In this document: piece after piece, positions 1-41,206 of the stretch
How the letters are laid out: the number at the start of each line of letters is the position of its first letter
Position numbering within the stretch: position 1 is the first letter of the stretch
DNA from: Desulfofustis sp.
GTDB lineage: Bacteria; Desulfobacterota; Desulfobulbia; Desulfobulbales; Desulfocapsaceae
DNA length: 41,206 nt
Assembly: GCA_013042475.1 (NCBI GenBank)
Contig: JABDQA010000124.1
Location: 1-41,206 of the forward strand
Reading direction: 5' to 3'
Notes under the pieces: generated by a model
What the model was told of the DNA's origin: nothing
What the model saw: the letters and a program-made list of their open reading frames with translations, nothing else
Databases searched by the model: none
Program-made: the position numbers and the translations under genes

Positions 1-1
1 C

Positions 2-145
2 GTATCGTTTCTAACCACAGGATCAGAAAATTGTCGAGTGTTCAAGTTTCAAAATTCTGGAATTGTCTGTCTGGATATGGAGCGTGGGGAGGATAATAAG
101 ACGGACTGGTTTATCAAGTGGACTCTAAATCCCAATATTTTCTAA
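2..145 (+). CDS. C-terminal end of a possible protein cut by the window edge
   Basis: An open frame runs in from the left edge and ends at TAA 143-145, giving about 47 residues (ending DWFIKWTLNPNIF). The mix of charged, aromatic and small residues is protein-like, and the other two forward frames are closed sooner. I do not recognise the family. A short inverted repeat (131-138 with 151-158) straddles the stop codon but has no T-run. Without the upstream sequence this could still be a chance open frame. Confidence 0.35.
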   Translation, partial: VSFLTTGSENCRVFKFQNSGIVCLDMERGEDNKTDWFIKWTLNPNIF

Positions 146-566
146 ACGAGATATTGGGTGGCAGATTTTAGTACCGGGCACTGGCAATATTTGAGAAAGG
201 AATCATGTCAACACACACCTTAACGATCTGTGTATGATTCGAATAAGTTGTAGCAGTTCAGATGAGATCTGACAGATACCAGTTTTGACCAGGTTTATGC
301 CAGTTCAGGTTTAAATTCCATTGCATGTCAATTGAATTGTCTTAGCGTAAGTTGTGATATGCAGTAAAATAAGAGGGGCAATCAGACAGCTCTAATACTA
401 TTTATTTTTCGTAGGATTCATCGAACATAGGTACGAGTTAATAATATTCTCCACTTCAAATTTATTCAGGAAGCTGCAGATTCAATATTATTAACCAATT
501 TTTATGACATGGTAATTTTTAAAGGTTCAGTATGAGGACCACCACAGCTATAAATATGAGGGCAAC
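146..566. other. AT-rich intergenic stretch without a recognisable gene
   Basis: No convincing coding frame was seen in this 421-base stretch. Its one clear structure is a perfect 12-base inverted repeat near the right end (separate entry). A GAGGG sequence before the ATG at 567 could serve as a ribosome binding site. Confidence 0.5.
437..495. repeat. 12-base perfect inverted repeat upstream of the small membrane genes
   Basis: GTTAATAATATT at 437-448 is the exact reverse complement of AATATTATTAAC at 484-495, with 35 bases between the arms. It lies about 70 bases before the first small membrane protein gene. It could be two half-sites for a regulator or a stem in RNA. The arms are almost all A and T, so RNA pairing would be weak and a DNA-binding role is more likely. 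Confidence 0.45.
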
Positions 567-749
567 ATGTCTACAATTTGGAAAATAAAAGGACTATTCT
601 TGATTGCGGCAGGATTTTCATTCTTACTGTCAGTGTATCTGTGGTTTAACGGTTACAAGGATCAGGGTGTGTACGTCGGCCTTTGGGTGCCGTCCATTTT
701 GTCTTCAGGAGCCTTGATGCTTGCCGGAAAGGGTAAAGACTATGAGTGA
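567..749 (+). CDS. Small hypothetical membrane protein (60 aa)
   Basis: This 60-residue protein has two likely membrane segments, about residues 8-28 and 36-53, joined by a short polar loop containing NGYKDQG, with a short charged tail (GKGKDYE). A GAGGG sequence lies just before the ATG. Its last codons overlap the start of the next small gene by 8 bases, which suggests translational coupling and a two-protein unit in the inner membrane. I do not recognise the family. Small pairs like this often accompany transporters, but no transporter is adjacent here, so no function is assigned. Confidence 0.6.
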   Translation: MSTIWKIKGLFLIAAGFSFLLSVYLWFNGYKDQGVYVGLWVPSILSSGALMLAGKGKDYE

Positions 750-888
750 CTTATCAATATTTCTTGCCGGCGTGTGCGTAACGATCCCTTGGTCAGCAGG
801 GATTGGTTTACTTCTTTGGGCTGCCTACACGGGGGGAAAAGCCGAGAAACAGAGAAGAGAGGCCCTTGAAGACCAGCCTCCAGATTGA
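742..888 (+). CDS. Small hypothetical membrane protein (48 aa), coupled to the preceding gene
   Basis: The ATG at 742 lies inside the last codons of the preceding gene (sequence ATGAGTGA), an 8-base overlap. The 48-residue product starts MSDLSIFLAG, has one hydrophobic segment (about residues 5-30, with a central PWSAGIG), and ends in a highly charged tail rich in K, R and E. That layout fits a single-span inner-membrane protein with a cytoplasmic tail. The overlap argues that both small proteins are made together. Family and function are unknown. Confidence 0.5.
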   Translation: MSDLSIFLAGVCVTIPWSAGIGLLLWAAYTGGKAEKQRREALEDQPPD

Positions 889-928
889 GTACATTGCCGA
901 CCCGCGCCACGATAAAGGCCCACCTTGA

Positions 929-1057
929 GTTAGTGAATCCGGTTATTGCTTTCTTGGCGCCGACCTGACGATCACCATCAATCGCTCGGAATTAGAAAAG
1001 ACCATGATGGGGGCTACGATGGTTCGGCCTTTTTTTCAAAAGAATCCCCGGTTTTAG
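929..1057 (+). pseudogene. Remnant of an alkylsulfatase C-terminal (SCP2-like) domain
   Basis: The frame between stops at 926 and 1055 contains DLTITINRSELEKTMMG, the pattern found in the C-terminal SCP2-like domain of BDS1/SdsA-type linear alkylsulfatases. The N-terminal metallo-beta-lactamase domain is absent, and the match ends abruptly at MVRPFF followed by a stop. A second, longer remnant with DLTVTINRTDLKQVM lies at 15000-15368. This appears to be a decayed gene end rather than a functional small gene. Confidence 0.55.
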
Positions 1058-1188
1058 TTATAGAGTAAGCCTGGAAATTAAGAATACTGGTGGAATCTTC
1101 TTTAATTGAAACTGATTACCTTATTTGTATGACAAATATAAAAGTTTTACATCGATAAATTTGAGTTATTAACAGGAGGAGTATAGTC

Positions 1189-1482
1189 ATGAGTGTGATG
1201 GTTATAATTAGACGAGTTTTCCGCATGGATCAAACAGAAAAACTAATCCCGCTATTGAAAGAGTTACGTGAAAAATCTGCTGAGCAGCCTGGTTACATAA
1301 ACAGAACCACATATTCAAAAATGAGTGATCCTGGTGAGCTAATCGTGATAACGCATTGGGAAACTGCGGACGATTGGATCAGATGGCAAAACCACGAGAG
1401 AGCAAAGGAGCTTCAATGGAAAATTGATTCAATAATCGGTGAAAAAACCTTTTTCGAGGTTTATACGCCCGAGGAATATTAA
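1189..1482 (+). CDS. Antibiotic biosynthesis monooxygenase (ABM) domain protein
   Basis: This 97-residue protein has the ABM ferredoxin-like fold pattern: an N-terminal strand MSVMVIIRRVFRM, a helix KLIPLLKELREKSAEQPGY, the strand GELIVITHWET, and a second helix with DDWIRWQNHERAKEL. The WET...W...H pattern is typical of this dimeric alpha/beta-barrel family, which includes cofactor-less quinol monooxygenases and heme-degrading enzymes. AGGAGG lies about ten bases before the ATG. It is monocistronic, flanked on both sides by gene remnants. The family is clear but the substrate cannot be read from the sequence; a small-molecule oxidation or stress role is only a guess. Confidence 0.85.
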   Translation: MSVMVIIRRVFRMDQTEKLIPLLKELREKSAEQPGYINRTTYSKMSDPGELIVITHWETADDWIRWQNHERAKELQWKIDSIIGEKTFFEVYTPEEY

Positions 1483-1709
1483 TTAATGTATCTTTTAGTT
1501 GATAATTGAGTGCTGTCGAAAATCACGACAGAATGAAGATAAGATTATACAAACTTAGTGCATTGAAGGATTGACAAGTTATAGAAAGTCAACCGTCGAA
1601 GAATTAACCCTGGTCGGATTTCATGCGGCCAAAATCGAGTATCTATTTCGATATGATAGACTAACAGCTCGTGGATATCGTATTGGATATCATGGAAAGC
1701 GGCGGTTAA

Positions 1710-1895
1710 TCACACACCCTGCGCTCGTTGCTGGTGGAACATATGCACCCTCAAGGGATTAGGGAAATGGCCGCCTTGCGAGCGCTGCGGATTGCCTATG
1801 CGATTGTCAGTCTGCTCGACACCTTTGTCACCGGGACACGCAGGGACCGTCTCAAGTCTCTGCGTTTCCTGCGCGATGAAGTACTGCTTAATTGA
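1710..1895 (+). pseudogene. C-terminal fragment of an unidentified protein
   Basis: After a stop at 1707 the frame reads through LLVEHMHPQGIREMAALRA, then an amphipathic helical stretch ALRIAYAIVSLLDTF, then RDRLKSLRFLRDEVLLN and TGA at 1893. An in-frame ATG lies at 1743, but there is no ribosome binding site and the helical pattern begins before it. This suggests the tail of a longer protein whose front was lost. I cannot name the family with confidence. Confidence 0.4.
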
Positions 1896-2015
1896 CAAAA
1901 TCCTTTATCAAATAACACCGCACGGGTGTTGACTCAAGTAATGATCATAACTGAAATTTTCATTACGATCAGTGTCTATAACATTATATCCAGCCTCCTC
2001 CGCTTAAGCAGAAGA

Positions 2016-2042
2016 GGTGGGAAGCAACTACTGCTTCCCACC
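2016..2042 (-). terminator. Strong hairpin downstream of the outer-membrane barrel gene
   Basis: GGTGGGAAGCA (2016-2026) pairs perfectly with TGCTTCCCACC (2032-2042) around a 5-base loop. It lies about 45 bases beyond the stop of the minus-strand barrel gene. No T-run follows on either strand, so it may protect the mRNA 3' end rather than be a full intrinsic terminator. Confidence 0.5.
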
Positions 2043-2085
2043 GTAAAGGTAATTTACCAATCTACGAACAAAAAAAGCTGGTCAT

Positions 2086-2625
2086 CTAGAAAACAAACCC
2101 GACACCGAGAGTCACAACATGGTTACCTTCGCTGCTATTATCTTCAATGTCATTATAGTCCAACTCGTTAAAGAACCACTCATACCGATATTTCAGCGAT
2201 ACAAAGGTGCTGTCATTGACGAATGATCTGAAACCGATTTGGGGGCCCAAGGTTCCCGATGCGTCATCTTCATTGTAGGTTGCGCCCAAGAACGCGCCGA
2301 CAAAAGGCTGAAAGGCCTCCTTGGCTCTGAAGTTGTAGTTGATAAAGGGAATGGTCGAAGCCCACCAGATATCATCATCGTCATTAATAATGTCGTATCC
2401 CAATGTTTGCAGGATACCTACTTCCCAGTTCTCAGTGAGAAAATAACCATATCCCACATCGAGATTCAGGACTCCCACATCAGCGCCTTGAGCATGGAAA
2501 AAACTTCCTCCAAACATCAGCGCACTGTCTCCCTTGACTTGTGTGGCTTGCACGGGACCAAGCATCCCCGTAACCAACATGAAAGCACCAATAGCCGAAG
2601 CGATAAGACTGTACCTTTTTTTCAT
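2086..2625 (-). CDS. Outer-membrane beta-barrel protein (179 aa)
   Basis: The N-terminus is a Sec signal peptide (MKKRYSLIASAIGAFMLVTG, cleavage likely after VQA near residue 27). The mature part alternates short amphipathic strands with acidic turns, including YGYFLTENWEVGI, FINYNFRAKEAFQPFVGAF, QIGFRSF and VSLKYRYEWFF, and ends HVVTLGVGFVF. The C-terminal phenylalanine is the signal recognised by the BAM assembly machinery. The size fits an eight-stranded OmpA/OmpW-like barrel. The acidic stretch NDDDDIW is probably an extracellular loop. AGGAGA precedes the ATG. It stands alone between decayed genes. A porin, adhesin or structural role cannot be separated from sequence alone. Confidence 0.8.
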   Translation of the reverse strand: MKKRYSLIASAIGAFMLVTGMLGPVQATQVKGDSALMFGGSFFHAQGADVGVLNLDVGYGYFLTENWEVGILQTLGYDIINDDDDIWWASTIPFINYNFRAKEAFQPFVGAFLGATYNEDDASGTLGPQIGFRSFVNDSTFVSLKYRYEWFFNELDYNDIEDNSSEGNHVVTLGVGFVF

Positions 2626-2832
2626 CTCTTGTTCTCCTTTGATATTCGTATATCTCTGAACAGACCGTTTTATGCTGTTCTATTCAGAATTTTCCGAAGC
2701 TTGTTATTTGGCTTCGAGTTTATCTCAATCCGATGATCACTGACATCTGAACTCGTTTCTTATTGGCCCTGCCGGGGAGCGCTATGTCCCAGTGAGTCTC
2801 TATTCTTCCTCAAGTTCTAGGAAATGAGGCGA

Positions 2833-3051
2833 TCATTTCTCCTCATCTGTCAGATTGGTTCGTGGGTCGTGCGCTTTTGCAGCGAGTTCAGGCCACGTAT
2901 CAAACGACCTTTCAAAATTGCGATAGAAATTGTCCAATTATCCTTTCAACAGCACCGCCTCAAACATTTTATTGAGATCATCCCATCCTGTTAACCTAAC
3001 GGCTCTCCAGAATTCACCAATTTTAATGCTATTTAAGGGGTTTACACACAT
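2833..3051 (-). pseudogene. Broken minus-strand ORF with an internal stop
   Basis: One minus-strand frame starts ATG at 3051, reads MCVNPLNSIKIGEFW...AVLLKG, meets TAA at 2938-2940, then continues in the same frame as LDNFYRNFERSFDTWPELAA...TNLTDEEK to TGA at 2833-2835. The protein-like composition on both sides of the stop suggests one former gene of about 72 residues or part of a longer one. No family was recognised. The rest of the 2626-3103 gap (2626-2832 and 3052-3100) shows nothing else. Confidence 0.4.
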
Positions 3052-3100
3052 CCCCGCTAATTATTATTAAAATAGAAAAGTCTATTATAATTATTTTATA

Positions 3101-3120
3101 TATAATGTCAATTTGACATT
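3101..3120 (+). promoter_or_regulatory. Predicted -10 box overlapped by a 17-base palindrome
   Basis: TATAAT at 3101-3106 is a consensus -10 hexamer. AATGTCAA-T-TTGACATT (3104-3120) is a perfect 8-1-8 palindrome overlapping it and the expected start site, a position where a bound protein would block transcription. It precedes a gene with ribbon-helix-helix-like segments, so autorepression is a reasonable guess. No good -35 box is visible in the very AT-rich sequence upstream. Confidence 0.5.
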
Positions 3121-3123
3121 TGT

Positions 3124-3777
3124 ATGTTTATTTATATACTGTTTACATTACTATATATAGAAAACACAGATAAAAGTGATGGCGATAATGTGAAGATAGG
3201 GATAGAGAGAACCAAAAAGGATCAGAAACTCAGCATTAACGCGGCTGAACTTAAGAGCAAGCAGTCGGTTAGGGCAACCTTTAAACTCCATGAAAAAACG
3301 ATCAGCTTGCTGAAACTTTCAGCCAGGCATCTGAAAATAAAACAAAAGACATTATTAGACCAATTACTCGAGGATGAGTCGGTGCTTGAATTGCTTGCCG
3401 AGGACGCAATGACCTATTCTCGTGATGAAAACGAATGCCATTTCAAGACATTCGTTCTAGGCAAAATGTCCTTGGAAACACTAGACGATATCTGCAGCCG
3501 CCACGGGGTGCCAAGGAACTTTATTGTGGAGTTATCTGTTACAAGACTCGCTTCTTATATTGATTCCTTGGCTGAAACACATCAGAAGAGAAGATCATTA
3601 TTAAAGAAGATTGATTCATGTAAGGGGCAGCTTGACAATCTATTAGAAGAAGCCAGTACTCTGTTGCAAGAAGAAGATAGTTTTTTGATTAAATTAGAAA
3701 CTCTGACAGCAAGAATGGCGAGACAGATTCAAGAACTCAGTAAGACTGTAAAAGAAAACAGTGAGTTTCTTTATTGA
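3124..3777 (+). CDS. Putative ribbon-helix-helix-type protein with coiled-coil tail
   Basis: Two stretches fit the ribbon-helix-helix layout of a strand followed by two helices. The first is SVRATFKLHEKTISLLKLSA with HLKIKQKTLLDQLLEDE (about residues 48-86). The second is HFKTFVLGKMSLETLDDICS with VPRNFIVELSVTRL (about 103-143). The rest (about 148-217) is charged and heptad-like, a probable coiled coil for oligomerisation. The start is uncertain: ATG 3124 gives a hydrophobic lead (MFIYILFTLLYI) unlike a DNA-binding protein, while GTG 3190 removes it; neither has a clear ribosome binding site. A perfect palindrome lies just upstream, which fits an autoregulator. The family assignment rests on pattern only. 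Confidence 0.55.
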   Translation: MFIYILFTLLYIENTDKSDGDNVKIGIERTKKDQKLSINAAELKSKQSVRATFKLHEKTISLLKLSARHLKIKQKTLLDQLLEDESVLELLAEDAMTYSRDENECHFKTFVLGKMSLETLDDICSRHGVPRNFIVELSVTRLASYIDSLAETHQKRRSLLKKIDSCKGQLDNLLEEASTLLQEEDSFLIKLETLTARMARQIQELSKTVKENSEFLY

Positions 3778-4004
3778 TCATTGAGCCCGGACAATTGCTC
3801 TAAACTTTGACACTATTTACTGCTCCGCCAACAATGGCTACTCTGGAGTTCGGGGAAATTTGTCGATGGAGCAATCGAGCGAGCCCTCTCACCGGGTGTG
3901 AGTCCACTTTTGATTGGTAACAATTTTATTTGGATTATTTTAGTATTGAACGTAATAAAAGGGTGACCTGGGGAGCTTGTGGTGCTGTACACTGGTAATT
4001 CAAG
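3778..4004. other. Intergenic stretch with no recognised feature
   Basis: No coding frame, hairpin or repeat of note was seen between the end of the preceding gene and the MscS remnant. Confidence 0.4.
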
Positions 4005-4208
4005 CTATTGACTTTCTTTCTTTTTTTTCTCTACCTCGTAGTAGACACTGACCATCCAATCAGCGTACTCCATTCCCGCCTCACGCAATTTTTGCAGAAG
4101 TAAGTTTTTAAAAGTCGTTTCCAGCGGAGCCCCGCGGCCTGGCCATATTCTGAACTTTAAATGCGCTATCGTTTTACCGCTGCTTGTTAAGATTAAGTGA
4201 TCTAAGAA
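4005..4208 (-). pseudogene. C-terminal remnant of a second mechanosensitive channel (MscS family)
   Basis: The minus strand encodes about 67 residues ending at TAG 4005-4007: HLKFRIWPGRGAPLETTF, then LLLQKLREAGMEYADWMVSV and a lysine-rich end. Many MscS-family proteins carry a FRIWPG...E..F...LL..L motif followed by YADWMV in the C-terminal cytoplasmic domain. A stop (4209-4211) lies immediately upstream and there is no start codon, so only the tail remains. The fragment is divergent to the intact channel gene at 4378 and does not resemble that protein's C-terminus, so it comes from a different paralogue. Confidence 0.5.
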
Positions 4209-4377
4209 TTATTATTCAATGTTTGCTGCAAGCAATTCTTGACTAATGCCGTAACCAACTCATGATATTTACATTATGCTGTCAGCCAGCATATTCTATG
4301 CTTGCCGATGCACCTCAGAATCAAATGGTTAGGTGCAGCACCAACCGAGTACAATTGACTGGAGGTAGGACAAAATC

Positions 4378-5694
4378 GTGAATACTTCAGAATGGAGAGA
4401 ACAGCTTGACCAGCTTATAGCCCTATTGATTTCATGGGTAAGTAGCCCAATACTTTACGCTCAGCTGGGGTTGATTCTAGTTTCAATTGTCATCGCCTTC
4501 TCACTGGCAGCAATTTTGAAAAAGCTTTCCCCTGTTCTCTCTCATCCACCGGAATCCGGTCCCTGGCTTCCACTGAAAAAACAGGTCAATCGTCTTGGCT
4601 ATTTTCTGTCCCCACTGCTGATCATAACTTTTCTTGGCATCTCTGTTGAGCTCAGCGAGATCACATTACAGCAAAGCTTGTTGGTTCGTTTAGGGCAGAG
4701 CCTGGCCATTGTTTTCCTGTTTTATTCGGTGATGGTCCGATTCGTCACCAATCCCTACCTGGAGTTCATTTTCAAATGGTTTGTTGTACCAATATTAGTG
4801 TTGCAGGTATTTGGCTGGCTGGACAACGTCACCTCCTATCTGGAGACCTTTGATTTTGAGGTCGGAAATATCAGGGTATCCGCCTACGGTCTGGCACGAG
4901 CAATTGTTTTCGGATCCATTCTTTTCTGGCTGGGGCGCCTGTCAAACAAAGTTGGCCAGCAGCTTATTCGACGCCAGGAGCGGCTGGACATAGGAACCCG
5001 TGAAGTGTTTGCCCAGCTTTTTCAGGTTTTCCTCCTCACTTTTTTCTTTATTCTGCTCCTGCAGATAATGGGCATTAACCTGACCGCACTGACGGTTTTT
5101 GGAGGAGCACTTGGTGTTGGTCTTGGATTTGGCCTCCAGGCTATTGCCTCAAACTTTATTTCCGGCCTGATCATTCTACTTGACGGTTCCTTAAAGGTTG
5201 GCGACTTCATCGAGCTGGATGATGGAAGATCGGGCACCATCGTCAAAATGAATATCCGCTCGACCATGGTGGAAACATATTCTGGTAAGGATATTATGGT
5301 TCCCAATGAGCAATTCATCACCACTCGATTTGTCAACTGGACGCACAACAACCCCAAACAGCGCTACTCCATTGAATTTCAAGTGGCATATAAAACGGAC
5401 ATTCCCAGAATGCTCGATATCATCAAAGAGGTGGTCCGTTCTCACCCTCAGGTCATAAATGAACCAGAAACGCCAATCGAGGAGCTGGCCGATGCCGAAA
5501 TTAGTGGCTTTGGCGAGTCTGGTGTCGATATTCTAGTGGAGTTCTGGATGGAGGGAATTGATGACGGTGTCAATAGGGTCGGTGCCGATCTGCTGCTGCT
5601 GATCTGGCAGGCCCTGCGAGACAACGATATCGAGATACCCTTTCCGCAGCGCGAGGTTAAAATCCTCAACTCAGGCAAGGATTGCTCCAGCTGA
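4378..5694 (+). CDS. mscS: Mechanosensitive ion channel, MscS family
   Basis: This 438-residue inner-membrane protein has several predicted membrane segments in the first 235 residues. They are followed by the glycine/alanine-rich pore helix VFGGALGVGLGFGLQAIASN (about residues 240-259), the hallmark TM3 of MscS. The cytoplasmic beta domain follows (LLDGSLKVGDFIELDDGRSG, then VPNEQFITTRFVNW) and then the alpha/beta vestibule domain. Such channels open under membrane tension and release solutes during osmotic downshock. It is longer than the 286-residue E. coli MscS because of extra N-terminal helices, as in YnaI/YbdG-type relatives. The start is GTG at 4378, preceded by GGAGGT. It is monocistronic. 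Confidence 0.95.
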   Translation: MNTSEWREQLDQLIALLISWVSSPILYAQLGLILVSIVIAFSLAAILKKLSPVLSHPPESGPWLPLKKQVNRLGYFLSPLLIITFLGISVELSEITLQQSLLVRLGQSLAIVFLFYSVMVRFVTNPYLEFIFKWFVVPILVLQVFGWLDNVTSYLETFDFEVGNIRVSAYGLARAIVFGSILFWLGRLSNKVGQQLIRRQERLDIGTREVFAQLFQVFLLTFFFILLLQIMGINLTALTVFGGALGVGLGFGLQAIASNFISGLIILLDGSLKVGDFIELDDGRSGTIVKMNIRSTMVETYSGKDIMVPNEQFITTRFVNWTHNNPKQRYSIEFQVAYKTDIPRMLDIIKEVVRSHPQVINEPETPIEELADAEISGFGESGVDILVEFWMEGIDDGVNRVGADLLLLIWQALRDNDIEIPFPQREVKILNSGKDCSS

Positions 5695-6133
5695 ATCGAT
5701 GTCAAATCATCTGGTTGAGTTTCGAACGGTTATCTCAAAGGTTAACTACAGATAGAAATATTTTCCTAAACGCAGTACAGAAACTTTTAAGGCAATGGTG
5801 GAAAAAGTTCTGCAGTTTTCGTTCGCATAGTTCATCGGGCTATCAAATATTGATCTTCAGACGCAAAGATTCGGTCTAGCATGGTGACTCGAACTAAGAT
5901 TGATGGATCGAAACTTCCAGGAATCAACTCTTACATTATTTAAGCGTTTTTCCTGAATACCTTCTGCTTGATATCCCGAGGTTAGCATAGGTCAAATTAG
6001 GATGGTTTCGGGTATGTCTGTTGTTAGTTGTGGCCCAGTCATGAAACCGATCGGATCCTAAGCAACTGAATCCTTAGTACCCTCACGATAATTCTCGATT
6101 TCTCATTTTAGTAGACAGGGGCAGCCCATTTAT
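5695..6133. other. Intergenic stretch with no convincing gene
   Basis: Open frames here are short. One beginning inside the end of the channel gene (to 5879) lacks any recognisable pattern or ribosome binding site. Another frame from 5699 reads as short protein-like pieces split by a stop. No clear terminator for the channel gene was found. Confidence 0.4.
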
Positions 6134-6188
6134 TCAACCAAGTGGTTGACAATGGTTCTTGAGGGACTATATTAAACTGCATGGTTGA
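6134..6188 (+). promoter_or_regulatory. Candidate ArsR-family operator with a third half-site at the start codon
   Basis: TCAACCA-AG-TGGTTGA (6134-6149) is a perfect 7-2-7 palindrome overlapping the -35 box. The half-site TGGTTGA recurs at 6182-6188, across the first codons of the regulator gene. A protein bound at both would cover the whole promoter, fitting autorepression by the ArsR-type product. Confidence 0.55.
6146..6173 (+). promoter_or_regulatory. Sigma-70-type promoter predicted to give a leaderless mRNA
   Basis: TTGACA (6146-6151) is a consensus -35 box, followed by a 16-base spacer and TATATT (6168-6173). The expected start site, about 7 bases further on, falls at or next to the A of the ATG at 6181. 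No ribosome binding site is present. The transcript is therefore predicted to begin at the start codon. Confidence 0.6.
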
Positions 6189-6522
6189 ATATGCTGATGA
6201 GGAAATTCTTTCGATGATCTTTAAAGCGATGAGCGACACAACACGTCGTTCACTTTTACGGCAACTCTGTCAGTACGGGCCCAGTCCAGTTACTGGTCTG
6301 GCTGAGCACTATGAAATGTCGTTAAATGCCATCTCCAAACACATTAAGGTTCTGGAAAAAGCTGATTTGGTTAACAGGAAAACAATCGGGAGAACTCATC
6401 TTATAGAAGTCAATTTGGAGCGTTTAAAGCTTGCCGAGCAATGTTTCGGCGAACTCAAATCAATCTGGACGTTACGTCTGGATAAACTTGATGAAGTACT
6501 AGGAGGTAAAGAAGATGGCTGA
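6181..6522 (+). CDS. ArsR-family transcriptional regulator
   Basis: This 113-residue winged-helix protein has the ArsR pattern: IFKAMSDTTRRSLLRQL (the conserved A..D.TRR..L segment), then the helix-turn-helix VTGLAEHYEMSLNAISKHIKVLEKADLV and the wing NRKTIGRTHLIEV. The metal-binding ELCVCDL-type motif of metal-sensing members is absent. It belongs to the subgroup found beside SRPBCC/AHSA1 genes, where the repressor controls its own operon. It overlaps the next gene by 8 bases. There is no ribosome binding site, and a strong promoter lies directly against the ATG, so leaderless translation is likely. The inducing signal is unknown. Confidence 0.92.
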   Translation: MVEYADEEILSMIFKAMSDTTRRSLLRQLCQYGPSPVTGLAEHYEMSLNAISKHIKVLEKADLVNRKTIGRTHLIEVNLERLKLAEQCFGELKSIWTLRLDKLDEVLGGKEDG

Positions 6523-6943
6523 ACTATCCATTACGATAAAAAGAAACGTCAACGCCCCCATTGAAAAGGTCTTTGACGCATGGCTCGATCCTCAAATACT
6601 CTCGAAATTCATGATTCCTATGAAAGGTATGCCTGAGCCACAAGTGGAAAACGATCCCCGTGTCGGTGGAAAATTCACTATAACTATGCAAGCAGGTGAT
6701 CAATCGCTTCCCCATTCGGGTGAATATATCACAATTGATCGCCCCAATACGCTAGTATTTTCATGGGTTTCTGATCATTCCGCCGAAGGTAGCCGAGTCT
6801 CCTTGGATTTTCTGGATCTTGATGAACATACAACTGAAGTAACACTGACACAGGTGAAGTTCTTTGACGAACCGGCAATGCGCGACCATGAAGGAGGCTG
6901 GACTAATATCCTTGAAACTCTCAACACATATCTGGCTGGGTAA
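6515..6943 (+). CDS. SRPBCC (AHSA1/START-like) domain protein
   Basis: This 142-residue protein fits the AHSA1-type SRPBCC family. It begins with a strand and VNAPIEKVFDAWLDPQIL, has PRVGGKFTITMQ and a GEYITIDRPNTLVFSW segment in the middle, and ends with a long helix containing DHEGGWTNILETLNTYL. These proteins form a helix-grip fold with a large hydrophobic cavity for lipids or other small ligands. The GGWTNIL helix is typical of the subgroup paired with ArsR regulators. An AGGAGG motif inside the regulator gene precedes its ATG, and the 8-base overlap shows co-translation. The ligand and exact role are unknown; a solvent- or stress-related function is a guess. Confidence 0.9.
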   Translation: MAELSITIKRNVNAPIEKVFDAWLDPQILSKFMIPMKGMPEPQVENDPRVGGKFTITMQAGDQSLPHSGEYITIDRPNTLVFSWVSDHSAEGSRVSLDFLDLDEHTTEVTLTQVKFFDEPAMRDHEGGWTNILETLNTYLAG

Positions 6944-7026
6944 GGTGAAACCTTGCACAAATGGTCTTTGCATTTAGGTCAATTCTGATAATCAAGCCCT
7001 TCGTTATAAACTCATTTTGACCTCCT

Positions 7027-7047
7027 GTCGTTTTTCTAACAAACGAC
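7027..7047. terminator. Weak hairpin between convergent genes
   Basis: GTCGTTT (7027-7033) pairs with AAACGAC (7041-7047) around a 7-base loop, in the gap between the SRPBCC gene and the convergent CMD-like gene. The A/T ends could let it act in both directions, but the stem is short. Confidence 0.3.
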
Positions 7048-7078
7048 TTATCTGAGTGTCCACTATTTTAGGGAAGGA

Positions 7079-7411
7079 TCAACCGCACGATTCATTCTGG
7101 TTATCTAACTCACAATCGCAACCACCTCCTTCATTTCTCTTATCATCAATATGGCAATTAGCTTGTGTTCTGAACCTTAGAAGATGGACTCCCAATAATT
7201 TATCGGCAGCTTCCTTCATATGGTATGCTGGTTGATCTTTGACATACTGCCCAATTATAGCGGATTCTCTCATTTTTTTAGGATCAATACCGGCCTTGCT
7301 GGCTGTTTCTGCCATCTTTTCGAGGCATGGAATACAACCAGAAGCGACCGCTGCACTAATACCTACCAATAATTGAGTTTCTTGATCTAGCCTTCTGCTC
7401 TTCAATTTCAT
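7079..7411 (-). CDS. Carboxymuconolactone decarboxylase (AhpD-like) family protein
   Basis: This 110-residue protein carries a helical AhpD-like core with the redox pair C26-x-x-C29 (VASGCIPCLEK), where family members keep a peroxidase-type CxxC. The following helices include AGIDPKKMRESAIIG. The C-terminal 30 residues are cysteine-rich (C at NCHID, GGCDCEL, ESCG), an unusual extension that could bind metal. GGGAGGA precedes the ATG. It is the last gene of a same-strand set with a sigma factor, a SHOCT protein and a cysteine-containing unknown, about 110 bases after the unknown. Role inferred: thiol or peroxide stress, or metal handling. AhpD itself acts with AhpC, which is not present here. 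Confidence 0.75.
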   Translation of the reverse strand: MKLKSRRLDQETQLLVGISAAVASGCIPCLEKMAETASKAGIDPKKMRESAIIGQYVKDQPAYHMKEAADKLLGVHLLRFRTQANCHIDDKRNEGGGCDCELDNQNESCG

Positions 7412-7520
7412 TTTATCGTCCTCCCCATAGAGACTATAGTTGATTTCATGATCAACTCTTCGGCACGACGCAAATCTTACTCAGGTGCCAATGTCTTGTG
7501 TATCTCGACCACCATTTAAT

Positions 7521-8108
7521 TCAGCCTGCCGCCTTTAACAGTCTCGGTGCACCTTTATTGGTCTTGGCCACCGAGTTGTGAGTTTTTCTGCAGCTTTTTA
7601 CCTCATCCTTTTTTTCAGTTGGAGAAAAGGGAATTACTTTGCTGTCTTTGAAAAAAATGTCGCAGGGAAACCGCATGGAGAGCTTGGTATTGATAATTCC
7701 TGTTGTCTCCATTCCCTCGATCAATTTGCAATTGGATGATCCAATCGAATCACGAACTGTCCTGGTGGCCGACTCGCAACCAAGGACAATAACCGTGTCA
7801 TATCGTCTTGCATGTTTTTGCAGTTTTCTCTGTCTAGCCGCAGTCCACATACAAAGAAACCATTGATGAGGCAAATTACTTTTGAACACTGTTGAGCGAA
7901 CCCCCTGATCCAGTAACCGGTCCTGCAATGTAGAAATATATTTTTCAAAAGGTGCCGACTTTAGAAAATCTTTAAAAATTCTCAAAAACGGTTTGTTCTC
8001 TCGATCAGCCACAGTGGCAGCAGGACACATGTTGCAGGGTACAATAAGGGCTGACTTTGACTCTTTGGCCTCTGAAACCACATCTACGTCTTCAAAATGC
8101 AATGGCAT
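7521..8108 (-). CDS. Conserved-looking cysteine-containing protein of unknown function
   Basis: I do not recognise this 195-residue protein. It has C25-x-x-C28 (VPCNMCPAAT) near the N-terminus, further cysteines at C86, C111, C127 and C149, and a Rossmann-like segment YDTVIVLGCESATRTVRD followed by CKLIEGMETTGIIN. The six cysteines together with an alpha/beta core suggest a metal, Fe-S or corrinoid-related site, perhaps resembling the C-terminal domain fused to some methylene-tetrahydrofolate reductases; this is speculation. The lysine-rich tail after residue 155 looks disordered. It lies between a SHOCT-domain membrane protein and an AhpD-like protein on the same strand and is probably co-transcribed with them. 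Confidence 0.65.
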   Translation of the reverse strand: MPLHFEDVDVVSEAKESKSALIVPCNMCPAATVADRENKPFLRIFKDFLKSAPFEKYISTLQDRLLDQGVRSTVFKSNLPHQWFLCMWTAARQRKLQKHARRYDTVIVLGCESATRTVRDSIGSSNCKLIEGMETTGIINTKLSMRFPCDIFFKDSKVIPFSPTEKKDEVKSCRKTHNSVAKTNKGAPRLLKAAG

Positions 8109-8133
8109 GAGAATTCCTCCACTTTAATTTACT

Positions 8134-8358
8134 CTAGTTATCCAATATTCTTCTCTTTTCCTCATACTCGACCTGATCGATATCACCTTGCGCATATCGT
8201 TTGTTAAGAATATCCATGGCCGAATCTTTTTGGTCATCATATGCATGGAACCCGCACCATCCTCTTTCACCGCATCTTCTCATGAAGAAGAAACAGAGGA
8301 AAATCATGACCAAAGGGAAAATCCACCAATAACCTTCACAAAACTCATATCCTGACAT
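8134..8358 (-). CDS. SHOCT-domain small membrane protein
   Basis: This 74-residue protein has one membrane helix (about residues 10-26, WWIFPLVMIFLCFFFM) followed by a cysteine-containing linker (RRCGERGWCGF). It ends in a SHOCT domain (AMDILNKRYAQGDIDQVEYEEKRRIL), the short C-terminal motif ILNKRYAxGEIxxEEYxxxRxxL thought to mediate oligomerisation. AGGAGG precedes the ATG. It sits about 25 bases upstream of the unknown cysteine protein on the same strand. SHOCT proteins are often found near metal- or envelope-stress genes, which would fit control by the neighbouring sigma factor. Confidence 0.85.
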   Translation of the reverse strand: MSGYEFCEGYWWIFPLVMIFLCFFFMRRCGERGWCGFHAYDDQKDSAMDILNKRYAQGDIDQVEYEEKRRILDN

Positions 8359-8436
8359 TTTTATTACCTCCTTTTGTTTTTCGTTAAACCAGCGCTTGAA
8401 TTCTGCTTTTACTAATATTGACGAGGAGGAGAGAAA

Positions 8437-8527
8437 ATGGATACACCAACACTGAAAAAAGTATGAAAGCGCTGACCTAAGGATGCCAATAGGCCTTATC
8501 CAAGATAAAAAGATGATACGGGAGTGA
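8437..8527 (+). pseudogene. Small plus-strand ORF with a one-base frameshift and strong ribosome binding site
   Basis: GAGGAGGAG (8423-8431) precedes ATG 8437. The frame gives only MDTPTLKKV before TGA 8464. Skipping one base in the AAAAAAG run (8455-8461) continues the reading as YESADLRMPIGLIQDKKMIRE to TGA 8525, for about 29 residues. The protein-like continuation suggests either a recent indel in a homopolymer, a sequencing error, or recoding. It lies on the opposite strand in the gap between the sigma factor and SHOCT genes. No family was recognised. Confidence 0.35.
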
Positions 8528-8538
8528 GATAGGTGGAA

Positions 8539-9147
8539 CTATTTTTTGGGGGTAGGCTGTTTACGGTCACAAGCGAGTACACTTCGCTCATCAACGTAAA
8601 AATCACAGCCAGCAGCTAGGCTTTCCTTCAATTGTTTTCTTGCTCTATGAAGTCTGATTTTGGCACTATCGAGAGATATTTCAAGTACCTCTGCAATTTC
8701 TTTGTTCGTGAGCCCTTCAAAATCTTTCAGGACGATAATGGTCTGATAGTCAGGCGGCAGCCTGTCTACAAATTCTCGCACACATTCACTCATTTCATTC
8801 TGGATAGCTTTTTTGTCAGGGGAGCCCAGTGTGCTGCTGGTGCTGAAAACAGGTTTTTCTGCTTCGGTTAAATTTATGGGTAGAGGTGCCAGCGGACCGG
8901 CAAAGGAGTATTTGAATGACTGAGATTTTAATCTGTCCAGGGCTGTGTTCGTCGCTACCCTGTATATCCAGGTGGATAGTTTGGAATCACCCTTGAAAGA
9001 GCTCAGATTTCTACTGATTTTCTCGAATGCTATCTGGGTGAGCTCTTCTGCTTCGAACTCGCCAACCAGTCGCTCCAAATAATGGTGGATTTTATTATAG
9101 AACTCGTCGTAAACAGACGAAAAGTTAAGCGCTTGGCCGCTACTCAT
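8539..9147 (-). CDS. RNA polymerase sigma factor, ECF (sigma-70 family)
   Basis: This 202-residue protein has sigma region 2 (YDEFYNKIHHYLERLVG, then AEELTQIAFEKISRN and KLSTWIYRVATNTALDRLKS) and region 4 with a helix-turn-helix (LPPDYQTIIVLKDFEGLTNK, EIAEVLEISLDSAKIRLHRA). No region 1.1 or 3 is present, as in ECF factors. The extra C-terminus contains CDFYVDERSVLACDRK, a two-cysteine tail seen in some ECF subgroups that may sense redox or metal directly. No anti-sigma gene is adjacent on the same strand unless the SHOCT membrane protein serves that role. The gene is followed after 180 bases by the SHOCT, unknown and CMD genes, its likely targets. Confidence 0.9.
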   Translation of the reverse strand: MSSGQALNFSSVYDEFYNKIHHYLERLVGEFEAEELTQIAFEKISRNLSSFKGDSKLSTWIYRVATNTALDRLKSQSFKYSFAGPLAPLPINLTEAEKPVFSTSSTLGSPDKKAIQNEMSECVREFVDRLPPDYQTIIVLKDFEGLTNKEIAEVLEISLDSAKIRLHRARKQLKESLAAGCDFYVDERSVLACDRKQPTPKK

Positions 9148-9396
9148 AGCAGGAAAAATGGTAGTTGAACGATGCTATTTACCTGATGACTCCCAAACGT
9201 TATCTGCTTTTTTCTTTTGTCGTCAGAAACTACAACAATTAAATGGTAAGGCATCAGCTATTTATCTACAAGGTTGATCCCAGTTGATCAGTCTGTTGTA
9301 CATCGTGATAAATTCCCCACCTCGAACGAAAACATCCCCCCATTGACGTTACCCCCACTTGACATTGTTTCCTGATCACCCTCGCGCTCCAATTTA
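9148..9396. other. Intergenic stretch between the sigma factor and the TRAP operon end
   Basis: Several C-rich patches (for example CCCCCCATTGACG and ACCCCCACTTGAC near 9340-9362) resemble decayed repeat sequence, but no open frame or clean hairpin is present. The promoter of the minus-strand sigma factor gene should lie in the left part, though I cannot place it with confidence. Confidence 0.3.
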
Positions 9397-9528
9397 TTAA
9401 AAATCTAACCTTGGCGGCGGAACCCTCTCGTTAGGAATATCTGTCCCTATTCTCAACTGATCAGGAATTACATCCCCTCTCCAATGGTCTTCCGGGGTCC
9501 GTCCCCCTTTTCGAAATGTCTCATGCAA
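9397..9528 (-). CDS. Possible 43-residue protein after dctM
   Basis: Just past the dctM stop, a minus-strand frame with a TTG start at 9526-9528 reads MHETFRKGGRTPEDHWRGDV, continues IPDQLRIGTDIPNERV and ends PPPRLDF, TAA 9397-9399. The composition is strongly protein-like (proline, charged and aromatic residues) and has no low-complexity bias. There is no ribosome binding site, so translation could only be coupled to dctM. The open frame also extends back into dctM, so it may instead be the C-terminus of something lost. Family unknown. Confidence 0.35.
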   Translation of the reverse strand: MHETFRKGGRTPEDHWRGDVIPDQLRIGTDIPNERVPPPRLDF

Positions 9529-9536
9529 TATCCGGT

Positions 9537-10823
9537 CTAATTCACGAACTGAGTGAAATAGAGTGCGATTTCCGGAAATAGAATCAAAAGTATGATCATA
9601 ATACCGATCATGAACACGAACGGTGCTGCACCAATCATTACATCGGTGATCGATCCGGTACGACGGACACCCTGCACCACATAGAGGTTGAGACCAACTG
9701 GCGGGGTTATCAGGGCCATTTCGATGAGTAGAATGAGCAGAATACCGAACCAGATGGGGTCGTATCCCATGCTGATCAGTATGGGCGCTATAATCGGAAT
9801 GGTGATAACCATCAGTGACAGCGTTTCAACAAAGAAACCGAGCACGATGTACAGAAGAATAACCACCAGCAGGGTTTGCAATGGTGACGCGCCGAGATTT
9901 GCTATAAAGTGATTGAGCATTTCGGCGAGGCCGATCGAGTCAAGGATGAAATTCAGGAAGTTTGCCGATATAAGAATCAGCATGATCATTGAGCTGGTGC
10001 GGATTGTCCCTTCGAAGACCTGTTTGAAAAAGTCGATGCTAACGGCCTTATAACGGAGTGCTAGAGCCAGCGATGCGAGAACACCCAACGCTGCGGATTC
10101 GGTCGGTGTTGCGAGACCTGCGTAAATGGAACCGATCACGACGACGAAGATAATCAGCACCGGAATCAGGTCCTGTAGGCAGATAAACCGTTGCCTCCAG
10201 GTGATTTCCTGCTTTCCACCACTGAGGGATGGGTTAATCAGGCATGCTATGCTCAGGCACAGCATAAACAGCATCGCCAGTAAGATTCCCGGTACAATGC
10301 CAGCTAGAAAAAGCCGTGGGATTGACGTGTTGGTGAGAAATCCGTAGACGATCAGGTTGATCGATGGTGGAATAAGGATCCCCAGAGTCCCACCAGCTGC
10401 AATTGAGCCGGTAAACAGCTTTTCCGAATAATGGAAACGCCTTCCCTGTGGCAGTGCGACGGTCGTAATGGTTGCCGCGGTCGCGACAGATGATCCCGAT
10501 GTGGCAGCAAACAGCGCTGATGTCCCGATATTGGCCTGCAGTAATCCGCCGGGCAGCCAGGATAACCAGTTATTAAGTGCGTTGTAGGTTTTTTCGGCAA
10601 TTCCGGCCCGCAATAGAATTTCCCCGAGCATCACGAAAAGCGGTATCGACAACAGCAGGAAATCGGTACTCGCTGACCATGTGATTTCCCCCATTGCCCG
10701 GTAGAGCGGATAATCGGAAAAGATTTTCCCAATGGACAGTCCCAGAAAGCTCAGCGCAGCGGCAACGGGAACACTGAGCACCAGAAGGAGCAGCAAAAGA
10801 AAAAGGGTAACGGCGACGATCAT
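9537..10823 (-). CDS. dctM: TRAP transporter large permease (DctM family)
   Basis: This 428-residue polytopic membrane protein is the large, ion-coupled permease subunit of a tripartite ATP-independent periplasmic transporter. It shows the DctM features: VPVAAALSFLG near the N-terminus, LLSIPLFVMLGEILLRAGIA, the SGSSVATAATI stretch, GGTLGILIPPSINLIVYGFL, ATPTESAALGVL, and LITPPVGLNLYVVQG near the end. It takes the substrate delivered by DctP and moves it across the inner membrane with an ion gradient. Its ATG overlaps the dctQ stop by four bases (ATGA). The upstream genes suggest an organic acid or amide substrate. Confidence 0.95.
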   Translation of the reverse strand: MIVAVTLFLLLLLLVLSVPVAAALSFLGLSIGKIFSDYPLYRAMGEITWSASTDFLLLSIPLFVMLGEILLRAGIAEKTYNALNNWLSWLPGGLLQANIGTSALFAATSGSSVATAATITTVALPQGRRFHYSEKLFTGSIAAGGTLGILIPPSINLIVYGFLTNTSIPRLFLAGIVPGILLAMLFMLCLSIACLINPSLSGGKQEITWRQRFICLQDLIPVLIIFVVVIGSIYAGLATPTESAALGVLASLALALRYKAVSIDFFKQVFEGTIRTSSMIMLILISANFLNFILDSIGLAEMLNHFIANLGASPLQTLLVVILLYIVLGFFVETLSLMVITIPIIAPILISMGYDPIWFGILLILLIEMALITPPVGLNLYVVQGVRRTGSITDVMIGAAPFVFMIGIMIILLILFPEIALYFTQFVN

Positions 10824-11407
10824 CGGTTCTGCTCCGGAGTGATAGCAACGTCTGCCGTTTCCTGGATTTCTTCGTCCAGAGTCGAGATGCCGGCGACTTT
10901 CTCCGCAAGTTCACGGTTGCCGCGAAAGCGGCAGTAGCAGGTGGTCCCGAGAATCACAAAGATCATCAACCCGAACCAGAACAGCCCCAGAAGCCACAGC
11001 ATCTGTGGAATCCACATCGGGGTTGCAAGCGGCGTATTGGCGACGGAATGCTTGATCACCGAAGTCTTAAGCACCAGAAAACCAAAATAAGAAAGGGTCA
11101 CGATATAGACCGCGAGCAAACCGTAGGCGAGCAGGTCGAGAATTGCTCGGCCAGTACCTGGCATTTTACTGTAGAGCACATCGATACGAATATGGGATTT
11201 CCTGAACAGTGCGTAGCTGAAGCCCCACGTGCAGCTGATGGCAAGCGCATAGCTGGACAGTTCATCAGCCCCGCCGATGGAGAAGGCAAAGGCTTTGCGC
11301 AGCACGACTTCAATCGCAATCATGACTGATGCGAGAAAAAGGAGCAGTCCTGAACACCACGCAGCGACCTGCGATAGTTTCTCAGATTTATCGAGCAAAC
11401 GTATCAT
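10820..11407 (-). CDS. dctQ: TRAP transporter small permease (DctQ family)
   Basis: This 195-residue protein has four predicted membrane helices and the DctQ pattern: an N-terminal amphipathic stretch, VVLRKAFAFSIGGADELSSYA (the family's conserved R...F.....W.EE/DE region), then SYALFRKSHIRIDVLYSKMP. The small subunit associates with DctM and is needed for function. It is translationally coupled to dctM by a four-base overlap, while an 80-base gap with a strong hairpin separates it from dctP. The charged C-terminal tail after the fourth helix is cytoplasmic. Confidence 0.93.
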   Translation of the reverse strand: MIRLLDKSEKLSQVAAWCSGLLLFLASVMIAIEVVLRKAFAFSIGGADELSSYALAISCTWGFSYALFRKSHIRIDVLYSKMPGTGRAILDLLAYGLLAVYIVTLSYFGFLVLKTSVIKHSVANTPLATPMWIPQMLWLLGLFWFGLMIFVILGTTCYCRFRGNRELAEKVAGISTLDEEIQETADVAITPEQNR

Positions 11408-11448
11408 GTGGCTGATGTACCCGGCAGATGGAATTTGAAATTGAGATT

Positions 11449-11478
11449 CGGGGCTGTACAGGCAGCAGTACAGCCCCG
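11449..11478 (-). terminator. Intercistronic hairpin between dctP and dctQ
   Basis: CGGGGCTGTAC (11449-11459) pairs perfectly with GTACAGCCCCG (11468-11478) around an 8-base loop, about 10 bases past the dctP stop. On the minus strand a moderately T-rich stretch follows. Its likely effect is partial termination or mRNA protection, giving more binding protein than permease, as TRAP operons commonly need. Confidence 0.65.
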
Positions 11479-11487
11479 TGGATGGAT

Positions 11488-12528
11488 TTATTTGCTTTGA
11501 ATGCCGACGACCTTACCGATGGTATCGTTCCAGGTGGCAATCGTGTCCGGACTAACCTTCTCAGCCAGTGCAGGCAGGACACTGTCAACCAGGACTTCCT
11601 GTACCTTCTTGCGGGCTTCATCGGTTACCGGAACTTCGGTGAGATTCTGCGGCTCACCGTGGGGGCATTCTTTGCCGGTCAGACAGGCGACGCCTTCCAG
11701 GGTTTCCTTTTCGGTAACCGCCCAGCCGGGAGTTTCCAGTTTATCTGTGATCAGTGCCTGCAGTTTATCCTGCTGCTCCTTGGAGAGTTTCTCCCAGGTG
11801 TTCATCGACATCACACCGATAACATAGTCCCAGCCACCAACCGGCAGGGGGTAGATATATTTCGACACTTCACCCCATCCTGCTGAATATCCGGATAGCG
11901 AACCGGTGATGGCTCCGTCCACGACTCCGCGTTGCAGCGATTGCGGAACTTCACTGAACGACATTGTTACTCCGGTGGCTCCCAGGGCGGTTACGAATTC
12001 AGACGTGGTCCATCCGGAAGCACGGATCTTCATGCCCTTCAGATCGTCGAGTCCGCCGATTTCCTCGCGGCTGAACAGAACCTGGGCAGGATACGGTACG
12101 ACACTGAGGAGTTTCACGTTGAAGTCTTTGGCCAGGTATTCTGCCAGTGCCGCTCGATAAGCGTCTACTGTTTTCTTTGCGGTGGCGATATCTGTGGTGA
12201 CGCCGGGGAGGTCGAGGCCGGCAATATCGGGGGAATCTGATACGATATAGTCAGCCACGGTGTGAACCACGTCAAATACACCCATGTCCATTTGGCGCAC
12301 GACGGCGGGTCCCTTCAGTTTTACCTGCCCCAGCGAGGTCATGCTCGTTTCGATACCGAGTTCCTGGGGAACCGTCTCGGTCCAGAATGGTTTTTCGAAA
12401 TTCTTGAACAGGGTCAGGCTGCTCCAACTGCCCACAACACGAAGATTGTCGGGGCCGGCAAGCGCCTGCGTGCAGGAAAATGCGAGGCCCACACAGATCA
12501 TTGCTGCAATTTTAATGGTGCGTTTCAT
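11488..12528 (-). CDS. dctP: TRAP transporter substrate-binding protein (DctP family)
   Basis: This 346-residue periplasmic protein has a signal peptide (MKRTIKIAAMICVGLAFSCT, cleavage likely after ALA near residue 24). The mature domain shows TRAP features: LRVVGSWSSLTLFKNFEKPF at the start, GLDDLKGMKIRASG carrying the conserved arginine that normally binds a substrate carboxylate, and SEVPQSLQRGVVDGAITG with the family's EVYQALQTGVVDG-like motif. It captures a carboxylate-type solute and hands it to DctQM. A cysteine pair in ACLTGKECPHG may form a disulfide. AGGAG precedes the ATG. It lies in one operon with three presumed catabolic enzymes. Confidence 0.93.
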   Translation of the reverse strand: MKRTIKIAAMICVGLAFSCTQALAGPDNLRVVGSWSSLTLFKNFEKPFWTETVPQELGIETSMTSLGQVKLKGPAVVRQMDMGVFDVVHTVADYIVSDSPDIAGLDLPGVTTDIATAKKTVDAYRAALAEYLAKDFNVKLLSVVPYPAQVLFSREEIGGLDDLKGMKIRASGWTTSEFVTALGATGVTMSFSEVPQSLQRGVVDGAITGSLSGYSAGWGEVSKYIYPLPVGGWDYVIGVMSMNTWEKLSKEQQDKLQALITDKLETPGWAVTEKETLEGVACLTGKECPHGEPQNLTEVPVTDEARKKVQEVLVDSVLPALAEKVSPDTIATWNDTIGKVVGIQSK

Positions 12529-12604
12529 GGTGTCTCCTACTTGGTTTTGGTTACGGGGAGCCTTTGGAGGTTCCCTCTTGTCAATGTCGTTACTTTGTTC
12601 ATAC

Positions 12605-13378
12605 TCAGAGTGTTGCGTAAGAGCTGTTTTTCAAATCGCTGACAAACATATAACCGGGCGCATGGCTGACCGCAAGTGGCAGCCTCGCTTGATGAACAAC
12701 ATTTTGGGGTGTTACACCGCAGGCCCAGAAAACCGGTGTTTCTCCGTCTTTGATTTCAACGAACTCACCGTAATCCGGCTCTGTTAAATTTGTGATTCCT
12801 ATTTTTTCAGGGTTGCCGATGTGAACCGGCGCACCGTGGACATCGGGATACCTGCCGGTTATGACAACTGCATCATCAACCCTTTGATCGAGGATTGGCC
12901 GCATGGATACTACCATATATCCATGGAAATCGCCTACCGGCGATAGCGGGATCGTGGTGCGGTACATGGCCACGTTTTTGCGCTGCTCGACATGGCGAAG
13001 CGGAATATCCGCTTCGATCAGCGCCTCCTCGAACGAAAAGCTGCACCCTAGCAAGAAAAATACGAAATCAGATGTATCCATGCCATGCAGGGATTGTACG
13101 GTGTCGGTACTGATACCTTCTCTCCAAATCTGGTAACGTGGGATCGTATTCCTGATATCCTCTCCTGGTGCCAGGTGTTTCGAGAAACTGCTGCCGGGGC
13201 CGATTACCTCAAGCAGGGGGCAGGGTTTGGGGTTCGCCCGACAGAATTTTTCAAAATCTTCCGCATATTTACTGGGGAACGCGGCGAGATTGGCCTGCAC
13301 ATAGCCAGGGCAGTAGCCGGCGGTGGGGCGGTCGAATGCTCCTGCTGCTGCAAGGGCTCTTAATTCAGCTGGTTTCAT
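12605..13378 (-). CDS. DUF1445 / YcsI-family putative hydro-lyase
   Basis: This 257-residue protein matches the DUF1445 (YcsI) family along its length: MKPAELRALAAAGAFDRPTA at the start, GYVQANLAAFP, FCRANPKPCPLLEV, FLLGCSFSFEEALIEADIPL, NVAMYRTTIPL, VVSMRP, GAPVHIGNPEKIGI, and VFWACGVTPQNV near the end. The family is annotated as putative hydro-lyase, and a related domain occurs in mammalian D-glutamate cyclase, so chemistry on a glutamate- or oxoproline-like compound is possible but unproven. It is encoded 14 bases after the amidase gene and 76 bases before dctP, in the same operon. Confidence 0.92.
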   Translation of the reverse strand: MKPAELRALAAAGAFDRPTAGYCPGYVQANLAAFPSKYAEDFEKFCRANPKPCPLLEVIGPGSSFSKHLAPGEDIRNTIPRYQIWREGISTDTVQSLHGMDTSDFVFFLLGCSFSFEEALIEADIPLRHVEQRKNVAMYRTTIPLSPVGDFHGYMVVSMRPILDQRVDDAVVITGRYPDVHGAPVHIGNPEKIGITNLTEPDYGEFVEIKDGETPVFWACGVTPQNVVHQARLPLAVSHAPGYMFVSDLKNSSYATL

Positions 13379-13391
13379 GGGGGGGGGTCCA

Positions 13392-14174
13392 TCAATAGAG
13401 TTCCGGTCTGCGATCCCTAAATACCGGCACTGCCTCCCTGATTCTGTTTACCGCTTCAGGGTCTATGTCTGCCATTGCAATTTCTTCTTGGAATTCGAGC
13501 TGGCACAGTTTTCTTCCATCCGGTCCGAGCATCTGGGTATGGCCCGCAAACGGGACATCTCCCATGGCACAATTATTTACCGCAATGACGTAGCATTGGT
13601 TTTCAACTGCCCGTGCTTTAAGTAGGGCCTGCCAGTGACTGAGTCTGGCCAGCGGCCACTCTGCTGATATGATCAGGGCCTGGGCTCCTTCCAGGGTCAG
13701 CTTCCTCAGGAGCTCACCAAACCGCAAATCGTAGCAGATGGTCAGCCCGAAGGTTACGCCTTCGATGGTATGAAGGCAGCGTCTGTCACCAGCAACGAGG
13801 TACTTGTCCTCGTCAAGCATCGGGACCAGGTGGACTTTGTCATAGGTTGCAACCAGGCTCCCGCCCCGGTCGATGACCTGGGCTCGGTTGGTTATTCCTC
13901 TCGGGGTTTTGGCAGCGACCGATCCCCCAGCAAACCAGATTCCATATCTGCGTGCCAGTTCACTGAGGAATTCAGCCTCTTCTTCGCCGTTCGATGATGC
14001 CAAACTGTCAAGTTCGGCGAGGGCATACCCGGTCGACCAGAGTTCGGGGAGCACAATAATGTCGGGCCGGCCGCCAGGCTGTTCCGCCGCTTTTTTGACC
14101 AGGGTTCCAGCTCGTGCGTAATTGGCCTGTTTGTCGCCGGGCACAATCGATTGCTGGATGAGGGCTATGCGCAT
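13392..14174 (-). CDS. Carbon-nitrogen hydrolase (nitrilase superfamily amidase)
   Basis: With the start at ATG 14174 this is a 260-residue soluble enzyme. The catalytic triad of the nitrilase superfamily is present: E44 in VLPELWSTGY, K113 in YDKVHL and C147 in LTICYDLRF. It cleaves a C-N bond in an amide, omega-amide or carbamoyl compound, releasing ammonia. The length and PELW/YDKVHL motifs suit the omega-amidase/predicted amidohydrolase branch. I chose the second ATG because AGGAG lies 8 bases upstream and the longer reading would overlap the DUF2848 gene. It probably acts on the compound brought in by the TRAP transporter or on an intermediate. Confidence 0.9.
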   Translation of the reverse strand: MRIALIQQSIVPGDKQANYARAGTLVKKAAEQPGGRPDIIVLPELWSTGYALAELDSLASSNGEEEAEFLSELARRYGIWFAGGSVAAKTPRGITNRAQVIDRGGSLVATYDKVHLVPMLDEDKYLVAGDRRCLHTIEGVTFGLTICYDLRFGELLRKLTLEGAQALIISAEWPLARLSHWQALLKARAVENQCYVIAVNNCAMGDVPFAGHTQMLGPDGRKLCQLEFQEEIAMADIDPEAVNRIREAVPVFRDRRPELY

Positions 14175-14178
14175 CTGC

Positions 14179-14874
14179 TCAGCTCCTGTCGGCCCGTACG
14201 ACAATCTCATACGATTTTACAATGGAGCGGTCAAGAATCGGGTCCGTCATGGTCATCTCACAGGCTGACGTATAGCGGGTCTCTCCGTCGATTATCGGCA
14301 GCGTGCCGCTAAGCAGTCCCGGTGCGTTTATGTCGGGATCGTCATCTTTTACGAGCAGCAGCAGATCCTCATAGTGCATGATTCTTTCAAGTGCACCTAC
14401 CTGGTAGGCAAGCCAGTTTCCGTCGTGCAGCACGCGCGAGGAGATCTCTATCTTGTTCCAGTGCTCGGCTACATCGTCCACGCACCAGAACTTATCCCCC
14501 AGCACTTTGTCACACACCTGTTTCGACTTACTAACGGAAACGGTCTCGAGTTCCCTGTCTGTATGGTCGCTGGCAATGGTGACGTAAAGAGTTCCGTCGC
14601 TGTCCGCGGCGATGAAGAACTCCACCTCTGGACTGGTCTGGTCACCGACGACCTGGATTTGAGACTGCCAGGTCAGGCGGTCGGGGCTGATCCAATAGAG
14701 AGCCGGAATTGTATACGGGGTCGGAACACCAAGCTTTTTCAACTCCTCGATATGTTCCTTTACCGATGCCTGATCACGGCCGGTATACCCTGCGGCAACA
14801 CAGCCGTCCATTATCAGTGTCCGAGTTGTCTCGGAGGAGTTCAACGGCTCGACGGACGCTTGAAAAGTAAACAT
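14179..14874 (-). CDS. DUF2848 family protein
   Basis: This 231-residue protein matches DUF2848: CVAAGYTGRDQASVKEHIEE near the N-terminus, ELKKLGVPTPYTIPALYWIS, ASDHTDRELETVSVSKSKQV with the conserved GSDHTDR-like segment, and LLSGTLPIIDGETRYTSACE followed by MTMTDPILDRSI. The pattern is reminiscent of fumarylacetoacetate-hydrolase-like enzymes, so metal-dependent hydrolysis or decarboxylation is possible. It is the first gene of the operon, with AGGAG before its ATG, and ends five bases before the amidase start. Its presence with amidase, YcsI and TRAP genes marks a dedicated catabolic unit. Confidence 0.88.
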   Translation of the reverse strand: MFTFQASVEPLNSSETTRTLIMDGCVAAGYTGRDQASVKEHIEELKKLGVPTPYTIPALYWISPDRLTWQSQIQVVGDQTSPEVEFFIAADSDGTLYVTIASDHTDRELETVSVSKSKQVCDKVLGDKFWCVDDVAEHWNKIEISSRVLHDGNWLAYQVGALERIMHYEDLLLLVKDDDPDINAPGLLSGTLPIIDGETRYTSACEMTMTDPILDRSIVKSYEIVVRADRS

Positions 14875-14999
14875 GCGGGCTCCTTTATCACATTGACCTT
14901 ACTGGATATCATTACACAATGCGGACGATATTCCGATAAAAAACGAAAAAAGAACCTCCTGCATCAGAAATACCGTGATGTATTTTATTATAACCGCTA

Positions 15000-15368
15000 T
15001 TGATATTTTCACTGGTGATTCGAAATCAGCACAATAGTAGATTTCCTGTCAATCGTTACATCTCCGCACACACCCTAAATATTCTGGGTAGTCAGAAATT
15101 TGCGGTACTTGCTGAAAACCCGGACCTGACAGTGACGATCAACCGTACAGACCTTAAACAGGTCATGGCAGGGTCAGAATCTTTGGCAGACCAGATTGGT
15201 GACGGTACCGCCAAGGTTGAAGGCAATACAGAAATTCTCAATAAACTGGCTTCCGCAATGGTAGTATTTGACCCGCTGTTTAAGGTAATGCCAGGGACAG
15301 CCGGAGCCCCGATACCTGAAAATCTGAACGATTTTGAATACGGTACGCTAGATGTGACCGGTGAATAG
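15000..15368 (+). pseudogene. C-terminal remnant of a linear alkylsulfatase
   Basis: From about 15090 the frame encodes FAVLAENPDLTVTINRTDLK, then DGTAKVEGNTEILNKLAS and FDPLFKVMPGTA, which is the SCP2-like C-terminal domain of BDS1/SdsA-type alkylsulfatases. The catalytic metallo-beta-lactamase domain (HxHxDH motif) is missing, and no start or ribosome binding site is convincing. The first 30 codons do not match the family. A shorter copy of the same region lies at 929-1057, so two related gene tails survive in this window. Confidence 0.65.
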
Positions 15369-15498
15369 TCACCATCTGAAACCTAACTAGACCCATAATT
15401 ACAATTAATTTTCAGACTTAGACAACTCTTTTGAAAACATTCAGATTTGTAATAGAATCTCGCCATTTGCTAGCCCTATCTTTATCCCTCTCTTTTAG

Positions 15499-15514
15499 CT
15501 ATAGTCAACTATAG
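15499..15514. promoter_or_regulatory. 16-base palindrome upstream of the ArsB/NhaD gene
   Basis: CTATAGT-CA-ACTATAG (15499-15514) is a perfect 7-2-7 palindrome about 110 bases before the permease start. It lies in the only gap large enough for that operon's promoter and may be an operator. No adjacent regulator gene is present to test this. Confidence 0.4.
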
Positions 15515-15622
15515 AATAGCTTCCATTTACCTGACTGGTTGATGTGATTTTTAGATTTCATCCAAACGCGATCCCGGCAGGCCTACGCTGATCGTCTGTC
15601 GACCATACCTGGAGAATAGCTT

Positions 15623-16927
15623 ATGGAAGGAGCGCTCCTGCCCATAATCGTTTTTTTTGTCGTATACGTCATTATCACTTTCGAGATCCTCAACAAGGCC
15701 GTGGCCGCCATGTTGGGGGTAATGATTCTTTTGGCGCTGCATGTTACCGACGAGCATCACGCGGTTAGTCTTATCGATGTGGAGACTATTATGCTGTTGC
15801 TGGGCATGATGAGCATTGTAGTAATCCTCAGAAAATCGGGAATATTCACCCTGCTTAGCGTCAAGATCGCTGAGTTGACCCAGGGCAGCCCGCTGAAAAT
15901 ACTCATTCTTTTCTCAGTAGTGACGGCAACGATGTCGGCGTTTCTCGACAATGTCACCACCGTGTTGATTATCATCCCCATCATCGTCGAGCTGACTGCC
16001 GGCATGGGACTTAATCCGCGGCTCTTCGTTATCAGCCAGGCAGTTATTTCCAACATTGGCGGCACCGCAACCCTTATCGGCGATCCGCCCAATATCATCA
16101 TCGGTTCCAAGGTGGGCCTGACTTTCAATCAGTTTGCCGTCAATCTCTTCGTACCGGTGGTGATCTCCTTTGGCCTCGCCTTGGTGATCATCTGGGCCAC
16201 CAATCGGGAAGTATTCAAGCCGGTCAACACCAGCCTGTCCAAACTGTTTTCTATCCAGCTGCTGCTCGAGAAAATCCGGCTCGATTTCCTCAACACCCCC
16301 ATTGACCGGATGCTGCTGATCAAAAGTGTGAGCTGCCTGGCACTAGCAATATTTCTTTTTATCACCCAGACTATCACCAAACTCTCACCGGGTGTCGTCG
16401 CCATGCTGGTGGCCATGATCCTGTTCAGCATCTCCAAAATGGATGTTGAAGAGATGCTGGAGGAGATCGAGTGGTCCACCCTGCTTTTCTTCGCCGGTCT
16501 GTTCATCCTGGTTGGTATTCTGGAGGAAAAAGGCGTGATCGAGTGGATCGCCCACAACGTCTTTTTACGGATCGGCGACGATCCTTACGTCATCGTCCTT
16601 ACCGTCCTCTGGGTGTCAGGTATCGCTTCGGGATTTCTTGACAACATCCCCTTCACCATCACCATGATCCCAGTAGTCCAGCTGATGATGGAAACGACCC
16701 CGGTGCCCCATAACATTCTCTGGTGGGCTCTGGCTCTTGGTGCCTGTCTGGGAGGCAACTTGACAATAATCGGCGCCTCTGCCAATATCGTCTCGATCGG
16801 CATGGCCAAGCAGTCCGGGGTGAAAATAAGCTTCATCGATTTCATGAAGACAAGTGCGCTGATCACCCTGGTCACGCTCTGTGTCGCCTCCGCCTACCTG
16901 TCACTTTATCTCTGGTTGAGCCAATGA
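15623..16927 (+). CDS. ArsB/NhaD-type ion transporter permease
   Basis: This 434-residue membrane protein has about 11 predicted helices arranged as two related halves. Each half carries the family's FLDN motif: SAFLDNVTTVLIIIPI at about residue 106 and SGFLDNIPFTITMIPVV at about 338. NIGGTATLIGDPPNIIIG in the first half is matched by GGNLTIIGASANIVSIG in the second; these re-entrant glycine-rich loops bind the transported ion in the ion-transporter superfamily. Members move Na+/H+, arsenite or carboxylates. No ars genes are adjacent, so a Na+/H+ or anion role is as likely as arsenite. Its stop overlaps the next start (ATGA), so the eIF2B-like protein is co-translated. Confidence 0.92.
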   Translation: MEGALLPIIVFFVVYVIITFEILNKAVAAMLGVMILLALHVTDEHHAVSLIDVETIMLLLGMMSIVVILRKSGIFTLLSVKIAELTQGSPLKILILFSVVTATMSAFLDNVTTVLIIIPIIVELTAGMGLNPRLFVISQAVISNIGGTATLIGDPPNIIIGSKVGLTFNQFAVNLFVPVVISFGLALVIIWATNREVFKPVNTSLSKLFSIQLLLEKIRLDFLNTPIDRMLLIKSVSCLALAIFLFITQTITKLSPGVVAMLVAMILFSISKMDVEEMLEEIEWSTLLFFAGLFILVGILEEKGVIEWIAHNVFLRIGDDPYVIVLTVLWVSGIASGFLDNIPFTITMIPVVQLMMETTPVPHNILWWALALGACLGGNLTIIGASANIVSIGMAKQSGVKISFIDFMKTSALITLVTLCVASAYLSLYLWLSQ

Positions 16928-17811
16928 ACCAAGCAGAAAAGGAAAATCTCGACAGTCTGTTTCTCTATCACGGCAACGTGCTGGGTGCTGCTCGGACCAC
17001 CTCGATGGCCCTCAATTCACTGATCAACGCCTTTGATCAGCTCGAGTGCGAACAGGATGAAATCTTCGAGCTCTATGAGGAACTTGCCGCGGCTATTAAA
17101 GCAGCTCAGCCACGAATCACTCCGTTGAGCCATATCCTGGAGCAGTTCGAGGAGGAGATGAAGCCTTTCTGGTCAAAAGACCTCGTCGAGCTCAGGGCCC
17201 GGGCGAAGAAGATCCTGAAAAAAAAGGTCGAGCTCTACCAGTCCCGGGCCGAGCGGGTCGTCCGTCATGGTATTAAGTTTGTCGAGGAGGGAGACGGCAT
17301 CATTGTTCATTCGGCCAGTTCCATGGTTACCAACGTACTGCTCCAGGCCAAACAGGTGATGCTCAAGGATTTTTCGGTCATTGTTCTGCAGCTCGATCCG
17401 GTCCGGACACCGCAGGTGGCTCTCACGCTGGAAGAGCAGGAGATCCCCCATATCGTAATCCCGGCTTTCAATCTCTGCCATTATGTCGAACAGGCTAACA
17501 AGATTCTACTCGGTGCGGTGAGTGTTACCCGAGACCTCAAAGTGGTCGCCCCGGTTGGAACCAGCACCACCCTGAGCCTGTGCCGGCTCAACGGCATAAA
17601 AAGCTACCTGTTCGCCAACTCATTTCATTTTTCCCATGGCCTTGCCGGCGCTCAGCGCATCTTTCGGACTGATGAGAAGGTTGCCTCGTCCCAGACTACC
17701 TATCATCTCACGACCCACTCCCACGACCTAGTTGATATAGAATTGATTGACACCCTGATCGACGAGGATGGCATTGTGGAGAATGAACGGCTCTGGGCGT
17801 TTGCTGGGTGA
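16924..17811 (+). CDS. eIF2B alpha/beta/delta-like protein, probably non-catalytic
   Basis: This 295-residue protein has an N-terminal helical half (to about residue 110) and a C-terminal Rossmann-like half of the eIF2B/MtnA/ribose-1,5-bisphosphate isomerase family: DGIIVHSASSMVTNVLL, VIVLQLDPVRTPQVALTLEE, IPHIVIPAFNLCHYVEQA, KVVAPVGTSTTLSLCRLNGI. Isomerases of the family carry a catalytic cysteine in a THCN motif; here the equivalent is HSASS (near residue 129), so isomerase activity is unlikely. It may instead bind a sugar phosphate or nucleotide and regulate. The start is ATG 16924, which overlaps the permease stop by four bases; a longer upstream reading lies inside the permease gene and was rejected. 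It probably regulates or serves the permease. Confidence 0.85.
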   Translation: MNQAEKENLDSLFLYHGNVLGAARTTSMALNSLINAFDQLECEQDEIFELYEELAAAIKAAQPRITPLSHILEQFEEEMKPFWSKDLVELRARAKKILKKKVELYQSRAERVVRHGIKFVEEGDGIIVHSASSMVTNVLLQAKQVMLKDFSVIVLQLDPVRTPQVALTLEEQEIPHIVIPAFNLCHYVEQANKILLGAVSVTRDLKVVAPVGTSTTLSLCRLNGIKSYLFANSFHFSHGLAGAQRIFRTDEKVASSQTTYHLTTHSHDLVDIELIDTLIDEDGIVENERLWAFAG

Positions 17812-17922
17812 AAATATTGAAAGAGCAAGTGTACACACGAACCGTCTTAGAGCAATAAAAGCAATCCCATATTCATGGTTATTCATCTCCTTATCGAACT
17901 TGTTAGAATCAAGAAAAATATG

Positions 17923-18843
17923 GACCCCATTGCCAAGATAATTACTTCAGTACTATCTCTTCTGATTCTCTTGAATGCATCCCCAACTTCTGCCTGTACG
18001 ATAATATCAGTTCATTTTAAAAGCGTTATATTGTTCGGGGGAAATGAGGATTTACCGCCAAGAAGTTCGTTTATGGTCATAGATAAGAGGGGAAAGTTAG
18101 GCGTTGTCTATTTTGCAACTCCATGGAAACAATGGCCGTTACTCGAGCAATCAGGTATCAACGAAAATGGATTGTGTTTTGATTTAAACTGGATTCCAAA
18201 AGAAGAACTTACTCCTCAACCGGAAAAATTAAGGCAGAATGAATGGGTCATAACCCAATTGATGCAGGAGGTTTCTACAGTGAAGGAGGCGCTTGCAAAA
18301 ATATTTGAATATAACTGGGGGGACTCTCTATCATATCAAGTGCATTTTGCAGATAAGTCCGGTGATGCCGCGATTATATATCCAGGCCTAAATGGTGAGC
18401 TTACATTTTCAAGAAGATCGAGAGGAAGCAACTACTTGGTATCAACCATGTATAATCATGCCAGACGTCTTAGAGCATCTTGGCTGGGACTCGATTTCCC
18501 CTATAAACTGTTGTTTGATTCCAAGTTCAGAGCTGCAGATGACATGCTTTCCGGATATGATTCTGAACAAGATTTTACCGTAGAATTTATGGGTTCAGTG
18601 CTTGAAGCAACCCATAGAAATTGGTGGTTTAGTACTCCATTCTCAATAAAGACTGTCTACTCAACTATTTTTGATCCCAGAAATTTACAAATATATTTGT
18701 ATTTCAATCGGCAATTTGCTCATCCACATGTCATAGATGTGCAACGAGAGTTACATGAAAGTAAATCCTATAAAAAGGTCTCATTAACGGATTTGGTTTC
18801 TCATGAAAATACACAAATAGAATCTACTCTGGAAAAACCGTAG
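17923..18843 (+). CDS. Exported linear amide C-N hydrolase (choloylglycine hydrolase-like Ntn family)
   Basis: From ATG 17923 the 306-residue product has a signal peptide (MDPIAKIITSVLSLLILLNA...SPTSA) directly followed by a cysteine (CTIISVHFKSVILFGGNEDL). In Ntn hydrolases of the C45/C59 and penicillin-acylase-like groups the new N-terminal cysteine is the nucleophile, followed by a G.N.D segment as here. The later GINENGLCFDLN and YQVHFADKSGDAAIIY segments fit the fold. It would cleave an amide bond in the periplasm. An earlier in-frame ATG (17875) adds 16 residues ahead of the signal peptide and neither start has a strong ribosome binding site. The gene is visibly more AT-rich than its neighbours, suggesting transfer into the locus. 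Confidence 0.8.
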   Translation, partial: DPIAKIITSVLSLLILLNASPTSACTIISVHFKSVILFGGNEDLPPRSSFMVIDKRGKLGVVYFATPWKQWPLLEQSGINENGLCFDLNWIPKEELTPQPEKLRQNEWVITQLMQEVSTVKEALAKIFEYNWGDSLSYQVHFADKSGDAAIIYPGLNGELTFSRRSRGSNYLVSTMYNHARRLRASWLGLDFPYKLLFDSKFRAADDMLSGYDSEQDFTVEFMGSVLEATHRNWWFSTPFSIKTVYSTIFDPRNLQIYLYFNRQFAHPHVIDVQRELHESKSYKKVSLTDLVSHENTQIESTLEKP

Positions 18844-18896
18844 ACCTCCTGTATATTGCTTTTTACCCTAATAAAATTTCATAGAATGTAAGTAGC

Positions 18897-19361
18897 ATGC
18901 GTGACCTTATAGAGAAAAGCGTCATCGATAAATTTTCGTTTCAACTGGGAATGATAAACTGTTTTGCTGAGATGGTGGCTTGCGGAGTAAAGAAACTGGC
19001 CATAAGCCCGCCTCTGTTGCCAAGCCAATATGAAACCATCGCCCCCTATTCTGAAAAAATAGTCGAAGGCTTTGCCATAGAGTCCTATCTGGAGAACTCA
19101 CTGCTGATTACCTTGCTGCAGTCGCCCGAATTTACCCGGGGCAAATGTTCGATCCTCTATTACAAAAGTGGATCGATCTTGGAGACCTATCTCGAGCTTA
19201 AAGCCAGACAAGCCTCACTGGTCGAGTCGGGCCGCTATGATGTCCAGTCCCGGGAGGAAATATCGATCGCCTTCATGGAACTGCTTACCTATCCGCCAGA
19301 GGTGATCGAAGCAAAACTCGCGGGTTCTCATCCGGATCCGTTTCTGATTATCGAACCATGA
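18897..19361 (+). CDS. Protein of unknown function downstream of the permease/eIF2B-like genes
   Basis: This 154-residue soluble protein was not recognised. It has alternating helix and strand patterns: MINCFAEMVACGVKKLAISP, ENSLLITLLQSPEFTRGKCS, ILYYKSGSILETYLELKARQ, and EISIAFMELLTYPPEVIEAK. No membrane segment, signal peptide or known catalytic motif is visible. Its codon use and G+C resemble the permease and eIF2B-like genes rather than the AT-rich hydrolase between them, so it may originally have belonged to their operon. After the stop the same frame stays open for 23 codons with protein-like content (IPDLFRRLEDSGGGTDHAIR), which may be decayed coding sequence. Confidence 0.65.
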   Translation: MRDLIEKSVIDKFSFQLGMINCFAEMVACGVKKLAISPPLLPSQYETIAPYSEKIVEGFAIESYLENSLLITLLQSPEFTRGKCSILYYKSGSILETYLELKARQASLVESGRYDVQSREEISIAFMELLTYPPEVIEAKLAGSHPDPFLIIEP

Positions 19362-19435
19362 AAGCAGATCCCCGATCTGTTCCGGCGCCTAGAGGACTCG
19401 GGTGGCGGCACGGACCACGCCATCCGCGAGTAGCT

Positions 19436-19454
19436 AAGGCGGCAGGCCTTTTTT
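19436..19454 (+). terminator. Short intrinsic terminator candidate
   Basis: AAGGC (19436-19440) pairs with GCCTT (19446-19450) around GGCAG, and the T-run continues to 19454. It lies 75 bases after the unknown gene, facing the convergent VOC gene. The stem is only five pairs. Confidence 0.35.
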
Positions 19455-19861
19455 CAAAGAAGAAGGTCAGGTGACGTCGCTTCCTGGAACTCAACCTGAT
19501 AACCTTCGGGATCATCAAAGACAAAGGCCCGGATCTTCAGCTCTGCACTGTTGAAAAGTTCCGATTGATTAGCCAGGTTCAGCCCCAGGCAGAATTTATA
19601 CCAGGGCATGACGTCCGGTACGCGGATACAAATCTGTACGGTTTTTTCGGCATGCCAGTTCTGCATTCCTTTTTTCTCATCGACAATGCCTAGGTAGCCG
19701 GAATCGGATATCTGATAGATTTTACACCACCCCTGATCTATCGCTAATGAAAACCCGAGGGTTTCACCGTAGAATTTGATACCTTTACTCAGGTCCCGAT
19801 AATAAATGAAGGTGATCATCTTATCTGCTTTATTGGCAGATAGATGCGGTCTGTCAGGCAT
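19454..19861 (-). CDS. VOC (glyoxalase/dioxygenase-fold) family protein
   Basis: With ATG at 19861 this is a 135-residue protein with the vicinal-oxygen-chelate pattern: FIYYRDLSKGIKFYGETLGF at the start of the first beta-alpha-beta unit, and a second unit ending DDPEGYQVEFQE, where a glutamate usually serves as metal ligand. The substrate is unknown; members act as lyases, dioxygenases or resistance proteins. I rejected a start 31 codons upstream because it would overlap the flavin reductase gene and has no family match. A GAGGGG sequence precedes the chosen ATG. It is the last gene in the long minus-strand catabolic cluster. Confidence 0.85.
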   Translation of the reverse strand: MPDRPHLSANKADKMITFIYYRDLSKGIKFYGETLGFSLAIDQGWCKIYQISDSGYLGIVDEKKGMQNWHAEKTVQICIRVPDVMPWYKFCLGLNLANQSELFNSAELKIRAFVFDDPEGYQVEFQEATSPDLLL

Positions 19862-19904
19862 GATTCTGCACCCCTCTGAGCTGGCTTTATTATAGCTGGT
19901 CCTG

Positions 19905-20474
19905 TTACCGGTAGCCGACCCCAACTTGATAGGCTTTGGCCACATACGATCCAATGGACCAGTATTTCCTGTCCGTTGCCGTGTACAATAGCGGATTCAT
20001 CGCCTGGACATCGGGATGTCCATCCTTGATAAAGCGCTCTTCAGAGTAGCTGGCAACGACCTCCCCGACATAGAGCGTATTGCTGGGCATTTCAACGGTG
20101 TCGACTAGCCTGCACTCAAAACACATGGGACATTCGACGATCATCGGTGCCGCCTCACCCAGTTCGCCATAAAACAATTCGAACAGATCCGATTTATCAT
20201 GCTTCTTGCCGCTCACGACACCGCAATAATCTGTCACCGCCGCCATACCGCAATGAGGAATATTGACGCTGAAAACTCGGTGTTCGCTTATCCCTCCGGC
20301 GGTATAGTGGGTAGGGTGTATGGATGTGCCAATATAGGCCGGTTTCATGTTTAGTCGATACACTTGACCGACGGTGATGAAATTCGCCTTGCCGTTTACC
20401 TGACTCCCTATCAATCCAATCACCATCGGGTTGATCCTGACGTCGGTGCCCAAATTGATCTTCTCGTGATCCAT
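19905..20474 (-). CDS. Flavin reductase family protein (flavoredoxin-like)
   Basis: This 189-residue protein fits the FMN-binding split-barrel flavin reductase family: PMVIGLIGSQVNGKANFITV at the N-terminus (the usual P..V.L..S...G..N..T/A segment), PAYIGTSIHPTHYTAGGISE in the position of the flavin-binding strand and loop, and EHRVFSVNIPHCGMAAVTDY. It contains several cysteines, including VECPMCFECRLVD. Related proteins in sulfate reducers act as flavoredoxins or NAD(P)H:flavin reductases. GGGGAGGG precedes the ATG, and it starts 20 bases after the aminotransferase stop. It may supply reduced flavin for an oxidoreductive step in the cluster. Confidence 0.9.
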   Translation of the reverse strand: MDHEKINLGTDVRINPMVIGLIGSQVNGKANFITVGQVYRLNMKPAYIGTSIHPTHYTAGGISEHRVFSVNIPHCGMAAVTDYCGVVSGKKHDKSDLFELFYGELGEAAPMIVECPMCFECRLVDTVEMPSNTLYVGEVVASYSEERFIKDGHPDVQAMNPLLYTATDRKYWSIGSYVAKAYQVGVGYR

Positions 20475-20494
20475 GGTACCCTCCCCGTCGCCAC

Positions 20495-21670
20495 TCAGAT
20501 GCTTTCGAAATAAGATTTCATCCGGGTCATGGCGACCTCCAAGTTTTCATAAGAGTTGGCGTATGAAAGGCGGATAAAATCGCCGCCGTAGGTGCCCATT
20601 TTGGTGCCGGGGACCACCGCTACACCGGCATCGAGGAGTTCCTTCGCCACCTGTTCCGTTTCCTTGCCAGTACCGGAAACATTAACCATGACGTAAAAAG
20701 CCCCTTTGGGTTCCGAGAAGCTGACGTGTGGCATCGATGAGAGGCGATCTGCCACCAGATCCCGCCGAAGGGAAAACTCTTGCACCATATTGTGAAGGGC
20801 GGCCTGAGGACCATTGAGCGCTTCGGTTGCTCCGTATTGAGAAAAGGTCGACACACAATTGGTCGAGTACTGATGAGCGCGCACCAGGGCGGACATCAGA
20901 CTGCGATCCACCCCGACATAACCGAGTCGCCAACCCGTCATGGCATAGCTCTTGGAAAACCCGTTGACAGTGATGGTTCTCGGTCTCATTCCGGGAAATC
21001 CCGCCATACTGTAGTGTTGTTCGCCGCCATAAATCAGATGCTCATAGATCTCATCGGAGAGCACCAGCCAATCTTTTTCTATGGCCAGACGCGCTATCTC
21101 TTGGAGTGTGTCCTGTGAGTATACTGCACCGGTTGGATTCTGAGGCGAGTTCACAACGATCAGTTTGGTTTTTTTGCTGCAATGAGCGAGAATATCCTCT
21201 TTTACCGGATTGAAGCCATTACTCTCGTAAACGGGAAGGGCAACGGGAACACCTCCTGCCAGATCGACACACGGAGAATAATGAGGCCAGCAGGGATCTG
21301 GGATCAAAACTTCATCTCCATTATCAATAAAGGCAATCATAGTAAGGAAAACGGCTTCATTGGCCCCAACCGTAACCATGATTTCTCCGTCGGGATCGAA
21401 TTCGAGGCCGTTATCCCGTTTGAATTTATTTGCGATTGCGGACCTCAGCTGGTCAATTCCATAATTGGAAGCATAATGCACATGTCCTTCATCAAGAGCC
21501 TTTTTGGCTGCTTCCTTGATATTGTCTGGAGTGTCGAAATCAGGACGACCGATGCCCAGGTTGACAATATTCTGTCCTTGAGCTTGTCGTCTGTGAACCT
21601 CTTCAAAGACTTTCCGGATTCCCGAGAAAGGGACTCGGCTCATTCTTTCCGCATCATACATTTGTTTCAC
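20495..21670 (-). CDS. PLP-dependent aminotransferase, class I/II
   Basis: This 391-residue cytosolic enzyme has the fold-type I aminotransferase set: NLGIGRPDFDTP near the start, NSPQNPTGAVY with N177 contacting PLP, D206 and Y209 in LSDEIYEHLIYGG, and the PLP lysine K240 in NGFSKSYAMTGWRLGYVG. The C-terminal FIRLSYANS carries the substrate carboxylate-binding arginine. It exchanges an amino group between an amino acid and a 2-oxo acid. In this cluster it would convert the amino acid released by the carbamoylase into a 2-oxo acid. It begins 15 bases after the AroM-like gene. Its exact amino-acid preference cannot be read. Confidence 0.95.
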   Translation of the reverse strand: MKQMYDAERMSRVPFSGIRKVFEEVHRRQAQGQNIVNLGIGRPDFDTPDNIKEAAKKALDEGHVHYASNYGIDQLRSAIANKFKRDNGLEFDPDGEIMVTVGANEAVFLTMIAFIDNGDEVLIPDPCWPHYSPCVDLAGGVPVALPVYESNGFNPVKEDILAHCSKKTKLIVVNSPQNPTGAVYSQDTLQEIARLAIEKDWLVLSDEIYEHLIYGGEQHYSMAGFPGMRPRTITVNGFSKSYAMTGWRLGYVGVDRSLMSALVRAHQYSTNCVSTFSQYGATEALNGPQAALHNMVQEFSLRRDLVADRLSSMPHVSFSEPKGAFYVMVNVSGTGKETEQVAKELLDAGVAVVPGTKMGTYGGDFIRLSYANSYENLEVAMTRMKSYFESI

Positions 21671-21685
21671 CGTCGAGGATTTTTG

Positions 21686-22351
21686 TTAACTCGCTGATTT
21701 GTATATTTCCAGTGCCACTCGGGCCGCCAGAGTGGTGGGCAGCAGGATCGGACAGCCGCAAAGATCCCTGAGCCGCTGCCAATGCTCTTCTCTGAAACCC
21801 ATGCAGTCGATGGCCACGAGATCGGCTGGCAGAGTCCTGAATTTCTCACCAGCTTCGGTGAAGCCTGTGGCCTCGTAGGGTGAGACCACGGCGGATGCAA
21901 CGGTCACACCCTGTTCGTTCCAATGCTCTACCGCCGCCGCTTCCTGGGCTTCATTCGGCACGATGATGCCGATCTTGCCCGCCGGACAGATTGCCTTTAT
22001 CAGCGCCGGCATAATCATCCCGGGGAGGAGTACCTGAATGGGGGCGTTAACCATCGGGAAGCCGCCGCAGCATAAAACGACAGCCAGACGGGCACCTTCA
22101 GACGCAAGCACTTCCACCTGGCGCTCAAGAGAGGGAAAGAGAGTCGGCAACGGGATTTCAACAGTCGTCTTATCGCTGAGCAGGCAGACAAGCGGGGAGT
22201 CCCCCTGCTTGTCTTCGAGGGACCGAGCCTCTGCGCAACTGAGGCCATCGAGGGCGCCAACCAGAGTACGGGGAACTCCCGGCGCGATCCTGTCGTAGAC
22301 CTCCTCGTGGTCAGGCCGAGGTGAGTGCCCAAGGGTGATCAGTCCAATCAT
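21686..22351 (-). CDS. AroM-family protein (Asp/Glu/hydantoin racemase-like fold)
   Basis: Starting at ATG 22351 this is a 221-residue protein beginning MIGLITLGHSPRPDHEEVYD, a pattern typical of AroM. Two cysteine-centred motifs, VVLCCGGFPMVNAP and VAIDCMGFREEHW, stand where Asp/Glu/hydantoin racemases keep their two catalytic cysteines. The N-terminus overlaps the cyclic amidase stop by four bases (ATGA), which is why I prefer this start over an ATG six codons earlier. Beside a cyclic amidase and a carbamoylase it may racemise a hydantoin or amino-acid intermediate. AroM itself has no firmly known function, so this role is inferred from context. Confidence 0.88.
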   Translation of the reverse strand: MIGLITLGHSPRPDHEEVYDRIAPGVPRTLVGALDGLSCAEARSLEDKQGDSPLVCLLSDKTTVEIPLPTLFPSLERQVEVLASEGARLAVVLCCGGFPMVNAPIQVLLPGMIMPALIKAICPAGKIGIIVPNEAQEAAAVEHWNEQGVTVASAVVSPYEATGFTEAGEKFRTLPADLVAIDCMGFREEHWQRLRDLCGCPILLPTTLAARVALEIYKSAS

Positions 22352-23724
22352 GACTGCGGTCTCACCCACTTGCCATGGCCACTGCGGCCGACGGTTTTGC
22401 CTTGCTCGTGCACTTTGGTGCCCCTTACCCAGGTCGATTGGATAGTGCCGCAGAGTTTCATGCCGTCAAAGATGCGCATCGTTTCACCAGCTTTCGAATA
22501 GCTGCTGCCCTTATCGAAAACAAACTCGCCGTTCATATCTATCAAGACAAAATCGGCATCATAGCCGGGGCTTAGGCGACCCTTTTCTTTGAGCATGAAA
22601 ACTTCAGCCGGCTTTTCGCTGAGCATGGTGGCCGCCCTGCCATAGCTGATGACCCCTCGGTTTATAGCATCGATCATCAGGGGCATAAACATGTCGAAGC
22701 TGGCGATTCCTGAATTGGCGGTGAATATGCCCCCGTCCTTAGATTCAGGACGCCACGGCGAATGGTCGGTGGCAATGTAGTCAATGGTTCCATCACTGAT
22801 ATATTCCCAAAGTTGCTGACGGTTCTCTTCTGATCGCAGCGGAGGATTGTTCTTGGCGTAAGGACCAAATTTGGTCAGGTATTTATCGGAGAGGAAAATA
22901 TAAGTGGGGCAGGTTTCGGCGACAACATCCACCCCCCGGGCCTTGGCCTCTTTAACCAGCTGCACCGCCCCGGCGCTCGACATGTGACAGATCACCATGG
23001 AGGCGTCAACGGCCGCCCCTATGGACAGCGATAGCGCCACCGAACTATCCTCGCATACGGCCGGCCGGCTCTCTGTGTGGACAAGGCCGTCTGTCCTGCC
23101 GCTCGCCGCCATTTTGTTGGTGAACATCACTATGAGTTCGTTGGTCTCACAATGCAGACAATGGCGGCGACCCGTTTGGGCGACAGCCTTCATTGCTTCA
23201 TACTGACTGCTCGAATCTGGGCAGATGATACCGGTAAACTCCTTTTCCCGCCCAGGCTCGGCTGGATGGAGATAGGTTTTAAAGGCGACGGCACCTGCTT
23301 CGGCAAGTTGCTGAATATCATCAATATTTTCATAACCGGCCGTACCGTACAAAGCAAAATCGATGAGTGCTCGGGGCTGCACCGCTGCAGCTCGCTGCCG
23401 GAGAATTTCAGCGGTATGCACAGGAGGTATGGAGATCGGCATTTCACAGGCGGTGGTTATGCCGCCGGCCGCGGCCGCCTGGGTACCGGTCCAGAAGTCC
23501 TCTCTTTCCATCCTGCCTGGATCGCGCATATGGCAATGGCCGTCAATAATACCGGGAAATACATGCAATCCGGCTGCATCAACCACGTTATTGGCAACTA
23601 CATCCTGACCAGGCGTCAACAATGCTGCCACCTTGCCATCTTGAATGGTTAGGTCCATCAACGTTTCTCCCGCGCCGGAGACATGAGTACCGTTTTTTAT
23701 CAATAAGTCGTAAGTCATTATCAA
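22348..23724 (-). CDS. Cyclic amidase (allantoinase/dihydropyrimidinase/hydantoinase family)
   Basis: This 458-residue enzyme is a metal-dependent amidohydrolase. Its binuclear site is visible: H63 and H65 in GIIDGHCHMRDPG, the carboxylated lysine candidate K149 in AFKTYLHP, H191 in CLHCETNE, H247 in VICHMSSAG and D320 in ATDHSPW. It opens a cyclic amide ring such as allantoin, hydantoin or dihydropyrimidine, giving an N-carbamoyl product. The CHMRDPG and DHSPW motifs lean to the allantoinase/dihydroorotase side. It starts 30 bases after the carbamoylase gene and overlaps the AroM-like gene. The exact ring substrate is unknown. Confidence 0.92.
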   Translation of the reverse strand: MIMTYDLLIKNGTHVSGAGETLMDLTIQDGKVAALLTPGQDVVANNVVDAAGLHVFPGIIDGHCHMRDPGRMEREDFWTGTQAAAAGGITTACEMPISIPPVHTAEILRQRAAAVQPRALIDFALYGTAGYENIDDIQQLAEAGAVAFKTYLHPAEPGREKEFTGIICPDSSSQYEAMKAVAQTGRRHCLHCETNELIVMFTNKMAASGRTDGLVHTESRPAVCEDSSVALSLSIGAAVDASMVICHMSSAGAVQLVKEAKARGVDVVAETCPTYIFLSDKYLTKFGPYAKNNPPLRSEENRQQLWEYISDGTIDYIATDHSPWRPESKDGGIFTANSGIASFDMFMPLMIDAINRGVISYGRAATMLSEKPAEVFMLKEKGRLSPGYDADFVLIDMNGEFVFDKGSSYSKAGETMRIFDGMKLCGTIQSTWVRGTKVHEQGKTVGRSGHGKWVRPQS

Positions 23725-23754
23725 TGCTCCTTGGTGTCCTCAATGGGGACCAAA

Positions 23755-24978
23755 TTATAATCGTTTGTCAAGCTCTATTATGCCCTGCAGCAGGGCACTG
23801 GCACCGTTCGCGCACGCCTCCCGAGTGGCAAATTCTTCTTTGGCATGGCTTATTCCATCTTTATTGGGGACAAAGAGCATCCCGACAGGACATATGGTTG
23901 CCATCAGATTGGCATCATGGCCTGCGCCGCTGGCCATTACCGAGTATTCCAGTTGCGCCAGACGGCAGCCATGTTCAAGAGCTCTGACTATCAGAGTATC
24001 CGAGACAATGGGGGGTTTATGAGAGTATTTGTCATATGTGGCGCCTTGTTCACGAGCGATGGTTTTGAGTGCGTCTTCGGCCTCATCAATCACTGCATCA
24101 TCCAGCCCACGCATTTCAAATGTGATCTCGACGCTTCCAGGGATAACATTGGCAGCTCCTGGACTTATATCGAGCGTACCTACCGTTCCCACGATACCAG
24201 ATGACTCCGCCGTTTCTTTAACCTTCAGGACAAAGCCGGCAGCCTTTATCAGCGCATCATCCCTTTTGTTCATCGGCGTGGTTCCTGCATGGTTCGCGCG
24301 CCCGGGAAAAACTAAACGGTAACGCCTGAAGCCGACAATGCCGCTTACCACCCCGACAGGAATAACGCTCTCATCCAAGATGCCCCCCTGCTCGATATGA
24401 AGTTCCACATAAGCCGCCACTGATCCCCTGCCCCGGGCTGCAGTGGCGAGGTCGCTTGGATTGATGCCGGCTTGTTCCAGCAGCTCTCTAAAACTTCCGC
24501 CACAGTAGACTGGCTGATCGAGCAGACCCGGATCAAAATTATCAGTCATGACGCGGCTACCAAAGGTGCCTCCAGGAGCAACCGCCTCTTCGCCGGAGAA
24601 GTTGATTACCTCGAGGGGACGTTTCAAGGCGATCCCATTGCGATACAGGGCTCTAGCGACAGCGATACCGGACAAAACTCCGAGGACGCCGTCATAGTTG
24701 CCGCCGCCTGGAACCGTGTCTGTGTGTGAACCTATCAGGATCGGAGGCAGGGACGAATCTCTGCCTTCGTATCGGCCTATTGAATTCAAGGCGGCATCAC
24801 GGGCCACCGCCATGCCCGCTTCCTTCATAAACCCTTCAACGAGTTCTCGCCCCTCGAGGTCGGCGTGGGAAAACGCTTCTCTGTAGTAGCCGCCGTCGGC
24901 AGCCTGGCCGACTCTGCCCAGCTCTGTCAGCTCTGAGATCAGGCGTTCAGCGTCAATAGTGCATCTTTGCTCGGTCAT
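23755..24978 (-). CDS. Zn-dependent M20 amidohydrolase (N-carbamoylase/allantoate amidohydrolase family)
   Basis: This 407-residue enzyme belongs to the hydantoinase/carbamoylase branch of peptidase family M20. Metal ligands are visible at H85 and D87 (ILIGSHTDTVPGGGNYDGVL, with D96 bridging), and E130-E131 in INFSGEEAVAPGGTFGSR. RANHAGTTPMNKRDDAL is the dimerisation/substrate domain motif, and GAGHDANLMA near the end supplies the last histidine. It removes a carbamoyl or ureido group from the ring-opened product of the cyclic amidase, releasing ammonia and carbon dioxide or urea and an amino acid. It lies immediately upstream of the amidase in the same operon. Confidence 0.93.
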   Translation of the reverse strand: MTEQRCTIDAERLISELTELGRVGQAADGGYYREAFSHADLEGRELVEGFMKEAGMAVARDAALNSIGRYEGRDSSLPPILIGSHTDTVPGGGNYDGVLGVLSGIAVARALYRNGIALKRPLEVINFSGEEAVAPGGTFGSRVMTDNFDPGLLDQPVYCGGSFRELLEQAGINPSDLATAARGRGSVAAYVELHIEQGGILDESVIPVGVVSGIVGFRRYRLVFPGRANHAGTTPMNKRDDALIKAAGFVLKVKETAESSGIVGTVGTLDISPGAANVIPGSVEITFEMRGLDDAVIDEAEDALKTIAREQGATYDKYSHKPPIVSDTLIVRALEHGCRLAQLEYSVMASGAGHDANLMATICPVGMLFVPNKDGISHAKEEFATREACANGASALLQGIIELDKRL

Positions 24979-25059
24979 GTTGGCTCAGGCCCGAACGGCC
25001 ATGTATGGTTGAGTTCATCAGCTTTTTAAACTTATTGAATCAGCTCCGGCGGACATCAT

Positions 25060-25126
25060 TGGTCTCACCCAAAGAATATGCCGGTGGCACAATCTTGGCA
25101 CGAATCTCAGTTCTCTGGTGAGACCA
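25060..25126. repeat. 10-base inverted repeat spanning 67 bases
   Basis: TGGTCTCACC (25060-25069) is the reverse complement of GGTGAGACCA (25117-25126), with 47 bases between. It fills the middle of the 220-base gap between the carbamoylase and PPC-domain genes, in which no coding frame was recognised. It may fold in the mRNA between the two cistrons or be the ends of a decayed small element. Confidence 0.4.
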
Positions 25127-25199
25127 GTGTCTATCTGTTCATCGTCGGCGGCCTTGAGAAGGCAGAATTCAAGAAGCCAAAAGCCGTTTTCAGACGCGG

Positions 25200-25736
25200 C
25201 TACTTGATTGATTTGTACCAGTTCTCCGGATACTCATCATCCACGTACACCCGTTCGATCGGAGACAGTGTTTCAATACCGGTGATCTCTGTAATAAAAC
25301 ACTCAAAAACCCCTTTAACGATGCTTCCCTGCTCCAGATGACCTCCAAAGGTCGGGCAGTCCCAAGCTCCTCCGGCAACAAAATGGATAGCTGGAAACGG
25401 CTCAGGCTTCCCATCTTTATCCGGCCGGGTATGGATCATACCTCCGAGTGCCAGAATCATGCTGAGGTTAGCAGTGGTGGCCACAGCCTCTTTATGCCAG
25501 TTTTCCGGATCAGTCGTATCCGGAGCCCAGACCAAGTATTTGGCCGGCTGAAGCCCGCCCATGAAAGTGGCATGGATTTTGGCAAATTCAATTTTATGAT
25601 CTATGGCAAATTTCTGAATAGCCAGAAACACATCGGCCCCTGTCGTCAGTCTGATGATAAATTCACGTCCGCGAATCGCTTCTACACTATGATATTCATC
25701 GAGTGTCTGTGCATCTCGCTCCCAAATTTCTGTCAT
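25200..25736 (-). CDS. PPC/PCC (DUF296) domain protein
   Basis: This 178-residue protein fits the plant-and-prokaryote-conserved domain: GREFIIRLTTGADVFLAIQK at the start, FAKIHATFMGGLQPAKYLVW in the middle, then HFVAGGAWDCPTFGGHLEQG and SIVKGVFECFITEITG, the usual GGHL..G.V.G..E..I block with a candidate metal-binding histidine. Such proteins form trimers and are annotated as DNA-binding, but in bacteria their role is not settled; an enzymatic role is possible. AGGAGA precedes the ATG. It sits between a broken PhzF gene and the carbamoylase gene on the same strand. Confidence 0.88.
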   Translation of the reverse strand: MTEIWERDAQTLDEYHSVEAIRGREFIIRLTTGADVFLAIQKFAIDHKIEFAKIHATFMGGLQPAKYLVWAPDTTDPENWHKEAVATTANLSMILALGGMIHTRPDKDGKPEPFPAIHFVAGGAWDCPTFGGHLEQGSIVKGVFECFITEITGIETLSPIERVYVDDEYPENWYKSIK

Positions 25737-25772
25737 GCTAGTCTCCTTTTGGTGAAATTATTTTCAATGTGC

Positions 25773-26283
25773 TCAGCCGACCCGGTAGTCGACCAAAACA
25801 TGGCCTGCCATTGTCTTTACGGCGCTTCCTGCTACTCTCACGGCTTCAATGTCAGTGTTCGAGCGTGTAAATCTACGTTCCCCGTACCTGGCCTTCCCGG
25901 CAGATGACCCTGCTCAACCTTGAAGACCGACCCGTGAAGCAGTTTATAGTTGCCTAAGTAGGCACCCATACAGCCAACAGCAGAGCCGGTAAAGGGAACT
26001 TCCATCCCGGAGTTAGGAGCAAGCAATCGACCGAACGCATTAGCGTTCTGGCTGAACCCCTCGAGGCAGAACAGATATACCGCATCTACTCCGACTCGCT
26101 CCAGCAAGGGTCGCAACAGAGATCGATTGCAGCGTAACTTTTTCAAAATAGCCATTCCTCGAACCGGCGCCATAAGAAAAGGGCCGCCAGTGCTGATTAC
26201 CTGGATCGGCACCTGGTGCAGGGATTTCCGCTAAACGGCTCCGAGGTGAACGCATCCATGTAAATGATACGGTGTTGTTCCAA
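25773..26283 (-). pseudogene. Broken PhzF-family gene (internal deletion and frameshifts)
   Basis: Three frame pieces match PhzF in order. RIIYMDAFTSEPFSGNPC is the N-terminal signature, ending at a stop. In another frame IQVISTGGPFLMAPVRGMAI, YLFCLEGFSQNANAFGRL, TGSAVGCMGAYLGNYKLLHG and GHLPGRPGTGNVDL follow. Near 25860 the frame changes again to VRVAGSAVKTMAGHVLVDY, ending at TGA 25773-25775. Most of the N-terminal domain (about 100 residues) is missing, and the usual DPATGSA motif reads VPFTGSA. PhzF proteins are epimerase/isomerase-type enzymes. This gene can no longer make a normal product. Confidence 0.8.
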
Positions 26284-26335
26284 AACAATTCCGGGCGATC
26301 TGCTTTTATAGGTGGCAAAGATTTCTGTAACCACG

Positions 26336-26719
26336 CTAGCGGTGAGCGATCACCTCAATCTCCACAAGAGCTTGGGAATCGGGCAGAGCCGCCACCTGAA
26401 CACAGCTTCTGGCCGGTAGGTCGTCTTTGAAAAAATCCCTGTAGGCGCGGTTCATTTCCTGAACCAGCCCCATGTCGGTTATAAATACAGTCGCTTTGAG
26501 AACATTTTCTGATGACAGCTCAGCAGCAGCCAGCTGTGCTTCGACGTTGGCAAGCGTCTGCCTTGTCTGCTCAAAAATATCTGCCGCTATTTGTCCAGTT
26601 GCAGGATCTCGACCTATCATACCGGACACAAATGCCAGGTCCCCGAACCCGACAACCGTGGAAAAGGGTAGGTTCTTGTTCTCCGGAACGGCAAGTATCT
26701 GTCTCTTTTTTGTTCTCAT
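26336..26719 (-). CDS. ridA: RidA family (YjgF/YER057c) imine/enamine deaminase
   Basis: This 127-residue protein matches RidA: GFGDLAFVSGMIGRDPATGQ near the N-terminus, QTRQTLANVEAQLAAAELSS, ENVLKATVFITDM, and PARSCVQVAALP with the arginine that binds the substrate carboxylate, ending VEIEVIAHR. It hydrolyses reactive imine/enamine intermediates such as 2-aminoacrylate to 2-oxo acids plus ammonia. Its ATG overlaps the stop of the upstream dehydratase gene by four bases, which makes good sense because serine/threonine dehydratases release exactly these intermediates. Confidence 0.95.
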   Translation of the reverse strand: MRTKKRQILAVPENKNLPFSTVVGFGDLAFVSGMIGRDPATGQIAADIFEQTRQTLANVEAQLAAAELSSENVLKATVFITDMGLVQEMNRAYRDFFKDDLPARSCVQVAALPDSQALVEIEVIAHR

Positions 26720-27693
26720 AGCTTTGCCCCGTTCTGCCCAATGATCGATAAAAATCGCTTCGAGTCGATATTCCGCCCGGTGACCACCAGCACTACCTTC
26801 TTATTTTGCAGATCTGCTTTCCGGGCAAGAAGAACTGCCAAGCCCACCGCAGCGCCGCCTTCGACAACCAACTGTTCCTGATGAAAAAAGGCGGTCATGG
26901 CTGCAACGATTTCATCTTCAGATGCCAGTGCAATCTCCCTGATGAGAGGGTAAGCTATTTTGAAAGGAAGAGGGCTGAAACCACCTGAAAGCCCGTCAGC
27001 CACTGAAGGTTTCAAGGCGATGCGCTCACATGGTTTACCTTCTTGCAGGGACTGATAAGCACCTGGCGAGGCCTCAGGCTCAGCTCCGATAATTGCAGTA
27101 CTGTTCTGCACGTCTTTTAGTGCTGCAGCAATACCTGAAATCAAGCCGCCTCCGCCGACAGGGACGATGACCGCATCAACGTCAGGCAAATCATCAGCTA
27201 TTTCAAGACCTATCGTTCCCTGCCCGGCTATAACCTGAGGATCGGCGTTCGAGTGCGCATAGCAAGTCCCGTTTTTGGCGCTATACGATCGGGCGATGTC
27301 GAAGGTTTCATAAAAATTTTTCCCTTCAACCACTGGTTCGACACCGTACTGGCGAATCTGGCTGATTTTAGCCGGATCAGCACCTTCCGGGAGAAAAATA
27401 TGGACGTGTTCCAACCGCATCATCCTTGCACCATATGCAAGAGCCAGGGCGTGATTGCCGCTAGATGCAGTGGCAACACCGGACTGCAGAGCTTCGTTCT
27501 GGTGATGGAGCAAGAAATTTGTTACACCACGGATTTTAAAGCATCCGCACTTCTGCCAACACTCCATTTTCAAATAGACCTGACAGCCACACAGGCGGCT
27601 CAACGGCGGGGAATGTATCAGGGGTGTTCTCAGGACGGTCGGCTTAATCCTTCTTTTGGCTTCATGAATCAGAGCTGTAGTAAAAGTTGTCAC
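26716..27693 (-). CDS. PLP-dependent threonine/serine dehydratase-like enzyme (fold type II)
   Basis: This 325-residue enzyme has the fold-type II set: the PLP lysine K53 in CFKIRGVTNF, the ASSGNHALALAYGA loop (N80) contacting the substrate, and the phosphate-binding tetraglycine loop VPVGGGGLISGIAAAL (about residues 180-183). A C-terminal ACT regulatory domain is absent, so it is the short catabolic type, like biodegradative dehydratases and the ectoine-utilisation EutB proteins. It eliminates water and ammonia from a beta-hydroxy amino acid to give a 2-oxo acid. The substrate may be threonine, serine or a related hydroxyamino acid. It is translationally coupled to ridA and follows the ABC importer genes by 113 bases. 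Confidence 0.92.
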   Translation of the reverse strand: MTTFTTALIHEAKRRIKPTVLRTPLIHSPPLSRLCGCQVYLKMECWQKCGCFKIRGVTNFLLHHQNEALQSGVATASSGNHALALAYGARMMRLEHVHIFLPEGADPAKISQIRQYGVEPVVEGKNFYETFDIARSYSAKNGTCYAHSNADPQVIAGQGTIGLEIADDLPDVDAVIVPVGGGGLISGIAAALKDVQNSTAIIGAEPEASPGAYQSLQEGKPCERIALKPSVADGLSGGFSPLPFKIAYPLIREIALASEDEIVAAMTAFFHQEQLVVEGGAAVGLAVLLARKADLQNKKVVLVVTGRNIDSKRFLSIIGQNGAKL

Positions 27694-27806
27694 GAATAAG
27701 CCCTCATCTGTCAGGGGACTGGCACTGCATATTTATGAGCTGTTCTTGTTTATCGCAGCCAAAACTGTTGTCGATCGATAGGACTTGCAGAAAAAGAGCT
27801 GCTGAG

Positions 27807-28820
27807 CTATAGGCGCACCTGGCGCTGGCTGGCCTTCATCCTTTTTTCGAGGTAGCCGGAAAATCTGGTGAGCGGCACGAACATGATCAGATAAAGCGCG
27901 GTCACAAAGATGAGTGGGGATGGGTTCGCGAGCAGTGATTTCTGGGAAAGCCCGGCCTTGAGTAACTCGATTATCGATATCGACGAGGCTAGCGCAGTGT
28001 CTTTGGCGCTGGCAACGTAGTTTCCAACCAGAGGCGGAATGACTACTCGAAATGCCTGGGGCAGGATGACGTAGCGCATCGTTTGGATCGGATTCAGTCC
28101 CAGGGCGTTGGCAGCTTCGATCTGCCCCTTTTTTACGGACAGAAATCCGGCCCGGAAAATCTCGCTTACGTAGGCGGAACTATTCAGCCCAAGGGCAAGT
28201 ATTCCGGAGACAATCGCACTGAGCCGAATGCCCATGAAAGGCAGCGCGTAGTAAATCAGCATCATTAGAACGATGATCGGCATTGCTCTGAAGAAATCGA
28301 CGTAGGCAATGATAAAAAAATTCAGAACCCGGTTCTCAAAGGAGCGGAAAATGGCGAGCAGGAGTCCGATAATTGTACTCATGATCGCGGCACAGACAGC
28401 CAGCAGAAGTGTTGTCCAAAATCCTTCCACAAGAGTGGGCCAAGCCTTTTGTATCATCTCCAGGTTAAAAAAGAGAAAACCCATTTCACCCCATCTGGCT
28501 GTCGAGTAGCGGTAATAGAGCCAGGCAGCAATGATGAAAATAGTAAAAACAATCACTGTTTTCATTTTCTCCGGCTTGAGCTCATCGGTGAAAATAAGGA
28601 TTGCCCACACCAGAAGGAGCAAACAGAAGAGAATAATCCTGCCGAGATCGAGTGTTTCGGGAGAACCCTTGGCGGGCAGTAAAAAAATAGCGTAGAGCAC
28701 TAACAGCGAGAGAAAAGCGTATACGAAGCCGTTTCTGCGGATGACCGGGACGTATCCAGCCTTGGCCTTCAAATCCGCCAGACGTGCGGTTCCATTTTTG
28801 TTTGAAGCTGGATCTGCCAT
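27807..28820 (-). CDS. Amino-acid ABC transporter permease (HisM/GlnP type), long form
   Basis: This 337-residue inner-membrane protein ends in the polar amino-acid permease domain: GFWTTLLLAVCAAIMSTIIG, YVDFFRAMPIIVLMMLIYYA, and EAANALGLNPIQTMRYVILP, the EAA loop that docks on the ATPase. Usual members have about 220 residues; this one carries about 110 extra N-terminal residues with three to four added hydrophobic segments. The paralogous permease in the same operon has a similar extension, so they probably form a heterodimer. Twenty bases separate it from the ATPase gene upstream. Confidence 0.92.
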   Translation of the reverse strand: MADPASNKNGTARLADLKAKAGYVPVIRRNGFVYAFLSLLVLYAIFLLPAKGSPETLDLGRIILFCLLLLVWAILIFTDELKPEKMKTVIVFTIFIIAAWLYYRYSTARWGEMGFLFFNLEMIQKAWPTLVEGFWTTLLLAVCAAIMSTIIGLLLAIFRSFENRVLNFFIIAYVDFFRAMPIIVLMMLIYYALPFMGIRLSAIVSGILALGLNSSAYVSEIFRAGFLSVKKGQIEAANALGLNPIQTMRYVILPQAFRVVIPPLVGNYVASAKDTALASSISIIELLKAGLSQKSLLANPSPLIFVTALYLIMFVPLTRFSGYLEKRMKASQRQVRL

Positions 28821-28839
28821 TACGATCTGATGCGTGTGC

Positions 28840-29580
28840 CTAAATAATCTTGCTTAAAAATTCGAGCGTTCGTTCGTGAGTGGTCCGATTGAAGATATGA
28901 TCCGGCGTCCCATCTTCGACTACCTCGCCGTCAACGAGAAAAAGAATCCGGTCGGCAGCTTCTTTTATGAAGCCCATTTCATGGCTCACCACCATCATTG
29001 TCATACCTTCTTTGGCCATATTGCGCATCACGTCGAGCACCTCGCCGATCATCTCCGGATCAAGCGCTGAGGTCGGTTCATCAAAAAACATAATCTGGGG
29101 CTGCATCGCCAAAGCTCTCGCTATGGCAACACGCTGCTGTTGACCACCTGAAAGCTGCTCAGGGTAGGTATCTGCTTTTTCCGCCAAATCAACCTTTTCC
29201 AATAAGGCCATGCCCCTGTCGACCGCTTCCTTGTCCGATAATTTCCTGACGCTCATCGGAGCCAGCTTAATGTTCTCGATCGCAGTGAGATGCGGAAACA
29301 GGTTGAAGCTCTGAAAAACCATGCCTATTTCGGTCCGTACCCGGTTGATGTCGATATAGGGAGCCAGGATGTCGACACCCTCGATATAAATATGCCCAGA
29401 ACTCGGCTCCTCGAGGCGATTCAGGCAACGCAGAAAAGTGGACTTGCCGCTGCCTGATGGTCCCATAACCGCCACTACCTCGGATTGCTTGACGGTGGTG
29501 CTGATCCCTCTCAGGACATGCAAATCCTTGAAGTGTTTGTGAAGGTCTACAACCTCTATCATCGTTTCGGCGTCATTCAT
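28840..29580 (-). CDS. Amino-acid ABC transporter ATP-binding protein (GlnQ type)
   Basis: This 246-residue cytosolic ATPase has Walker A at about residues 40-48 (GPSGSGKST), the Q-loop MVFQSFNLFPHLT, the ABC signature LSGGQQQR at 143-150, Walker B IMFFDEPTSALD and the H-loop VVSHEMGF. The length and the FNLFPHLTAIENI segment are typical of the polar amino-acid importer subfamily. It powers uptake through the two flanking permeases. Its ATG lies two bases after the stop of the upstream permease, so translation is coupled. Confidence 0.97.
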   Translation of the reverse strand: MNDAETMIEVVDLHKHFKDLHVLRGISTTVKQSEVVAVMGPSGSGKSTFLRCLNRLEEPSSGHIYIEGVDILAPYIDINRVRTEIGMVFQSFNLFPHLTAIENIKLAPMSVRKLSDKEAVDRGMALLEKVDLAEKADTYPEQLSGGQQQRVAIARALAMQPQIMFFDEPTSALDPEMIGEVLDVMRNMAKEGMTMMVVSHEMGFIKEAADRILFLVDGEVVEDGTPDHIFNRTTHERTLEFLSKII

Positions 29581-29582
29581 TT

Positions 29583-30575
29583 CTACCTGCTTCTTTTTTT
29601 CCCTAGCTTGTTCTCGAGGACATTGACGACCCTGACCAGAGGAATAAGAACCATGAGATAAATCAATGCGGCAGCAACCAGAGGTGTCGGATTGGTCTCA
29701 CTGGTATAAAGTTCCCGGGCCCGTTTCAGCAATTCCGGGGCAGCTACAATTGAGGCAACGGCAGTGTCCTTTAACATTGCCACAAGTATCCCGGTCAGGG
29801 GAGGGATGACAACTGGAAAAGCCTGGGGAAGAATAATTTTAGAGATTGTTTTCCAACGTGAGAGCCCGAGCGATCGCGCAGCCTCAAGTTGTCCTGTGTG
29901 AACCGATTCAATGCCTGCCCTGAAACATTCGGTTGCGTATGCACCATAGCCCAATGATAAAGCGAGAACCGTGGTGACAATCGAGCCCAGTGAAATGCCC
30001 ATGAACGGCAGAGCGAAAAAAATGAAAACCATGATGACGATCATCGGGATCGAACGGAACACATCGATATAAACTCTAAGAAAAAAGTTGAGGGTGGGGC
30101 TATGCAGGGTATGCAGAATGGCAACCAGCAGTCCAATCAGCACGCTGCCGATCCCCGATATGAAAGCCAGCAGTAGGGTCACCTCCAGGCCTTGCCAGAG
30201 GATCCACCATTTGCCTTGCAGTTTTTCCCAGTTAAAAAAGAATTCCCTAAGCCTGTGCCACTCTGCTCCAGAATAGCGGTAAAAAAGCCAGCACATTATG
30301 GCAATAAGAGCCAGAGCGACTAACATTTTCAGGCTTTCAGGTTTTTTACCGTCAGCCAGGACATTGCCGGTACAGAACAGGACGTAGAGAATAAAAAGGT
30401 TGATATTCAGATAAAACAATAGTGATGATTCTGTTTCCGCAGAGGGCAATAGAAATACGGCATAGGAGGCCAGCAAGGCGAATGAAAGCGCCACAACCGG
30501 TGGTCGTCTCAACCAAACAGACCAGCTTGGATGGGTGCGAACGAATTTGTGGGTGTTATCAGGCCTTGTTGACAT
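29583..30575 (-). CDS. Amino-acid ABC transporter permease (HisM/GlnP type), long form
   Basis: This 330-residue inner-membrane protein carries the polar amino-acid permease domain in its C-terminal two thirds: GLEVTLLLAFISGIGSVLIG, YIDVFRSIPMIVIMVFIFFA, and LEAARSLGLSRWKTISKIIL with the EAA loop. As in its paralogue at 27807, about 110 N-terminal residues add extra hydrophobic segments, both containing an FLLP segment and a later YRYSG/YRYST segment before the domain begins. It is the first permease after the binding-protein gene, from which a strong hairpin separates it. Confidence 0.92.
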   Translation of the reverse strand: MSTRPDNTHKFVRTHPSWSVWLRRPPVVALSFALLASYAVFLLPSAETESSLLFYLNINLFILYVLFCTGNVLADGKKPESLKMLVALALIAIMCWLFYRYSGAEWHRLREFFFNWEKLQGKWWILWQGLEVTLLLAFISGIGSVLIGLLVAILHTLHSPTLNFFLRVYIDVFRSIPMIVIMVFIFFALPFMGISLGSIVTTVLALSLGYGAYATECFRAGIESVHTGQLEAARSLGLSRWKTISKIILPQAFPVVIPPLTGILVAMLKDTAVASIVAAPELLKRARELYTSETNPTPLVAAALIYLMVLIPLVRVVNVLENKLGKKRSR

Positions 30576-30703
30576 GAAGTTTCCGGATGCCAGGGCAGAA
30601 GCTGTATATCACTGTTTTTTGGGCCAAATAGGATGTTCAGGGCCTGAATCAGAAAATATCCGGGTTGCGAGTGCGGGATTTTCGGAACTGTTTGCCACCT
30701 TGA

Positions 30704-30744
30704 CTTATAAAAATGCGGCTCCAGCTACTTTCGTAGCCGGAGCC
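30704..30744 (-). terminator. Terminator-like hairpin with a GAAA tetraloop after the binding-protein gene
   Basis: On the minus strand GGCTCCGGCTAC and GTAGCTGGAGCC form a 12-pair stem (30717-30728 with 30733-30744, one G-U pair) closed by a GAAA loop and followed by a short T-run (30707-30711). It lies about 20 bases past the binding-protein stop. Partial termination here would raise binding protein over permease. Confidence 0.75.
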
Positions 30745-30765
30745 TCAGATTATGACAATCTTTCC

Positions 30766-31599
30766 TTACATGGCCGGCTTTTCATTCGGCATATAGGGTC
30801 CGACCATATTAATAGTCGAGCTATCCTTGGGCGGCTCGGTGCCAAACCATTTCTTATGGATACTCTGGAGAGTACCGTCTTTTTTCATCTCATTTTGAAT
30901 CTTGTTGAACTCATCACGAAGCGGTGATCCTTTCTTGAAAGCGAGTGCCTGGCCTGCCTTGAAACCCGGAATATAGATATTCATGGCAAGGTTGGAATTG
31001 GGGTGCTGCTTGATGTAATAAAGAGCAATGGGGTCGTCTACCACCACGCCATCAATGCGGCCCGCCTCGAGATCGAGCACCGCATCCACCCAATAGTCGT
31101 AGCTTTTAATTTTGTATGGACCGTATTCATCCTGCGCTTCGACAAGCCACGCTTCATTGGCGGAGCCGGTGTCTGAACCGAACATTTTGCCCTTCATCTC
31201 GCTCAGGTCGGCAATACCATCCGTGCGAGTCATCATGCCAATGCCTGAGTCGTAATAGGGATCTGCAAAATCCATAACCTCGGCCCTTTCTTTCTTGATC
31301 CAGATTGACGACATGGCGATATCCCACTGGCCGGATTGCACGCCGGTGAGCACCGTGGCAAAGGGGGCAGATTTGTAATCGAGTTTATAGCCGGCTCTTT
31401 TGGCAAACTCTTCCACGATGTCGGCTTCAAAGCCCATCATTTTTCCATCTTTGGCGAAGATCCAGGGCGGGTTTTCACTGTTAACCCCGACCGTAACGGT
31501 TTTATCATCAGCTGCCTCGGCCTGATTGTTGAAGCCGCTGGCAACGGAAAAAACCCCTATGGCCATGAGTGCGAGAACAATACCTAAACCTTTTTTCAT
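30766..31599 (-). CDS. Amino-acid ABC transporter substrate-binding protein
   Basis: This 277-residue periplasmic protein has a signal peptide (MKKGLGIVLALMAIGVFSVA, cleavage likely after AEA near residue 29). The mature domain is family 3 solute-binding: VTVGVNSENPPWIFAKDGKM, MGFEADIVEEFAKRAG, FATVLTGVQSGQWDIAMSSI, KERAEVMDFADPYYDSGIG, and DLEAGRIDGVVVDDPIA. The aspartate in FADPYYDSG and the arginine near MMTRTDG suit binding of an alpha-amino acid. It delivers its ligand to the two long permeases. AAGGAGG precedes the ATG. The true ligand may be a ureido or N-substituted amino acid, given the enzymes downstream. Confidence 0.95.
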   Translation of the reverse strand: MKKGLGIVLALMAIGVFSVASGFNNQAEAADDKTVTVGVNSENPPWIFAKDGKMMGFEADIVEEFAKRAGYKLDYKSAPFATVLTGVQSGQWDIAMSSIWIKKERAEVMDFADPYYDSGIGMMTRTDGIADLSEMKGKMFGSDTGSANEAWLVEAQDEYGPYKIKSYDYWVDAVLDLEAGRIDGVVVDDPIALYYIKQHPNSNLAMNIYIPGFKAGQALAFKKGSPLRDEFNKIQNEMKKDGTLQSIHKKWFGTEPPKDSSTINMVGPYMPNEKPAM

Positions 31600-31730
31600 G
31601 ATCTTTCCCTCCTTAATGGGTTTTTAAACTGCTGCAGAACTGATTGAATATTGTCGCAAGAGATGGGGAAATACTATTCTATCTCTTGCCAACGATGGGC
31701 TGACCACAGCAAACTACGGTGGTACCCGGT

Positions 31731-31750
31731 CATGATCTTTGGTGATCATG
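31731..31750. repeat. Inverted repeat in the gap upstream of the binding-protein gene
   Basis: CATGATC (31731-31737) and GATCATG (31744-31750) are exact reverse complements around a 6-base spacer. The element lies in the 246-base gap between the 2-hydroxyacid dehydrogenase end and the binding-protein start, about 130 bases before the latter. It may be an operator or a weak hairpin. Confidence 0.35.
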
Positions 31751-31845
31751 GCATCCCTCTACGAGGAACCTGACTAACGATAAGCACTCTGGGGATTTTT
31801 TCGCCAACAGTAGTGAAAATAAAAAAAGCGGCATGACCGATCTTA

Positions 31846-32784
31846 TTAATATCCTTTACTAAAATTTACTACATGACGAAGTGGCAGTCCATTTACATAA
31901 CGCAGATAATTTTCACAAAAAATGGCCGCTACCTGATCGGGAAAAGAAAACGCCGAGTTATGGGGCGTGATCACTACGTTTTCCATGTTCCAGAGCGGGT
32001 TGTCCGGTGGCAAAGGTTCATCTTCGAAAACATCGAGAATCGCGCCGCCTATGATTCTGGCCTGCAGGGCTGCAAGCAGGTCGCTCTGATCGATGGTAAC
32101 TCCCCGACCAACATTTATCAGGACCGAACTGTCTTTCATCAGGGCTAATTCATTTTTGCTTATAAAGCACCTTGTTTCCGTGGTATCGGGCAAAACCAGA
32201 ACCAGATAGTCGAGTTGGGATAGAAATTGATTGAGATCAGCCGGTTGGTAAATGTGCTCGACATTGTCGATATCCCCGGGAGTTCGCTTCAGCCCCAACG
32301 TCCTCATGCTGAAATGACTGGCAGTGCGGGCAATCTCTCTGCCAATTGAGCCAAGCCCCACTATACCGATGGTAACTCCTGACAGACTTCGATATTTAAT
32401 CCGCTTCCAGATTTTCTTCTGCTGATTCCGAGCAGTTGCCAAAATGGAGCGCTCACGGGCGAGAATATATCCAAAAACGTATTCGCTCATCAAGGAGCCG
32501 AATAGCTCTTTAACTCCGGTCAGGACATAGTTATCAGGCAGATGAGATTCACACAGAGGCTCAACTCCGGCAAAGGTCGATTGCACCCATCTGAGCTGCC
32601 TTGCCTCTGGAAGAATTGAAGCTACCAGGACGGGTCTGCCGAAAATAATGTCGGTAGTAGGCGCCTGCAGTTGAGCTTCCTCGGGAGATATCGCGGTATG
32701 TATTTCAATTTCAGGGAGGTTGCGCTTCTCTATTTCCGCCAGGTAAATTGAAGCATCGTCATCGTATATGAGTAATTTGTTCAT
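31846..32784 (-). CDS. D-isomer-specific 2-hydroxyacid dehydrogenase
   Basis: This 312-residue NAD(P)-dependent enzyme has the Rossmann motif GLGSIG at 143-148, R227 in INVGRGVTID, an active-site glutamate in DVFEDEPLPP (about 254) and H275 in VITPHNSAF, the catalytic set of the D-2-hydroxyacid dehydrogenase family. It interconverts a 2-oxo acid and a D-2-hydroxy acid, either reducing the product of the aminotransferase or dehydratase or oxidising an imported hydroxy acid. The N-terminal substrate domain (IIFGRPV, then WVQSTFAGVEPL) fits the GhrA/glyoxylate reductase-like branch. It is the first gene of the minus-strand catabolic set but is separated from the ABC genes by 246 bases. Confidence 0.93.
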   Translation of the reverse strand: MNKLLIYDDDASIYLAEIEKRNLPEIEIHTAISPEEAQLQAPTTDIIFGRPVLVASILPEARQLRWVQSTFAGVEPLCESHLPDNYVLTGVKELFGSLMSEYVFGYILARERSILATARNQQKKIWKRIKYRSLSGVTIGIVGLGSIGREIARTASHFSMRTLGLKRTPGDIDNVEHIYQPADLNQFLSQLDYLVLVLPDTTETRCFISKNELALMKDSSVLINVGRGVTIDQSDLLAALQARIIGGAILDVFEDEPLPPDNPLWNMENVVITPHNSAFSFPDQVAAIFCENYLRYVNGLPLRHVVNFSKGY

Positions 32785-32888
32785 GGTTATCTATAGTGCG
32801 ATTGGCTGCCATCAGCAATCATTTCTGCGGTGCTGAACCAGACCTTCCTCCCACGTAACATACCAGTAATAGCGATACAACATTGTAG

Positions 32889-32929
32889 TATTTAAAGGCT
32901 CTACAATTGATAGGCAGAGCCTTTAAATA
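32889..32929 (-). terminator. Terminator downstream of hcp
   Basis: TATTTAAAGGCTCT (32889-32902) pairs perfectly with AGAGCCTTTAAATA (32916-32929) across a 13-base loop. The GC core flanked by A and T runs could terminate in either direction. It lies about 40 bases past the hcp stop. Confidence 0.7.
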
Positions 32930-32965
32930 TGCCGTTCTAAGAGCTTGCAACGCTACCCTGAAGTT

Positions 32966-34645
32966 CTAATTCCCAGACATCATGGCTGCTACATCTTCTT
33001 CAGGGGTAGTTATTGGCTTTAAATCAAACTTTTCAATCAGGGCATTTGCGACCCCCGGAGATAAGAAGCCCGGCAAAGTTGGGCCCACTCGAATCCCTTT
33101 TACACCGAGTGCGAGCAAGGCCAAGAGAACGAGCACAGCTTTCTGTTCATACCAGGCAATATCGAAAGAAATCGGTAGATCATTGATATCATCGAGTGCA
33201 AAAGCTTTCTGGAGTTCCATGGCAATGACAGCGAGCGAATATGAATCATTGCACTGGCCTGCATCGAGTACTCGAGGGATACCACCGATATCCCCTAGAT
33301 CAAGCTTATTGTATTTGTATTTTGCGCAACCGGCGGTCAAAATGATGGTGTCTTCAGGCAATGCTTTGGCAACATCCGTATAATAACTGCGACTTTTATG
33401 CCGACCGTCGCAGCCTCCCATCACCACGAAACGTTTAATGGCACCGGACTTTATTGCCTCGATCACTCTATCCGCCACCGCAAGTACCTGCTTGTGTGCA
33501 AACCCTCCAGTTATATGGCCCGTTTCAATTTCTTTGGGAGGACTGCATGTTTTGGCCATTTCGATGATTGTCGAAAAATCTTTCTGCCCGCCTTCCGGCC
33601 GGTCAGCGATATGGGTGACACCCTCGTATCCCACTGCGCCGGTAGTGAACAATTTGTCAGTATAGTCAACACCTTTCGGAGGAACCAGGCAGTTGGAAGT
33701 AAACAAAACCGGGCCATTGAAGTTGGCGATATCTTCCTTCTGCAACCACCATGCATTCCCGTAATTGCCATGTAGATGAGAATACTTTTTTAGCTTCGGA
33801 TAATAGTGTGCAGGAAGCATTTCGCTGTGAGTGTAAATGTCCACTCCCTGGCCCTGGGTTTGTTCAAGCAACTCTTCCAAGTCTACCAGGTCATGGCCGG
33901 TAATAAGAATCCCAGGATTACTTCCCACCCCAATATTGACCTGTGATATTTCAGGGTCTCCGTAGGCGGCTGAATTAGCCTCATCAAGCAGCGCCATTGT
34001 CTTGACCCCCATCTGGCCGGTTTTTATTGCCAAATCAAAGAGCTCTTCCTGTGATTTCTTCTCGTCAGCGAGGGCGGCGAGCGCCTCCATGAGAAATTCG
34101 AAAATCTCTCTGCATGATTTCTTAATTTGATAAGCATGCTCGGCATATGCCGAAATCCCCTTCAGACCATATAAAATTGTGGCTTTAAGAGAACGCTCAT
34201 CCTCATCTTCTATTTCCAACCAACCGCCAGTGCCACTCTCTGCCTTGGCAGAGATATCCGCATCATCGACGGGAACCCATGAGGCGCATTCTGGAACAGA
34301 GTCTGCAAACACTTGGCTTTGTCTTTGTTCGTGTGCCTGCAAAAACGAATTTTTCAGTTCGTCTCTAATGCTGATGCTCTCTTTGATGGAACTTATGAAA
34401 AAATTGCGGTCGAAGTTGGCATTGGTGATTGTTGAAAAGAGGCCTTTGTCTATGAAAAAGCCGGCTTTATCGCTGTAGATATCAAAGTCTTTTGCCTTAT
34501 TTCCCCAGAATGAAATTCCTTTGAGACACCAGATGAATAGGTCCTGCAGGTTAGCAACTTCTGCGGTTTTTCCGCACATCCCCTGCTTCATCGAGCAGCC
34601 CACGTTCTTCATTGTCTCCTGACACTGATGGCAAAACATTGACAT
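32966..34645 (-). CDS. hcp: Hybrid cluster protein (hydroxylamine/nitric oxide reductase)
   Basis: From ATG 34645 this 559-residue cytosolic iron-sulfur protein begins [20 protein letters not shown], with C5, C8, C17 and C24 binding the first cluster. Later ligands of the hybrid Fe-S-O cluster are visible in [52 protein letters not shown] and [11 protein letters not shown]. Hcp reduces nitric oxide or hydroxylamine and protects against nitrosative stress. The start is chosen by AAGGAG in front of it; the upstream extension lacks family similarity. It is divergent from the nap operon, and the shared 346-base gap contains a CRP/FNR-family site, so both may respond to nitrogen oxides through an HcpR-like regulator. 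Confidence 0.97.
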
Positions 34646-34903
34646 AGCCTTCTCCTTCTTGACTTGATTGATAATCTGCTGAGCTACTGTAAGCACATAG
34701 TTGTGATAGATTCACCCTGGCGCTTGAAACATCCAAAAGAATAACAGACAACATCTATTTCCAATACTCATTTTTTAAAAAAAGCAATTACTTACAATTC
34801 ATACCAAAGAAAATCAAAGACGTTGCTCAGATATTTAATGCAGCCATGCATCACCAACCATCAATGTGAGTATTTATCAAAACCGTCCCTATTTTTTCTG
34901 TTT

Positions 34904-34944
34904 TTGACCTAAGTCAAGAGTCTCCAGCACCCGTATGATATAAT
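34904..34944 (+). promoter_or_regulatory. CRP/FNR-family (HcpR-like) site and -10 box of the nap operon
   Basis: TTGAC-CTAA-GTCAA (34904-34917) is a perfect inverted repeat of the CRP/FNR family and resembles the HcpR sites described for sulfate reducers. TATAAT (34939-34944) follows, putting the start site near 34951 and the repeat centre about 40.5 bases upstream, the classical class II activator position. No -35 box is needed or seen. The remaining hcp-napD gap (34646-34903) is AT-rich and should hold the hcp promoter, which I could not place firmly. Confidence 0.65.
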
Positions 34945-34991
34945 GAATGCATACAATGTGGTACTTCTCTTTTCCCTGAACAGGAGAATTC

Positions 34992-35228
34992 ATGCCCATC
35001 TTCAGCTATCTTGCCATACCCAAAAGGGATGCGCGCAAGTCTTTATGCGAAGAGCTATCGACCCTCGAGCACTGCCAGGTTATCCCCGCCGACAATCAGG
35101 ACGTGGTCGTTGTCGTTACCGATACGCCTGATGAACATACCGAAAAACAGCTTCAGCACACAATAAAGAGTCTGCCTTCGCTGCAGTCTCTCAGTCTCGC
35201 CTTCGGCTACAACGAAAAACTTGAATGA
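34992..35228 (+). CDS. napD: NapD-like nitrate reductase maturation chaperone
   Basis: This 78-residue cytosolic protein has the NapD ferredoxin-like pattern: a first strand PIFSYLAIPK, a helix RKSLCEELSTLEHCQVIPAD, a strand DVVVVVTDTP, a helix EKQLQHTIKSLPSLQSLSLA and the last strand FGYNEKLE. NapD binds the twin-arginine signal of NapA and holds it back until the molybdenum cofactor is inserted. It is the first gene of the operon, with AGGAG before the ATG, and is 18 bases ahead of napA. Confidence 0.88.
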   Translation: MPIFSYLAIPKRDARKSLCEELSTLEHCQVIPADNQDVVVVVTDTPDEHTEKQLQHTIKSLPSLQSLSLAFGYNEKLE

Positions 35229-35246
35229 TGTGGGAGAACCCAGGAT

Positions 35247-37565
35247 ATGAAACTTGACAGAAGGGAGTTCATCAAGCAGGCAGCCATCGGCAGTGCCCTT
35301 GCGACTGCCGGCTCACTCTTCCCAGGAATCAGCTTCGGCAGCTGGAACAGACTGGCCGGTGGCCCCGGCGTACTGGCCTGGCAGAAAACCCCCTGCCGAT
35401 TCTGTGGAACAGGATGCGGACTGCTGGTCGGCGTCAGCGACGGCCGGGCCGTTGCGGTTAAGGGAGATCCCAACTGCACTGTCAACAAGGGCCTCTGCTG
35501 CATGAAGGGCTATCATTCCGTGCAGGCACTGTACGGACGAGATAGGATTACCACAGCCAAGGTCAGAAAAAACGGCACTCTGGTCGAGGTTCCGATCTCC
35601 GAAGCCCTTAATCTGGTGGCTGAAAAACTTAAAGAGACTCGCGATACCTACGGCAAGGATTCGGTGGCGATGTACGGTTCAGGACAGTGGACCATTCCCG
35701 ACGGCTATGTGGCCTCCAAGCTGTTCAAGGGATGCCTCGGCACCAACAACGTCGAGGCCAATGCCAGGCTCTGTATGGCCAGCGCAGTGACCGGCTTCAT
35801 GACATCTTTCGGGCTGGACGAACCGATGGGCTGTTACGAAGACATCGACCATGCCGACGTCTTTGTCACCTGGGGCAACAACATGGCGGAAATGCACCCG
35901 GTGCTGTTCTCGCGCATGCTGTCAAACCGCAAGCGGCGAGCCGGCGTGAAAATCATCGACTTCGCCACTCGTTTCACCCGGACCAGCCAGGCGGCCGATA
36001 AAACTATCATTTTCAAGCCCCAGACCGATCTGGCGGTAGCCAATTCGATCTGCTACGAAATCATTAAAAACAACTGGGTCAATGATAATTTCGTCAATGA
36101 GCATGTGTCATTCCACAAGGGCAAGACCAACATCGGCTACGGAACCGAAGATCACTTTACCTTTAGCGACAGCGCCGAAACGATCGATTTCGAAGCATTC
36201 AAGCTGTTCCTCGAAGACTACACCCCGGAAAAAGTCGAGAAGATTTCCGGAGTCCCCGCTGAAGAAATAAAATATCTGGCCTCTTTGTACGGCAATCCCT
36301 CCCTGAAGGTCACCTCCTTCTGGTGCATGGGAATGAATCAGCATACCCGTGGCACCTGGATTAACAACCTGGTCTACAACATCCACCTGCTGGTCGGGAA
36401 GATCTCCACCCCGGGCAACAGTCCGTTCTCGCTGACCGGCCAGCCGAGCGCCTGCGGCACGGTGCGCGAAGTCGGAACTCTGACCCACAAGCTCCCCCAC
36501 GGCGTGGTCATGAACGAGAATGATCGCCAGATGGCGGCCGAGATCTGGCAGGTTCCGGTTGAAAATATCGATCCCAAACCATCCTATCACACGGTGGAGA
36601 TGTTCAGGGCCCTGGACCGGGGCGACATCAAGTTCATGTGGATTCAGGTCACCAACCCGATGGTCACCATGCCCAATTTAAGGCGCTACCGCGACGGCGC
36701 GCTCAAGGACGATCGTTTTGTCGTGGTTTCAGACGTCTACCCAACCCCGACCACCGACGTGGCCGACGTCATTCTGCCAGCCGCCATGTGGATCGAGCAG
36801 GAGGGCATGTTCGGCAACTCGGAGCGCCGCACCCAGCATTTCGCCCAGATCGTTGACCCTCCAGGCGAGGCAATGTCAGACACCTGGCAGATCATTGAGG
36901 TGGCCAAGAGACTCGGCTTTGAAAAGCAGTTTCCCTGGTCCCAGGATAACTATATTGAACCGATCTGGGAGGAATACCGAAGATTCCATACCGGGCCCAA
37001 ACATGAGATGGCGCCCTACACCGTTCTTGCCGAGCGCTCCGGGGTCCAGTGGCCGTTTGTCGACGGCAGGGAAACGAGATGGCGGTACAACCCGGCCTAC
37101 GACCCCGCCTGTAAAAACGACAAGGATTTTGACTTTTACGGCAAAAAGGACAACCGAGCCTGGATCTGGGCGCGCCCGTACGAGCCGGCTGCCGAATCGC
37201 CCGATGAGGAGTACAATTTCTGGCTCAACACCGGCCGGGTGATCGAACACTGGCATACCGGGTCGATGACCCGGCGGGTGCCGGTGCTGCACAACGCTGT
37301 GCCGTCATCCTACGTGGAAATCCATCCCGAAGATGCTGCCGATCTGGGTGTGGTGAACGGCGAACTGGTGAAAATAATTTCTCGCCGCGGTGAGCTTACC
37401 ATGCCGGCCCAGATCAATGGCCGAGGTGTTCCGGTCAGAGGTATGGTGTTCGTACCCTTCTTCGATGAAAGCTACCTGATCAACGAAGTCACGCTCGACG
37501 CCTTCTGCCCGATCTCGAAGCAGCCGGATTATAAAAAATGCGCAGTCAGGCTGGAGAAAGCATGA
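35247..37565 (+). CDS. napA: Periplasmic nitrate reductase catalytic subunit NapA
   Basis: This 772-residue molybdoenzyme starts with a twin-arginine signal (RREFIKQAAIGSAL, residues 5-18). The [4Fe-4S] ligands are C50, C53 and C57 in CRFCGTGC and the cysteine near residue 85 in LCCMKGYH. C176 in NARLCMASAV is the likely molybdenum ligand. Cofactor-binding segments follow: VTWGNNMAEMHPVL, SFWCMGMNQHTRGT, LTGQPSACGTVREVG and PAAMWIEQEGMFGNSERRTQ. It reduces nitrate to nitrite in the periplasm. NapA of the monomeric sulfate-reducer type has a similar size. Its stop overlaps the next cytochrome gene (ATGA), arguing that the cytochrome is its direct electron donor. Confidence 0.97.
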   Translation: MKLDRREFIKQAAIGSALATAGSLFPGISFGSWNRLAGGPGVLAWQKTPCRFCGTGCGLLVGVSDGRAVAVKGDPNCTVNKGLCCMKGYHSVQALYGRDRITTAKVRKNGTLVEVPISEALNLVAEKLKETRDTYGKDSVAMYGSGQWTIPDGYVASKLFKGCLGTNNVEANARLCMASAVTGFMTSFGLDEPMGCYEDIDHADVFVTWGNNMAEMHPVLFSRMLSNRKRRAGVKIIDFATRFTRTSQAADKTIIFKPQTDLAVANSICYEIIKNNWVNDNFVNEHVSFHKGKTNIGYGTEDHFTFSDSAETIDFEAFKLFLEDYTPEKVEKISGVPAEEIKYLASLYGNPSLKVTSFWCMGMNQHTRGTWINNLVYNIHLLVGKISTPGNSPFSLTGQPSACGTVREVGTLTHKLPHGVVMNENDRQMAAEIWQVPVENIDPKPSYHTVEMFRALDRGDIKFMWIQVTNPMVTMPNLRRYRDGALKDDRFVVVSDVYPTPTTDVADVILPAAMWIEQEGMFGNSERRTQHFAQIVDPPGEAMSDTWQIIEVAKRLGFEKQFPWSQDNYIEPIWEEYRRFHTGPKHEMAPYTVLAERSGVQWPFVDGRETRWRYNPAYDPACKNDKDFDFYGKKDNRAWIWARPYEPAAESPDEEYNFWLNTGRVIEHWHTGSMTRRVPVLHNAVPSSYVEIHPEDAADLGVVNGELVKIISRRGELTMPAQINGRGVPVRGMVFVPFFDESYLINEVTLDAFCPISKQPDYKKCAVRLEKA

Positions 37566-38227
37566 TGAAAACCCACGCCCATCACTCGAGGGGCGCACCC
37601 CTCTCGCTCCTGGTCGTTTCCCTGCTGCTGCCCCTGGCAACACTGCTGGGAGGGGCTGCGACAGCCACCGCTTCAGATGTTCCGGACAACTTCGACAACC
37701 AGGGCAAAAAGCTGTTTACCGCCCAGCAGAGGACACCGACGGCAAATCTCAGCGCCGATTCCGGCGGCAGAACCCTTGCAGAATTTTACGCACTCCGGCA
37801 GTATCCCGGATCGCCGCCGCGCATTCCGCACGTGGTCGATCTCGCTTTCAGCGGCAATGAAACCGATTGCTTATCCTGTCACGGGAAGGGAGGGTACAGC
37901 ACGGAATTCGATGCCTTTGCTCCCGTTACGCCGCATCCCGAAAATGTTCTCTGCACCCAATGTCATGCCCAGACCAAGACCGGGGAACCGTTCGTGGAGA
38001 CAGACTGGGTGTCGATCGCAGCGCCGAAACTCGGTCTTTCCTTTCTTGGCAGTTCTCCCCCGCCGATCCCCCACAGTCTGCAGCTGCGAGAGAACTGCAT
38101 TGCCTGCCACACCGGGCCGGGGGCGGTGGTCGAGATAAGAATAGACCATGCCTCCCGGGGTGACTGCCGGCAGTGCCACGCGGCCGTTCCCCAGTCTCAA
38201 CCCCTGACTGAGTTCACACGGAAATGA
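37562..38227 (+). CDS. Tetraheme cytochrome built from two NapB-like diheme modules
   Basis: Starting at ATG 37562 (four-base overlap with napA) this 221-residue protein has a signal peptide (about residues 1-38) and four CxxCH heme sites: C103LSCH, C131TQCH, C179IACH and C202RQCH. The sequence repeats itself. PPRIPH (85-90) precedes the first pair and PPPIPH (166-171) precedes the second, and both pairs end in a C.QCHA motif. NapB, the diheme partner of NapA, has the same P-IPH...CxxCH...C.QCH layout once. The protein therefore looks like a tandem duplication of NapB. It would pass electrons to NapA in the periplasm. An upstream ATG inside napA was rejected. Confidence 0.85.
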   Translation: MMKTHAHHSRGAPLSLLVVSLLLPLATLLGGAATATASDVPDNFDNQGKKLFTAQQRTPTANLSADSGGRTLAEFYALRQYPGSPPRIPHVVDLAFSGNETDCLSCHGKGGYSTEFDAFAPVTPHPENVLCTQCHAQTKTGEPFVETDWVSIAAPKLGLSFLGSSPPPIPHSLQLRENCIACHTGPGAVVEIRIDHASRGDCRQCHAAVPQSQPLTEFTRK

Positions 38228-38880
38228 GTATGATTACCGTCGCCGGCCGGCACACAGGCTCGCCATCCATACACGGCAGCATGGCGCCCATCATTTTCAT
38301 GCTGGTGCTGCTCATCATCTGTATTGCTGCCGCTGCGGGCAATACCAGCGAGGAGTCGTTTCTCGACGAGGTTAAGGCTGTTGATCGAAAATTCGATAAC
38401 AGATCAGTACCTCTGGACCATTACGTGGCCGAGGATACGGTTCTCGCCAAAGAGAACTACCAGGGCGGCCCGTTCCGAGTTCTGGCCAGGAAGAAGCGCA
38501 TCGAACGCTACAAGTGCAGCAGCTGTCACGGTGACAAGCCGATCACGGTAAACGAAGGCAAAGAGCTGACCCACGCAGACATTGAACTCGAACACGGCCG
38601 AAGCGATGCGGGGCTGACCTGCATCGACTGCCACCATCCGGAAAAACGGGATTACCTCGAAGACAAAAAAGGCCGGAAGATCGATTTCGACCACAGCTAC
38701 CAGCTCTGCGGCCAATGCCATTTCCGTCAGAAGCGGGACTGGCTTGGCGGAGCTCATGGCAAGCGAGTCACCAACTGGGCCGGCGATCGAGTTGTGTTCA
38801 ACTGTACCACCTGCCACAACCCTCATTCACCGAGATTTGAGAAGAGGTTCCCCGCAACCTATTCGGTGCCGATAGAATGA
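38224..38880 (+). CDS. Membrane-anchored tetraheme c-type cytochrome
   Basis: This 218-residue protein has a hydrophobic segment (about residues 20-38, PIIFMLVLLIICIAAAAG) that may act as a signal or uncleaved anchor, and four heme sites: C98SSCH, C133IDCH, C162GQCH and C194TTCH. Extra histidines (LTHADIELEHGRSD, HHPEKRD, FDHSYQL, GGAHGKRV) probably serve as distal ligands, giving bis-histidine hemes as in cytochrome c3/NapM-like electron carriers. It is translationally coupled to the preceding cytochrome (ATGA) and ahead of the ferredoxin gene. It most likely relays electrons from the NrfC/NrfD-type module to the NapB-like cytochrome. Confidence 0.85.
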   Translation: MSMITVAGRHTGSPSIHGSMAPIIFMLVLLIICIAAAAGNTSEESFLDEVKAVDRKFDNRSVPLDHYVAEDTVLAKENYQGGPFRVLARKKRIERYKCSSCHGDKPITVNEGKELTHADIELEHGRSDAGLTCIDCHHPEKRDYLEDKKGRKIDFDHSYQLCGQCHFRQKRDWLGGAHGKRVTNWAGDRVVFNCTTCHNPHSPRFEKRFPATYSVPIE

Positions 38881-38892
38881 ACGGAGATACGC

Positions 38893-39861
38893 ATGTGTTC
38901 TGACCGCCCAAAATCCAACGACCTTGCTCGCCTGCCTCTATTCGAGCAGGCCGGCAGTCGCCGGAGTTTCATCAAGTCGTTGTCGATCGCTGCCGCCGCG
39001 GGCAGTGCGGCACTGACCACGGGATGCATTCCATCGGTGGAGGCGGCGGGTTCAGAGGAGTTCAAACTGAGGTGGCAGGAGTTTTTTAAAAAGAATTACC
39101 GGCTCATGACCCAGGAGGAGAAGGATGCCACCGTGCGCAGGCTGGAGCGCCTGGCCAAGATGAGTGACGACCTCGACATCCAGATGACGAGCCACCCGCC
39201 GCTCGCAGGCGTCCTCTACGGCTATGCTTTCAACATCACCCGGTGCGAAGGCTTCATGGAGTGCGTGACGGCCTGCGTCGAAGAGAACAACCTGGACCGC
39301 AAGACCAATACTCAATATATCCGTATTTTCGAGATGGAGCCGGGCCAGTTAGACCCCAGTACGGGCGACGGCCAGTATTATCACGAGGTCCCGGTAGAAA
39401 ACAAATTTTACATGGGCACCCAGTGCTTCCACTGTGAAAAAGCACCCTGTACCAAGGCCTGCCCAACCAAAGCTACCTGGAAGGAGCCCGACGGCATCGT
39501 CGTGGTGGACTATGACTGGTGCATTGGCTGCCGTTATTGTCAGGCCGCCTGCCCCTACTATGGGAGAAGATTTAATTGGGGCAAGCCCGAGGTTCCCCAA
39601 GAGGAGGTCACCCGCCGGCAGCACTACCTGGGCAATCGGATTCGCCCCAAAGGCAAAATGGAGAAATGCACCTTCTGCATTCAGCGGACCAGAAGAGGTA
39701 GACTGCCCGCCTGCGTGGAGGCCTGCCCGACGGGCGCGCGGGTGTTCGGCAATCTGCTCGATCCGGACAGCGAAATCCGCTATGTGCTGAAGCATAAGAA
39801 GGTGTTTAGGATGAAGGAAGAATTGGGTACTCAACCGAAGTTCTGGTATTTCATTGACTGA
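38893..39861 (+). CDS. Four-cluster periplasmic ferredoxin (NapG/NrfC-like)
   Basis: This 322-residue protein has a twin-arginine-like signal (RRSFIKSLSIAAAAGSAALT) and four cysteine groups typical of NrfC, NapG and PsrB: CEGFMECVTACVEENN from residue 118, CFHCEKAPCTKACPTKATW, CIGCRYCQAACPYYGRRF, and CTFCIQRTRRGRLPACVEAC. These hold four [4Fe-4S] clusters on the outer face of the membrane. It takes electrons from the NrfD subunit encoded next and passes them to the cytochromes. GGAG precedes the ATG, 12 bases after the cytochrome gene. A cysteine in TTGCIPS near the signal end could be a lipid site, but the lipobox is poor. Confidence 0.93.
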   Translation: MCSDRPKSNDLARLPLFEQAGSRRSFIKSLSIAAAAGSAALTTGCIPSVEAAGSEEFKLRWQEFFKKNYRLMTQEEKDATVRRLERLAKMSDDLDIQMTSHPPLAGVLYGYAFNITRCEGFMECVTACVEENNLDRKTNTQYIRIFEMEPGQLDPSTGDGQYYHEVPVENKFYMGTQCFHCEKAPCTKACPTKATWKEPDGIVVVDYDWCIGCRYCQAACPYYGRRFNWGKPEVPQEEVTRRQHYLGNRIRPKGKMEKCTFCIQRTRRGRLPACVEACPTGARVFGNLLDPDSEIRYVLKHKKVFRMKEELGTQPKFWYFID

Positions 39862-39872
39862 CGGGTGAACCG

Positions 39873-41090
39873 ATGCGACCTCTGCATGAAAAGAACCTCA
39901 GAACCTTCGTCATCGATGTCGCCAGGTGGAACCTGCGCGGCGGCCTCGGCTTTCAATTGTTACGCCTGCTGCTCCTTGCCCTCATCGGTCTCGGCCTGTA
40001 TGCATATTCCTACCAGGCACGCTACGGACTGGCGGTCACCGGTATGAACGACATCGTCAGTTGGGGGTTTTATATCTCCAATTTCACCTTTTTCGTCGGC
40101 GTGGCAGCTGCCGCGGTCATGCTGATCCTGCCCGCCTATATTTTTCACGATCCGGATTTTCACCGGGTGGTGATCATCGGCGAAGGGGTGGCCGTAGGGG
40201 CGCTGGTGATGTGCCTGACCTTTATCCTCGTCGATCTTGGCGGACCGCTTCAGGCCTGGCACCTGATCCCGGTGATAGGCATCTTCAACTTTCCATCGTC
40301 TATTCTCGCCTGGGACGTGCTCGTCCTGAACGGCTATCTGCTCCTCAATGCGCTGGTGCCGGCCTATATTCTCTATTGCCATTACAAAGGCAAGGCCGCT
40401 GACGAGAGAAAATATCGGCCTTTCGTATTCATCTCCATTTTCTGGGCCTTTTCGATCCACATGGTTACCGCCTTCCTTTACCAGGGCCTGCCAGCCCGGC
40501 CGTTCTGGAACAACCCGTTGATGGGCCCCAGATTCCTGGCCTCCGCTTTTGCCGCCGGACCGGCGCTGATCACCCTGGTACTTGCTGTCATACACAGTTC
40601 GACCCCATATAAAATTGAACGTACTGTGTTCAATAAGCTCAGGCTGATCATCGTGGTGTCTGCAATAATCAATCTGCTCATGCTCTTTTCTGAAGTTTTC
40701 AAGGAATTCTATTTTCCCACCCATCACTCCAGTTCAGCGGTCTATCTGTTTTTCGGTATGGACGGCCATGACTCGCTGGTGCCGTGGATCTGGACTTCGG
40801 TGGGAGTTAATCTGATCTCCACCCTGGTGCTGGCATTCAATCCTGGTAAGAGCAACCCCAAGGTACTGCTGCCGGCCTGCTTTTTCCTCTTCATCGCGAT
40901 CTGGATGGAGAAAGGGATTGGGCTGATCGTGCCGGGTTTTCTGCCCAGTCCGCTTGGGGAGGTGGTTGACTATCTGCCGACCTGGATCGAACTCAGCGTC
41001 ACCGTTGGTATCTTCGCCTTGGGCGTCACCATTATCACCTGGTTGATCAGGGCCGCTCTAATTATAGAACAGGACTACGCAGGGAGCTGA
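39873..41090 (+). CDS. NrfD/PsrC-family quinol-oxidising membrane subunit
   Basis: This 405-residue inner-membrane protein has nine to ten predicted helices and NrfD-family motifs: GMNDIVSWGFYISNFTFFVG near the start, VDLGGPLQAWHLIPVIGIFN, FNFPSSILAWDVLVLNGYLL, FWAFSIHMVTAFLYQGLPAR and GLIVPGFLPSPLGEVVDYLP. Such proteins bind menaquinone without heme and exchange electrons with a four-cluster ferredoxin partner. Here it would oxidise menaquinol and feed the ferredoxin encoded 11 bases upstream, taking the place of NapC or NapH. Whether it conserves energy cannot be judged from sequence. Confidence 0.95.
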   Translation: MRPLHEKNLRTFVIDVARWNLRGGLGFQLLRLLLLALIGLGLYAYSYQARYGLAVTGMNDIVSWGFYISNFTFFVGVAAAAVMLILPAYIFHDPDFHRVVIIGEGVAVGALVMCLTFILVDLGGPLQAWHLIPVIGIFNFPSSILAWDVLVLNGYLLLNALVPAYILYCHYKGKAADERKYRPFVFISIFWAFSIHMVTAFLYQGLPARPFWNNPLMGPRFLASAFAAGPALITLVLAVIHSSTPYKIERTVFNKLRLIIVVSAIINLLMLFSEVFKEFYFPTHHSSSAVYLFFGMDGHDSLVPWIWTSVGVNLISTLVLAFNPGKSNPKVLLPACFFLFIAIWMEKGIGLIVPGFLPSPLGEVVDYLPTWIELSVTVGIFALGVTIITWLIRAALIIEQDYAGS

Positions 41091-41158
41091 TGAATCCAAT
41101 TATTTCGTTTACCTTCACACCCTATTGTCTTGCAGGGATTTGTTCAGCTTCAATTTAA
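41090..41158 (+). CDS. Possible 22-residue peptide coupled to the nrfD-like gene
   Basis: The nrfD-like gene's stop and an ATG share one base (TGATG at 41088-41092). The frame gives MNPIISFTFTPYCLAGICSA followed by SI and TAA. AGGGAG lies just before. It may be a tiny real protein or a chance frame. The last 48 bases of the window show nothing clear. Confidence 0.2.
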   Translation: MNPIISFTFTPYCLAGICSASI

Positions 41159-41206
41159 TTATCCCGCTTCCTGTCGGCTGAGCCAAACAAAAAGACACCA
41201 TAATGC

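Follow-up and report, generated by a model that had tools for sequence, protein, structure and literature searches.

What role does a protein with an isomerase fold play when its gene is joined to that of a permease? This question is raised by a gene pair in the window, the whole 41,206-nucleotide stretch of Desulfofustis sp. DNA analyzed here. On the forward strand, an ORF for a CitMHS (PF03600) permease of the IT superfamily (positions 15623–16927; 434 amino acids) is followed by a gene for an eIF2B-like pseudo-isomerase (16924–17811; 295 amino acids) belonging to PF01008, the ribose-1,5-bisphosphate (R15P) isomerase/eIF2B fold. The ATGA sequence at 16924–16927 on the same strand contains the permease stop codon and the eIF2B-like start codon, as noted in a preliminary description of the locus. 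The automatic ORF list ran the eIF2B-like gene on to an upstream GTG at 16723, which we judged to be spurious. The preliminary description also spoke of the two genes as fused by translation. They overlap and are probably translationally coupled, but a fused protein was rejected because no fused frame was found among the loci; where some eIF2B-like genes lay within a long open frame, that frame ran across the permease gene in a different reading frame.

The permease scored 273 bits against the Pfam CitMHS model PF03600 (E-value 4.6e-81; gathering cut-off 31.9). It also passed the Pfam ArsB cut-off (43.5 against 22.2), though with a score well below that for CitMHS, and it fell short of the NCBIfam cut-offs for ArsB (88 against 457 and 67 against 415), NhaD (TIGR00775, 54.2 against 577; NF038006, 36 against 80), DASS (TIGR00785, 98.8 against 198.6), and MamN (curated model). 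The initial label "ArsB/NhaD-type" was therefore imprecise, and we replaced it with CitMHS/IT superfamily. Sequence similarity to VcINDY and ArsB was detectable, and the Pfam domain is shared with the CitMHS/DASS/ArsB permeases of the IT superfamily, of which VcINDY is an example; unlike these, the window permease belongs to a clade of its own that travels with the eIF2B-like protein. A score gap set this clade off, with full-length members at 620 bits or more and other permeases at 341 bits or less. The AlphaFold2 model of the permease was of low confidence (pLDDT 40, pTM 0.24) and was not used.

The eIF2B-like protein scored 70.7 bits against PF01008 (cut-off 22.4). Its AlphaFold2 model, built from the window and related loci (pLDDT 76, pTM 0.73), matched R15P isomerase, aIF2B, and eIF2B subunits over its whole length, and the best PDB matches were R15P isomerase/aIF2B structures with Z scores of 26 (best 26.4) over 266–287 residues. 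Scores against the models of active isomerases (R15P isomerase/MtnA) were far below their cut-offs (TIGR00511, 44.3 against 314; TIGR00524, 29.6 against 186), as was that against the aIF2B-type model NF006210 (56.7 bits against 339). The genome of the window encodes a separate MtnA with an intact THCN motif; thus, the eIF2B-like protein is not the methylthioribose-phosphate isomerase of the cell.

R15P isomerase (R15Pi) requires Cys135 and Asp204 (Pyrococcus horikoshii numbering), and its C135S and D204N mutants retain substrate binding (PMC5789824). In the eIF2B-like protein of the window, the HSASS motif at residues 129–133 (17308–17322, forward strand) aligned with HCHSK of R15P isomerase, placing Ser130 at the position of the catalytic Cys as first described, and Val199 (17518–17520, forward strand) occupied the position of the catalytic Asp. 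Neither residue was restored by alignment in any of the 48 family members: the Cys position was Ser or Thr in 44 of them, and the Asp position was always Val, Leu, Ile, or Met. We then mapped the ligand residues of R15Pi (PMC5789824) by sequence alignment, without a ligand-bound structure. On the phosphate side, the residues corresponding to Gly23 (G21; 47/47 paired members) and to the 5-phosphate ligands Ser137 (S/T132; 44/47) and Lys240 (K/H235; 46/47) were conserved, and Lys or Arg was present at position 161 in all 47, where R15Pi has Gln166. On the sugar-ring side, Asn214 and Lys215 were lost in every paired member, giving way to Ala, Thr, Cys, Ser, or Val at the Asn position and to Ala, Pro, Gly, Ser, or Thr at the Lys position. 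The AMP-binding residues of R15Pi were kept only in part. As far as alignment can tell, this residue pattern is that of a binding protein rather than of an R15P isomerase.

The family thus shares with R15Pi and MtnA the full-length fold (Z 26), the two-domain layout, and the phosphate-side pocket positions, but its paired members have neither the catalytic Cys/Asp nor the sugar-ring Asn/Lys, and are encoded alongside a permease. The archaeal aIF2B-like protein PH0440 (PDB ID: 1vb5; NF006210 type) was a top profile match and one of the closest in structure over the full length (Z 26.4). In PH0440, HS-x-SS likewise replaces HC, and its TKD resembles the T-x-D of the eIF2B-like family, whereas the Asp and the Asn-Lys pair lost from the family are kept in PH0440. 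Eukaryotic eIF2B-alpha offers a functional parallel as a dead member of the same fold: the human protein is regulated by sugar phosphates, which occupy what remains of its catalytic pocket, and thereby acts as a metabolite sensor (PMC8187479). The window protein differs in being bacterial, in its proposed partner (a permease instead of the eIF2B decamer), and in the absence of the sugar-coordinating acidic residue and Asn from its family.

Several residues were new and family-wide, among them T-x-D at 202–204, CH at 220–221, SH at 237–238, and SHD at 266–268. These raise the alternative that the protein is an active enzyme performing new chemistry on an imported or exported substrate, with H70, E73, E76, D204, C220/H221, S237/H238, and S266-H267-D268 replacing the lost Cys and Asp. 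Across the family these polar residues hardly vary, and they differ from those of the isomerases; enzyme genes, too, often accompany the transporter of their substrate. Nevertheless, the classical catalytic positions have turned hydrophobic or small, and we consider such an enzyme unlikely.

Next, we focused on the conservation of the gene pair. In DNA fetched from Desulfobacterota, 47 of the 48 eIF2B-like genes lay directly downstream of a member of the single permease clade on the same strand, and the association assumed in the preliminary description therefore extended to nearly all homologues. The four-base ATGA overlap was present at 37 of the 47 pair loci, and the genes were 1–120 bases apart at the remaining loci. 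A conserved linkage of a transporter gene and a gene for a cytosolic protein is also known from GlnK-AmtB. Conserved at 47 loci, the pair is not due to chance. The loci span many families, although they are not all independent because some come from near-identical genomes. In a sample of the class to which genome G347 belongs, the eIF2B-like protein was encoded in 42 of 389 genomes and 22 of 148 genera. Within Desulfofustis, the genus of the window, relatives of the pair occurred in three genomes, and neither gene was found in two others. In the phylum-wide sample, scores at the family level were confined to the genome of the window and one genome of the class of G347; all other matches were far weaker (at most 48.6 bits) and consistent with isomerases. 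The breadth of the family as described here is that of Desulfobacterota, other phyla having been covered by a narrow two-pattern scan of genome contigs that missed most known Desulfobacteria members; a search of plasmids and viral contigs yielded no relatives. Desulfocicer vacuolatum DSM 3385 (locus L010) is a cultured host of the pair. The dS values were saturated, so dN/dS could be computed for one Desulfofustis pair only, in which dN was 0.13–0.16 for the eIF2B-like gene and 0.08–0.10 for the permease gene. We found no report of the permease/eIF2B-like pairing among the open-access papers searched, and it seems not to have been described before.

Comparison of the pair loci for a clue to the substrate revealed no conserved metabolic neighbour, which further argues against an enzyme with new chemistry. 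The genes flanking the pair varied, even between Desulfofustis species, and the neighbours at some loci reflected housekeeping synteny (ClpB, HemA, siroheme synthase, cytochrome c assembly, and DHH phosphoesterase). The pair stayed joined among these varying neighbours, and four genomes (G802, G958, G665, and G928) carried two copies, each as a pair. This behaviour is not expected from mere co-inheritance in an operon, with the eIF2B-like protein serving another process such as translation or nucleotide salvage. No eIF2 is known from bacteria, which also weighs against a role in translation. Relatives of eIF2B do work in translation and in AMP/MTR metabolism elsewhere (PMC5789824), and on this evidence we regard co-inheritance alone as highly improbable.

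Two further genes follow the pair on the forward strand in the order given in the preliminary description, a C45/AAT-like hydrolase gene (17875–18843; 322 amino acids) and a 154-residue ORF of an uncharacterized family (18897–19361). Neither belongs to the system. The hydrolase gene is AT-rich (38% GC, against 52/54% for the permease/eIF2B-like pair) and had no counterpart beside the pair at other loci. The 154-residue ORF had been grouped with the pair as a third gene of similar composition; the similarity is only rough, because its GC content is 48%, and the grouping was abandoned because no homologue occurred at any other pair locus. This ORF had no match in Pfam, NCBIfam, or PHROG, and its distant relatives adjoin LivF/LivG-type ABC genes in other genomes.

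We then compared the translation starts of the two genes. A Shine-Dalgarno (SD)-like motif was common before permease starts (38 of 47) and rare before eIF2B-like starts (4 of 47). Other ATGA pairs in the same DNA, a small control, carried such a motif in 8 of 16 cases, compared with 3 of 20 here (p = 0.03). These data suggest that a ribosome finishing the permease re-initiates at the eIF2B-like gene, which would link the dosage of the two proteins. Coupled translation and near-obligate pairing would equally suit a ligand-independent assembly or stability factor, that is, a structural subunit of the permease. Such a subunit, for which we see a smaller chance than for an enzyme with new chemistry, would offer no obvious reason for the near-universal retention of the phosphate-side pocket in paired members.

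To what extent do the two proteins bear signs of contact? The central loop of the permease (residues about 189–235) was the most Lys/Arg-rich of all its hydrophilic loops and, by the positive-inside rule, is probably cytoplasmic; residues 195–235 of this positively charged loop (16205–16327, forward strand) represent the proposed docking site. One genome (G787; a draft, 86% complete) encoded the permease without a detectable eIF2B-like gene, and its permease stop codon overlapped the start of the next gene in an ABC-transporter-like cluster. In this single genome, otherwise invariant positions of the permease were lost at 8 of 19 sites in the loop, compared with 14 of 198 elsewhere (Fisher's test, 1e-4), although in a divergent pair (L140) the loop had decayed at 5 of 20 positions even with the partner present. 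Conversely, the sole eIF2B-like protein without a permease (G820), again a single genome, in which the gene has a CorA/MscS neighbourhood, lacked 19 of the 38 invariant positions, compared with 8 of 38 in the member with the second-heaviest loss. Tree distances of permease and partner were correlated (r = 0.81; permuted maximum, 0.21), as shared vertical inheritance would also predict. Among 47-residue windows of the permease, divergence followed that of the partner best at residues 199–251, corresponding to the central loop, with a partial rank correlation of about 0.4 after correction for the rest of the permease; phylogeny was not removed from either value. Loop decay, partner decay, and co-divergence, each weak alone, run in the same direction and together point to contact between the two proteins. 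The suggested contact tells against a free-standing enzyme with new chemistry, and the decay of both orphaned partners tells against co-inheritance.

Taken together, the permease and the eIF2B-like protein likely constitute one functional unit, in which the eIF2B-like partner probably acts as the sensor of a small metabolite and tunes the permease accordingly. What the sequences themselves show is the pairing, the overlap of the two genes, the loss of both catalytic residues, the retention of phosphate-side positions, and the decay of orphans; from these we infer the docking, the ligand, the direction of control, and the transported substrate. As the most likely role of the eIF2B-like protein, we favour regulation of the permease by metabolite sensing, ahead of, in this order, an enzyme with new chemistry, a ligand-free subunit, and co-inheritance. 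A regulatory or ligand-sensing role had been proposed in the preliminary description; it withstood the comparison of both neighbours and catalytic residues and is the best explanation of the pair, as a role deduced by comparison. According to the proposed mechanism, the eIF2B-like protein would be a cytosolic pseudoenzyme derived from the R15P isomerase/eIF2B-alpha fold that has lost isomerase catalysis and kept the phosphate-binding half of the pocket. It would be made by coupled translation from the mRNA of the permease and would dock on the central cytoplasmic loop, where its occupancy by a phosphorylated metabolite, with a nucleotide monophosphate or sugar phosphate as the candidate, may open or close transport. 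The more specific proposal of a dedicated, loop-docked allosteric transporter subunit that makes ion or anion flux dependent on a phosphorylated metabolite is advanced tentatively, at slightly below even chances.

Cytosolic sensors that directly control secondary transporters in bacteria are known chiefly among the PII proteins; AMP-bound SbtB and GlnK directly regulate permeases (PMC10710835). GlnK-AmtB and SbtB-SbtA resemble the present pair in combining a permease with a gene-linked cytosolic protein, which in their case binds metabolites (PMC10710835) and here would do so by inference; they differ in that their regulators are PII ferredoxin-like trimers of an unrelated fold and their transporters belong to different families. 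A 2023 review of transporter regulators did not mention eIF2B (PMC10710835). If the proposed role is correct, a dead isomerase would represent a new class of transporter sensor and a second, independent conversion of the isomerase fold into a metabolite sensor after eIF2B-alpha. The pair would then provide a simple system for how an isomerase turns into a metabolite sensor. Human eIF2B-alpha exemplifies this change, and a mutation in its pocket leads to Vanishing White Matter disease (PMC8187479). Such a partner may, in sulfate reducers, tie the energy or nucleotide state of the cell to an ion or anion carrier.

The permease–eIF2B-like pair is flanked by a shared set of housekeeping neighbours in about ten loci from Desulfobacteria (L111, L120, L132, L151, and others), with ClpB on one flank and a cluster of genes for a DHH phosphoesterase, a metallo-beta-lactamase, siroheme synthase, cytochrome c assembly, and HemA on the opposite flank. 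In the window, the minus strand carries a TRAP transporter gene cluster at 9537-14874, in which DctM, DctQ, and DctP are accompanied by a D-glutamate cyclase-family protein, a carbon-nitrogen hydrolase, and a DUF2848 protein.

Two genes lie 3' of the pair in the window. The first (17875-18843) encodes a C45/AAT-like hydrolase whose apparent signal peptide ends immediately before a Cys residue; this gene is AT-rich (38% GC), and its position between the pair and the following ORF looks like the result of a recent insertion. The second, the 154-residue ORF (18897-19361), belongs to an uncharacterised family of proteins of approximately 150 residues. Its distant relatives in another family of Desulfobacterota (L176, L177, and L178) showed 38-42% identity over part of the length, and were encoded after genes for LivG/LivF-type ABC ATPases.

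The permeases next in similarity to that of the pair within the class of the window (loci L016-L037) form a separate group, encoded by ORFs of approximately 600 residues and bearing an additional N-terminal region that appears to include a signal peptide. In genome G787 (L146:554-3928), the permease is present and no eIF2B-like gene is detectable; the central hydrophilic loop of this permease has decayed, and its stop codon and the start of the following gene, a member of an ABC-transporter-like cluster, now overlap. Genome G820 encodes a divergent eIF2B-like paralogue in the absence of the CitMHS permease, and the CorA-type and MscS-type genes upstream of this paralogue place it in another ion-transport neighbourhood (L145:7744-12689).
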